From Planctomycetota bacterium (lineage in GTDB: Bacteria > Planctomycetota > Planctomycetia > Planctomycetales > Planctomycetaceae): DNA of 50,768 bases. This document shows positions 1 through 50,768 of this stretch, in pieces. The notes beneath the pieces are model-generated. The model made no database searches. It saw only the letters and a program-made list of their open reading frames with translations, and had not been told where the DNA came from. The translations under genes were made by a program, and so were the position numbers. The stretch lies in the NCBI GenBank assembly GCA_003669615.1, contig QWOO01000244.1, forward strand, positions 1 to 50,768. Direction: 5' to 3'. The stretch's first letter is position 1, and every line of letters begins with the position of its first letter.

Positions 1-9
1 CATTTTTTC

Positions 10-495
10 TCACGCTTCGCCCAGCCATGCCTCCACGATTTCCTGCACCATTTCCTCATCCAGCGTTTCGTGTGCCAGCAGGTTATCGGCAATGGCTCCG
101 ATCGCGGCCCAATGGTTGTCGTTTTGAAAAGCCTCATACAGCTCGATGGTGTATTTCTCCAGCTGCGCCATCCGATGCGGAATGCTGGCGACATGCTCAA
201 GACATTCGAACGCGGTCTCCCAGTCCTGCCGCCATTCAGCAACACTGGCCGGATGAAATGGCTTCTGAGAATACACCATTTCGGCGACCGGACCGGCCAA
301 AGCGACCCATGCACCCTTCTCCGCCATATCTCGCTGAGAAAATCGCCGCCGGTTCCACAGGATCACCGTATCCCCGGTTCGCTTCGGGCCGTCATCGTTG
401 TCCGGATCAATTGTGACCGACTGCACACGCGCACCCACATAAATCGCGGCGTACGCATGGCCCGCTTCATGAAAGGCGGTCAGTTCTTCGGTCAT
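10..495 (-). CDS. M41-like zinc metallopeptidase domain protein
   Basis: A small stand-alone protein of about 161 residues that resembles the peptidase domain of FtsH-type M41 proteases. The zinc motif HEAGHA lies close to the N-terminus, followed by ALAGPVAEMVY, which resembles the FtsH segment after the active site, and a DWETA stretch that could carry the third metal ligand. No AAA ATPase domain or membrane segment is present, so the role is probably proteolysis or binding of an unknown substrate. The frame is open to a TTG at 609, but I prefer the ATG at 495 because the extra 38 residues look unlike a protein and the motif sits near the N-terminus in either case. Confidence 0.6.
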   Translation of the reverse strand: MTEELTAFHEAGHAYAAIYVGARVQSVTIDPDNDDGPKRTGDTVILWNRRRFSQRDMAEKGAWVALAGPVAEMVYSQKPFHPASVAEWRQDWETAFECLEHVASIPHRMAQLEKYTIELYEAFQNDNHWAAIGAIADNLLAHETLDEEMVQEIVEAWLGEA

Positions 496-715
496 AAAAC
501 TTTCCGGCTGGAAAAGGCCCACGTTATAGTTGTGATGATCCACCTCGACCACCACGAGTGATGGTTCCCTTTCACAGGAATGCTCGATCTCGACCCGAAC
601 GAATCCCAAAGTCCAGGCGAGCTGCTACCATGGTACGGTATCCGTTCGATTTCCAAACTACATCGCCCGGCTTTCTTTCGATCTCCTTCACTTCCTTCTT
701 AATCCCCAGTTGCTG

Positions 716-1390
716 ATGAACAAACACGACGAAACAACGGAAACACTTCCTCGAATCGTTCTCGGTTCCCGATCACCGCGCCGACGCGAACTGCTTGGAT
801 CGTTTGTTGGCGACGACCAGCTGCTCATTCTTCCTCCGTCATCGCCGGACGAACCGGGCTTTTCTGATGTTCACGACCAGCCCCGCATTGAACAACGGCT
901 TAATGAGATCACTCTACTGAAGCACGACGATATCTGCCGTCAGCTGCGCGGTCGCTCAGACCTGACGACACCTCCGTTTGTTGTCGTGGCCGACACGATT
1001 GTTGTCGCGCAGAATGACGGCGGAGCACGCTGCGTTCTGGGTCAGCCGGGCCCTGAACAATGGGCTGACGATGTTCGACACTGGTTCAGAAACTGGCTGT
1101 CGGGCAGAGCTCACGAAGTCTGGACCGGAGTCCGGATTTCGCGGGACACGGCGCGAACCGATTTTATCGTTCGATCCAAAGTCACTTTCTGCAATGTCAG
1201 CGAAGAAATGCTGGAGTGGTATGTGACCACCGCGGAATCCACCGGTAAAGCAGGTGGCTATGCGATTCAGGGTCACGCGGCCTCCTTTGTCACTGGCCTG
1301 GATGGCGGGCTGACCAATGTCATTGGATTGCCAATGATGGAAGTGCTGCAAGGTCTGAAACAACTGGGCTGGCAAAGTAGTCGCTCATGA
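716..1390 (+). CDS. maf: Maf family nucleoside triphosphate pyrophosphatase
   Basis: Maf proteins hydrolyse non-canonical or modified nucleoside triphosphates to monophosphates in the cytoplasm. The N-terminal signature LGSRSPRRRELL and the later segments VVADTIV and GYAIQGHAA are typical. At about 224 residues it is slightly longer than the usual 190-200. The frame opens with TTG at 710, but ATG at 716 is the better start. The stop codon overlaps the start of the next gene (ATGA), so translation is probably coupled to the dihydrouridine synthase. The family is certain; which nucleotide is hydrolysed cannot be read from the sequence. Confidence 0.9.
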   Translation: MNKHDETTETLPRIVLGSRSPRRRELLGSFVGDDQLLILPPSSPDEPGFSDVHDQPRIEQRLNEITLLKHDDICRQLRGRSDLTTPPFVVVADTIVVAQNDGGARCVLGQPGPEQWADDVRHWFRNWLSGRAHEVWTGVRISRDTARTDFIVRSKVTFCNVSEEMLEWYVTTAESTGKAGGYAIQGHAASFVTGLDGGLTNVIGLPMMEVLQGLKQLGWQSSRS

Positions 1391-2484
1391 TTTCAGCATC
1401 TCAAAACACTGGTGACGCGAATGGCGTAAACGCAGCATTGGCGGCGTCCACGATCGAGATCGGCAATCGTCGTTTGGCGACTCGTTTCTTTCTCGCGCCT
1501 CTGGCCGGCTACACACAACTGGCGTTTCGACTTACCCTAAGGCGCGTCGGCGGGCTGGGGCTGGCCACGACTGATCTGGTTCTGGCTTCGATGCTCTGGT
1601 CGGAACGTCCGAAGTCAATGGACCTGGTACAAACGTGCGAAGAAGATCGCCCGCTGACAGTCCAGATCTTTGGCGGCGAGACGAAAGATCTGGTCAAGGC
1701 GGCTCGCTGGCTGAAGGCTCACGACTACGAAGCCATCGACATCAACATGGGCTGCCCGATGGCTAAGGTCAACAGCTCCGGCGGTGGAGCCAGGCTAATG
1801 TGCAACGTCGACGGCGCCGTCGACATGGTAAGCCGTGTGATTGAGGCGTCCGATCTGCCGGTCACGGTGAAGATGCGACTGGGCTGGGATTCATCCATGA
1901 TCACCGCCCCGGAACTCGCCGCTTCATTGGAAAACATCGGAGTCGCCGCGGTGACGGTTCATGGGCGCACTCGATCGCAGGGTTTTCACGGCGCGGTCAA
2001 CCGAGAGGCCATTCGTCAAACGGTGCAGGCCGTGCGATCGATGCCGATCGTTGCCAACGGTGATGTGCGAACTCCTGAAGATGCACTTTCCATGATGAAG
2101 GACACCGGTTGTGCGGCGGTGGCCATCGGACGAGGTGCGATGCTGGATCCCTGGATCTTTCGGCGCATCCAAAGCTTGCTGCATGAAGAAGCGATTCCAT
2201 TTGAGCCGTCACGTGATGAGCAGATCGATTTTCTGGTCACTCATTTTTCACTTATGACCGAGCAGCATGATGACTTCGCCTGCCTGATGTTTCGAAAGTT
2301 TGCGGCATGGTACGGAGCGAGGCTCGGAATTCCCGAAGACCTTGAAGATCGGCTGCGGCGTTTCGAATCGTTTGCAGAGTTCGATGAAATTGTAGAACAG
2401 ATTCGACGTCGACACGGGGAACGCCAGTGCGAAATCCCGACCGCGTTGATCAAAGTGCCCAATGGACCAGTGGAACACTGGTGA
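1387..2484 (+). CDS. dus: tRNA-dihydrouridine synthase (Dus)
   Basis: This is an FMN-dependent enzyme that reduces uridine in tRNA D-loops. The 365-residue product has the TIM-barrel start FFLAPLAGYTQLAFR, the catalytic-cysteine motif INMGCPMAKV, TVKMRLGWD and VHGRTRSQGFHG, and the FMN-phosphate segment VANGDV followed by AVAIGRGAMLDPW. These match DusB-type enzymes, although the exact D-loop position modified cannot be told. The start overlaps the maf stop by four bases. A RidA-family gene follows 43 bases later after a short AT-rich element, suggesting one maf-dus-ridA transcript. Confidence 0.92.
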   Translation: MISASQNTGDANGVNAALAASTIEIGNRRLATRFFLAPLAGYTQLAFRLTLRRVGGLGLATTDLVLASMLWSERPKSMDLVQTCEEDRPLTVQIFGGETKDLVKAARWLKAHDYEAIDINMGCPMAKVNSSGGGARLMCNVDGAVDMVSRVIEASDLPVTVKMRLGWDSSMITAPELAASLENIGVAAVTVHGRTRSQGFHGAVNREAIRQTVQAVRSMPIVANGDVRTPEDALSMMKDTGCAAVAIGRGAMLDPWIFRRIQSLLHEEAIPFEPSRDEQIDFLVTHFSLMTEQHDDFACLMFRKFAAWYGARLGIPEDLEDRLRRFESFAEFDEIVEQIRRRHGERQCEIPTALIKVPNGPVEHW

Positions 2485-2494
2485 TGTGGCTTCG

Positions 2495-2514
2495 CAAATT
2501 TCAAATTTCAAATC
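2495..2514. repeat. AT-rich spacer element, copy A (dus-ridA)
   Basis: Two-and-a-half units of an alternating AAATTTC pattern sit between the dus stop and the ridA start. Similar sequences occur in three other spacers between same-strand genes: 4012-4044, 6141-6159 and 33276-33293. The element is just upstream of the likely ribosome binding region of the downstream gene. The function is unknown. Confidence 0.55.
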
Positions 2515-2527
2515 GCAGGTGCAGGTC

Positions 2528-2872
2528 ATGGTCCAGATTCAGCGTATCGGCGATTCACCACGATGGTCGGACATCGTCATTCACAACGGCGTCGCTCGCT
2601 GGGTTGAAGTGGCCAATGACATGACTCAGGATGCCCGAGGCCAAGTCGCTCAGGTGCTGGAACAGATCAACGCCACGCTGGAGCAGATTGGCAGCTCACG
2701 CGAAAGCCTGCTGCAGATTCTGATTTATCTGTCGGATCTCGAAGACGGGCCGATCCTCAATGAACTGTGGGATGCATGGGTGCCTCGCGGACACGCACCC
2801 GTTCGAGCGTGCGTGCAGGCCGGACTTGGAAAAGGCTGCCGCGTGGAGATGGTGATTGAAGCGGCGGTGTAA
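2528..2872 (+). CDS. RidA/YjgF-family protein (copy 1)
   Basis: A RidA-family protein of about 114 residues. Canonical members hydrolyse reactive enamine/imine intermediates from PLP enzymes. The C-terminal segment PVRACVQAGLGKGCRVEMVIEAA keeps the arginine and glutamate expected of an active deaminase, unlike the second RidA-like protein in this window. The frame opens at 2462 inside dus, but that would translate an AT-rich repeat; ATG at 2528 is preferred. It ends 13 bases from the convergent aroC stop. Substrate unknown. Confidence 0.8.
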   Translation: MVQIQRIGDSPRWSDIVIHNGVARWVEVANDMTQDARGQVAQVLEQINATLEQIGSSRESLLQILIYLSDLEDGPILNELWDAWVPRGHAPVRACVQAGLGKGCRVEMVIEAAV

Positions 2873-2885
2873 GATTCAACGAAGC

Positions 2886-4001
2886 CTACTTGCGAATCGC
2901 CTTCCAGCGCAACCAATGATCTGCGATGACAATGGCCACCATGGCTTCTCCCATGGGAACGAAGCGAGGCAACAAACAAGGGTCATGCCGGCCCTTTGTG
3001 CGAATCGTGGTGGGTTCCCCATCGCGAGTCACCGTGGCCTGTTCCTTCGCCAGACTGCTGGTTGGCTTGATCGCCGCTCGCAGGACAATTGGCATCCCCG
3101 AACTGATCCCGCCGAGCATGCCGCCGTGGCGATTCGACTCGGTGGCAATCTCTGTCCCGGCACGAGTCTGGCGTGTCACAAAGATGTCATTGTTCTGACT
3201 GCCTCGCAGCTCAGCACACGCAAAGCCGTTGCCGTATTCCACACCCAGCACGGCCGGCAGACTGAAAAGAGCTTTGGCCAGATCAGCCTTCAGCTTGTCG
3301 AACACGGGTTCGCCAAGCCCAGCGGGAATATTGGTCGCAACGATCTCGGAGACACCGCCAATCGAATCGGTATCGCGGCGGACTTCATCGATCAAAGCCA
3401 CCATCCTTTCAGCAGCGGCATAATCCGGGCAGCGAACAAAATTTGGTGATCCGTCCGGAAGAGTTTCCACCTGATGCAAAGTCACCTGGTCCGGGTGTGG
3501 AATGACGGCTTTAATGGAACCGACCTGGCTCACATAACCGATCACCTGTCCGCCGAATTCCTGAGCGATCAGCTTCTTCGCAATGGCGCCTGCGGCAACT
3601 CGCGCGGTCGTCTCGCGGGCACTGCTGCGACCGCCGCCTCGATAATCGCGAAAACCATAACGGGCATCAAACGTATAATCCGCATGGCCCGGACGGTACT
3701 TATCCTTGATATCCGAATAGTCGCCGCTGCGCTGATCGGCGTTGCGAATCAAAATCGCAATGCTGGTCCCGGTGGTTCGTCCGTCGAAGACTCCGGACAG
3801 AATTTCCGGCTCGTCTTCTTCCTTACGTTGAGTCACCAGGGGACTTTGGCCGGGCTTGCGTCGCTGCATGTCGGGGCGCAAATCATCAACGCTCAAAGGA
3901 AGCCCGGGCGGAACTCCATCAACGATAACCACGTTGCCCGGCCCATGGCTTTCGCCAGCAGTTGTGATGCGAAACAGTTTTCCGAATGAGTTGCCAGGCA
4001 T
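2886..4001 (-). CDS. aroC: Chorismate synthase
   Basis: It converts 5-enolpyruvylshikimate-3-phosphate to chorismate with reduced FMN, the last shared step of aromatic amino acid synthesis. The 371-residue product has the start [18 protein letters not shown], the segment [20 protein letters not shown] and [19 protein letters not shown], all diagnostic. Length matches the family. The gene follows pdxJ on the same strand with a 57-base spacer that holds an AT-rich element, so the two are probably cotranscribed. The gene looks complete. Confidence 0.96.
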
Positions 4002-4011
4002 GGGGGAAGCT

Positions 4012-4044
4012 AATTTGAGATCTGAAATTGGTAATTTGAAATCC
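4012..4044. repeat. AT-rich spacer element, copy B (pdxJ-aroC)
   Basis: On the - strand this reads as a run of ATTTCAAAT-like units between pdxJ and aroC, ending 10 bases before the aroC start codon. It is related to the spacer at 2495-2514. It consists of two imperfect half elements, each containing AATTTGA or its complement. Confidence 0.5.
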
Positions 4045-4058
4045 AGCGGCGTGGCAGT

Positions 4059-4775
4059 CTACAAGGTCACAAGCTGTTTCATCTCGCGAACGGCTCGTTC
4101 AAAACCGACGAGAATCGCCTGAGACACTATCGAGTGACCGATATTCAGTTCGTGCACGCTCTGAATCTCAGCCACTCGGCGAACATTGCGATAGGTCAGC
4201 CCGTGACCCACGTTCAGCTTAAGTCCCTGCGCAATAGCGAACTGACCGGCTTCCCGGAGCTTGTCAAATTCAATTTCGACCTGCTCAGGAGTCTTTGCTT
4301 CTGCATACGCGCCCGTATGCAACTCAACAGCCTCGACACCCAATTCGCGGGCCTTTTCAATCTGAATCACATCAGGGTCGATGAATAAACTGGCCAGTAT
4401 TCCAGCACCCTGAAGCTGATCGATACACTGCCGAATGCGCTGGAAGTGAGTGATCACGTCGAGGCCACCTTCGGTAGTGACTTCTTCACGTCGTTCGGGC
4501 ACAAGAGTCACCTGATCGGGACGGACACTCAGGGCGATCTTCGTGATCTCATCCGAAACGGCCATCTCCAGATTCAGACGAACTCGGCAGATCTCCTTCA
4601 CCAGACGAACATCGCGGTCCTGGATATGGCGTCGATCTTCACGAAGGTGCACCGTAATACTGTCCGCGCCGCCGAGTTCAGCGAGCACGGCCGCGTGCAC
4701 GGGATCGGGTTCATTCGTTCGCCGAGCCTGACGGACCGTGGCTACGTGATCAATGTTGACACCCAACAATGGCAT
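4059..4775 (-). CDS. pdxJ: Pyridoxine 5'-phosphate synthase
   Basis: PdxJ condenses 1-deoxyxylulose 5-phosphate with aminoacetone 3-phosphate to make pyridoxine phosphate (DXP-dependent vitamin B6 pathway). Starting at ATG 4775 the protein has 238 residues, the family's normal size, and begins [52 protein letters not shown] and [12 protein letters not shown] are conserved family segments. The frame extends upstream to 4910, but that part has no PdxJ similarity. It probably leads a pdxJ-aroC transcript. Confidence 0.95.
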
Positions 4776-5291
4776 GAGAACCAAACTCCGAGAATAACGT
4801 TGTACCGAGCACGGAATGGCCGCTGGAACGCGTCGAGTCGTGAACAGTGTAAATTGTGACCTGCCTGTCACCATTTCTCCAGTGACTTGCCAGGCCGCCA
4901 GTCTATCCACAGCCTCAACCTGATACCACCAGACAATTTAGGGCACGACATCCGGGAAATTGTCTTCTGGAACGCTGTTTGCATTTTGGTTGCCTCAAAA
5001 CGCGGACTGCTGCCGTTGAGGCAGTTTTGTGCCGAAAAACGGTGGGAAACGAGGGCTGTTCAAGGGCTGCCCAGATTTTTTGAGTTGGCAAACAGAGACG
5101 CTGAACATCGCGTTGGATTGTATTCCTGCCTGAAGTCGCGACCATGCGTGGCAATTGACCGGCGTCCGAGCCAGAAGTGTTTTGGAGAAATCTCCAACGA
5201 TCGACAGCTCGGGCATATCGTTAAAGATCCATAGTTTCCGGCTGGAGAACAGCCGGTCCAGTTACTGACCAACAGACAGAGAAAAGGGCTC
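4776..5291. other. Intergenic region with two hairpins
   Basis: A 516-base divergent region between pdxJ and the ABC ATPase gene. I see no convincing gene. It should carry both promoters. It holds two hairpins. One pairs TGCCTCAA (4991-4998) with TTGAGGCA (5016-5023) and is followed by GTTTTG on the + strand. The other pairs CCGGCTG (5238-5244) with CAGCCGG (5250-5256) around a GAGAA loop, 35 bases before the ATPase start. Confidence 0.5.
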
Positions 5292-6038
5292 ATGAGTTCG
5301 ACTTCCAAAGCTTCGTCTGATGTCATGATCGAAGCCCGCGGGTTGAGCAAATTCTACGGCGAATTTGCCGCCACGCGGGACGTCACATTTTCGGTGCCCA
5401 AAGGCCAGGTGTGCGCATTTCTCGGCCCTAACGGAGCCGGAAAAAGCACAACCATGAAAATGCTGACCGGGTTTCTGTCGCCCAGTCGCGGGGAAGCGTT
5501 TTTGGCCGGATATAACGTGGCCGAAAACCGCATCGCGGCCAGCCAGCATTTGGGATATCTCCCTGAAAACGGGCCGCTCTATGTCGAAATGACACCCGAG
5601 TCGCTGTTGCAGTACATGGGAGAAGTGCGTGGGCTAAAAGGCGATCTGCTGGCCAGTCGCATGGCCTGGGTCTCGGAAAAGTGCTCTCTGGCTGAAGTCT
5701 GGCGCAAGCCGATCTCCAAGTTGTCTCGCGGTTTTCGCCAGCGTGTCGGCATGGCTCACGCGATGCTGCATGATCCGGATGTCCTGATTTTGGACGAACC
5801 GACAAGTGGTCTGGATCCGAATCAGGTGCACGGCGTTCGCGACCTGATTCTGGAACTGGCCAAAACAAAAACGATCCTGCTGTCGACTCATATCCTGCAG
5901 GAAGTTCGAGCCGTCTGTAGTCGAGTGGTGATGGTGAATAACGGGCGCGTCGTTTTCGACGGCCCAACATCCGACCTTGGCGGCAACGAAGTGGATATGG
6001 AAAAACAGTTCCGGAAGCTGACTCAGAGCGCCGCTTAA
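5292..6038 (+). CDS. ABC transporter ATP-binding protein (GldA/NatA-like)
   Basis: The ATPase subunit of an ABC-2 type exporter, 248 residues. Visible motifs are Walker A GPNGAGKST (about residues 45-53), the signature LSRGFRQRV, Walker B VLILDEPTSGLDPNQ and the switch histidine in LLSTHILQEV. It is the first of three genes followed by a permease/GldG-like fusion and a DUF4340 protein, an arrangement that resembles gliding-type GldA-GldF-GldG systems. In planctomycetes the substrate of this cluster is not established. An AAAGGG stretch lies in front of ATG 5292. Confidence 0.9.
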   Translation: MSSTSKASSDVMIEARGLSKFYGEFAATRDVTFSVPKGQVCAFLGPNGAGKSTTMKMLTGFLSPSRGEAFLAGYNVAENRIAASQHLGYLPENGPLYVEMTPESLLQYMGEVRGLKGDLLASRMAWVSEKCSLAEVWRKPISKLSRGFRQRVGMAHAMLHDPDVLILDEPTSGLDPNQVHGVRDLILELAKTKTILLSTHILQEVRAVCSRVVMVNNGRVVFDGPTSDLGGNEVDMEKQFRKLTQSAA

Positions 6039-6119
6039 AACGCCGGCCAAATTCACCTGAAATTCCGCCAGAAGGCGAGCTTTCAGGATTGAGCTTTCTG
6101 AAACGGCATCAGGGCCGAC

Positions 6120-6133
6120 GGACAGAAATGTCC
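6120..6133. repeat. Small hairpin, GGACA-GAAA-TGTCC
   Basis: A perfect 5-bp stem with a GAAA loop in the spacer between the ABC ATPase and the permease. From memory, similar GGACAGAAATGTCC-type sequences are scattered through planctomycete genomes. Only one copy was noticed here. Confidence 0.4.
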
Positions 6134-6140
6134 ATCCTAC

Positions 6141-6159
6141 AGATTTGAGATTTCTAATC
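6141..6159. repeat. AT-rich spacer element, copy C (ABC ATPase-permease)
   Basis: The sequence AGATTTGAGATTTCTAATC resembles the AT-rich elements at 2495-2514, 4012-4044 and 33276-33293. It too lies in a spacer between two co-directional genes. Confidence 0.45.
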
Positions 6160-6176
6160 AGAGCGAAGGTGTGTTC

Positions 6177-8954
6177 ATGTTTCGCAGTCATGTAATTCTG
6201 GCAGTAGCCAAGCGGAATTTCCGCAGTTACTTCTCCGGGATACTCGGATACCTCTTCATTCTTGTGTTCTGCATTGCTGCCGCGGCCATGGCTTTTTCAG
6301 CCACGTTTTTCGCGGCCAATCAGGCCAACCTGGATCAGCTGACACAGGGCTTTCCCTGGCTGCTGCTGTTCGTGATTCCAGCCATCACGATGACCGCATG
6401 GTCGGATGAGCGAAAGCTGGGCACTGACGAATTGCTGTTCACCATGCCTTCGACGGAAGTGGAAGTACTGGCCGGAAAGTATCTGGCAGTTCTTGGCGTT
6501 TACACAGTGGCTCTCGCGTTTTCACTGGTTAACGTGCTGATCCTCTTCTGGCTTGGTTCACCGGATCCCGGGGCACTGTTCAGCAGCTATGCCGGCTACT
6601 GGCTGGCCGGGGCCGCTCTGCTGACAGCCGGTATGCTGGCGTCGTCACTAACAAGCAGTTCGACGGTCGCTTTCGTACTGGGCGTGGTATTCTGCTGCGT
6701 GCCGGTCATGTTGTACTATGTGACCGACATCGTGGAATGGGTCTACGGACTTTCCGGCGCTGGTGCCGACCTTTACGACCTGCGAAATAAACTTTCATCA
6801 ATGAGTCTTCAGCAGCAGCTGCAGGATTTCAGCGTGGGCGTTCTGCCTCTTTCCGGTATCGCCTGGTTTGTATTCTTCGCGGCGGTGATGCTGTATCTCA
6901 ATCTGATTGTGATCTCAAAACGTCGCTGGTCCGCTGGTCAGCAGGTCGGCATGGGAATGCAGTTTGCCATTCGAACAGCCTGTCTGCTGGTGACGGCAGT
7001 CAGCCTGCTGGCGATCTTCTGGATCTATCCGGCCCGCGCGGACCTGTCCGCCGAAAATCTTTTCACGCTGTCTGATGCAACTAAGGAAACTGTCCGGAAC
7101 CTGAAGGCCACACAACGCATTACGATCCAGTCATTTATCAGCCCCGATGTCCCGGGCGACTATGTGGAGACTCGCCGACAGCTGCGTGGATTGCTGCGAG
7201 AGTTCGAACTGGGCAGCGGCGGTGCCATCGAATGGCGTGATGTCGAGGTTGAACCTTTCAGCGAAGAAGCCGAACAGGCTCGAGCACTGGGAATTGAACC
7301 CGTTCGATTGCAGTATGAACGCGATGGAAAACGTGAAGAAGCAGAAGTCTTTCTGGGTGCATTCATCCAGAGTGCCACAGACGAACTGGTAATTCCATTC
7401 TTCGGCAAGGGCCTGCCCGCCGAGTATGAACTGACACGGTCTCTGCGAACCGTATCTCAGGAGAAGCGGCTGACCGTCGGGGTCCTGATTACCGATGCCC
7501 AGCCTCTCGCCGAGGGAGCAGGCGGGGGCAAATGGGAGATCGTACGGGAGCTGGAAAAGCAATATAAGGTCATCGCAGTCAATCCTTCGCAGCGAATTCT
7601 TGTCGACGACAAGGCTGAGGAAGAGAAGCCCGCAGACGGCGCAGAAGCTCCGAAAGACGACGATCAGAAAGAAGAGAAAAAGTCTGCTCAGACTTTCGAC
7701 GTTCTCCTGGCGATCATGCCTTCGTCGTTGACTCAACCACAAATGGACAACCTTGTCGAATACGTCAAAGCCGGCAAACCGACGCTGATTTTTGACGACC
7801 CATGTCCGTTCGTGTTTCAGTCCCAGGCAGGACTGGCAATGGCTCCAAAACTGCCAAAACCGGGCGGTGGCGGCGGGATGTTCGGCGGTGGACCACCTCC
7901 TGAACAGAAGGCTGACGGCGGAGAGGCCACTTCGCTGATGACTTTGTTGAACGTGAAATGGGATAACGGCCAGGTCACTTACGATCGCAACAATCCTCAC
8001 AATGAATTTGGCACGCTTCCGCCGGAATACGTGTTCGTTTCGCGAACAGGAAATCAGGAATCACCCTTCTCCGCCGAGAGCAAAGTGACGGAAAGTCTGC
8101 AGGACCTCGTCATGTTGTATCCCGGTTCGATTTTGGATCGAGCGGGCCGCAAGGATCAGGATTTTATCCCCTTGCTTCGCACCAGCCGCGAATCGGGTCT
8201 GCTCGACTGGGAAGATTACACGTCTCCTTCGTTCAATCCATTCTCGCCGTCTCAGGGCGTGGAGATCAATCCGAGTCCGCGTCGGCGTGACGACAACGAT
8301 TCGCATGTAATCGCCGCTCAGATCCGAAACACTTCCAAAGAGACGCCTCTGAATGTGATCCTTTGCTCCGACATCGACATGATTACTGACTGGTTCTTTC
8401 TGGAACGCAATCGAGGCATGCTGGGCGTTAAGTTTGACAACGTCACATTCGTTTTGAATGCCGTCGACGCTCTTGCCGGTGACGAGACCTTCATTTCTCT
8501 GCGATCGCGTCGTGCGAGCCTGCGAACGCTGAAGTTTGTGGAAGACCAGACCAGTTCCATGAGGAAGAACCTGAACAAGGAAGAGAAGGATTCTCAGGAC
8601 CAGATGGATGAGCAGCTGAAAAAGGCAGAAGAAGAGCTGAGAACGGAAATCAAGAAGATCGAAGAAAACCCGCAGCTCGATGCACGCAGCAAAGACGTTC
8701 AGATGCAGCAAAAAGAGCAGCAGTTGAATCGCCAGCTTGCACTGCAGAAAGAACAATTAGAACGACAGCTCAATTCACGCGTTCGAAAATCCGGTCTGGA
8801 GATGAAGCGTGAGATTCGTCGCGTGGAAAGTACGGTCAAAATTGTGGCCTGTATCATTCCAGCGATTCTGCCGGTTTGTTTCGGTATGTTGTTCCTCGGA
8901 CTTCGAAATCTGGCCGAGCAACAGTCGATCAATCCCAGCCGCCGTAAAAGTTGA
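6177..8954 (+). CDS. ABC-2 permease fused to GldG-like auxiliary domain
   Basis: A membrane protein of about 925 residues. The first 285 or so residues hold six hydrophobic segments of an ABC-2/GldF-type permease. The following extracytoplasmic part resembles GldG-like ABC auxiliary proteins, with YPARADLSAENLFTLSD and FDVLLAIMPSSLTQPQMDNL. It contains an acidic Lys/Glu-rich stretch, a glycine-rich loop GGGGGMFGGG and, near the C-terminus, a long charged coiled-coil region before a last membrane segment (VKIVACIIPAILPVCFGMLF). Permease and GldG-like parts are separate genes in gliding bacteria. ATG 6177 is chosen over GTG 6171. It pairs with the upstream ATPase. Confidence 0.85.
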   Translation: MFRSHVILAVAKRNFRSYFSGILGYLFILVFCIAAAAMAFSATFFAANQANLDQLTQGFPWLLLFVIPAITMTAWSDERKLGTDELLFTMPSTEVEVLAGKYLAVLGVYTVALAFSLVNVLILFWLGSPDPGALFSSYAGYWLAGAALLTAGMLASSLTSSSTVAFVLGVVFCCVPVMLYYVTDIVEWVYGLSGAGADLYDLRNKLSSMSLQQQLQDFSVGVLPLSGIAWFVFFAAVMLYLNLIVISKRRWSAGQQVGMGMQFAIRTACLLVTAVSLLAIFWIYPARADLSAENLFTLSDATKETVRNLKATQRITIQSFISPDVPGDYVETRRQLRGLLREFELGSGGAIEWRDVEVEPFSEEAEQARALGIEPVRLQYERDGKREEAEVFLGAFIQSATDELVIPFFGKGLPAEYELTRSLRTVSQEKRLTVGVLITDAQPLAEGAGGGKWEIVRELEKQYKVIAVNPSQRILVDDKAEEEKPADGAEAPKDDDQKEEKKSAQTFDVLLAIMPSSLTQPQMDNLVEYVKAGKPTLIFDDPCPFVFQSQAGLAMAPKLPKPGGGGGMFGGGPPPEQKADGGEATSLMTLLNVKWDNGQVTYDRNNPHNEFGTLPPEYVFVSRTGNQESPFSAESKVTESLQDLVMLYPGSILDRAGRKDQDFIPLLRTSRESGLLDWEDYTSPSFNPFSPSQGVEINPSPRRRDDNDSHVIAAQIRNTSKETPLNVILCSDIDMITDWFFLERNRGMLGVKFDNVTFVLNAVDALAGDETFISLRSRRASLRTLKFVEDQTSSMRKNLNKEEKDSQDQMDEQLKKAEEELRTEIKKIEENPQLDARSKDVQMQQKEQQLNRQLALQKEQLERQLNSRVRKSGLEMKREIRRVESTVKIVACIIPAILPVCFGMLFLGLRNLAEQQSINPSRRKS

Positions 8955-9063
8955 TTCCCGCTGTTGATGGCATTGGTTGGCCGGAGCCGCAAGTAAACGC
9001 GACTCCGGCGAGGCAGATTTCTGCCTGCCTCCTTGAGATACTTTTGTTGAACCAGGTTATTCC

Positions 9064-11055
9064 ATGAACGCAACAAGTCGAACTATGGTATTCGTTGGAG
9101 TGGCCACTGTTGCCGCTCTTGCCGCGGCAGGTGTTCGCTACGCCAATCGTCCGGTTGCCATCGAAGGTTTTTCTGACATGGGTCAGGAATTCTACGCAGA
9201 CTTCCAGGACCCGCTGAAGGCACTGGAATTGAGCGTGGTCAAATACGACGCCGAAACGAAGGAGCCTCAGACGTTCTCTGTCAGGCAGAATGACAAAGGA
9301 ATGTGGGTCATTCCATCGCATCATGACTATCCTGCGGAAGCAGCCGAGCGTCTTGCGAAAACAGCCGCGTCGCTGATTGGCGTTAAGAAGCTGGGCATTC
9401 GCAGTCGCAGCAAAGAAGACTGGGGTCGTTACGGCGTAGAAGATCCTTCTGCAGAAGTGGCCGCATCGGCCAGTGCCGAGAAGGATGACGAGACTGCCGC
9501 CCGCGGTACACGAATCACGCTGCGAGACTCCAGCAGCAATGCTCTGGTGGACCTCATTGTCGGCAAGCCCGTCGAGAATCTGGCCCAGCATTTTTTCGTT
9601 CGTCAGCCTGATAAAAATCCTGTGTTCATCACAAAACTGGATGTCGACCTGTCTGCTAAATTCGCAGACTGGATTGAGCCCGATCTTCTGAAGCTGAATC
9701 AGAACGATATCGTGAAAGTTGTGGTCGATCAGTACTCTGTCGATGAAGAACAGGGTGCAATTCTTCAGGGCGAAAAATACGATTTTGACAAGGATGCCAA
9801 GGCCGGCAAATGGGCAATGGCCGGGCTGGATCTGAATGTTGAATCTCTCAAAGAGGCTGCCGTCACGGATATCACTCGTAACCTCGATCAGCTGAAGATC
9901 GTGGGTGTTCGCCCGAAGCCAGAAGGCCTGAACGCAGACCTGACTGTTTCTAAAGACGTCGCTCAGAATCCGCTGTTGCAGAAGGTCCTTCAGACCGACA
10001 TGCAGCGTCAGGGATTCTACATCGCTCGCGGGGCCAACGATGATGTGAAGCTTGTTTCCAACGAAGGCGAACTGATTGCCGGCACTAACAATGGTGTGAA
10101 GTACACGCTTTACTTCGGCGAAATTGCTCGCGGCACCGCGAAGGATATTGAGACTGGCTTGAACGATCCGAAAGCAGATGCTGAAAATAAAGACGGCGAA
10201 AAAGCAGCGGACGAAGCCAAAGCGGAAGAGAAACCAGCGGATAAGCCGGCAGGTCCGGATGAAGGGCCTCGCCGCTACCTGCTGGTAAAGGTAGAGTTCG
10301 ACGAATCTCTGCTGGGCGAAAAGCCGGCAGCACCGGTCGCTCCGGAAAAGCCCGCCGTTCTGAATGATGGAACGGAACCCGCGCCACCGGAATCCAAACC
10401 TGCGGATGAGCCGAAAGCCGAAGCTGACGCGACTCCGAAAGAAGAGGCCCCGACTTCTCCTGAACCCGCAAAAGAGGCTTCTGTCGAAGAAGCTTCGGAT
10501 GCGCCGGCAAAAGAACAATCTCCAGATCCAGGCTCCTGCGATGAACCAGCGGCCGCAGAACCTGCAGTGACGGAACCAACGGAAACAGCCGCTGCGCCGC
10601 AGTCAACGGAACCGGCTGCTCCTGCAGCGGAAACACCAGCAACGACGGAGACTCCAGCCCCTGAAAACCCTGCGCCTGCCGCAGAAGCTCCTGCCACACC
10701 AGCGGCTCCGGGCGATGACGCGGCTCCTGCTGCTCAGCCTCCTGTAGACCCAAAAGTGGAAGCTCAGAAACAATACGAGCAGGCATTAGGCGAGTTCGAA
10801 GCAGCCAAGGCGGGCTTCGAAGGCGCTGTGAAGTCGTGGGAAGGTCGATCGGCCGCGGGTAAGAAGAAAGCCGAAGAGCTGGAAAGCCGATTCGGCTCAT
10901 GGTACTACGTGATCTCCGCCGAGAGCTTTGAAAAGTTTAAGCTGTCGCGAGATGCCGTCGTAGGGCCGAAGGACGAACCAAAGCCAGCGGATGGTCCAGC
11001 CATCCCGGGCGCTGGCTCCATTCCAAACTTCGATCTGCCGGGTCTTGGAAACTAA
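9064..11055 (+). CDS. DUF4340 domain protein with long Pro/Ala/Glu-rich linker
   Basis: A 663-residue envelope protein. One N-terminal hydrophobic segment (VFVGVATVAALAAAGVRYA) anchors it. The next 330 or so residues match the DUF4340 pattern, including VGKPVENLAQHFFVRQPDK. From about residue 370 to 570 the sequence is low-complexity Pro/Ala/Glu/Lys. A short ordered C-terminal part follows, containing FGSWYYVISAESFEKFKLSRD. DUF4340 proteins commonly lie beside GldG-like ABC components, and this one is the third gene of that cluster. The low-complexity part produces long but spurious antisense frames. Molecular function unknown. Confidence 0.8.
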   Translation: MNATSRTMVFVGVATVAALAAAGVRYANRPVAIEGFSDMGQEFYADFQDPLKALELSVVKYDAETKEPQTFSVRQNDKGMWVIPSHHDYPAEAAERLAKTAASLIGVKKLGIRSRSKEDWGRYGVEDPSAEVAASASAEKDDETAARGTRITLRDSSSNALVDLIVGKPVENLAQHFFVRQPDKNPVFITKLDVDLSAKFADWIEPDLLKLNQNDIVKVVVDQYSVDEEQGAILQGEKYDFDKDAKAGKWAMAGLDLNVESLKEAAVTDITRNLDQLKIVGVRPKPEGLNADLTVSKDVAQNPLLQKVLQTDMQRQGFYIARGANDDVKLVSNEGELIAGTNNGVKYTLYFGEIARGTAKDIETGLNDPKADAENKDGEKAADEAKAEEKPADKPAGPDEGPRRYLLVKVEFDESLLGEKPAAPVAPEKPAVLNDGTEPAPPESKPADEPKAEADATPKEEAPTSPEPAKEASVEEASDAPAKEQSPDPGSCDEPAAAEPAVTEPTETAAAPQSTEPAAPAAETPATTETPAPENPAPAAEAPATPAAPGDDAAPAAQPPVDPKVEAQKQYEQALGEFEAAKAGFEGAVKSWEGRSAAGKKKAEELESRFGSWYYVISAESFEKFKLSRDAVVGPKDEPKPADGPAIPGAGSIPNFDLPGLGN

Positions 11056-11236
11056 CCAAACCCGCTGTGACGGATTTATCAACTCGCTTCAGAGACAACT
11101 CTGGCTCTGCGGCATCTGCCCACAACAGGGACCCTGAGCGGGTTTTCAATTTGTACGGCCACAGCTATCTCGGGAATTCGTGGCGAGAAAGGCCGGGGCC
11201 GAATCTCACGAATCGATCGTCGGCTCCTGGGTGCAC

Positions 11237-12415
11237 TCAATACGGCGGAAGCAGTCGGCGAAAGCCGTGGAGGAGAACGATCGGAAGAAATACGAAGACG
11301 TTTCGTATCAGGCGATAGCAATACGAATCAAACTCAAGCAGCCTCGCTGGCCACTGCTCAGGGATTTCAAGAAGTTGTCCGAGCATCTCAAAAATCGCTT
11401 GTGGCTCGGTCAACGTTTCCTTCCATACTGACGGAATCGCCTGCGCGCCAACAGCTGCTCCCACAATGCCGCCCACGATTGCGGCAGTTGTATCTGCATC
11501 ACCGCCACATTCGATCACGCAACGCACCGATTGTTCAAGATCATCCGTGAAAGACAACCACGCATGAAGACACACGGGAACAGTGTGATACATGTATCCC
11601 GTGACTCCTTTGGCCAGTCCAAGTGAGATGGCAAAATCCTGCGTCGACTGACCGGATTCAACGGACTCAACACACTGCGACATCAGTGACAACAATTCCC
11701 CAGCGTCCGATGGCAGATGTTCCGCAGCAAGTTTCAGAAACCTGCGCCCTGTGATCTCGCGGTCTCTTGCGGCAAGATGCGCGGCAAGAGCCACGACGAA
11801 GGCGCCGTATTCGGCCTTTGGGTCGGAGTGAGTCATTCGAGTCGAACATCGCACGAAGGACTTAAGGTCATCGATTTCGTCGAGAACCGTACCTAGAATC
11901 GGAGCTCTCATGGCCGGGCCGTTGCCCGCAGAAAACACTCCGCTCGTTGCCGGCGACCATCCCAACCACAGCTTGAGAATCGATCGAAGTGTGGCGAATC
12001 CGATCCCAGCCGGAATCGAAGCCAGCCACCACCTCAACTGTCGCGACAAGGATGCTTCGAACCACTCGAGTTCAAAGTGGTGACGAGAGTCGTCACTTCG
12101 GTGGAGCCAGGGTTTCGTCGCCCGAAATCCCTCCCATCGCTCCGACTTTGCCACAGCGGACATTTCGGCACCATCGTCCGGCGAATCGGGCCTGCGCCTG
12201 GCTCGGAGCAACCCGGCCGCCGTCAAACGAGCATGATCGGTGTCATCAGAAACCATTCCGCGTCCGAACCAGAAACGATAACGGTCGGGTGGCCCCAGCA
12301 TTCGCTTCGCACGCTGCGGCGACAGCCCTTCGTATGGCAACCCCAACGCGTCGCCAATAGCCGTGCCAAGAAGGCTTCCGTTGATGCGATCCGCTCGCAA
12401 GCACCAGTCATCCAT
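11237..12415 (-). CDS. ADP-ribosylglycohydrolase family protein
   Basis: This family removes ADP-ribose from modified proteins or small molecules using two Mg2+ ions. The sequence shows the N-terminal GSLLGTAIGDALGLPYEG, the metal-binding SDDTDH, SAGNGPAMRAPILG, MTHSDPKAEYGA and the C-terminal metal motif GGDADTTAAIVGGIVGA. At 392 residues it is a little longer than common DraG-like members. ATG 12415 is chosen; a GTG nine bases upstream is also possible. It stands alone, with its 3' end facing the DUF4340 gene. The substrate is not evident. Confidence 0.88.
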   Translation of the reverse strand: MDDWCLRADRINGSLLGTAIGDALGLPYEGLSPQRAKRMLGPPDRYRFWFGRGMVSDDTDHARLTAAGLLRARRRPDSPDDGAEMSAVAKSERWEGFRATKPWLHRSDDSRHHFELEWFEASLSRQLRWWLASIPAGIGFATLRSILKLWLGWSPATSGVFSAGNGPAMRAPILGTVLDEIDDLKSFVRCSTRMTHSDPKAEYGAFVVALAAHLAARDREITGRRFLKLAAEHLPSDAGELLSLMSQCVESVESGQSTQDFAISLGLAKGVTGYMYHTVPVCLHAWLSFTDDLEQSVRCVIECGGDADTTAAIVGGIVGAAVGAQAIPSVWKETLTEPQAIFEMLGQLLEIPEQWPARLLEFDSYCYRLIRNVFVFLPIVLLHGFRRLLPPY

Positions 12416-12843
12416 CAGACCCACCCCGGATAAGAGTCATGCTCTGTCAGTGCCATACACTTTGCGAGTTTGGTGATACCAAAACCCGATGCTATTGTCT
12501 TTTTCTTTCTGCCGTTCGCCTCGACGGAGTAGCTCTCCATTCCGGCTAAGCACTTGCATCAAGCTCGGCGACAGAATTGAGACCACTCAATCACGAAACA
12601 TGATGTGAACAAAAAAACACATTCATAGTGTGTGGTGATAATGACTCAGGCACCAGTGCCCATTAAAGAAACAGGCACTGGCGGTGGGTCAGTTGAGCAA
12701 TTGAGAAGTTTGGGTCCTTGATGAATGCATTCTGGGATTTTGCCGAAAGCCGTCTATAACGCAGTTGATATGGAACCGCGGTGACGGATCTGAACCTATC
12801 AAATTTGCTTCTTCATTGATGTAACTTCAGCCGGAGCGATCAG
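12416..12843. other. Intergenic region without recognised gene
   Basis: A 428-base divergent region. The only structure noticed is CAGTGCC near 12655 pairing with GGCACTG about 13 bases later, followed by no T-run. No open reading frame of credible quality was found. It should contain promoters for both flanking genes. Confidence 0.4.
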
Positions 12844-13377
12844 ATGATCTCATCAGGAAGTAGTGGTCGATTTCCCAAATGGCATCGCACGTTGCTGAAA
12901 GCGGCCGCCGTTTATAACCTCGTTTGGGGGGCAGTGGCGATCGCGTTTCCTATGCTGCTCTTCAAACTGGTAGGTATGGATCCGCTGCCCAACTATCCTG
13001 AGCTGTGGCAGTGCATCGGAATGATTGTGGGCGTTTATGGTATTGGCTACTGGATTGCCGCCAGCGACCCGGTCCGTCATTGGCCGATCGTGCTTGTGGG
13101 CCTTCTGGGAAAGATCTTTGGGCCGATTGGATTCGTTCAAGCGGTACTTGCAGACCGATTCCCGCTCGCGATGGGACTTACGATTCTCACCAACGACCTG
13201 ATCTGGTGGGTTCCATTTTCCCTTATTTTGCTGAACGCCAAACACCAGGAATTCGCTGACGCAACCGGCGTGGAAGAGTCGCCAGGGCTTCCACCGAACG
13301 CCCTGTTGCGTCGCGACAGTGCTCAGCGAAGCAAGATTGTGTACTCCTCACTGCAGGGCGCTGTTTCCGATAAATAA
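12844..13377 (+). CDS. Small integral membrane protein, unknown function
   Basis: A 177-residue protein with four predicted membrane helices: AVYNLVWGAVAIAFPMLLF, CIGMIVGVYGIGYWIAA, WPIVLVGLLGKIFGPIGFV and ILTNDLIWWVPFSLILL. A short soluble tail follows. A CGGAG-like ribosome binding sequence precedes ATG 12844. I recognise no named family with confidence. It is monocistronic and convergent with the DUF1549/DUF1553 gene. Confidence 0.6.
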   Translation: MISSGSSGRFPKWHRTLLKAAAVYNLVWGAVAIAFPMLLFKLVGMDPLPNYPELWQCIGMIVGVYGIGYWIAASDPVRHWPIVLVGLLGKIFGPIGFVQAVLADRFPLAMGLTILTNDLIWWVPFSLILLNAKHQEFADATGVEESPGLPPNALLRRDSAQRSKIVYSSLQGAVSDK

Positions 13378-13603
13378 ACGGCCACAGCATTCAGATGACG
13401 GGGACCAGTTTTCCGAACAGCAGCATTGCGGTTCTTAAACTCGAACAGCGCGCTTTCAGAGTTTCTGGCATCTGATTTGGAAGCCCTAACACAACCGGAA
13501 CGGGATTCGTGAGAGTTCATGAACCCCGTCCGAATTGTCACGAATCCGGCGTGAGCAAAAGTTCTAACAGGCAGTCTTAGCAGCATCAGTGCAACGGCCG
13601 ACA

Positions 13604-13684
13604 TCAGTCAAGATACAGAAATTCGTTCAGATTGAGCATCACCAGGAAGAAGTACTTTCTTGCCTTTTCAGGCGACAGTCCATC
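13604..13684 (-). pseudogene. Conserved C-terminal tail of the DUF1553 gene beyond an amber codon
   Basis: Directly after the TAG at 13685-13687 the same frame stays open for 26 codons to a TGA at 13604-13606. It encodes a tail ending MLNLNEFLYLD, which from memory matches the usual C-terminus of DUF1553 proteins (patterns such as LNLNEFxYxD). The tail is therefore part of the ancestral gene, and the amber codon is secondary, by a CAG-to-TAG type change or a sequencing error. Confidence 0.75.
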
Positions 13685-16114
13685 CTACTTTTCCAATGCT
13701 TCGATTAGTTGCTGTCCACGAATGACATCTGCCTCCGTAGCCGGCCGCTGAGTCACTCGCTGAAGTGCCAGACGGATTTGACCTTCGACAGAGTCCGGAT
13801 AAGCAGCTGCCGCCATCGCCGAGAACAATTCGGCCTGCTCAAGAATGAACTGGCTGTTTAACAAACTCAGTGCCTGAGTTGGCTGAGTGGTTACAAATCG
13901 AACCGGGCAGGTCTGATCAGTATCGGCCATGTCAAAGCTCTCCAGCAGCGGATCCAGCAGCGATCGCTTCACGTGAATGTAGATGCTTCGACGGGCCGCG
14001 TCTTCGGCAGAGGAGTCTCCCCAGCCGGCGCCAGGTTGAGACTGTCCGGCTTTGACTTCATCGGGGATCTTCGTGTAGACGGACGGACCATACATGCGTT
14101 CGGCATGGAGCGTCCCATTGGCCCACAGAATGGAGTCGCGAACTTCTTCGGCCGAAAGACGACGCATATCATATCGCCAGAAACTGTCGTTCGTCGCATC
14201 TTTTGCCAGTGCGTCGTCGCGACCTTCAGAACTCATTTGATAGGCGGCAGAATTCATCATCAGTCGATGCATCGACTTCATTGACCAGCCATCTTCCACA
14301 AACCTGGCCGCGAGCCAGTCCAGCAGTTCGGGGTGCGTCGGTTTGCTGCCCTGAAACCCAAAGTCACTTGTGGTGCGTACAATTCCGCGTCCAAAATGAA
14401 ACTGCCACATGCGATTGACCATCACGCGGGATGTCAGTGGGTTTTCGGGACTGGTGATCCATCGAGCCAGCGCGGAACGACGGCCGCTGGAAGAACCTGC
14501 TGGCGGCGACAGAATTTCCGCCGACGGTGGAGACAGCACCGATGGAAACGCTGGCTGAACTTCGTCTCCAGGCGACCCGGGATTTCCTCGAAGAAGAATG
14601 TGAGTGGGCTTCATTCCCGGCACATCCTCTTTGACACAAAGAGCCTTTGCCATTCCAGACGGAGGATTATCTCGCAGCTGATTTCGTCGATCCGTCAGGC
14701 CACGATAGTGATTGACCTCGTTCTCATTCAGCAGGCCCCCCTTGCGTTTCTCGATCAGACGAACACGATTCACTTCAAACTGAAACTCGTCGTTCTCGAC
14801 GCCGGAAAAATCGCCCTTCACCTTCTCTTCAAGATTCTGCAATTCGCGTTCAATGTGCTTCAGCTCACGCTCGTGCTGCGCCATTGCAGCGCTGTGCAAA
14901 ACACCTTCCTCGGGTCTCGCAATTTCTGTGACTGAGTTTTCCAGCACAGACTCGCCCGACCTTACACCGTATCTTCGCACTCCGCGAAAAAACGCAATCA
15001 TGCGGTAGTAATCAGCCTGAGGAATCGGATCGATTTTATGATCATGGCAGCGGGCACAGTTGATGGAAAGCCCCAGCAGCGATTGACCCGTCGTGGTCAC
15101 AATATCATCCAGATCATCGTAGTAAGCCAGCTCCGGATCGGCCGGCTCATCATCCCATCGGCCCAGTCGGTAAAATCCTGTGGCCACTATGGAGTCCGGG
15201 GCAGCATCAGGAAGTTCATCGCCGGCCAGCTGTTCCGTAACAAACTGGTTGTACGGCTTGTCGCTGTTGAACGACTGAATGACGTAATCACGATAACGCC
15301 ACACGAATGGCTTGACCCCATCCCGTTCATAGCTGTTGGTTTCTGCATAACGCACCAGATCCAGCCAGTGACGTCCCCACTGCTCGCCATAATGAGGTGA
15401 CTCAAGCAGATCGTCGACCAGTTTGGACCACGCCGCGGGCGAAGGATCCGCAGCGAATGCCTCCACCACTTCCGGGGCAGGTGGCAATCCCGTCAGATCG
15501 TAATAAGCGCGACGCACCAGTGATCGTGGATCAGCCACTGGATTGGGGGTCAGGGCTTTTTCCTGAAGCTGTGCCAGAATGAAAGCATCAATCTCAGTCT
15601 TGACCCAGTCCGAATTCAGCTCAGGGACCTGAGGCTTTCGAACAGGCTGAAATGACCAGTGCTTCTTTGTTTCCTCATTAACTGCTGGAGCTTCCCGAGG
15701 GACCTCGAAGTGCAATGGCTTGCCATCCTTTGACCAGGCAAGCCCATCGGTCACCCATTTCGTGAGCGTCTCAATTTGCTTCGGCGACATCTGGCCGGTC
15801 GGCGGCATTTCATACCCGTCGTAATTCACAGCCTTCAGCAGCGGGCTTTCCGACACGTTGCTCAGATCCACGGCCGGTCCGGATTCTCCACCTTTCAAAA
15901 TCCCTTCGCGACTGGTCAGATCGAGTCCGCCTTTGGGCTTTGCACCCGCATGGCATTTGAGACAGTTGGCTTCCAGAATTGGAACAACGTCCTGCTCAAA
16001 GAGTTCGATCTGGTCGACAGCGAACGAAGCAACCTCATCGGCCGCTGTTGCCGCACTGCTGAAACACCAGGCAGCAGGTAAGATCAGGCCCAGAAGGCAT
16101 AAGCGAATCAGCAT
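13685..16114 (-). CDS. Planctomycete cytochrome-type DUF1549/DUF1553 protein, ends at premature amber
   Basis: A large exported protein typical of planctomycetes, 809 residues as read. A signal peptide (LIRLCLLGLILPAAWCFSSA) is followed by a haem-binding CLKCH motif at about residues 51-55, then a DUF1549 domain containing INCARCHDHKIDPI, and a C-terminal DUF1553 domain with FGRGIVRTTSDFG and TSRVMVNRMWQFHFGRGI. Such proteins are often found beside sulfatases or DUF1501 proteins, but here the gene is alone. The biochemical role is unsettled. The frame ends at TAG 13685-13687, 26 codons before the expected family C-terminus. Confidence 0.9.
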   Translation of the reverse strand: MLIRLCLLGLILPAAWCFSSAATAADEVASFAVDQIELFEQDVVPILEANCLKCHAGAKPKGGLDLTSREGILKGGESGPAVDLSNVSESPLLKAVNYDGYEMPPTGQMSPKQIETLTKWVTDGLAWSKDGKPLHFEVPREAPAVNEETKKHWSFQPVRKPQVPELNSDWVKTEIDAFILAQLQEKALTPNPVADPRSLVRRAYYDLTGLPPAPEVVEAFAADPSPAAWSKLVDDLLESPHYGEQWGRHWLDLVRYAETNSYERDGVKPFVWRYRDYVIQSFNSDKPYNQFVTEQLAGDELPDAAPDSIVATGFYRLGRWDDEPADPELAYYDDLDDIVTTTGQSLLGLSINCARCHDHKIDPIPQADYYRMIAFFRGVRRYGVRSGESVLENSVTEIARPEEGVLHSAAMAQHERELKHIERELQNLEEKVKGDFSGVENDEFQFEVNRVRLIEKRKGGLLNENEVNHYRGLTDRRNQLRDNPPSGMAKALCVKEDVPGMKPTHILLRGNPGSPGDEVQPAFPSVLSPPSAEILSPPAGSSSGRRSALARWITSPENPLTSRVMVNRMWQFHFGRGIVRTTSDFGFQGSKPTHPELLDWLAARFVEDGWSMKSMHRLMMNSAAYQMSSEGRDDALAKDATNDSFWRYDMRRLSAEEVRDSILWANGTLHAERMYGPSVYTKIPDEVKAGQSQPGAGWGDSSAEDAARRSIYIHVKRSLLDPLLESFDMADTDQTCPVRFVTTQPTQALSLLNSQFILEQAELFSAMAAAAYPDSVEGQIRLALQRVTQRPATEADVIRGQQLIEALEK

Positions 16115-16340
16115 GAGAGGCTCAGAATCAGTGGGTGGGGAAACAGGAACGTCCGATGCTGACGGTCAGGCCATCAGATCAGACCGTTTGAATTTGTCCG
16201 GCCAACTGACAGGCTACTTCTCACGCGCAGTGGTGTCAACGTGGTGGAACGTTGGCTGAAGGATTGCTATCGACTTCCAGTCGCTGGCAACTCAAAGGAT
16301 TGGCAACGCGGCGTAGAGAGAAGAAACGGAAAGAGCCGCC

Positions 16341-17096
16341 TTATTCGACAGCCAGCCGCTCAAATCCGGAAACCCCACCATTTCGAGCGAGATACGAGAG
16401 GATTCTGGTGAGCAGTCGTGCATTTTCGTCATAGTTGCCACATCGATGGCAGATGCGGAGGCAGGCCCCGGCGGCCAGACTCTCGCGCCATCCATCCGGC
16501 AGACAACAGGCCGCCGTCTGACCACGAACTACGATCAGCGGTCGGATGATGTTTGAACCCATCCGCTCGACCCAGTTCACAGGACACTCGCGAGGCCGAA
16601 AGACATCTTTCAGACAACCGAGCACGGTGTCGTTGGGAACCAGAAGTTTCAAATGCCGCTGATCAACTCGGTACAGGACTTCAGTGAGCCCCATCCTCAC
16701 GGTGCGTTCGGCATGGTTGTAAGTATGCAGCCCCTGCTCTCCCGGCACGATCACCAGAAACCGAGCACCCAGCTCCACGGCGATGTCGGCAGCTCGATGC
16801 ACATCGTCAATTGCACGGTTGTACGACATGCCAAGGGAACCTGTAAATCCCCCGGCAAAACCCAGACAACTGATGGAGATCCCTGAATCACCCAGAACAT
16901 CATGCAGAACATGTTCGCCAAGTCGCAATACCTGCTGCCGGCGCACAGAGACGTAGCGAACTCCACGGCAGCGAAGTTGTTCGGCTTCGGCGATCAAGGC
17001 CTCGACCGAGCACGATTTCAGAGGCATCGACACTGCAATGCGCGCGACAACAGATGGCTTTGTCCACTGGTCTTCTTGTTCAAGAAATACATCCAT
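16341..17096 (-). CDS. TIM-barrel protein, sugar phosphate isomerase/epimerase-like
   Basis: A 251-residue protein that resembles the xylose isomerase-like TIM-barrel superfamily. Support comes from ADIAVELGARFLVIVPG followed by GLHTYNHAERTVRMGL, similar to the GHTRNHAR segment of related planctomycete proteins, and from the repeated beta/alpha pattern. The metal-binding acidic residues usually seen in the second half are not obvious, and the C-terminal third is cysteine-rich and atypical. It may be a divergent or non-catalytic member. It lies upstream of the DUF1549/DUF1553 gene on the same strand. Confidence 0.5.
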   Translation of the reverse strand: MDVFLEQEDQWTKPSVVARIAVSMPLKSCSVEALIAEAEQLRCRGVRYVSVRRQQVLRLGEHVLHDVLGDSGISISCLGFAGGFTGSLGMSYNRAIDDVHRAADIAVELGARFLVIVPGEQGLHTYNHAERTVRMGLTEVLYRVDQRHLKLLVPNDTVLGCLKDVFRPRECPVNWVERMGSNIIRPLIVVRGQTAACCLPDGWRESLAAGACLRICHRCGNYDENARLLTRILSYLARNGGVSGFERLAVE

Positions 17097-17500
17097 GTAG
17101 ACGCTGCAAAGCCAGTGAGAAAAAGATCACACGCCATGAACACCTGCCTGACGCATACGTCAGACGATCAGCAATTTTCTGTCGAGCATTGCAGACCCGC
17201 GAACTTCGACCGGTCCACAATGAGCAGGTGATTGCTGTTACGTCTGCACTGAACGACGTCTCAATGCCACGCGCGAGAGATACTGTGCTGAAATCACGTC
17301 TGCTTGTAAACGCTGAACGCCATCCTTTTTGATGACACCGGAAACTCACAAAACTGCAGCGGGTAACAACTCATAAACAGCTTGACGCAGATGCGAATCG
17401 GTTGTACTGCATAGACTCAAGTCGCACGCCTGCCAATGATCGGATAATCCCGTCGCGCAGCTTCGATCATGCTTTCATTCTCTCGCACGGCATGCTGACT
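17097..17500. other. Intergenic region without recognised gene
   Basis: A 404-base spacer between the glycosyltransferase stop and the TIM-barrel start, both on the - strand. A short palindrome, CTGACGCATACGTCAG, occurs near 17149. No coding pattern was seen; it probably holds the promoter of the TIM-barrel gene. Confidence 0.4.
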
Positions 17501-18703
17501 TCAGCAGTTTCTGTGCGGTAAAGCCGACAGGACAGCAGTCTCCAGAATGTTCTCCAGCCTGCGCGCCGCAGCATGGATCGACCACTCTGATTCCACGACC
17601 GCAAGCGCAGTCACTGCCCTGCCCTTCGCTTCCGCCGAATGATTCAGGACGTTCTCAATCCCAACCTCCAACGCTCGGCTGTCTCCAACATCCACAAGTT
17701 CTCCCAGTCGCCCGTTGTCCAGTATCTCGGCTGGTCCGGAATGACAATTGGCCGAGACGACCGGTGCTCCACAGGCCATCGCTTCCAGCAGTACATTCGG
17801 CATGCCCTCCATCAACGAAGGAAGTACGAAGACATCCGCAGACTTGTACCAGGCAGCCGCATTTGTCTGAAAACCAGGCATACGGACGACATCAGACAGG
17901 TTCAGCTGACGAACTTGCTGCTCCAGCAGATTTCGATGTGCGCCTTCGCCAAGAAGTGCGACTCGAAAGTCGATCGTCGGATAACGGTCACACAACTGGC
18001 GCACGGCCGTTACCAGCAGATGAAATCCTTTTTCCTGATTCAGCCGTCCGGCGGAGACAATCCGACAGACGCTCGAAGACCCGCGACCGCCAGGTGAATT
18101 CCACCACGTATCGTTCACCGGAATTGTGGCCTGCTCCCGAATCAACTCTGCGTCTACACCATTGCGATGCGTCTGGATCTTTTCATCGCGAATCCCATAG
18201 AACCTCTTCGCCGATTCACGAGCTCCATCCGAGACTGCAAGTACCTGAGTGGACGCGTTGTAAAGCCGATGCAGCATGCGACGCTTAAACCACTGAAAAC
18301 GACCTGCCACAGGAGCGAATCCGATTTCAGGGTCAGTGACAATCGTGGAAATATTCGGAACGCCAATACGCTGAGCCCCCGCGGCCGAAATCAGCGTCAT
18401 CAGGAATGTCCGGTCGTAGCTGACATCAGCTCGAACTTCCTGAAGAAACCTGGCGTAGTCGCGGACGCGACGGGAATGCATCAGCCCGGGCAGATAAATT
18501 CGTGAGGGAGTGACGCGTTCTTCGAATGAAGCGATGTGCACATCGGCAGGAACCATGTTCAACAGCGGACCGGAGCGATACACAAGATAAAGAAACGGTT
18601 CAAACCTGGACCGGTCCAGATGGCGCAGCAACAGTATGATTTGCCGCTCTGAACCTCCACCATGCATAGCCCCAATGGTAAAGACAACTCGAATTCGAGA
18701 CAT
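17501..18703 (-). CDS. Family 4 glycosyltransferase
   Basis: A GT-B fold retaining glycosyltransferase of 400 residues from ATG 18703. The N-terminal RIRVVFTIGAMHGGGSERQ is the glycine-rich acceptor-side loop. The C-terminal half has VSAGRLNQEKGFHLLVTA and the EX7E-type motif MEGMPNVLLEAMACGAPVV, which binds the nucleotide sugar. Such enzymes build lipopolysaccharide, exopolysaccharide or other glycoconjugates. No other glycan genes are adjacent, so the acceptor is unknown. The frame extends upstream to 18826 but that part has no family similarity. Confidence 0.88.
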   Translation of the reverse strand: MSRIRVVFTIGAMHGGGSERQIILLLRHLDRSRFEPFLYLVYRSGPLLNMVPADVHIASFEERVTPSRIYLPGLMHSRRVRDYARFLQEVRADVSYDRTFLMTLISAAGAQRIGVPNISTIVTDPEIGFAPVAGRFQWFKRRMLHRLYNASTQVLAVSDGARESAKRFYGIRDEKIQTHRNGVDAELIREQATIPVNDTWWNSPGGRGSSSVCRIVSAGRLNQEKGFHLLVTAVRQLCDRYPTIDFRVALLGEGAHRNLLEQQVRQLNLSDVVRMPGFQTNAAAWYKSADVFVLPSLMEGMPNVLLEAMACGAPVVSANCHSGPAEILDNGRLGELVDVGDSRALEVGIENVLNHSAEAKGRAVTALAVVESEWSIHAAARRLENILETAVLSALPHRNC

Positions 18704-18986
18704 GTCAGTTGGACCAAAAACAGAATTGCAGAATCGAACAGAGAACTCGCACAATGGTGTGCAGTGAATCAGATCGGCAGAGTGTAGGGCGATGCCATGC
18801 TGGAGTCTCCTGATGAGCCCCTTCAATCCTTTTCCGACATCTGCGCGTCTGGTCAGCGATTTCCAGGCAGGGTGACATTGTGGAACGAACCAACTATTCC
18901 GATGCGTGACATTGTCAAACCCGCAGGAGAATCATACCTTCGTCGCCCCATCCCACACACTGCATCATGCGATACGAGACCATTCA

Positions 18987-19406
18987 GTGAAAGAACTCCG
19001 TACACGATCTAAAGGCCACGAGCGAACTCGCAGCGATCACGCGACCGAGCTGACTCAGGATTACGTGGAAGCCATCGCCGAACTGCAGCTGCGACTTGGT
19101 GAGTGTCGCGTGCGCGATCTTGCCAAACGTTTTGCCGTCAGCCATGTGACTGTGAACCGCGCCGTGGCTCGTATGAAACGCGATGGCTATGTCGATACGG
19201 AACCCTATGCGCCTGTGACACTGACAGAGAAAGGCCGCAATCTCGCAGAGTTCTCTCAGCGTCGACATGAGATTGTTTATCAGTTCCTGCTGACCCTTGG
19301 TGTAAGCCAGCGAACTGCGTCCATTGACAGCGAAGGAATTGAACACCACGTGAGCGATGAAACACTTCGCCTGATGGAAAATTTCGGCAAGACCACTCCA
19401 AACTAA
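18987..19406 (+). CDS. mntR: MntR-like metal-dependent transcriptional regulator (DtxR family)
   Basis: This matches the manganese-responsive MntR regulator: TQDYVEAIAEL, a winged helix around VRDLAKRFAVSHVTVNRAV, ERRH-like SQRRHEIVYQFLLTLGVS and GIEHHVSDETLRLM, which carry the expected metal ligands. MntR represses Mn2+ uptake genes when Mn2+ is bound. Start choice is uncertain: GTG 18987 gives 139 residues, while GTG 18906 would add 27 poorly conserved ones. No mntH or Mn transporter gene lies next to it in this window, so its targets are elsewhere. Confidence 0.8.
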   Translation: MKELRTRSKGHERTRSDHATELTQDYVEAIAELQLRLGECRVRDLAKRFAVSHVTVNRAVARMKRDGYVDTEPYAPVTLTEKGRNLAEFSQRRHEIVYQFLLTLGVSQRTASIDSEGIEHHVSDETLRLMENFGKTTPN

Positions 19407-19872
19407 TGTAGTGACTCACGCTGCTGATGCTGATGCTGTTGATTTAGTCGTAGCGGAATTTATCCGACGTCCAGGTTCTCACGAACTCGGCAACAGGGAA
19501 GAAGCAGTAAGCTCAAAGGCCACGAAATTGAGAACCTCTTAACTCATTCGCCGCACCGGTGTCGCCGCCCCGAAGTGTTCTCAGCACGGTCAATAATTTC
19601 CCAAATACCGCATCCTGTCTTCCGATCGTAACTTGCATCGCACCAGCACTTTGTGAACATTCGTGCGTTTGCCATGATCCGGATTCAAGCGGCCTGCGTT
19701 TAGACATGCATCAACAGGACGTTTCCAGTCGCTGCTGATTCAATTCGCCACAGTTCCGATGATTTTCGGACCCGACGAAAGCTCGGAGTTCCAGGTTTCA
19801 CAAAGAGCCTGTGCGATGTCGACCAGTCGAAATGTAGACATGGAGTTTGCGTTTTTCGGCAAAGGACCAACT
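19407..19872. other. Intergenic region without a convincing gene
   Basis: A 466-base region after the MntR-like gene. A 64-codon frame exists on the - strand at 19513-19707 but I do not recognise it and it lacks a clear ribosome binding site. A CTGCTGATGCTGATGCTGTTGA microrepeat occurs near 19420. The promoter of the next gene should be here. Confidence 0.35.
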
Positions 19873-20340
19873 ATGAACAATTCACCCGGATCATCCACAT
19901 CGGCCCGTGCTGAAGTCCAGCCTCGAAAAACTGACGCTGTGTCGCATGGCAATTCGGGCAATGCAAGCCTGACACCGATCACCTCGGCGCACGCGGTCAT
20001 GTCGGAAGTGCCTGCAGAACCTCGACGAATGCAGCCGCTTCAATTTGCCTGCGGTGTGCTGGTCACGACCGCCGGAATGGGGCTGATTCTTCTGCTCGGC
20101 ATCAAGATGCTTGAAGTAAGCCAGATCGCCGGAGACTTTGCGCTGGGTCTGGTTGCAGTTGGCATTCTGACCGGGGTAACTCTGCTTGGCGGCGGCTTTG
20201 GCCTGATGGCGACGGCTTCTGGTGGATTTGATGAACGTGAGTTCGACCAGCTCATAGAGGCCGGGAACATCTCCGCCGTGGCCCCGAACGAATTTCCTTC
20301 CGCAGCATCGCAGGACGCTCAGCCGAAATCAGCCGCCTGA
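19873..20340 (+). CDS. Small membrane protein with two transmembrane helices
   Basis: A 155-residue protein starting at ATG 19873, which has AAAGGA upstream at good spacing; the frame itself opens at 19759. A polar N-terminal region is followed by two hydrophobic segments, FACGVLVTTAGMGLILLLGI and ALGLVAVGILTGVTLLGGGF, joined by a short loop, and a polar C-terminal tail. I recognise no family. Tandem 19-base repeats follow the stop codon. Confidence 0.5.
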   Translation: MNNSPGSSTSARAEVQPRKTDAVSHGNSGNASLTPITSAHAVMSEVPAEPRRMQPLQFACGVLVTTAGMGLILLLGIKMLEVSQIAGDFALGLVAVGILTGVTLLGGGFGLMATASGGFDEREFDQLIEAGNISAVAPNEFPSAASQDAQPKSAA

Positions 20341-20350
20341 ACTACCAACG

Positions 20351-20398
20351 GGCAAACAGACCGACAACCGGCAAACAGACCGACAACGCGCAAACAAC
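20351..20398. repeat. 19-bp tandem repeat, about 2.5 copies
   Basis: Two near-perfect copies of GGCAAACAGACCGACAAC plus one base (20351-20369 and 20370-20388) and a partial third copy up to 20398 fill the spacer between the small membrane protein stop and the yraN stop. They differ only at the last base of the unit. Likely a replication-slippage product. Confidence 0.8.
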
Positions 20399-20799
20399 TA
20401 ACTGAACAGCTGCCCGCGACCAGTGGGCTCAAATGCGTTCAGATAGTGGCTCAGCTGAGGCTCACCGTTTTCCTCTGGCCAGAGGATCGAAACGATGTCG
20501 AACCGGGCTCGCTGTTCCAGTCGCCCGTGCTTCTTCAGCCACGCCAGTGCCACACGGGTAATCTTAGCCTGCTTACGACGATCAACGGCTTCAAACGGCT
20601 GTCCGTCGTCGGCCGATCTTCGAGTCTTCACTTCGACAAACACAGTGGTCTCGCCATCCTGTGCGATGATGTCCACCTCGCCAAAATCGTTCCGAAACTG
20701 TCTGGCCAGAATTTTGTATCCCAGCTTCTTCAGAAACGCAACGGCTGCTCGCTCCCCGCGATCTCCTAACAGCTTCTGAAGCAACTTCTTCATGGTCAT
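20398..20799 (-). CDS. yraN: YraN family protein (UPF0102)
   Basis: A 133-residue member of the YraN family, which has a restriction-endonuclease-like fold and is often encoded near ribosomal-protein or rnhB genes. The sequence shows GDRGERAAVAFLKKLGYKIL, the conserved RNDFGEVDIIAQDGETTVFVEVKTR with the D-EVK core, and ADDGQPFEAVDRRKQAKI. It lies downstream of rplS beyond the terminator. The cellular role is unclear in this family. Confidence 0.88.
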   Translation of the reverse strand: MTMKKLLQKLLGDRGERAAVAFLKKLGYKILARQFRNDFGEVDIIAQDGETTVFVEVKTRRSADDGQPFEAVDRRKQAKITRVALAWLKKHGRLEQRARFDIVSILWPEENGEPQLSHYLNAFEPTGRGQLFS

Positions 20800-20994
20800 T
20801 CCCCAACGGTTCTAAGAGCAGGCTGGAAGTCGAATTGCCAACTTTCTGTGTGTACTCAGGTGCCTGACAAAACTTTCGCCCGTAGCCGGATGCGTGAAAA
20901 TTCAGACGGGCTTCTGAACTCTCACGAGTCCAGCTGCGGTTTATGGGAGGGGTTGTAAGTTCTATGGTCAGCGGGAGTCTACCGCGCAGCGAAA

Positions 20995-21034
20995 AGGCGA
21001 CAGCCTGAGGAACCCGAAGTCCAGGCTGTCGCCT
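20995..21034 (-). terminator. Rho-independent terminator after rplS
   Basis: A perfect 13-bp stem (20995-21007 with 21022-21034) with a 14-base loop lies 40 bases after the rplS stop. On the - strand it is followed by TTTC, so it probably ends the ffh-rpsP-trmD-rplS transcript before yraN. The short T-run makes it moderately strong. Confidence 0.75.
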
Positions 21035-21073
21035 ATCGTTATTCAGCAGCAGTTTTCAACGACCCTGGCGAAC

Positions 21074-21460
21074 TCAATTCGCGGAGTCGTTGACCTGTGC
21101 TTCCCATGGCTTTGACTTACGTTCTTTAAGGCGTGTGGCCTTGCCGGTTCGCTCACGCAGATAGAAAAGCTTTGCACGACGAACGCGAGCATGACGCTTC
21201 ACTTCGATGTGCGAAATCTTTGGCGAGTTCACTGGGAACTTTCGCTCAACACCTTCGCCCTGCACAATGCGGCGAACGATGAAGGCTTCGCTTGTGCCGG
21301 TGCCGCTGCGGGCAATCACAACACCACTGAAAATCTGGATGCGCTCTTTGGTGCCTTCCAGAATTCGAGTGTGAACATCAACACTATCGCCTACTGAAAA
21401 CTGCAGCGGCTGCTCACGCAGGCTGGACTTTTCAACAGCGAGGATCAAATTGTTTCGCAT
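21074..21460 (-). CDS. rplS: 50S ribosomal protein L19
   Basis: L19 lies at the interface of the ribosomal subunits. The 128-residue protein has FSVGDSVDVHTRILEGTKERIQIFSGVVIA, EAFIVRRI and GVERKFPVNSPKI followed by VRRAKLFYLRERTGKATRLKE, all typical of L19, with a short extra C-terminal tail. An AAAGGA ribosome binding site precedes ATG 21460. It is the last gene of the trmD-rplS pair; a strong hairpin follows the stop. Confidence 0.96.
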   Translation of the reverse strand: MRNNLILAVEKSSLREQPLQFSVGDSVDVHTRILEGTKERIQIFSGVVIARSGTGTSEAFIVRRIVQGEGVERKFPVNSPKISHIEVKRHARVRRAKLFYLRERTGKATRLKERKSKPWEAQVNDSAN

Positions 21461-21478
21461 GACTGGGTTCCTTTCGAC

Positions 21479-22189
21479 CTATTCAAACTGAGCCGCATCA
21501 GACTCGGAAGTTGTCAGCAGATCCCGCCTGCGTTCAGACGTTCTCTGCAGGCTCTGAGCCTTCTGCCACTCTTCAATTTTTCCATGATCACCACTGGTCA
21601 GCACATCCGGGACTGTCATTCCGCGAAACTCACGAGGCCTCGTGAACTGCGGATGCTCCAGCAACCCGGCGTTGCTGAACGAATCATATCGGCTGCTGGT
21701 TTCGTCGCCCAGAACACCCGGAATGAGCCGGATGACCGTATCCACGATCAACATTGCCGGGACTTCTCCACCATTGCAGATGAAGTCGCCCACTGAAATC
21801 TCAGTTGGCTGCAGCCCCTGGCGAATGCGGTCGTCAAAACCTTCATATCGCCCACAAAGCAACAGCAGTCGAGGCTCCTGAGCGAGCTCCTCAACCAGCT
21901 TTTGATCCATCTTTCGCCCCTGAGGGCTCATCATCAACAGTCGACCGGGAGACTCACTTTGTGCCTGCACTGTTTCGACACAGTCGAACACCGGCTGACA
22001 CATCAGCAACATCCCCGGACCACCACCAAACGGCTTATCATCAACCTGCCTGCGCTTTCCGGGAGCGTACTCCCGAAAATTATGCAGCTGAATATCCACC
22101 AGACCGCGTTCAATCGCCAGTTTCAGGTGACCTTGCCCGAGATAACTCTCGAACATCTCCGGAAACAGGGTGAGGATATCAAACCGCAT
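21479..22189 (-). CDS. trmD: tRNA (guanine-N1-)-methyltransferase
   Basis: TrmD methylates G37 of tRNAs with S-adenosylmethionine and prevents +1 frameshifting. From ATG 22189 the protein has 236 residues. It begins MRFDILTLFPEMFESYLGQG and shows DDKPFGGGPGMLLM and the SPOUT-knot segments LLLLCGRYEGFDDRI and EISVGDFICNGGE. Size and order fit the family. The gene sits 18 bases upstream of rplS. An rimM gene, common between rpsP and trmD in many bacteria, is absent. Confidence 0.95.
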   Translation of the reverse strand: MRFDILTLFPEMFESYLGQGHLKLAIERGLVDIQLHNFREYAPGKRRQVDDKPFGGGPGMLLMCQPVFDCVETVQAQSESPGRLLMMSPQGRKMDQKLVEELAQEPRLLLLCGRYEGFDDRIRQGLQPTEISVGDFICNGGEVPAMLIVDTVIRLIPGVLGDETSSRYDSFSNAGLLEHPQFTRPREFRGMTVPDVLTSGDHGKIEEWQKAQSLQRTSERRRDLLTTSESDAAQFE

Positions 22190-22367
22190 AACAGCTGACT
22201 CATACGTTGAAGAGCCCACCTATGGGAGGGCGAAGCTCCTGCTGAGCCGACCGGTTTGAATACCGGCATCTCAAGCACAACAGCTCGGCAGACACAATGT
22301 TCTTCCGAACCGGCAGCAACTTCCTGCCACGCTTCCACAACAGCGGACGGGCAGAAAGCTCTGTTCT
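22190..22367. other. rpsP-trmD spacer with a GC-rich repeat-like segment
   Basis: The 178-base spacer holds GGGAGGGCGAAGCTCCTGCT (about 22225-22244), which looks like a dispersed planctomycete repeat (recalled from spurious GSAGASPS translations), and a CCGG-TTTGAATA-CCGG hairpin near 22250. In many bacteria rimM occupies this position. Confidence 0.4.
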
Positions 22368-22715
22368 TTACTCGGCAGCCGGAGCTTCCGCAGCTTCTTC
22401 TGCAGGAGCAGCCACTTCCTTGACCTTTGGAGCCAGCATCGGAGGAGGCGCAAGAGCCTTTCCGAACTTATTCTGCTTCACCTTGCGGATCAAAGCATTC
22501 ACTTTTTCGCTCGGCTGCGCACCCACAGACATCCAGTAGTCCACTCGCTCAATGTTGAGCTTTACGCGAGCAGCCTTATCCTGAACGGATGGATCGTAGA
22601 AGCCAACTTCTTCGATTGCCTTGCCGTCGCGCTGAACGCGGGAGTCCATCACACAGATGCGGAAGAACGCACGGTGCTTGCGTCCCATCTTCTTCATACG
22701 AATTCGAACAGCCAT
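22368..22715 (-). CDS. rpsP: 30S ribosomal protein S16
   Basis: S16 is an assembly protein of the small subunit. The 115-residue sequence begins MAVRIRMKKMGRKHRAFFR, followed by VMDSRVQRDGKAIEEVGFYDP and RVDYWMSVGAQPSEKVNALI. The last 25 residues form an Ala/Glu/Pro-rich extension beyond the compact S16 fold. An AGGAG site is well placed before ATG 22715. It follows ffh on the same strand by 224 bases. Confidence 0.96.
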   Translation of the reverse strand: MAVRIRMKKMGRKHRAFFRICVMDSRVQRDGKAIEEVGFYDPSVQDKAARVKLNIERVDYWMSVGAQPSEKVNALIRKVKQNKFGKALAPPPMLAPKVKEVAAPAEEAAEAPAAE

Positions 22716-22939
22716 TGCTACTCCTGAACTGACAAAAACAAATCACTCATTGCTTCACAACGCGGTCTGAAATTGTGAATCAATCAGCGTAACAGGTTTC
22801 TCGGCAAAACATCATTCGTTTCACCCGGGCTATCGGCGAGACACACAGGTCGCCAATGGCCCGGACTAAACAATCTCATCACAAACTCCGGCAAAAACTG
22901 CCGGTTCATTTCCATTCACAGAACTGCACAGAAGTGGTC

Positions 22940-24424
22940 CTACTTCTTTCGGTTACGCTTCTTTGCTTTTTGTGCTTCTTTCTTCTGTTTCTTCTTCTTC
23001 TCGCGAGCTTCATTCGGATCCAGTGGTCCGCGAGTACTTCTCATCTTCTTATCCATGAGCTGCGCACCCGGATTCATAAATCCGCCGTCCGCCATGCCCT
23101 TGACCGCCCGCATCCGGTCTCGCAGCCCCAGATTGGACATCCCCTGCATCATTTTGCTCATGGAACCGAAGTCCTTCAGCAGCTTATTCACGTCTGCTGC
23201 CTGAACTCCACTCCCACATGCAATTCGATTTCGACGGCCCCGATCGATGATATCAGGATTCTGACGCTCTTTTGGAGTCATCGAATTGATGATCCCCTCA
23301 ATTCTCGCCATGTCGTCTTCGGGATTCATATCTCCCAGCTGATCAACAACCGCCCCCATGCCCGGGATCATTTTCATGATATCCCGCATGGAACCCAGTT
23401 TTTTGATCTGCCGCATCTGCTTACGGAAGTCTTCGAGGGTAAATTTACCCTGCTGCATCTTCTCCTGCTGACGCAGCATGTCCTCTTCGTCGAATTCCTT
23501 CTGAGCTTTCTCAAAGAGCGAAACAATGTCGCCCATGCCCAGAATTCGACCGGCCATGCGGTCCGGATGGAACTCTTCCAGCTTATCCAGCTGTTCGCCC
23601 ACACCGATAAACTTGATCGGCACGCCAGTGACAGCTTTAACGCTCAAAGCGGCCCCGCCGCGAGTGTCGCCGTCCAGCTTTGTCAGAATCACACCGTCCA
23701 GCTCAAGCGCTTCGTTAAACGCTTTCGCACTGTTGACGGCATCCTGACCGGTCATCGCGTCGCAGACCAGCAGAGCCTGGTCCGGCCCAACACTGTTATC
23801 GATCTGCTGCAGTTCTTTCATCAGAGCCGCATCAACGTGCAATCGGCCGGCGGTGTCGAGAATCACGACCTTCGCACCGACTCGCCTGGCTTCTTTCACC
23901 CCGTTTTTACAGACCTGCACAGGATTGCTGGTCTTCGGGTCTTCCGCATAAACAGGACAGCCAATCTGGCCGCCAATCACTTTCAACTGCTCAATCGCCG
24001 CAGGACGCTGCAAGTCGGCAGCAACCAGAAATGGCGAATGGCCTTCTTCCTTAAGCTTGCGAGCCAGCTTTCCGCAAGTCGTGGTCTTACCAGACCCCTG
24101 CAGACCACACATCATAATAATGGTGACGCCGTCTCGCTTAATCGCCAGCGAATGGTCAACCGGCCCCATCAGATTGATGAGCTGCTGATGCACGATCCCG
24201 ACGATTTGCTCGTCCGGACGCAGCGATTTCAGAACCTTTTCGCCAATCGCCTCTTCGGTGGCCCGCTTCACAAAATCCTGGACGACATCGTACGCGACGT
24301 CAGCTTCCAGCAAGGCCGTTCGGACCTGCTGCATGCCGTCGCGGATGTTGCTTTCCGTGATCTTTCCGGTTCCCCGAAAAGCCGAAAAGGCCTTACCCAG
24401 ACTTTGTGTGATGTTTTCGAACAC
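22940..24424 (-). CDS. ffh: Signal recognition particle protein Ffh
   Basis: The SRP GTPase that binds signal sequences with 4.5S RNA and targets proteins to the membrane. From GTG 24424 it has 494 residues: the N domain starts [18 protein letters not shown]-domain motifs are [39 protein letters not shown] and [15 protein letters not shown]; the M domain has [13 protein letters not shown] and [13 protein letters not shown] Lys-rich tail ends the protein. The frame stays open to 24922, but that stretch crosses a palindromic repeat and has no Ffh similarity, so it is excluded. First gene of the translation cluster. Confidence 0.93.
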
Positions 24425-25010
24425 GACGAAGAAACTACTTTTGAGGCGACCAAAGGAGCCATCATCGCCCAGCAAAGGCGACGAACTGACTGACGCAAGT
24501 CCTTGACAGTCAAGGACTTCCACCGCAAACCCACGCAAAACGCGAGCCGCTGTCCGCTCTGCGCGCAGAACGGGCCGGAAAAATCGAAACGCGGATGATA
24601 CCGCCACCCCAACTCGCTGACAAGCCGTTCGTTGGGATTGCCCGCGTTTGGATCGAATTCTGGTGCAGCCGACAGCTCGGCCGCCAGAGACTGCCAATGA
24701 ATCGCACCCCGAAGCCGCAATTTTGACGGTTCGAGCTTCCCAGACAGCGGGGAACAAAGGGGCGAAACAATAGAGACTTATCACAACCCGAAGCGTCAGC
24801 GAGGGATTTTCCGAAACACTGCGGAAAGGCAAAATTGCAACCCCTCGCTGACGCGTCGGGTTGGGATAGTCGCAAACGCGCACCTTCAAAACTGAAGCTT
24901 CGCGTATTGACGAACCATCCACGGCTCAGGCAGCGAAAGGCCCGTGCTGCACCCGCGTCCAGGCCCACACAATCGGCAATATTGTCAACTCCGACAGAAA
25001 CACGCCCCCT
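24425..25010. other. Intergenic region upstream of ffh with palindromic repeat
   Basis: A 586-base region with no recognised gene, although several frames stay open across it because it has few stops. It contains the 22-bp inverted repeat at 24784-24863 and should include the promoter for ffh. The frame of the downstream ATPase-like ORF is also open upstream of its TTG, so the 5' end of that ORF is uncertain. Confidence 0.5.
24784..24863. repeat. Palindromic element 1 (22-bp arms)
   Basis: The arms at 24784-24805 and 24842-24863 are inverted repeats with one mismatch in 22 bases. The core of each arm reads AGCGTCAGCGAGGG or its close variant. The loop is 36 bases. The arm sequence has the same layout as element 2 (37869-37936), with GCGYCAGCGAG shared. 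From memory this type is common in planctomycete intergenic regions. Confidence 0.85.
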
Positions 25011-26777
25011 TTGACTGCTCCGGAGATACGCACGAGCAAGTCGTTGAAAGAACTGGATGTCCGGTTTGAACATCTGAAGCAACAGGGTGACGTCGCGCGG
25101 CTTCTTGATGAAACAAAAGAAGACAAGGCGCTCGCGCCACTTTTTGTTGCCGCCTTGAAATGCCTGACCATCGAACATCGGGATTCTATACCCGGGAATG
25201 TCGACACAATTGTTGAGCAGGATTTTCCGGGTGCCGCAAACTCGCGACCGTTGCATGCACGACTGCGTTTGGTTTTTCATGATGAGAATGGACGAGAAGA
25301 ACACTACTGCGTTCGGGGCATTGAATGGGCGAATGCACGGGCGTATCAGAACCGTCTCACCGCGGCGATAACGCAGTCAGGCATCGACAGAAAGCTGCAG
25401 TTCCGTCGACTGACGATCGCTCGCACTTCTCCGTCTCCCGGGGGAGACAAAACGGCGGAGATCAATCAGAATTTTGTCAATGCCGGCGGACAATTCCATA
25501 AAGCATCAGAGACAGAACTGAGAACGCTTTCAGCGTTGAGTCATCTTCTGTCCGAAAATGATACGCTGCTGGATACATGGCTGCAAAATCGAAAGCCAGT
25601 TTCAACCCTGAAAGAGCTGGTTAACCGACTTGTGCGGGGATCTCTATTCGTCGAAGTGAAGCCTGTTTCGGGCACTGAGGGAACCTCTCGAACGACCGCG
25701 GGCGAAAGCCGCATGGATGACGCGGAGGCGGCTGCCGTTCAGCCGTCCGAACCGCCAGCTTTGTCCAAAGCTGAAGGTCCGGCTCAGCCCGATGATTCCC
25801 TGATACTTCCACCCGCCGTTAACACAAAGGCTCTGCTCCTTCCCCTTGGAACTCGCGTCCAGTCCTTTGGTGATCCTGAACTGATCCAGATTCCGGCTGG
25901 TGTGTTGGCAAAACACACGATCATCATGGGAGGCGCAGGTTCCGGAAAAACAGTAACCGTTCGCAGAATCGTCGAAGAAGCGGCACTTGCTGGCATCCCA
26001 TCGATTGTCATCGATTGCGCTCAGGACATGTCGACATTCGATGAAGCTCGCAAATCGGCCGATCCCCATTGGCGCGCCGGCGATGCGGAACGAGCGAAAC
26101 GATTTGCCGCTGCAACCGATTTCGTTGTCTACACACCCGGTAAGTCTGCTGGACGGCCTCTGACGCTTGAACCCATTCCGGACTTGACCCCATTGAGAGA
26201 GGACGCGGATGAACTCGAGTCGGCTGTGGCGATGGTACACGGCGCTCTTGCTTCTGTGGTTGCGTCCGGCAGATCGCAAAGGGCTCAAAGCAAGCTGGGA
26301 ATCCTCACAAACACTCTGACGTTCTTCGCCAAACACGTGTCGAAAACATCTCTGCCGGCTCTCATTGAACTTTTGAATGAACTCCCGGAGCAGGCACTGT
26401 TGGGCATTGCGAATGAACGAAAGCTGGCCCGGGAAATGGCCGATGCCCTACGCATCGAACTCGTTGGCAATCCGCTGTTAAAAGGATCAGGGACCCCGCG
26501 ATCTTGTTTGGTGATGACAAACCGAACGGCCGCACTCGCATTTCCTCCATCAGCCTGGTCGGTCTTTCACAGGATCTGGTGGGCCATCACAACATTGACA
26601 ACTGTGGGATACGGAGACGTCTATCCGATCACAACAGGCGGTCGCATGTTTACCTTCCTGGTGCTGTTCGCCGGACTTGGAATCGTCTCCGTCCCTGCCG
26701 GCCTTGTCTCAGCCGCACTGCTGCGAGCAAGATCGATGGAGGCCGATGAAAAATCAGGCAACGAACTGCCGAAATGA
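25011..26777 (+). CDS. Chimeric ORF: HerA-like ATPase segment joined to K+ channel pore
   Basis: A 588-residue frame, TTG start, 5' end uncertain. Residues 1-240 are an unassigned domain. Residues about 270-490 resemble a HerA/DUF87-type ATPase, with Walker A GGAGSGKT at 307-314 and LTLEPIPDLTPL. Residues about 516-575 are the pore half of a K+ channel: WWAITTLTTVGYGDVYP carries the selectivity filter TVGYGD (531-536) and is followed by an inner helix, FLVLFAGLGIVSVPAGL. The Walker B/DEAQ half of the ATPase is missing. Residues 493-515 read a HerA-like segment in the wrong frame. This is most likely the product of a deletion that fused two genes, with an additional frame slip; a functional fusion cannot be excluded. 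Confidence 0.7.
   Translation: MTAPEIRTSKSLKELDVRFEHLKQQGDVARLLDETKEDKALAPLFVAALKCLTIEHRDSIPGNVDTIVEQDFPGAANSRPLHARLRLVFHDENGREEHYCVRGIEWANARAYQNRLTAAITQSGIDRKLQFRRLTIARTSPSPGGDKTAEINQNFVNAGGQFHKASETELRTLSALSHLLSENDTLLDTWLQNRKPVSTLKELVNRLVRGSLFVEVKPVSGTEGTSRTTAGESRMDDAEAAAVQPSEPPALSKAEGPAQPDDSLILPPAVNTKALLLPLGTRVQSFGDPELIQIPAGVLAKHTIIMGGAGSGKTVTVRRIVEEAALAGIPSIVIDCAQDMSTFDEARKSADPHWRAGDAERAKRFAAATDFVVYTPGKSAGRPLTLEPIPDLTPLREDADELESAVAMVHGALASVVASGRSQRAQSKLGILTNTLTFFAKHVSKTSLPALIELLNELPEQALLGIANERKLAREMADALRIELVGNPLLKGSGTPRSCLVMTNRTAALAFPPSAWSVFHRIWWAITTLTTVGYGDVYPITTGGRMFTFLVLFAGLGIVSVPAGLVSAALLRARSMEADEKSGNELPK
26492..26578 (+). pseudogene. Out-of-frame HerA-like segment inside the chimera
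   Basis: In the frame beginning at 26492 the sequence reads DPAILFGDDKPNGRTRISSI and continues SLVGLSQDL. This matches, from memory, the DPG.L......RISVIS.IGL segment that follows the central part of HerA-like ATPases. The main ORF reads these bases in a different frame. Homology stops at about 26578, where the channel pore begins. Confidence 0.65.
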
Positions 26778-26995
26778 TCACTCGCTGATGGCCGCACAAT
26801 ATGAACCGGATCCTTTGCTCTCAGGCTGAGAAATTCCAGTACCTCCGTTAGACCGTCAGCCGATGCCTCAAGAGTTTTTTTTCGAGATCCCTGCTGCTAG
26901 AACATGAACAACTGACGGCTCGTCCCAACGAAATGCGACAGCTATATTGCGGATCTTGGAATGCCGGCAACTTTCCAATCTAAAAAGCTCATACA

Positions 26996-28366
26996 ATGGT
27001 TCGATTGTTTGCTCTTGTGATCACTCTTTGCTGCCCGCTCCATGCCGTGGCCGATAATCGCGTCACTCTGGAATATGCTCCCGGGCCGGTGGCGAATCCG
27101 TTGAAGGGGTTGGTGCCGTATGCGGGTGATGAGAATGGGAACTTTCCGCACTCGATGGAGTTCAACTACGTCGGATTCGCAGAGCTGATGAAAGGCTATG
27201 ACGAATTCGACTGGCAGTCGATGGAGGATCTGCTGAATGAGATCTCCGGGCGAGGTCGTCAGGCGGTGTTTCGGATTTTTCTGGAGTATCCCGGCAAGAC
27301 GAACGTCATCCCGAAATTTCTGATCGACGATGGTCTGAAGGTTCACAAGTATCTCAACACGAATACTCAGCCAGAACCCCCGGCAGAAATTGAGACGCCG
27401 GACTACGAAGATCCGAATCTTCGCCGAGCCCTAAGGAACTTCATCGCGGCTTTCGGAAAGAAGTACGACGGCGATGCTCGGATAGGTTTCATCACGGCCG
27501 GGCTGCTGGGCACATGGGGCGAATGGCACACGTATCCAAAGGAAGAGTTATTCGCTTCAAAAGCCGTGCAGGCTGAAGTGATGGATGCGTATGAGGCCGC
27601 GTTCAAGATGACTCCGGTTCTGTTGCGATATCCAGCCGGCGAAGACACATGGGAAAAAGCGTCGAATGCCGAACGGCCGTTTGGCTATCACGACGATTCT
27701 TTCGCGTGGGCGACGCTCGATACCGGAAAAAAGAAGGACGACTGGTTCTACATGCCGGCTCTAAAGCAGGCTGGCTCAGCCGCTCTGGAGAAGTGGAAGA
27801 CTCAGCCCATCGGCGGCGAAATCCGTCCGGAAGCATGGGGCAAAGTGTTCGACGCAAAGCCCGGCAATAAGCAGATTCAGGACTTCCGAAAATGCGTCGA
27901 TGAGACTCATGTTTCGTGGCTGATGGATTCGGGCCTGTTCGAAAAGAAGCCCAGTAAAGAACGCAGGCAGCGAGCAGAAATGGAAGTCCGCCGGATGGGT
28001 TATGAGTTTCATGTTCCGGCCGTCAGCGTCGTTTCTAAAGACAACACGCTGCAGATCAAACTGGAACTGGAAAACCGAGGCGTCGCTCCGTTCTACTCCG
28101 ACTGGACTGCCGAGTACGCCTTGATCGCCAATGGCAAAGTCACCAAGTCGACAACGTCCACGGGCAAGCTGACGGGGCTGTTGCCTGGCGACAAGGTTCG
28201 TGAGTGGAACGACATGCTGGATCTGTCCGACGTCCCGCCCGGAAAGTACACGCTCGCCGTGCGAGTCCCCAACTCTCTGCCAAACGGCTTGCCACTTCGC
28301 TTTGCTAACGCGACGCAGGATCGTGATGTGGAGGGATGGTTGTCGCTGGCTCAGATAAGTCGGTGA
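26996..28366 (+). CDS. Secreted DUF4832/DUF4874-type protein
   Basis: A 456-residue protein with a signal peptide (RLFALVITLCCPLHAVA). The start of the mature part, NPLKGLVPYAGDENGNFPHSMEF, and FDWQSMEDLLNEISGRGRQAVFRIFLEYPG match the DUF4874/DUF4832 pattern of putative glycoside hydrolase-like proteins. LLGTWGEWHTYP is a conserved central motif. The C-terminal 120 residues look like a beta-sandwich (ALIANGKVTKSTTSTGKL). Probably extracellular carbohydrate-related, but the activity is unproven. It is the only gene on its strand here. Confidence 0.75.
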   Translation: MVRLFALVITLCCPLHAVADNRVTLEYAPGPVANPLKGLVPYAGDENGNFPHSMEFNYVGFAELMKGYDEFDWQSMEDLLNEISGRGRQAVFRIFLEYPGKTNVIPKFLIDDGLKVHKYLNTNTQPEPPAEIETPDYEDPNLRRALRNFIAAFGKKYDGDARIGFITAGLLGTWGEWHTYPKEELFASKAVQAEVMDAYEAAFKMTPVLLRYPAGEDTWEKASNAERPFGYHDDSFAWATLDTGKKKDDWFYMPALKQAGSAALEKWKTQPIGGEIRPEAWGKVFDAKPGNKQIQDFRKCVDETHVSWLMDSGLFEKKPSKERRQRAEMEVRRMGYEFHVPAVSVVSKDNTLQIKLELENRGVAPFYSDWTAEYALIANGKVTKSTTSTGKLTGLLPGDKVREWNDMLDLSDVPPGKYTLAVRVPNSLPNGLPLRFANATQDRDVEGWLSLAQISR

Positions 28367-28521
28367 CAAACCTCCGCCAGTCAGCCGATTTCATGCACTG
28401 CCGCTCAACGAACGGCGATTCAAGTAGCGGAACCGTCGCAAGCCGTCCGGTGTGTGCGTATCTTTGCTGGCACTCACCGAGCAGCTTGCGCTGCTTCGCT
28501 ACTTTTTGAACCTTAGTGCAA

Positions 28522-31500
28522 TTACACGGATGCCTGCTGCACAAGCAGTTCAGGCTTTGCCACAACCGCCGCCTCAGCAGCCGTGACCGAATCCACTGTC
28601 ACGCCAAACATCCGAGCATAGAGCAGATAAAACGTTGGCACCAGGACAAGAACCAGCACGGTCGAGGTCATCAGTCCGAAGCACAGACTAGCGGCCATCG
28701 GGATGACGAGTTGTGCCTGGAAGGACGTCTCCGTAAGAATCGGAGCCAGTCCGGCGATGGTCGTCAGCGAGGTCAGCATCACCGGTCGGAATCGTCGTGC
28801 TCCGGCCTCCAGAACGGCTTGCTGAAGCGGCATTCCGCCTCGCACCGCACTGTTGATGAAGTCGACAAGAACAATGGAATCATTGACCACGATGCCAGTC
28901 AGAGCGACAAGTCCGAGCGTACTGAACAGAGTCAACGGAAGCCCCATGACCCAATGACCAATCACCGCGCCCACAATGCCAAACGGGATAATGGCCATCA
29001 CCACCATCGGCTGACCATACGACGTAAATTCCATGGTCAGCAGAACGTACATCGCCAGCAGCGCGATGGCCAGACCGATTCCAAGACTGCGAACGGATTC
29101 AGAATCCTGCTCCTGCTGACCCTCCCAGCGGACTCGCAGTGACGGATATTTCTTCAACAGCTCTGGCATGAAACCGGCCTGAAGATCGGCCACAATTTCC
29201 TTCGCATTGCCTTCTTTTTCACTGATATCCGAAGACACTGTGATCGACCGCTTCTGATCAATACGATTGATTTCCGAGTAGCCTCGACTGACAGAAACAT
29301 CGGCCAGTTCCGTGATCGGCCGCTGAACTCCGTCACCACCATCCACGCGGATATCATCAAACCGAGCCAGCGACTTGCGATCTTCTTCGGGGTAACGCAC
29401 CATCAGTTTGACTTCGTGACGGCCTCGCTGAAGTCGCATCACTTCTTCGCCGTAGTAAGAAGCTCGCACAGTGCGTGCGATACTCTCCAGAGGCACTCCC
29501 ATGGCGACAGCGTTCTGCTTTTCTTTGAGCTGCAGCTCCCACTTACCGGGACGCGAATCGTCCGTCACATCGAACACACCTTTATAAGTGGCCAGCTTCT
29601 GCTTGGTCTCCTCAACGGCCGCTTCGAGTTGCTTCATCTCAGTCGCAGCTCCGAGCAACTTGAACTCAATCGGCTTTCCGCCCGGGCCTCGAGACTGAGA
29701 GCCAAACGTCAGAGTCTCGACGCCGGCGATCGGTCCGACGGCTTCACGCCACTCCCGCACGATCTGGTCACTGGTCACATCACGCAGTCCGCTGTCCACG
29801 AGCTGAGCATAAACGGAACCCGCATGACTGCCTTCGGTCACCTGGCCACCGCCAGGTGCATCGTCCTTAACGACGCCGACCATCCGATGAGTTGCCAGCA
29901 TCAGCGGTCGATCGGGTGTTGAATACTTTTCGTTGATCGCCTGAATGGCTTTTTCGACACGCTCCGTAGCGGCTTCCGTGACGCGACTTGGCGTGCCGTC
30001 AGGGAAGATCACCTTCGCCATCACTTCCGGCGCGTCGAGTTTCGGGAAGAAGATGCTGGGCACGGTCCCGCTGGTTACCAAACTGGCCGTGAGCAGCAGA
30101 AACGAAATCGCCGCACTGACCGTGATCGCCGGATTTCCCACACAGAACACAACCACCGGCTGATAGAGCTTCGTGATGAAGTTATCGAGAGCCCAGTTTG
30201 TAAATCGATTCAATCCGGACGTCAGCGGCGATGGTTTTCCCGAACCGTGTGCGAGGTGACATGGCAGAACAAAGGCAGCTTCGAGCAGCGAAATCGTCAG
30301 GATCGCAATCACCGCTAATGGCATCACTGCGAAGAATTTCCCCATCACGCCTGTGACGAAGAACATCGGAACAAACGCAAAGACAGTCGTGGCCACTGAC
30401 GAAAATACTGACGGCACCACTTCAATCGCACCGTCAATTGCTGCCTGCATCGGTGTCTTTCCCATCTGGCGATGCGCGTAGACGTTTTCACCAATCACGA
30501 TGGCATCGTCGACGACAATCCCCAAAGCGATGAGGAACGAAAACAGCGACAGCATGTTGAGCGTCTGATCGAACTGCCACAACACGGCGCAGGCCCCGAG
30601 CAGCGAAATCGGAATTCCGAGTGCCACCCAAAACGCGAGCTTCAGGTCCAGGAACATGGCCAGAATCACGAAGACCAGAATCAATCCCTGCATCCCATTT
30701 CGCACCAGCAGGTCCAGACGGTCGCGTACTTCGATCGATGAGTCGCCCCAGATCGCGAACGAGTATCCGGGTGGCAACTGCTTTTCCTTCACGTAATCCT
30801 TCACCGAATCGGCCATCGCCAGCAGGTCTTCTCGCGACGCGGCATTGACATCGATCGCCAGACCCGGTTTTCCGTTGATGCGGCTGATCGATGTGGTGTC
30901 GACGAACTCATCTTTGACCTTCCCGAGATCACTCACCTTCAACACCACGCCGTCTTCACGCGTGATCAGCGGGATGGAAGCAATCTCTTCTCCCAGAACA
31001 CGTTTGTCTTTGCCTCGCAGCAGATACGTTTCGCCCTGGTCTCGAATGGTCCCGCCGGGCAGTTCGAGATTTCTCAAGCGTATACGCCGTGAGACGTCCG
31101 TGAGCGTCAAACCGTACTGTCGCAGAGTCTTCTCGGGGATCTCCACATCGATCTGATACTTGCGTTCGCCGGTAATTTCCGCCTGCGAAATCTGCGGGAT
31201 GAGCAGCAGGTCGTCGCGCACCTGTTCGGTGATTTCACGCAACTGCAGTTCGGCATCTGGTGCGGAAGAATTTTCCTGAACTACGCCGACTGTGATGGCT
31301 TTGTTTCGAAACGTCACCTGCTGCACTTCCGGCTCTTCGGCAAGATCCGGAAAGCTGGGAATGCGGTCGATCTGCGACTGCACTTCGTTCAAAACTTTCT
31401 GCACGCTCGGCACGTCGCTGCGAAGTTCGATCACAACATTCGCAGCGCCTTCCAGCGCGACCGACGTCACTTTCTTAATACCGTCAACAGAACGAACGGC

Positions 31501-31713
31501 CTCTTCAATCTTCTGACAGATGCCGCTTTCCACTTCGTCCGGACTGGCTCCCGGATACGGCACGGTAACGAGAACAATCTCCAGTTCAAACTGCGGAAAC
31601 ACTTCACGCCGCAGCATGAAAGCCGCCAGCACGCCGACAACCAGCACGCCGACCACAATCGTGTTCATCGCCGGAGTATTCTTGATGGCCCATCGCACGG
31701 CAGAACCACTCAT
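28522..31713 (-). CDS. RND efflux transporter, HAE1/AcrB-like inner-membrane pump
   Basis: A 1063-residue proton-driven efflux pump. It has the usual two halves, each with a large periplasmic loop: the first helix near ITVVG-like NTIVVGVLVVGVLAAF, then PYPGASPDEVESGI, and ALGIVVDDAIVIGENV with the TM4 aspartates. The second half repeats with GLVALTGIVVNDSIVLVDFIN. Its start codon overlaps the stop of the adaptor gene by four bases, so both are translated together. Substrates are unknown; a TetR regulator heads the operon. Confidence 0.93.
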   Translation of the reverse strand: MSGSAVRWAIKNTPAMNTIVVGVLVVGVLAAFMLRREVFPQFELEIVLVTVPYPGASPDEVESGICQKIEEAVRSVDGIKKVTSVALEGAANVVIELRSDVPSVQKVLNEVQSQIDRIPSFPDLAEEPEVQQVTFRNKAITVGVVQENSSAPDAELQLREITEQVRDDLLLIPQISQAEITGERKYQIDVEIPEKTLRQYGLTLTDVSRRIRLRNLELPGGTIRDQGETYLLRGKDKRVLGEEIASIPLITREDGVVLKVSDLGKVKDEFVDTTSISRINGKPGLAIDVNAASREDLLAMADSVKDYVKEKQLPPGYSFAIWGDSSIEVRDRLDLLVRNGMQGLILVFVILAMFLDLKLAFWVALGIPISLLGACAVLWQFDQTLNMLSLFSFLIALGIVVDDAIVIGENVYAHRQMGKTPMQAAIDGAIEVVPSVFSSVATTVFAFVPMFFVTGVMGKFFAVMPLAVIAILTISLLEAAFVLPCHLAHGSGKPSPLTSGLNRFTNWALDNFITKLYQPVVVFCVGNPAITVSAAISFLLLTASLVTSGTVPSIFFPKLDAPEVMAKVIFPDGTPSRVTEAATERVEKAIQAINEKYSTPDRPLMLATHRMVGVVKDDAPGGGQVTEGSHAGSVYAQLVDSGLRDVTSDQIVREWREAVGPIAGVETLTFGSQSRGPGGKPIEFKLLGAATEMKQLEAAVEETKQKLATYKGVFDVTDDSRPGKWELQLKEKQNAVAMGVPLESIARTVRASYYGEEVMRLQRGRHEVKLMVRYPEEDRKSLARFDDIRVDGGDGVQRPITELADVSVSRGYSEINRIDQKRSITVSSDISEKEGNAKEIVADLQAGFMPELLKKYPSLRVRWEGQQEQDSESVRSLGIGLAIALLAMYVLLTMEFTSYGQPMVVMAIIPFGIVGAVIGHWVMGLPLTLFSTLGLVALTGIVVNDSIVLVDFINSAVRGGMPLQQAVLEAGARRFRPVMLTSLTTIAGLAPILTETSFQAQLVIPMAASLCFGLMTSTVLVLVLVPTFYLLYARMFGVTVDSVTAAEAAVVAKPELLVQQASV

Positions 31714-33254
31714 GGCTGCACCTCACGAACATTGACGGCCGTAGCCGACGGCTGGGGCACTGTCGCGGAACGCTCACTCGAAGTCGGGCTTTCCACCGAT
31801 GTTTCTGACGCCATTGTCACCTTCATGTTTTCGCTGACAGAAGCCAGTGGCGACACAATGACCTGATCGCCAGCCTTCAGTAGTCCACCTTCCTGCCGTA
31901 CCAGCGCCATGTCGCCATCCACGCGAACCAAGCTGATGGTGACCACTTTCAAATGTCCATCTCGCACGACCCAGAGCTGTTCGCCAGGCCGCAAGGATTC
32001 GGCCGGAACCTGCAGCAGCGGTACCGGTGAATCAATCGGAATTCTCACTGTGACGTACATTCCGCTCAGCAGCGTCGGCGGCGAAATGGATTTAGCACCC
32101 TTGAGCGATTTAACACGCGTCTTTTCCGGCTGCTCAACGATCACACGACAGGGAAACATCCGAGTCGCTCGATCCATTCCGGTTCCTTCGTACCGTGACA
32201 GATAGCCGTCCCAAACCGTTTCGACACCTTCGAAGTCAAAGGCGATTTCACACGGAACGTTTGGCATCTTGAAGGGGTCCGTCTTCCTGGAATCACCAGA
32301 CGCGGCCGATTCGGCAACAGCCGTTTCAGATGTCTGAATGGGCGGAGCATTCATCTGCTGACCATGTTGCCAAACCCAGGCCAGTTCATCGCCCTTCAGG
32401 CTGCATTTGACTTCCATCCGGCTGGAATCGCTGACGTGAACCAGTTCATCGCCCGGCTTCACGTAGTCCCCTTCTTCCTTCATGTCATCCACAATTCGCC
32501 CGGCGATCGGCGAAGTGACTTTGCATCGCTGCAGGTCAACACGAGTCCGCTCAAGCTCGGCCTGCGCCAGTTTCAGAGCGGCCTCCTTGGTCTTTTTTGA
32601 CTGAGCGAGCGTATTCAGCTGGTTCTGCTGCATCTGGACGGCATTGCGAGCCGTGAGTTCAAGGCGAGTCGCGTTGTCCATCTCCGTTTCCGAAGTGGCC
32701 TTGCGATTGAACAAAGATCGCATTCGCTCCATATGATCTTTTTGGAGTTCATTGTCTTCCTTTGCCAGCGTCAGCAGCGTGGAGACGTTTCCCATGTCGA
32801 CTTCGATGGCTCGCAACTCTTCCTGCGCCTGATCGACACGAGCTTCAAGTCGCTGCTCATCCAGTTGATAGTTGACTGCGTCGATTTCGAACAGCACATC
32901 ACCTTTATTGACAAAGGTTCCGCTCCGGCTGGATTCCGATTTCATCAGTACTCTGCCAGTGACTTCCGCTCCAACCGTGAGCACCCGATAAGTCGCCGCT
33001 TCTCCATCAATATCCAGATGAAACGGCTGATCCCATACCTTAACTTCGGCCGTTTCCACCAGCGGGGCAACCGCGGAGGCATTCAGCCTGGATGTGTCCG
33101 TGGGAACCTCCGGACTGCGGCCAAAAAACAGCAGCCCGAAGACGCCCAAACCAAGTATCAGAATGGAACCGACCACATTGGCCAGCACATGCTGGGTTCC
33201 GCCTTCGGGCGAAGTCAAAGGTTGAGACGTTGAAGATGTCACTTTGGAATTCAT
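31710..33254 (-). CDS. RND efflux periplasmic adaptor (membrane-fusion protein)
   Basis: From ATG 33254 the product has 514 residues. One N-terminal membrane segment (ANVVGSILILGLGVFGLLFF) is followed by a lipoyl/barrel region, a long coiled-coil hairpin rich in Glu, Gln and Lys (residues about 110-230, AQEELRAIEVDMGNV to KKTKEAALKLAQAELERTRV) and the second lipoyl half VTSPIAGRIVDDMKEEGDYV. The adaptor joins the inner-membrane pump to an outer-membrane channel, which is not encoded here. It overlaps the pump gene and lies 32 bases after the TetR gene. Confidence 0.9.
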   Translation of the reverse strand: MNSKVTSSTSQPLTSPEGGTQHVLANVVGSILILGLGVFGLLFFGRSPEVPTDTSRLNASAVAPLVETAEVKVWDQPFHLDIDGEAATYRVLTVGAEVTGRVLMKSESSRSGTFVNKGDVLFEIDAVNYQLDEQRLEARVDQAQEELRAIEVDMGNVSTLLTLAKEDNELQKDHMERMRSLFNRKATSETEMDNATRLELTARNAVQMQQNQLNTLAQSKKTKEAALKLAQAELERTRVDLQRCKVTSPIAGRIVDDMKEEGDYVKPGDELVHVSDSSRMEVKCSLKGDELAWVWQHGQQMNAPPIQTSETAVAESAASGDSRKTDPFKMPNVPCEIAFDFEGVETVWDGYLSRYEGTGMDRATRMFPCRVIVEQPEKTRVKSLKGAKSISPPTLLSGMYVTVRIPIDSPVPLLQVPAESLRPGEQLWVVRDGHLKVVTISLVRVDGDMALVRQEGGLLKAGDQVIVSPLASVSENMKVTMASETSVESPTSSERSATVPQPSATAVNVREVQP

Positions 33255-33275
33255 AAAGTTAATCCGGCGAAACGG

Positions 33276-33293
33276 GATTTCAAATCTCAAATC
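33276..33293. repeat. AT-rich spacer element, copy D (tetR-adaptor)
   Basis: The sequence GATTTCAAATCTCAAATC overlaps the tetR stop codon and ends 22 bases before the adaptor start. It matches copy A (2495-2514) closely and, like it, sits in a spacer between co-directional genes. Confidence 0.5.
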
Positions 33294-33904
33294 TTCGATC
33301 CGGCGACCTTGTCACCATGAACCTCAAGGCCATTCAAAATCGTGTCCACGAGGATACGAACATAATCCGCCGTGGAATGACCGGTCGGATGTTTGCCCAA
33401 CAGGTCGGTCAGCATCGCTGGCCCGTGCACCGCACTAAGCAGCATCATAGACACGGCATGGAAATCAACTTGTCGAACCAGTCCGCGATGAGACGCTCGG
33501 TCGAACCAACCGGCCAGCGTTCGAATATCCAGAAGTGGCGGTGGCTCATCATGCTCATGCATCAGCTGACGGCACTCGGCATGACTCCATCGCAGCACAG
33601 ACATTCGTCGAGCCATTTCCACAAAGAAAACGGCAACATCGGTCAACAATTCCGTCAGCTGGATTTCCAGTGGCCGCTCGTCCGGTCCGGTGCTGAGCTG
33701 AGGTATTGAAGACGCCAAAGTCTGCGGCTTTAAAGCGGCGACCATCAGGTCCTGCTTTGTGCCAAATCGCTTCAGCAACGCTTGCGGCGACACATTCAAT
33801 TGCTGAGCAATCACTTCCGTGGCAACGGAAGGACCGTGTTCCAGAAAACACCGCAGGGCGGCTTCCAGAATCTGCTCATCGGAAACTGTCTGAGGCCGAG
33901 CCAA
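33287..33904 (-). CDS. TetR-family transcriptional regulator
   Basis: A 205-residue regulator. The N-terminal DNA-binding domain is clear: RPQTVSDEQILEAALRCFLEHG, then the helix-turn-helix TEVIAQQLNVSPQALLKRFGTKQDLMVAAL. The C-terminal ligand-binding part is divergent, as usual. It starts at TTG 33904; no in-frame ATG exists upstream nearby. It is the first gene of the TetR-adaptor-pump operon and probably represses the pump genes, with an inducer that cannot be predicted. Confidence 0.85.
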   Translation of the reverse strand: MARPQTVSDEQILEAALRCFLEHGPSVATEVIAQQLNVSPQALLKRFGTKQDLMVAALKPQTLASSIPQLSTGPDERPLEIQLTELLTDVAVFFVEMARRMSVLRWSHAECRQLMHEHDEPPPLLDIRTLAGWFDRASHRGLVRQVDFHAVSMMLLSAVHGPAMLTDLLGKHPTGHSTADYVRILVDTILNGLEVHGDKVAGSKI

Positions 33905-34168
33905 GCAAGTCGTCCAACAACCACAGGGAACGATCTCTGAATGAAAGGACCGTCACAGGTGCTCGCAAATCAGACGTTAGTTGTTGGATGGTAACTAACC
34001 AGATTGATTCTGGCCGCTGCAGTTCCTGGAAGTTCCTGGATCCGGGAGATTTCCGACTGCGAATGATCGCGGGGAAAATTCTTTCCAGCCGTTCATGATG
34101 AAAACTTCAGATCACTGACTCCGCACATTTGCCGACAAATTGCGGATTCACCGATGGCAGCGGCCAGC

Positions 34169-34981
34169 CTACTCGGTCACCAGTTCGCTCTCGGCGTTGT
34201 CGCGGATGCGGCGAAGCTTCATGTCCACTTTCTTGATGGTAACCGGTTTGAATTCCGAAACCGGAGCCGCCGAGTCTTTTTCGTCGGTGGTCACAGTCAC
34301 TATCCACCGCGCGAGCCCGAATGGGACATCCTTTGAAACCCAATACTCGGCTTCGTTGGTCGACCGAGTCCGCTGGCTCTCCATGACCATTTTGCCCTTC
34401 ATCCGGCGAGCGGTAATCGACTGGCCCTGCAGAAGCGTTTCCGGAGTATCGGTGGTTGCAACCACTTCCGGTTCAATGTAACTGCTGAGCAATGAAATCG
34501 TCGGATAGAAGCGCAGAGCGGGCGTCGTAATCGGCTGAACTTCTTCTTCCCCCAGTCGACGAAAACCTCTGACGATTGGCATCATTTCGTTCGGGATACC
34601 ATCTTCATCTTTCCAATCGTCAACAATCTTGCTTTCCGGGACCAGCACTTTATAAATGCGAGCACCCACCGGGCCGGGATCGATACCGGCCGCAGTCTCT
34701 TTGCCAGTCAGCGATTTGATTTCCAGCCAGCGACATGGCTGAAGTTTACCTTCGAATTCTGCCTGTTCCTGACCGACCGATTTAATGCTCAGCTCGCACA
34801 TCCACGACAAGGGTGCTTGATCATCCGGACCATTCGACTGACTCAGCGTGCCGACATATTCGACCGCCGTACCGTCTGCAGGAAGGTGAAAAATCAAGCT
34901 CTGTGCTGCAACGAAAGCGCTGCCAAACATATTCGCAAGGCAAAGAGTTGCGGCGATTGCCAGATGAGTCGGGCGAACCAT
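34169..34981 (-). CDS. Secreted protein of unknown function
   Basis: A 270-residue protein with a signal peptide (THLAIAATLCLANMFGSAFVAA). The mature part has no recognised motif; it is rich in beta-strand-like alternation (WMCELSIKSVGQEQAEFEGKL) and has a conserved-looking segment, GFRRLGEEEVQPITTPALRFYPTIS. It stands alone, divergent from the rph gene. Family not recognised. Confidence 0.55.
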   Translation of the reverse strand: MVRPTHLAIAATLCLANMFGSAFVAAQSLIFHLPADGTAVEYVGTLSQSNGPDDQAPLSWMCELSIKSVGQEQAEFEGKLQPCRWLEIKSLTGKETAAGIDPGPVGARIYKVLVPESKIVDDWKDEDGIPNEMMPIVRGFRRLGEEEVQPITTPALRFYPTISLLSSYIEPEVVATTDTPETLLQGQSITARRMKGKMVMESQRTRSTNEAEYWVSKDVPFGLARWIVTVTTDEKDSAAPVSEFKPVTIKKVDMKLRRIRDNAESELVTE

Positions 34982-35290
34982 ACATCAAACCTCAACGGTG
35001 TTTCACGGCCACGAAGATGCAGAGAACCGGGAACTTCAAAACGTATTTCCGGGCCGCAAGTGTCTCAGAGAGAACCGCGATGAAGCAAGAGGAATCACGT
35101 TTGTCCCCCAGAATCGACTTATCCTGCGGCAATTTTGCCGATTGAACGCCCATTTTATTGGACGAGCGCCCGTTCGGCCGGACCCTGCGGCTGGCTGAAA
35201 GACTCCCGGATGGATACTTTTCCCGCGAATCACAACTTTCAGATCTCCCGCAGATGCCCATGCTTCCTGCCAATTCAAAGCAAAGTCCCT
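34982..35290. other. Divergent intergenic region upstream of rph
   Basis: A 309-base region between the secreted protein and RNase PH genes. The rph frame remains open through half of it, but the encoded residues have no RNase PH similarity. No structure beyond expected promoters was noticed. Confidence 0.4.
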
Positions 35291-35992
35291 ATGACACGCC
35301 ACGACAATCGCACGCCCGACCAGCTGCGCACTATTCGAATTCAACGAGGCTTCACAAAAACTTCGATCGCCAGCGTTCTGTTTGAAGCCGGATCTACGAT
35401 GGTGCTTTGCACCGCCAGCCTTGAGAAGTCACTTCCTCCGTGGCGGAAATCCAAAATCCCGGGTGCTCCGGCTCTCGGCTGGGTCACGGCCGAATACAAC
35501 ATGTTGCCGGGCAGCACATCGCCTCGCAAACAGCGTGATCGAAAAAGCGTCGATGGTCGAACCACGGAGATCCAGCGTCTGATTGGTCGCAGTCTGCGAG
35601 CCGTTGTGGATTTCGAAGCACTGGGTGAGCACACAATCACGATCGACTGCGATGTTCTTCAAGCCGACGGGGGAACTCGCACCGCCAGCATTACCGCCGG
35701 ATATATCGCACTGGCCGAAGCCATCCGCCACATCGAATCCCCACGCCCCATTCTGCTTGATTCCGTCGCGGCGATCAGCGTGGGCGTTGTGAATGGCAGA
35801 CCGGTCATGGACCTGGATTATATCGAAGACAGCACCGCCGAAGTCGACATGAATGTGGTGATGACGGGCTCTGGAAAATTTATCGAAGTCCAGGGGACCG
35901 CTGAAGGAGCTCCTTTCGATCAGGACACCTTGAATGCCATGCTCGACTTAGCGAAGTCCGGGATTCGACAGCTGACCACCCTTCAAGGCTAA
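35291..35992 (+). CDS. rph: Ribonuclease PH
   Basis: This phosphorolytic 3'-5' exoribonuclease trims tRNA precursors. From ATG 35291 it has 233 residues, the normal size. It begins [20 protein letters not shown] and includes [32 protein letters not shown] and [25 protein letters not shown], plus the C-terminal [16 protein letters not shown] and [17 protein letters not shown], the family's active-site regions. The frame opens earlier, at 35135, but without family similarity. A hairpin terminator follows. Confidence 0.95.
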
Positions 35993-36018
35993 TCACACCC
36001 GCAACTTTGCAACAACAC

Positions 36019-36049
36019 AGAAGCTCGGCTTTTTTAAAGCCGGGCTTCT
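36019..36049 (+). terminator. Hairpin terminator after rph
   Basis: A 13-bp stem (36019-36031 with 36037-36049, one G-T pair) with a 5-base loop lies 26 bases after the rph stop. The T-rich loop side TTTTTA and the tail CGCTTTAAAGG are moderately suggestive. It separates rph from the downstream aminotransferase gene. Confidence 0.6.
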
Positions 36050-36184
36050 CGCTTTAAAGGCCAAACCTCTGTTTGCGACCGCGAAGAAACGACAACCGCA
36101 TTCGATTTCGATACAAGACATGCTCGAGCCTCGCGGTTTCCACCAAACTGCAACGACTCCTCAATACGCCAGATCGGATTTGAA

Positions 36185-37312
36185 ATGCTGACAACCGAAC
36201 AACGCCTTCGTGACTTTCCCTCCCTGACGGGGAAAACTTATCTGAACTCCGCCGCTGAAGGCATCCCGCCGCTTGCGGTTGGTGAAGCGCTTCAGCAGTA
36301 CTTTCGTGACAAGCAGAAGGGCATGGACGGACGACTGGACCATGCCGCTCAATGGGAAGCGGCCAAAGCGCGAGTCGCCGAGCTGTATGGTCTGACGGCC
36401 GACGAAGTTTCCATCTGCTCATGCTCTTCAGAAGCGTACAATCTGGCCGCGATGGCTCTTCGCCTGAAGGACGGCGATGAAGTGATCGTCAACGACCTGG
36501 ACTTTCCGGCCGGTGCCACGCCATGGCTGCAGAAAGAGAGCCCCGCCACTGTGAAGATCTGGCGATCCCGCGACTGGACTCTGCATGTCGAAGATTTGAT
36601 CCCGCTGCTCGGCCCAAAGACGCGGCTGGTGAACACGTCGCTGGTGAGCTTCTTCAACGGCCATAAAATTTCGCTGCCGGAAGTCGCCCACGCGGTTCGA
36701 ACACACTCCCCTGCCCTGCTGTCGGTGGATGTCACTCAGGCGCTGGGACGTGTTCCGCTCGATCTTTCTGAAGCCGATCTGATTGTCAGCAGCACTCACA
36801 AGTGGATTCTGGCTTCGCATGGGGGCGGACTTGTCGGAGTTCCCTCGCGTCGCGCGGCCGAATGGACCGTCCCGGCCGGCGGCTGGTTCAATCTGAATGA
36901 TGCGTTCGGCGCGAATCGCTTTCAGGAAGCGGTCAGCAAACCAGGCGCAGCCAGCTTCACCGTCGGCATGCCCAACTATCCGGCTGTCTATGCAATCCGC
37001 GCGGGTCTGGATTACATCTGCAACACAGGTGTTGCCAACATTGCCGCTGCTGCCGATCCGCTGGTGGAAGCGTGCCTTCACGGGCTCTCGAAACTGCCGG
37101 TCGATTTGATCACGCCTGCCCGAAAAGGAAACGTCGCTGGCATCGTGGCGTTTCGTCATACGAATGCTCAGCAGATCCACCAGCATCTGCTTTCCAAAGG
37201 CATTCACGTCATGCATCAGGCCGGCCGCATCCGTATCGCTCTGCACGGTTACAACACGATGCAGGATGTAGAGCTGGTTATGCAAGAACTGAAAGTTGCC
37301 TGCGGCCCATAG
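36185..37312 (+). CDS. Class V aminotransferase-like PLP enzyme
   Basis: A 375-residue fold-type I PLP protein. The PLP lysine is K206 in IVSSTHKWILASHGGGLVGV. LNSAAEGIPP at the N-terminus and CSCSSEAYNLAA near residues 78-90 match the aminotransferase V/cysteine desulfurase superfamily. The reactive cysteine loop of SufS-type desulfurases (GHHCA) is not seen; the corresponding part reads IHVMHQAGRIRIALHGYNT, so an isopenicillin N epimerase-like or lyase activity is as likely. A RidA-like gene follows, which fits an enamine-producing PLP enzyme. Confidence 0.8.
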   Translation: MLTTEQRLRDFPSLTGKTYLNSAAEGIPPLAVGEALQQYFRDKQKGMDGRLDHAAQWEAAKARVAELYGLTADEVSICSCSSEAYNLAAMALRLKDGDEVIVNDLDFPAGATPWLQKESPATVKIWRSRDWTLHVEDLIPLLGPKTRLVNTSLVSFFNGHKISLPEVAHAVRTHSPALLSVDVTQALGRVPLDLSEADLIVSSTHKWILASHGGGLVGVPSRRAAEWTVPAGGWFNLNDAFGANRFQEAVSKPGAASFTVGMPNYPAVYAIRAGLDYICNTGVANIAAAADPLVEACLHGLSKLPVDLITPARKGNVAGIVAFRHTNAQQIHQHLLSKGIHVMHQAGRIRIALHGYNTMQDVELVMQELKVACGP

Positions 37313-37461
37313 TCGTTGTTTGCTCCGCAAACAAAACGGATGATGCAATCAACACCCGACAAGTTCCTCAACCACTGTTCAATGACCGTTCCTGAAAAAC
37401 GCTTAACTCACTTTGCAACGTGCAATCCATAACCCGTTTTGTTCGCGGAGCGAACAACGAC
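37312..37461. repeat. Pair of inverted GTTCGCTCCGCGAAC-type repeats around a spacer
   Basis: Two 28-base sequences at 37312-37339 and 37434-37461 are inverted copies with two mismatches. Each also contains its own short palindrome, GTTTGCTCCGCAAAC in the first and GTTCGCGGAGCGAAC in the second. They flank 94 bases between the aminotransferase stop region and the RidA-like gene. Confidence 0.8.
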
Positions 37462-37481
37462 AATACACAACGAAATCAACC

Positions 37482-37868
37482 ATGAAAAAGCGACGCATTG
37501 ATTTTACGGACATCTATCCTTCCGGCCCGCATTACAGTCGCGGTGTTCGCGCTGGCAACATGCTGTTCCTCTCCGGCTGCACAGCAAATGGTTCCCCCGC
37601 GCAGGACGGAACACCCATGGAACAACTGCGAGTCATCCTCGACCGGCTGACTCGCATGGTCAAAGCTGAAGGGGGCCAGCCATCGGACATCTGCAAGTTG
37701 ACCATGTTCGTGGCCGACCCGCACAAGTGGCATCCCTTCGAAGGCGAACAGATTGCCATCTACCACGAATTCTTCGGTGATGATTATCCCGTGAACACGC
37801 TCGTCGGTGTCACCTTCCCGATGGACAGCATTCACATCGAAATCGACGCCATCGCAGTCCTCGATTGA
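37482..37868 (+). CDS. RidA-like protein (copy 2), lacking the catalytic arginine
   Basis: A 128-residue protein of the RidA/YjgF superfamily starting at ATG 37482. IYPSGPHYSRGVRAGNMLFLSGC and RVILDRLTRMVKAEGGQ are recognisable. In the conserved C-terminal segment the residues read YPVNTLVGVTFPMDSIHIEIDAIAV, so the arginine that canonical RidA uses to bind substrate carboxylate is absent. It may bind a different ligand. It follows the class V aminotransferase gene on the same strand and precedes the palindromic element 2. Confidence 0.8.
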   Translation: MKKRRIDFTDIYPSGPHYSRGVRAGNMLFLSGCTANGSPAQDGTPMEQLRVILDRLTRMVKAEGGQPSDICKLTMFVADPHKWHPFEGEQIAIYHEFFGDDYPVNTLVGVTFPMDSIHIEIDAIAVLD

Positions 37869-37936
37869 TACAAGCTCGAAGCGCCAGCGAGTGGGCCTTG
37901 CGATCAAGACCCACTCGCTGGCGCTTCGAGCTTGTA
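37869..37936. repeat. Palindromic element 2 (27-bp perfect arms)
   Basis: Arms 37869-37895 and 37910-37936 are perfectly complementary over 27 bases with a 14-base loop. The element fills the gap between the convergent RidA-like and MFS genes, so it could serve as a bidirectional terminator. Its core GCGCCAGCGAG matches the layout of element 1. Confidence 0.92.
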
Positions 37937-37951
37937 AGTGCATCGATTCTT

Positions 37952-39256
37952 CTACTCGCTCACCCGGCTCTTTGCACCCGCATCAATCCACAACCACAAG
38001 ACCGCACCCAGCACACTCGTGCAGCAAGCCACACCAAGCGCCGTGGGCCAACTGTAGTACTTTGCGATCAGCGGCGTACAGATCGGAGCCAGACTGCCAC
38101 CCACGTTTCCGATCGTGTTCAAGAACGCGCCGGCAATGCCTCCCTGAGCGGGTTCAAGCGCAGGAGCGGACGTCCAGAAGATGCCTTCGCACATACCCAG
38201 AGCTGCCAGCGCCAGTGAAAACAGAATGATCACATCGTTGGGATTCTCCGCCGAAATCCCCAGCCACGCACAACCCGCACTGACGAGCATGCCAAACATG
38301 GCAATGCTGCGATAACTTCTGCGCACTCCGATGCGACGGCTGAGCTGGTCCGTGAGCAATCCACCGAACGCCATGCCAATCGCCATCGCCATCATCACGA
38401 TGAAGGTCGCGCGGCGACTTTCGTTGTCCGGAAGCTGCAGCTGTTTGCCAAAGTAAAAATCGATCCAGTAAAAGAACAAATACTGGAAGTAGCTGTACGC
38501 CGCATAACTGCAGGACAGAACAACAAGGCCCCGATTCCTGAACAGTGACAGCAGATCGCCGAAACTCGCGCGATTCCCTGACGAAGGCACTGCACTCAAG
38601 GCGACCAGTTCCTTCTCGGCCGAGTTGGTCCGAGGATGTCCGAGCGCATCATCGGTTGAAAGCAAAAACCACACGATCGAAAACACCATCATCGCGCCGC
38701 CGGAGATCATGAATGCCATTTGCCAGCTCGTCTGATCCATCAGCAATCCAAATCCCGGGGCCGTGACTGAAATCCCGACGAGCGCACCGGCTGTGACAAG
38801 TCCATTGGCCGTCGAGCGACTGGTCAACGGCAGCCAAAGCGAAACACTTCGAGCGGCTCCCGGATGCAGCGGCGAACTGAACGCTCCCGCGATTCCTCGC
38901 ACCATTAACAGGGGCAGAAACAGCGATGCGATCGGCAATCCGAACTCACCCACTGCTCCGGTCAACACAACACAGAATCCCAGACCAAACCCCATCGCGG
39001 TCATCGCACGGCGTGGCCCAATGAGGTCAATGACCCAGCCGCCAGGCAGCATGCACAGCGTGTAGATCCACAGAAAGGCGGAGTACACCTGTCCCATCTG
39101 AACTTCAGACAGAAGACCTTCGCCAATGAAGTGAGCCTTCGCAGCAACGGTAATGCCATTTCGATTGAAGTGCCCGAGAAAAGTAAAACCCATCAGCATG
39201 GCGACAATAAACCAGCGAACATTGGTGGCCTTGTCAGCATTCTTCAGATCGGACAT
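37952..39256 (-). CDS. Major facilitator superfamily transporter, ACS/sugar-acid type
   Basis: A 434-residue MFS permease with about 12 membrane helices. The start WFIVAMLMGFTFLGHFNRNGITV resembles the anion:cation symporter (hexuronate/glucarate) group, and GGWVIDLIGPRRAM is the loop 2-3 signature. The two halves are separated by a polar loop around residue 200. The gene lies 18 bases after the remnant of an enolase-superfamily gene on the same strand, which suggests the two were once a sugar-acid catabolic pair. The gene itself looks intact. Confidence 0.85.
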   Translation of the reverse strand: MSDLKNADKATNVRWFIVAMLMGFTFLGHFNRNGITVAAKAHFIGEGLLSEVQMGQVYSAFLWIYTLCMLPGGWVIDLIGPRRAMTAMGFGLGFCVVLTGAVGEFGLPIASLFLPLLMVRGIAGAFSSPLHPGAARSVSLWLPLTSRSTANGLVTAGALVGISVTAPGFGLLMDQTSWQMAFMISGGAMMVFSIVWFLLSTDDALGHPRTNSAEKELVALSAVPSSGNRASFGDLLSLFRNRGLVVLSCSYAAYSYFQYLFFYWIDFYFGKQLQLPDNESRRATFIVMMAMAIGMAFGGLLTDQLSRRIGVRRSYRSIAMFGMLVSAGCAWLGISAENPNDVIILFSLALAALGMCEGIFWTSAPALEPAQGGIAGAFLNTIGNVGGSLAPICTPLIAKYYSWPTALGVACCTSVLGAVLWLWIDAGAKSRVSE

Positions 39257-39274
39257 AAGCGAGCCATCACCTGG

Positions 39275-39442
39275 TTATTGAATTCGATACATCTCCACGA
39301 ACATCGCAGGCAGTTGGTACCCGATGCCCGCCCTTTCGGGAAGCGCGACGCTCCCGTTTTTGCCCGGAAACCCAGCCTTCTGCAGCTCGCACTGCAATGT
39401 CATTTCGAACACCTCCACCGGTGCAAATTCGATGAACGCAGT
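39275..39442 (-). pseudogene. C-terminal remnant of a mandelate racemase/muconate lactonizing family gene
   Basis: One open frame of 55 codons plus TAA encodes TAFIEFAPVEVFE, later AGIGYQLPAMF, and ends YRIQ. It aligns without gaps with the C-terminus of the intact enzyme at 43470-44624, with about 34 identities in 54 positions. Everything upstream of this segment is gone; homology stops about eight bases before palindromic element 3. It immediately precedes the MFS gene on the same strand. Confidence 0.85.
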
Positions 39443-39449
39443 TCTCCCT

Positions 39450-39552
39450 CCTGAGCCTGAGGCGCTAGCCGAATCCCCGGAAAAAAATCGGCCAGCGACT
39501 AAAACGGCAGCCGAATACTCGAAAAGAAATCGGCTAGCGCCTCAGGCTCAGG
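39450..39552. repeat. Palindromic element 3 (23-bp perfect arms)
   Basis: Arms 39450-39472 and 39530-39552 are exact inverted copies (core GAGGCGCTAGCCGA) around a 57-base interior that contains degenerate inner copies such as ATCGGCCAGCG. It lies precisely between the truncated enolase-superfamily remnant and the truncated radical-SAM gene. Confidence 0.9.
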
Positions 39553-39584
39553 TCCAGGGGCTTTGGTAAATTGGCAACGCCGAG

Positions 39585-40385
39585 TTGCCGCAGACACCCG
39601 CACGATTCACTTTGCAGACTCAGGCCGGTTGTCCGCTGGCCTGCGGATTTTGTGGAGCCAGCCGATTACTGAGCCGCTTTGCAGAGAAGCCCGTGGAAAG
39701 AATTCGCGAAGAGCTGGCCGTGATTCAGAAACTCATGCCGCGACCAATGATCGAGTTGGCAGACGACAATACATTTGCCGGTTCACGCGATGTGAATCCT
39801 TTGTTCGACGCGCTGCAGGATGCAAAGGCTCGCTGGTTCACAGAAGCGGACTGGCGGATTGGCGAACGTCCCGAAATCCTGAGCCGGCTGGCTTCATCCG
39901 GATGTCAGCAGGTGCTGATGGGAATCGAATCGCTGGTCTTTCGCTATCCCGGCATGGGCGAAAAACAGGCGGAGCTGAACCGCATCATGAAAGCTGTTGA
40001 CGCCATTCAGGATGCTGGAGTGGCTGTGAATGGCTGCTTCATCATTGGGGCAGACGGTGAAACTGCTCAGTCGCTGGAATCTCTGACCGAGTTTCTGCTG
40101 AACTGTTCTCTGGCTGAAATTCAGGTCACGCTGCAAACCCCGTTTCCCGGGACCAGTCTGTATCGTCAGCTGCAATCGGAAGGACGGCTTCTGACTGAAC
40201 GAGGATGGTCGGCCTATACGTTGTTCGACGTCACGTATCAGCCGGACTGCATGTCGGTGGAAGACCTGGAAGCCGGCTTCCGCAACGTTCTTTGCCGCGT
40301 CTTCTCCGCCAGCGCCAGTCAGCGCCGCAATCGGATTCGTCGCCAGATCCGCGGAGTTGCGAGAAGCAATTTTCGCACGAACTAA
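39585..40385 (+). CDS. Radical SAM protein, probably 5'-truncated
   Basis: A 266-residue frame with TTG start. The CX3CX2C cluster motif CPLACGFC lies at residues 16-23, followed by the conserved ELADDNTFAGSRD, WFTEADWRIGERPEIL and GIESLVFRYPGM. From memory this pattern belongs to proteins with an N-terminal B12-binding domain of about 160 residues before the radical-SAM core. Here a stop codon occurs 5 codons upstream of the TTG, next to palindromic element 3. The core looks intact, but the gene is probably a fragment; a short natural form is possible. Confidence 0.7.
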   Translation: MPQTPARFTLQTQAGCPLACGFCGASRLLSRFAEKPVERIREELAVIQKLMPRPMIELADDNTFAGSRDVNPLFDALQDAKARWFTEADWRIGERPEILSRLASSGCQQVLMGIESLVFRYPGMGEKQAELNRIMKAVDAIQDAGVAVNGCFIIGADGETAQSLESLTEFLLNCSLAEIQVTLQTPFPGTSLYRQLQSEGRLLTERGWSAYTLFDVTYQPDCMSVEDLEAGFRNVLCRVFSASASQRRNRIRRQIRGVARSNFRTN

Positions 40386-40391
40386 CCGAGG

Positions 40392-40991
40392 TCAGAGATT
40401 CGCGTTGACATCATCCTCAATCGGTTCAAACGTCACGCCGCGATACAGCTCTGAGATCGCTACTAAGATGCCAAGCGATTTCAATTCAAAATCTGCCGAC
40501 AGATCATACTGTTCATGAAACATCCAGTCGCCGTTCGGTTGCCGGGTGAATCGTTCGACATGGGGACGATCCTGTGTGATCAGAAGCAGTTCTTTCAGTG
40601 ACGCAATCTGGCGATAATGATTGGCCTTCTTGCCGCGGTCGTATTTTTCCGTCGAATCGGACAGGACTTCCACGATCACCGTCGGATTGATAATCGTGTC
40701 CCGCTGATCGTCATCGAATTCTCGTTCGCCACAAACGATAGTGGCATCAGGATAAGTGTAGAGCCCCGTCGAGCGGACCTGAACACGCAGATCACTGTTG
40801 AAGACCGCACAAGGCTTGTCTTTGAGAGCATTGCCGGCCTCGCGTACGAAATTTGCCGCGATCAGACTGTGATTCGCCGAGCCGCCGCCCATCGCGAAAA
40901 TCTCACCCTGATAAAATTCGCTTTTGCACGACGCCTGACGTTCACGAATCAAATATTCCTGCGGCGTGATTCTTTTGAGTGCTGTCGACAC
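40392..40991 (-). CDS. Uma2/DUF820-family putative endonuclease
   Basis: A 199-residue protein with the restriction-endonuclease-like core: LRVQVRSTGLYTYPDATIVCG contains the PD motif, VIVEVLSDSTEKYDRGKK the EVxSxST/K motif. ANHSLIAANFVREAGNAL is the conserved N-terminal region. Such genes are numerous in cyanobacteria and planctomycetes, their biological role unproven. GTG 40991 is preceded by a good AAAGGA. The stop lies six bases from the convergent radical-SAM stop. Confidence 0.85.
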   Translation of the reverse strand: MSTALKRITPQEYLIRERQASCKSEFYQGEIFAMGGGSANHSLIAANFVREAGNALKDKPCAVFNSDLRVQVRSTGLYTYPDATIVCGEREFDDDQRDTIINPTVIVEVLSDSTEKYDRGKKANHYRQIASLKELLLITQDRPHVERFTRQPNGDWMFHEQYDLSADFELKSLGILVAISELYRGVTFEPIEDDVNANL

Positions 40992-41160
40992 GGTGTGATC
41001 CTTTCAGAAACACGAGACTGCCTCAGGATAACTCAGCAATTCAGAAAACGCATCACGTTCTTCGCGCGTCTTGTCACAAATAAGCCACGGAGTTGCCGAT
41101 TCGGCGCTCACAAAGTTCTCTGTTCAAATCCTACGTCCTGTAGCCGTGTGATATGGCATG

Positions 41161-41192
41161 AAAAAAGGAGTCGCAATGATGCGCGACTCCTT
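41161..41192 (-). terminator. Rho-independent terminator after Cys-rich protein gene
   Basis: A 10-bp stem AAGGAGTCGC/GCGACTCCTT (41165-41174, 41183-41192) followed on the - strand by six T residues (41161-41166). It lies about 40 bases after the stop of the gene at 41234 and is the best terminator in the window. Confidence 0.85.
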
Positions 41193-41233
41193 CAATCGAG
41201 GTGAAATGTATTTTTGCAGCACACTCAACCGAA

Positions 41234-41638
41234 TTACTCAGCTTCCGTCAGTTCCGCAACAACGTCTTCGGCTTCAGGAACAACCTCTTCCTGGCTCTCA
41301 GTGAGATCCACAGCGGCTTCTTTGTCTTTGCAGCAGCTCTTTTCGCCGCTTCCTTCGCATTCAGCACCACCGGCGGAAGTCAACGTGGCTTCTGCGTCGC
41401 CTTTCGGACAGCAACTGCCGGATGCTTCACTGCAACATGATGGAGCGTCGGCTGAAAGGCTTGTCAACAGGGAAGCCGTTTCGCCCGCACAGCACGGGCC
41501 GGCTGCTGGGTCCGCTGAGGTAAAGACAGGCTCGCCCGTCATTGGGCAAACGAGGCAGCTTTTGCCATCTGTGGAGCTGTACGAGTAACTCACGTACGCA
41601 GTGCTGGCAATGGCGGCAAGAAGCAGTAGTGATTTCAT
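41234..41638 (-). CDS. Small exported Cys-rich protein, unknown
   Basis: A 134-residue protein with a short hydrophobic N-terminus (KSLLLLAAIASTAYVSYSY). The mature part carries twelve cysteines in groups: CLVCP, PCCAGE, SCCSEASGSCCPKGD and CEGSGEKSCCKDK, then an acidic tail. The CxxCP motif near the start and the CC pairs suggest metal binding or disulfides, but no family is recognised. It has its own promoter region and a strong terminator. Confidence 0.65.
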   Translation of the reverse strand: MKSLLLLAAIASTAYVSYSYSSTDGKSCLVCPMTGEPVFTSADPAAGPCCAGETASLLTSLSADAPSCCSEASGSCCPKGDAEATLTSAGGAECEGSGEKSCCKDKEAAVDLTESQEEVVPEAEDVVAELTEAE

Positions 41639-41959
41639 TTCGAATGATCTCCGGGGAAGAAAGTTTGGACTTGGTGCGAGTGGATTTCCAACACAGGCTG
41701 ACTACCAGTCGGCGTCATTATTTCTGGACCGGACGTCTGTGAACTCGCTCACAATTGACAGGTCTTGATGAAATTTCGACTTCGGATTTTACGCTGAGTC
41801 AGGCTTTTGGACTGTTAAATTTCAGAACCTGTCAAACTTTCGACCAGTCTGCGACAAATCCCGAGTCTCCGGCCATTTTCACTTCGTGATTCTCACCCGT
41901 CATTCGTTTGCCGTCAATCTAACGTCTGTACAGACTCAAAAATGCTGTTTCCCCATGCT
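41639..41959. other. Intergenic region without recognised gene
   Basis: A 321-base spacer between two - strand genes, more AT-rich than its surroundings. TGACAGGT near 41757 and ACCTGTCA near 41829 form a loose inverted pair. It probably holds the promoter for the Cys-rich protein gene; no gene seen. Confidence 0.35.
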
Positions 41960-43363
41960 TCATCCTGATTTCACCGCTTGGGCCGCATTGTTGGTGGCAT
42001 TGGCAATCGCAATCGGGTCGTCGAGTACTTCACTCGCGTTGCGGCCGGTGAGGTCGGCGGCCAGGTTGGCCAGAGTCGCTGTACATGCGGCATTGATGGC
42101 TTCCTTCTGGGCCGTAGTCATCGCAGCGATGGCACTGTGTTCTCGCAACAGCGCAAAGCCCGTGGCCGAAGTCGATGCGATCAGATTGACGCCTATCGAC
42201 GCCACCACATATGCATGGACTGCATCCACCGCGTCATTCGATGCCGTCAGTGACGCATCAATGCTGGTGTTCGCAAACGTCAGGTCCGCCGCAGCCCTCA
42301 CCTGCACCCACGCCTGACTGGCCAATGCGGACGCAATCTCAGCAATCGCCTCAGCACCCGCCATCGCTTTCGCTGCGGTGGTCGCCGCTGTCGCTTCTTC
42401 GGCGGTGGCTGTTAAAGCATGACCAACACTCGCTATGACGCGAGCTTCCGCGGCATCCGCCTGAGCGTCAGACTCCGCCTTGGCCGCCGTCGCGACGCTG
42501 GTGACGTACGTTATCAGTGCCGTCATTCCCGTGCTGGCAGCAGACGATTCGGCCGTCGCGCTGGTGAGTGCAAACTGCTGCCACGCTGTCGCAACGTTCA
42601 ACGTCGCCTGTGAAACGGACGTGCCGGATGTGGCGACTGAGAACACAGCATTCGCGACAGAGTTGGTCCATGCCACCGCTGCGGAACCCAGCGACGACAG
42701 GAAGTTGGCGACATCAGTGGCTTGTCCAATCGCAAGTGCAACACTCGCCGACGAAATTGCTTTGGCTTCTGTCGTCTGGGCTGATGCACTGGACACGATG
42801 AACGTGCCTTCGGCCTGCGCGAGTGCGTTTGTCAATCCTTCGTTGGCATCAATAACGGAGACTGCTTTGGCGAGGGAAGCGGCTGTATCGCCGATGGCGT
42901 AGGATGCCGCCGCGTTGACAATCGCAATCGTGCGATCCTTGTTCGCAGCAGCGATTGCAATGGCATGCGTTGCATTGGCGGCTTTGTCAAAGACCTGCTT
43001 GGCTCCAGCTTTGGCGATCTCGGCAATCGCACGATATCCGTTGATCACGATCTGATAAGTCGCGTTTTCGGTGGCCAGTTGTCGCAGGTAATTGGCCTTG
43101 TGATCGGCATCCCTCAGAGCCTGGGCTTTTGCCGCGTTCGCTCGTGCGACCGCCAAAGCATTGTCCGCCGTGTTGATCGTTCGATCACGCGTCGTGTCGG
43201 CCGGACGTTCACTGGTAACAAAGGCCACGGTCGAAGCGCCGTCCGCGGCAGTCTTCGCGACTCCTGCGAAGCCGACATCAATGGCATATTGCTTAGCCGC
43301 ATTGTACAGGATCGATGGATCTCCCATGCCCATCATGCCGGCCATGGCGCCGGTGTACGACAT
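41960..43363 (-). CDS. Ala-rich low-complexity protein, probably a fragment of a larger protein
   Basis: A 467-residue, mainly helical frame with alanine at nearly every third position, plus Ser, Thr, Val and Ile (for example VAWTNSVANAVFSVATSG and ATAAKAESDAQADAAEARV). No signal peptide is visible. The frame stays open upstream past ATG 43363, reading CCDINYWMSYTGAM before a TGA 60-70 bases higher, so the start is unclear. Long planctomycete surface proteins carry similar Ala-rich helical repeats (from memory); this may be a piece of one. Long frames on the other strand are artefacts of composition. Confidence 0.5.
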   Translation of the reverse strand: MSYTGAMAGMMGMGDPSILYNAAKQYAIDVGFAGVAKTAADGASTVAFVTSERPADTTRDRTINTADNALAVARANAAKAQALRDADHKANYLRQLATENATYQIVINGYRAIAEIAKAGAKQVFDKAANATHAIAIAAANKDRTIAIVNAAASYAIGDTAASLAKAVSVIDANEGLTNALAQAEGTFIVSSASAQTTEAKAISSASVALAIGQATDVANFLSSLGSAAVAWTNSVANAVFSVATSGTSVSQATLNVATAWQQFALTSATAESSAASTGMTALITYVTSVATAAKAESDAQADAAEARVIASVGHALTATAEEATAATTAAKAMAGAEAIAEIASALASQAWVQVRAAADLTFANTSIDASLTASNDAVDAVHAYVVASIGVNLIASTSATGFALLREHSAIAAMTTAQKEAINAACTATLANLAADLTGRNASEVLDDPIAIANATNNAAQAVKSG

Positions 43364-43427
43364 CCAGTAATTTATGTCGCAGCATGATGCGATCCGTGAG
43401 TGAGGACGTCCTGCCCGAATCGCAGTT

Positions 43428-43446
43428 CGTCACTCGGAGAGTGACG
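43428..43446. terminator. Perfect hairpin between enolase-superfamily gene and Ala-rich gene
   Basis: CGTCACTC and GAGTGACG form an 8-bp stem with a GGA loop 24 bases after the stop of the gene at 43470. No T-run follows on the - strand, so termination is uncertain; it may instead be a stabilising stem. Confidence 0.4.
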
Positions 43447-43469
43447 GCGACTTTAAAATCCCGGCGACT

Positions 43470-44624
43470 TCAGATTCTGAATCGATCCAGGATGTCAGGT
43501 GGAAGCTGGTAGCCGATGCCAGCGCAGTCGGGAAGTGCGATCGCTCCGTTGATCACAGGGAAGCCAGCGTTCTGGAGTTCGCGACGCAAAGGGGATTCAA
43601 AGACCTCGGCCGGGGCGAATTCGATGAACGGGGTGATCGGTGAGTATGCTGCGAGGTGAACCGAAGCCGCGCCCAGAATCTGAGTCGACCAGTTGCCCGG
43701 ACACACCTGAGCGCCACGAGCCAGCGCCAGTTCGACGATGCGTTTGGCTTCGGTGAGTCCTCCGCAGGTGGTCATATACGGCTGCACGACACTCACGCCA
43801 CCGCGATCCATCATGTCCAGAAACTCCCAGCGAGTCACCCCGTGCTCGCCCATGGCCAGAGGGATGTTTGTCTTCGCGGCCAGCTTTGCATAGGGCTCAG
43901 GCGTATCGACCGGAAATGGTGTTTCAAAGAACGCGATGTTGAATTCTTCGAGCTGCTGACAGACTCGCACGGCGGTCGGCACGTCGTTGAACAGATAACC
44001 CACATCGACCATCAACGTCAGATCGTCGCCGATGGCTTTGCGGCAACGGCGAGTCAGTTCGACCACATCCCGCGGAGTCGACATCATCGGTTCCACTTTG
44101 AACGCGAGGTAGCCCAGCGCGGCGAGAGTTTCTGCGCGAGCGACCTGCTGAGTAAACATCGGCTCGCCGCCCCAGACGTCAGACACCAGCGTGCAATAGG
44201 GCACGACTTCCACGGCACTTCCAACCGTTGACTGAAATGGACCGCGTTGCGCACCGCTGAGCAGTTTCCAGACCGGCTGATTCATCTTCTGACCATAAAC
44301 ATCCCAGATCGCAACATCCAGCGCGCCGAGAATAATAATCTCCCAGCCGCGACGATTGGTATGCATGAACGCATCCCACATGTGCTGCCACAGTCGTTCG
44401 GGATGAGTGATCTCCTGACCGATCAACAGTCGCCCAAAGTGAGTGTGCGCATCTCCGACGGTGGCCTGAACAACTCCTGGCGGAACGCGAAACACTTCGG
44501 AAAGCCCGCTCAGTCCTGCGTCCGTATGGATTCGAATGCAGGCCAGCGGTTCGATGCCGCCTTTGTCGGGATCAATCTCAGGGCCATCACCGATGACAAA
44601 GACTTCAAGACGCACGATCTTCAT
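43470..44624 (-). CDS. Mandelate racemase/muconate lactonizing family enzyme (dehydratase-like)
   Basis: An enolase-superfamily protein of 384 residues from ATG 44624. The N-terminal capping part has ACIRIHTDAGLSGLSEVF. The barrel contains LAFKVEPM-like YLAFKVEPMMS, LMVDVGYLFND (first metal ligand), NIAFFETPFP (second) and GEHG-like AMGEHGVTRWEF (third). These place it with sugar-acid dehydratases such as galactonate or mannonate types; substrate unknown. A 54-residue remnant of a close paralogue lies at 39275-39442. The first two of its neighbours, Ala-rich and MazG-like genes, do not suggest a pathway. Confidence 0.85.
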   Translation of the reverse strand: MKIVRLEVFVIGDGPEIDPDKGGIEPLACIRIHTDAGLSGLSEVFRVPPGVVQATVGDAHTHFGRLLIGQEITHPERLWQHMWDAFMHTNRRGWEIIILGALDVAIWDVYGQKMNQPVWKLLSGAQRGPFQSTVGSAVEVVPYCTLVSDVWGGEPMFTQQVARAETLAALGYLAFKVEPMMSTPRDVVELTRRCRKAIGDDLTLMVDVGYLFNDVPTAVRVCQQLEEFNIAFFETPFPVDTPEPYAKLAAKTNIPLAMGEHGVTRWEFLDMMDRGGVSVVQPYMTTCGGLTEAKRIVELALARGAQVCPGNWSTQILGAASVHLAAYSPITPFIEFAPAEVFESPLRRELQNAGFPVINGAIALPDCAGIGYQLPPDILDRFRI

Positions 44625-44670
44625 ATCAAAATGATCCGCCAGAGGACTTTCAAAATTTTGCCAGCGCAAG

Positions 44671-44723
44671 TTTTACCACAGAGTTCACAGAGAGCACGGA
44701 GGAACCACAGAGGTTTCAGAGAC
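44671..44723. repeat. ACCACAGAG-type dispersed repeat
   Basis: The spacer upstream of the enolase-superfamily gene contains TTTTACCACAGAG, TTCACAGAGAGCACGG and AACCACAGAGG in succession. From memory, arrays of CACAGAG units of this kind occur between genes in many planctomycetes and other phyla. Only this copy is in the window. Confidence 0.6.
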
Positions 44724-44770
44724 AAGCTTTCAAGAGGATTCAAATTCTCAGACACGCAGCTGAGACAGTT

Positions 44771-45130
44771 TCACCGAATGTGTTCCACCGGATTATCATC
44801 GATCGGCCTCGGCCATGTACGCTCTCGATTAATCGCCATTTTGCGGTGCGCCGCTTCGATCAGTTGCAACGGGGAAATGCCTGCGCGGCGAGCCGCATCC
44901 AGAATCAACAGGAAACAGTCGGCGTATTCTTCCGAATCCGTGGGAGCCTCCTGAGTTTCGCGTGCTTCCTTCTCCAGGTGACGTAACGCACCGAGCGGGC
45001 CGCGTTCCTGATCTGTTCCGAAAGTCGCCTGCGACCATTCAGCCTGATTGTTGGCCAGATCGTGCAGACGCTGGCCAAGCTGCAGGAAGTCGTCGCGACG
45101 TTGGATGGTCGCTTTAACGCTGTTTTCCAT
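44771..45130 (-). CDS. MazG/DUF550-like nucleotide pyrophosphohydrolase
   Basis: A 119-residue all-helical protein from ATG 45130. ALRHLEKEARETQEAPTDSEEYADCFLLILDAARRAG shows the EExxE...ExxD metal-binding pattern of the MazG/DUF550 (dATP/dGTP diphosphohydrolase-like) superfamily, and the C-terminal AAHRKMAINRERTWP is conserved in that group. Such enzymes cleave non-canonical or excess NTPs to monophosphates. The frame continues upstream to 45205 without similarity. Confidence 0.78.
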   Translation of the reverse strand: MENSVKATIQRRDDFLQLGQRLHDLANNQAEWSQATFGTDQERGPLGALRHLEKEARETQEAPTDSEEYADCFLLILDAARRAGISPLQLIEAAHRKMAINRERTWPRPIDDNPVEHIR

Positions 45131-45394
45131 GTGAGATATCCGATGAGACTTTCGATTATTTTGAGCCACACGCCGGTTTCCTTTCTGACCCACAGTGGGC
45201 AGCATGCCGGGCGATCGTCTTACATGGTCGATGGTCGACCAATGCTCCGATCGGTTAGCACCGTGGCTGGTTCCGGTTCTGTGGATAGTACCTTTTTTCC
45301 TGCTGAAAATCGGGTCCGGGAGCTGTATCTCTCAATCGGAACGACGTTTGCTTCATCAGAGATTATCACAGTCTCAACTTCAAGGAGCGTAGCG

Positions 45395-46285
45395 GTGTTT
45401 ATACAAACAAAACTTGTCGGCGGTCTTGCCATCTTCGCGATCTCTGCGGGCACATTCACGCAGATTGTCAACGAAAAAGATTCTACCAACTCTGCAGCAG
45501 CCGTTGTCGCGGCCTCGGCGGCACGAACCAGCCCGGCTGCACTGGCGACCGCGGAACGACCAACACAGGCGGCCTCAGGCGCTTCCGTTTCTGATACCGA
45601 CGCACCTGACTTTGCCAGCCTGCAGCGAGTTCTGGACGAAGCGGAAAATGCCTCGGTCCAATACACCAACTACACAGCCACTCTGGAACTGCAGGAAGAT
45701 CTTCAGGGCAGTTTGCAGCCAAGTGAAAACATCAAGGTAAAAATGCGCCGGGCACCGTTCAGTGTCTACATGCGATGGGAAAGCAAAGATCAGGAAGCCA
45801 TCTTTGTCGAAGGGCAGAACAACAATCGCATGCTGGTCAGACCCACGAAGGCCCTTGCAACGCTGCGACGAGTCTGGCGACTGGATCCCGAGAGTCGAAT
45901 GGCGAAACAAAACTGTCGCTATCCGGTCACAAATTCCGGGCTTGAGAAGCTCGTGAAACGAACCAAACTGTTTTACGCAAATCGAACTGACTGGGCCAAC
46001 CATGTGAAGTGTCACTACTCCGCAGACAATGTCGGCGGTGTCGATGTGATTGTTTTCAATGCGCACTTTGCCCGAGCCGCCTCGCCGGACTTCTCCCACA
46101 GTCGTTATTTTTTCGACGACAAACGAGGTCTGATGATCGGGGTTGAAAACTACGGATGGACTGCTGACGACAAAGAAGGACTGCTTGTTGAGCGATATGT
46201 GTATCACGCAATCGATTCAAAAGTGGCTCTGGACGACAAAGATTTCGATCACGAAAACCCAGAGTACAGTTTTGTCGCTCGATAG
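45395..46285 (+). CDS. Exported DUF1571 protein
   Basis: A 296-residue secreted protein. It starts at GTG 45395, chosen because AAGGAG lies seven bases upstream and a signal peptide follows immediately (TKLVGGLAIFAISAGTFTQIV); the frame itself opens at 45062. The mature part has YTNYTATLELQEDLQG, IKVKMRRAPFSVYMRW and LVRPTKALATLRRVWRLDP, typical of DUF1571 proteins, which are outer-membrane lipoprotein-carrier-like and common in planctomycetes. Function unknown. Confidence 0.78.
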   Translation: MFIQTKLVGGLAIFAISAGTFTQIVNEKDSTNSAAAVVAASAARTSPAALATAERPTQAASGASVSDTDAPDFASLQRVLDEAENASVQYTNYTATLELQEDLQGSLQPSENIKVKMRRAPFSVYMRWESKDQEAIFVEGQNNNRMLVRPTKALATLRRVWRLDPESRMAKQNCRYPVTNSGLEKLVKRTKLFYANRTDWANHVKCHYSADNVGGVDVIVFNAHFARAASPDFSHSRYFFDDKRGLMIGVENYGWTADDKEGLLVERYVYHAIDSKVALDDKDFDHENPEYSFVAR

Positions 46286-46317
46286 TGTTGGCCAAGGCAG
46301 AGATCTTACTTCACCGT

Positions 46318-46355
46318 TTTGAATCAGGCATTCAAGTTTGAATCAGGCATTCAAG
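46318..46355. repeat. Perfect 19-bp tandem duplication before the ferritin fragment
   Basis: The unit TTTGAATCAGGCATTCAAG occurs twice without mismatch, at 46318-46336 and 46337-46355. The second copy flows into the AAGGAG ribosome binding site of the ferritin-like gene. It is the second tandem duplication with a 19-base unit in this window (see 20351). Confidence 0.9.
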
Positions 46356-46366
46356 GAGTCGCCACG

Positions 46367-47699
<1,333 letters not shown>

Positions 47700-47810
47700 T
47701 CAGGTCGTCGCGGACCAAAAAATTCAGACACTGCAGGAGAACGCCTGATTGGGACGCGGCCCGCAATCGTGGGATTGTGGACTCCAGAGGGCCGCACGGG
47801 AACCGAGCGG

Positions 47811-48038
47811 CTATTTCTCTTCAGAAATTTCTTCCGCCACACTGTGAACGTGATCTCGCACTCGCGAATACGCATTCAGCGCGGCCGTGAAAGCGACCGT
47901 CACTGACGGAGCAATCGCACCCCGAGATAAATCTTCCATGTGTTTCTTCCCGTCGGACATGTGCTTCATGCCCAACAGAAAGATGCCCAACCCGCCCACA
48001 AGCTGAGTTGCCAATTTAACAATTGCTTCACTTTCCAA
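47811..48038 (-). pseudogene. Na+/phosphate cotransporter gene collapsed by internal deletion
   Basis: A 75-codon frame (TTG start) whose first 29 residues, IVKLATQLVGGLGIFLLGMKHMSDG, match the N-terminal membrane segment of Na/Pi cotransporters, and whose remaining 45 residues, including LNAYSRVRDHVHSVAEEISEEK, match the C-terminal PhoU-like part of the same family (from memory). Family members have about 550-600 residues, so roughly 500 were lost by an in-frame internal deletion. The product is unlikely to transport phosphate. A putative Pho box lies 24 bases upstream. Confidence 0.75.
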
Positions 48039-48374
48039 AGTTCACCGCCAGCCGAGTCCATTTGTTAAGATTTCATGAAGATCGGCGAATCTACGGGGCA
48101 TGAACAAACTTGCAATCAGGGTCGACAGCCGGCATGGGAGGTGGTGTTTCCCCTCATTCCCTTTCTCGGATTCCGGACTGCGTTCTGATTGCGGCAACCT
48201 TTACGAGCGTGCTTGAACGTCACTGAATCTACGCGGTTGGAAATGCTCGCCGATTATTGACGGCCCCCTAAAACATCACGCAGTCGGCAGCACTCGGCCT
48301 CAGGACACGCAAAACCGCCCCACAGAATTGTTAACTTCCGGAAGTCAAACCCGCCGGGATCTGCACTCTTTGCT
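48039..48374. other. Divergent intergenic region between Na/Pi remnant and phoR-like gene
   Basis: A 336-base region that holds the putative Pho box at 48062-48079 and must hold the promoter of the sensor kinase gene. No response regulator gene is present, though phoB commonly precedes phoR. No other structure was noticed. Confidence 0.5.
48062..48079 (-). promoter_or_regulatory. Putative Pho box upstream of the Na/Pi cotransporter remnant
   Basis: On the - strand this reads TTCATGAAATCTTAACAA, identical in 17 of 18 positions to the site upstream of pstS (50310-50327). The half-sites TTCAT and TTAAC are 11 bases apart, the spacing of PhoB half-sites. It lies 24 bases before the remnant's start codon. 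Confidence 0.6.
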
Positions 48375-50270
48375 ATGCCTGATATCATTTGCCGGTCGCA
48401 GCAACTCACAATGGACCTGCGGTCGGATACGGGCGTCGGAATCAGGTGTTGGGTGAACTGGATCAGATCACGGCTATTTTGGAAAATCACAGGGCTTTAT
48501 GCCCTGCTTTCGGCCATTGCGCTGACCGGTTTAATCCTTGCCCTTGCCGGTCAGATGGAAAACCAGTCCGTAGCACAGCAGCAAGCCAGTCTGCAGCAAA
48601 CACTCGACAGAATGGCCGAAGAACTGGCATCCGGTCGTTCGCCCGATGATGTCGTGGCGACATGGAAGCTCCGACTGGCAGCAAGCGGCACTCAGGTCTG
48701 GCTGCTCAATGAAACACTTGAGTCTGTTGTTTTCACCGATGAGCCTCCTCCGGGCGAAATCACGATTCAATCGGTTGTCCGCCAGGCGCTCCGAACCGGA
48801 CAGTCCATACGCCGCATCAAGCTGGGAGACGGCGACGAAGAATTCCTCGCCGGCGGCAGAAAAGTAGTATCCCGGGAGCCCACGACTTCTCAACAGATCC
48901 TGTTAGCTCTGGTCACTCCTGACTCTGTCACAAAGGACATTGCCCCGGTTCGCTCAGCTGCGATGCGATCCTCGATTTTCACATGGCTGATTGGAATCCT
49001 GTGCATGGCATTTGTCACAGCCGGAATCGTCGGGCCTCTGCAGTCCATGTCTGTCAATCTGCACCAGTCGATCGACCGGTCGCAGCGTGAAGACATGCTG
49101 TTGACGATTTCTGATCGTCACGATGAACTGGGGCAAGTCGCGAATTCACTGCATGAACTGGAAGAAGAACGTCAGGACCAGATCAGTCGCCTGCAAAACA
49201 CCGAACGCATGGCTCGCTCATCTGCAGAACTGCTGACGACAGTCCTGGATTCCATGATTGAAGGTGTCATCGCCATCGACATGGAGCAGCGAATCGTCTT
49301 CATGAATTCCGGCGCTCGCAACCTGCTTTCCATCAGCAACGCGATCGGGATTGGACACCGTCTTTACGAAGCGATCCGAGTTCCCTCGTTTCTGGAAGTG
49401 GTCACCGAGTCCCTTTCCAGTCGCCAGATGCAGACGCTTGAATATCGAGCCGCGCGAGAGCAGCTGGATCTGGTTCTGGTGGCTATTCCTATTCTGAAAG
49501 GTCCTCATGCGGGCGCTGTGGCCGTGATTCGGGACGTTTCTGAAATGCGACGACTGGAAGCCATGCGGCGGGATTTCGTCAGTGGCGTTTCCCACGAACT
49601 GAAGACTCCGCTGACGGTCATTCAGGCCTGCACCGACACGCTGCTGGGAGGTGCGATGTCGGATCCAGTCGCTGCCGACCGCTTCCTGAAGCAGATTGAA
49701 GAACAATCCGAACGTCTGCTGCAGCTGATTCTCGGAATGCTGCAGCTTGCCCGAGTCGAATCCGGGCAGCAAATTTTTCAGCACGAACCGGTCGACGTCT
49801 ATGCCATTGCTGAAGATTTACTTCGCGGCTTTCGTACCGTGGCTGACAGCAAGTCTGTAAAACTGGCCCTGACCGGCGACACAGAGATGACTCTGATCAC
49901 TGACTTTCAGGGCCTGCAGACGATTCTGAGCAACCTGATCGATAACGCAATCAAGCACACTCACGCGAATGGCACGGTCGTGGTGGAGTTGCTTGCCGAC
50001 CGGTCGGATCCGGTAATCATCGTTCGAGACACGGGTACGGGAATTCCCGAGGAATTGCTCGGGCGAATCTTCGAACGGTTCTATCGCGTCGAAAGAGATC
50101 GTTCACGAGAACGCGGCGGTTCCGGTCTGGGCCTGGCAATTGTTAAGCACCTCTGCCAGAGTCTGGGCGCCACCATTTCAGTGAAGAGCGAACTCGGCCG
50201 CGGCAGCGAATTTCGCGTACAGTTTCGCCCCGAAGAGCCTGTCGCCAGTTCCCGGCCGTCGTATTCTTAA
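48375..50270 (+). CDS. phoR: Sensor histidine kinase, PhoR-like
   Basis: A 631-residue membrane-bound histidine kinase. Two membrane segments (ITGLYALLSAIALTGLILAL and SIFTWLIGILCMAFVTAGIV) enclose an extracytoplasmic sensor; a HAMP region follows with RQEDM-like DMLLTISDRHDELGQVANSL, then a PAS domain (VLDSMIEGVIAIDMEQRIVFMN). The H-box VSHELKTPLTVIQ carries H407, and the ATPase has NLIDNAIKHTHANG, IIVRDTGTGIP and GGSGLGLAIVKHL. The pstS-like gene follows directly and a collapsed Na/Pi gene precedes, so phosphate sensing is the likely role. No response regulator is adjacent. Confidence 0.85.
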   Translation: MPDIICRSQQLTMDLRSDTGVGIRCWVNWIRSRLFWKITGLYALLSAIALTGLILALAGQMENQSVAQQQASLQQTLDRMAEELASGRSPDDVVATWKLRLAASGTQVWLLNETLESVVFTDEPPPGEITIQSVVRQALRTGQSIRRIKLGDGDEEFLAGGRKVVSREPTTSQQILLALVTPDSVTKDIAPVRSAAMRSSIFTWLIGILCMAFVTAGIVGPLQSMSVNLHQSIDRSQREDMLLTISDRHDELGQVANSLHELEEERQDQISRLQNTERMARSSAELLTTVLDSMIEGVIAIDMEQRIVFMNSGARNLLSISNAIGIGHRLYEAIRVPSFLEVVTESLSSRQMQTLEYRAAREQLDLVLVAIPILKGPHAGAVAVIRDVSEMRRLEAMRRDFVSGVSHELKTPLTVIQACTDTLLGGAMSDPVAADRFLKQIEEQSERLLQLILGMLQLARVESGQQIFQHEPVDVYAIAEDLLRGFRTVADSKSVKLALTGDTEMTLITDFQGLQTILSNLIDNAIKHTHANGTVVVELLADRSDPVIIVRDTGTGIPEELLGRIFERFYRVERDRSRERGGSGLGLAIVKHLCQSLGATISVKSELGRGSEFRVQFRPEEPVASSRPSYS

Positions 50271-50309
50271 CAATTGGGATCACCCAAAACGGCCACCGGC
50301 CCGTGAAGA

Positions 50310-50327
50310 TTCATTAAATCTTAACAA
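50310..50327 (+). promoter_or_regulatory. Putative Pho box upstream of pstS
   Basis: TTCATTAAATCTTAACAA lies 84 bases before the pstS-like start. Half-sites TTCAT and TTAAC are spaced by 11 bases, as in PhoB direct repeats. The same 18-base sequence, with one difference, is found upstream of the Na/Pi cotransporter remnant. Confidence 0.6.
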
Positions 50328-50410
50328 TCCCTCCATTCAATGCTTCAGCCGCGGTTTTCCCAGTGCCACGGCACTCAAATGCACTCATTATCGATGAAGG
50401 GTACAGTTGG

Positions 50411-50768
50411 ATGAATCTTAGACGCAGGCTGCTTTCCACCTTCGGACTTTTTGCTCTGTCAGCCATGTTCTCCGGCTGCACGATCGAAACGGACAATCCT
50501 GCGGGCGAGGGTTCGGCACAGCCGGCCGGAGCAGCCGTGGAACCCTCGGGCAGTGGCGAGCCGACTCGAATTCAGATTGACGGCTCCAGCACTGTAAAGG
50601 TGATCACTGCCGCGGTCGCAGAAGAGTTCGAAAGCAAATTCAGCGACGTCAAGATTGCACTGAAGGTCACTGGCACTGGCACTGGCTTCAAGGAAATGAT
50701 CGCTGGTCGCATTGATGTCGCGAATGCCTCACGAAAAGTGAAGGACTCCGAAAAGGCTGACTGCGAGA
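50411..50768 (+). CDS. pstS: PstS-like phosphate-binding lipoprotein (partial, runs off the window)
   Basis: The N-terminal 119 residues of a phosphate ABC-transporter binding protein. A lipoprotein signal peptide ends FSGC with a lipobox-like cleavage site, followed by a Pro/Ala/Gly-rich linker and IDGSSTVKVITAAVAEEF. VTGTGTGFKEMIAGRIDVANASR resembles the phosphate-binding loop of PstS. GTGTG is encoded by a tandem ACTGGC repeat. The gene continues past the window end. It is preceded by a putative Pho box and by the phoR-like gene. Confidence 0.8.
   Translation, partial: MNLRRRLLSTFGLFALSAMFSGCTIETDNPAGEGSAQPAGAAVEPSGSGEPTRIQIDGSSTVKVITAAVAEEFESKFSDVKIALKVTGTGTGFKEMIAGRIDVANASRKVKDSEKADCE

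Follow-up and report, generated by a model that had tools for sequence, protein, structure and literature searches.

The open frame at positions 25011–26777 (forward strand) of the window, i.e. the whole 50,768-nt stretch of DNA that was analysed, is probably a recent composite pseudogene, the debris of two broken genes, one for an ATPase and one for a K+ channel, joined by deletion. The ATPase part is cut at both ends and changes frame before its similarity ends, and the channel part consists of the last codons of a longer gene.

Content of the open frame

The frame is uninterrupted and encodes 588 aa from a TTG start. The stop-to-stop frame (24870–26774) has 635 codons, and position 25011 is merely the first TTG in it; homology begins within an interdomain linker. 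A Walker A motif, GGAGSGKT, is found at residues 307–314 (25929–25952), and the K+ selectivity filter, WWAITTLTTVGYGD, is complete. Pfam matches were obtained to DUF87 (E 8e-6) and HerA_C (E 6e-5) in the ATPase part and to Ion_trans_2 (E 2e-15) in the channel part. A preliminary description of this DNA had reported the single frame with both motifs, and all are present; its assignment of the two parts to HerA/DUF87-like ATPases and to K+ channels is upheld by Pfam and by the homologues. It had also noted that the Walker B/DEA half of the ATPase and the outer half of the channel are missing, and comparison with homologues confirms both losses. It had overlooked that the ATPase part additionally lacks the N-terminal ~400 aa, with the first P-loop domain, and an upstream partner gene.

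An ATPase remnant cut at both ends

A search of 170 genomes of the family yielded four with ATPases that align to nearly the whole of residues 4–501 at 39–42% identity, each within an open frame of 1123–1158 codons, and a sample of 392 genomes of the phylum added four homologues of 1059–1157 codons. All homologues used here are full length, with intact frames. The intact ATPases have an N-terminal AAA_22/AAA_16/BrxC-like P-loop domain and a C-terminal HerA/DUF87 domain, and the best PADLOC match of the HerA part is mad8, the ATPase of the MADS defence system. Aligned with the eight homologues (1059–1157 aa), the remnant extends over 25053–26491 (forward strand) and comprises the interdomain region and the HerA/DUF87 domain as far as its middle, Walker A motif included; residues ~15–494 correspond, at 30–42% identity, to the middle of a two-P-loop ATPase of ~1,060–1,160 aa. 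The window copy differs from these AAA(BrxC-like)-HerA proteins in lacking their first ~400 and last ~200 residues: the N-terminal P-loop AAA domain (~400 aa) is absent from the window, as are the Walker B motif (LLVIDEA in the intact family) and everything beyond it. A gene of 220–290 aa, called winged-helix-like on one sub-threshold Pfam match, precedes the ATPase gene in 8/8 homologues and is likewise absent from the window. The part that is left keeps 46 of the 47 residues invariant in the eight homologues and contains no in-frame stops.

Two candidates for further ATPase sequence were rejected. A match extended upstream to 24804 crosses stops, is unseen with most homologues and was considered spurious, and a HerA-like ORF on contig C190, examined as the missing half, is a distant paralogue.

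A channel remnant without its front half

What is left of a Kv-type K+ channel gene, its 3′ end, lies at 26559–26777 (forward strand) and, from homologue alignment and Pfam, comprises the pore helix, selectivity filter, inner helix and stop codon. Residues 517–588 (72 codons) correspond to the C-terminal end of a voltage-gated-type channel of ~250 aa, with at most 76% identity over 59 columns. The likeness to such channels (Ion_trans PF00520 / Ion_trans_2 PF07885) covers the last ~72 codons, including the filter TTVGYGD and the inner helix, whereas the window copy has neither S1–S5 nor the beginning of the pore loop; neither the S1–S4 sensor nor S5 of the six-segment channel was found in the window or the assembly. 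Of 35 residues that do not vary among 24 homologues, three are altered in the remnant, against a maximum of two in any homologue tested versus the other 23, and seven residues occur in no homologue (0–5 for the homologues themselves). The listed channel homologues have S or C where the window copy has R. A match in G317 over residues 386–582 proved on full reading to be an ordinary six-segment channel with a spurious extension.

The missing ATPase N- and C-termini and the front half of the channel were found neither in the window nor in the rest of the assembly (62% complete). Neither half can perform the function typical of its family: the ATPase half is without the Walker B/DEA motif and the remaining core, the channel half without the voltage sensor, S5 and the outer pore wall.

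A frame switch hidden within the open frame

The ATPase similarity changes frame at 26484–26494 (forward strand), where ~10 nt are missing relative to the homologues: between a K codon (26481–26483) and a D codon starting at 26492, 8 nt occupy the place of six residues (GSGTGL in L004). Eight ATPase homologues keep their frame across this site, most of them at equal length. The L004 homologue reads on as ...LRGSGTGLDPAILFGD...TRISVISLAWL..., whereas after LLKGSG the ORF frame gives unrelated residues and another frame reads DPAILFGDDKPNGRTRISSISLVGL. This continuation of the ATPase coding sequence, at 26492–26566 (forward strand), matches residues 923–948 of L004 (65% identity, E 3.6e-4) and L006 (60% identity, E 1.7e-5), and its codon-position G+C, over what is a short stretch, fits the alternative frame.

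Channel similarity begins at ~26559 (SVFH), so that ATPase (VGL) and channel (SVF) similarity both hold over 26559–26566 (forward strand). These ~8 shared bases mark the probable deletion junction, and the DNA of the channel homologue L028 has ~14 bases in common with the window there: TCGGTCTTTCACAG. Comparison with the homologues thus shows the losses, the switch of frame and the junction overlap. Since the ATPase similarity continues to 26566 in another frame, residues 495–516 are an out-of-frame rendering of ATPase DNA. The channel tail falls into the ORF frame by coincidence (1 in 3, with no stop across the 22 out-of-frame codons). Of the preliminary description's one-frame joining of ATPase and channel, the single ORF thus stands, but the ATPase DNA itself runs to ~26566 in a different frame.

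Proposed origin

In the proposed sequence of events, a two-P-loop ATPase gene would have lost its winged-helix-like partner and its first ~400 codons; a frameshifting loss of ~10 nt would have occurred in it at ~26490; and a deletion with ~8 bp of shared sequence would have joined it, at ~26559–26566, to the final 72 codons of a channel gene. We infer that these losses were deletions in the genome of the cell, in that order, and that no useful product results. The origin suggested earlier, a deletion by which an ATPase gene lost its 3′ portion and a neighbouring channel gene its 5′ portion, fits the homologues in what was lost, but the prior adjacency of the two genes at this place is presumed.

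The frame-disrupting lesion at ~26492, compared with the intact homologues, and a second decayed copy of the ATPase gene, in G048, both argue for a pseudogene. On the other side, little decay is seen in what is left of the ATPase, and the filter of the channel is intact. This low level of decay implies that the damage is recent relative to the divergence, or that part of the frame is still selected, or that the breaks are assembly errors. Bacterial pseudogenes that arise through deletion and frameshift (review: PMC11078800) are comparable in that a gene with intact counterparts in relatives is truncated, frameshifted and internally deleted; the present case differs in that two remnants happen to share one open frame, which masks the damage.

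Genomic surroundings and the integrity of the assembly

Conservation within the genus extends to ~24660, covering the ffh gene together with the ribosomal and tRNA-methylation genes behind it, and other genes lie beyond this point in relatives. Downstream of the remnant, the DUF4832 and RND pump genes are located elsewhere in the closest genomes. The remnant therefore lies in a variable stretch, since the flanking gene order past ffh differs among relatives. The interval from ffh to the ATPase remnant holds a dispersed repeat element of ~140 bp (24763–24905), which matches 52 other segments of the genome (the best 91% identical over 109 bp); some segments match in both orientations at one place, as an imperfect palindrome. 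A segment within the ORF (25756–25780), considered as a possible repeat, is single copy. Elsewhere in the window, 41960–43363 (reverse strand) encodes a 467-aa alanine-rich, low-complexity protein without significant Pfam match.

This context bears on the possibility that the contig joins reads from two intact genes or from two organisms, and that a local error in the consensus produced the frameshift. The source genome, probably that of a planctomycete to judge by its genes, is fragmented (350 contigs, 3.77 Mb, 62% complete), the ffh / DUF4832 / RND order is unlike that of the nearest relatives, a dispersed repeat lies close by, and the ATPase remnant is only slightly decayed. However, only ~8–15 bases are apparently common at the join, probably fewer than a typical misjoin in a short-read graph would need, and the loss of the ATPase N-terminus falls outside the repeat, ~100 bp downstream. 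The complementary parts are on no other contig of this incomplete assembly. We regard such an artefact as unlikely, and as less likely than a composite pseudogene.

Search for the same architecture and other readings of the frame

No ORF spanning ATPase and channel parts was found in the 170 family and 392 phylum genomes, and a scan of genome contigs gave no relative; a genuine family was therefore rejected, and the preliminary description was right to call the combination unfamiliar. No close homologue of either half was found in same-genus genomes, nor any close relative with the remnant. When the halves were searched separately, as had been proposed, intact genes were recovered for each in relatives; in the relatives checked, the ATPase and channel genes are not adjacent. 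The idea that they were ancestral neighbours was likewise dropped, no such pair being seen near the homologues checked.

The retention of 46 of 47 invariant columns could also be explained if the stretch from 25011 to ~26490, the ATPase remnant, were made by itself as a useful shortened protein, with an incidental channel tail, and G083 does have a 688-aa C-terminally truncated tandem paralogue beside an intact copy. This is very improbable: the remnant is without either complete ATPase domain and without the partner gene, and the G083 truncation retains the opposite end of the protein, the N-terminus.

An expressed fusion that attaches a fragment of a HerA-like ATPase to a K+ pore domain is scarcely credible in spite of the 588-codon open frame, the intact Walker A motif and selectivity filter and the conserved ATPase residues, for Walker B and S1–S5 are missing and the architecture occurs in no other genome searched. 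What speaks most strongly against a working fusion is that residues 495–516 are out of frame and the channel tail in frame by coincidence. The earlier suggestion that an expressed product would couple an incomplete ATPase to a pore is not supported, given the frame break, the 22 out-of-frame residues between the parts, an ATPase cut at both ends and a channel reduced to pore helix, filter and inner helix. We give hardly any weight to a young lineage-specific chimera, i.e. a deletion-fused ATPase fragment and K+ pore expressed with a new role.

The ATPase family in other genomes and implications

The gene for the 220–290-aa winged-helix-like protein (without significant Pfam match), followed by that for the AAA(BrxC-like)-HerA ATPase, forms a two-gene module in eight phylum genomes (L032–L035, L109–L112). 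In G083 (L033), the tandem ATPase paralogue at 11408–13474 ends after the middle region, without a HerA domain, and adjoins the intact copy. An independent ATPase pseudogene is present at L036 (G048:C283, 2988–4242); its pieces lie in three frames, and an internal deletion has taken out the greater part of the Walker A half of HerA.

As a probable composite pseudogene, the ORF should not carry an ATPase-channel fusion annotation and has no importance as a protein architecture. It is a clear example of how a frameshift and a deletion can leave a long open frame that mimics a novel fusion; the only sign of the damage is the lost ATPase frame, which runs on underneath the ORF. The conserved winged-helix-like and AAA-HerA module, possibly a defence or DNA-handling system and broken also in another genome, may outweigh the fusion in value.
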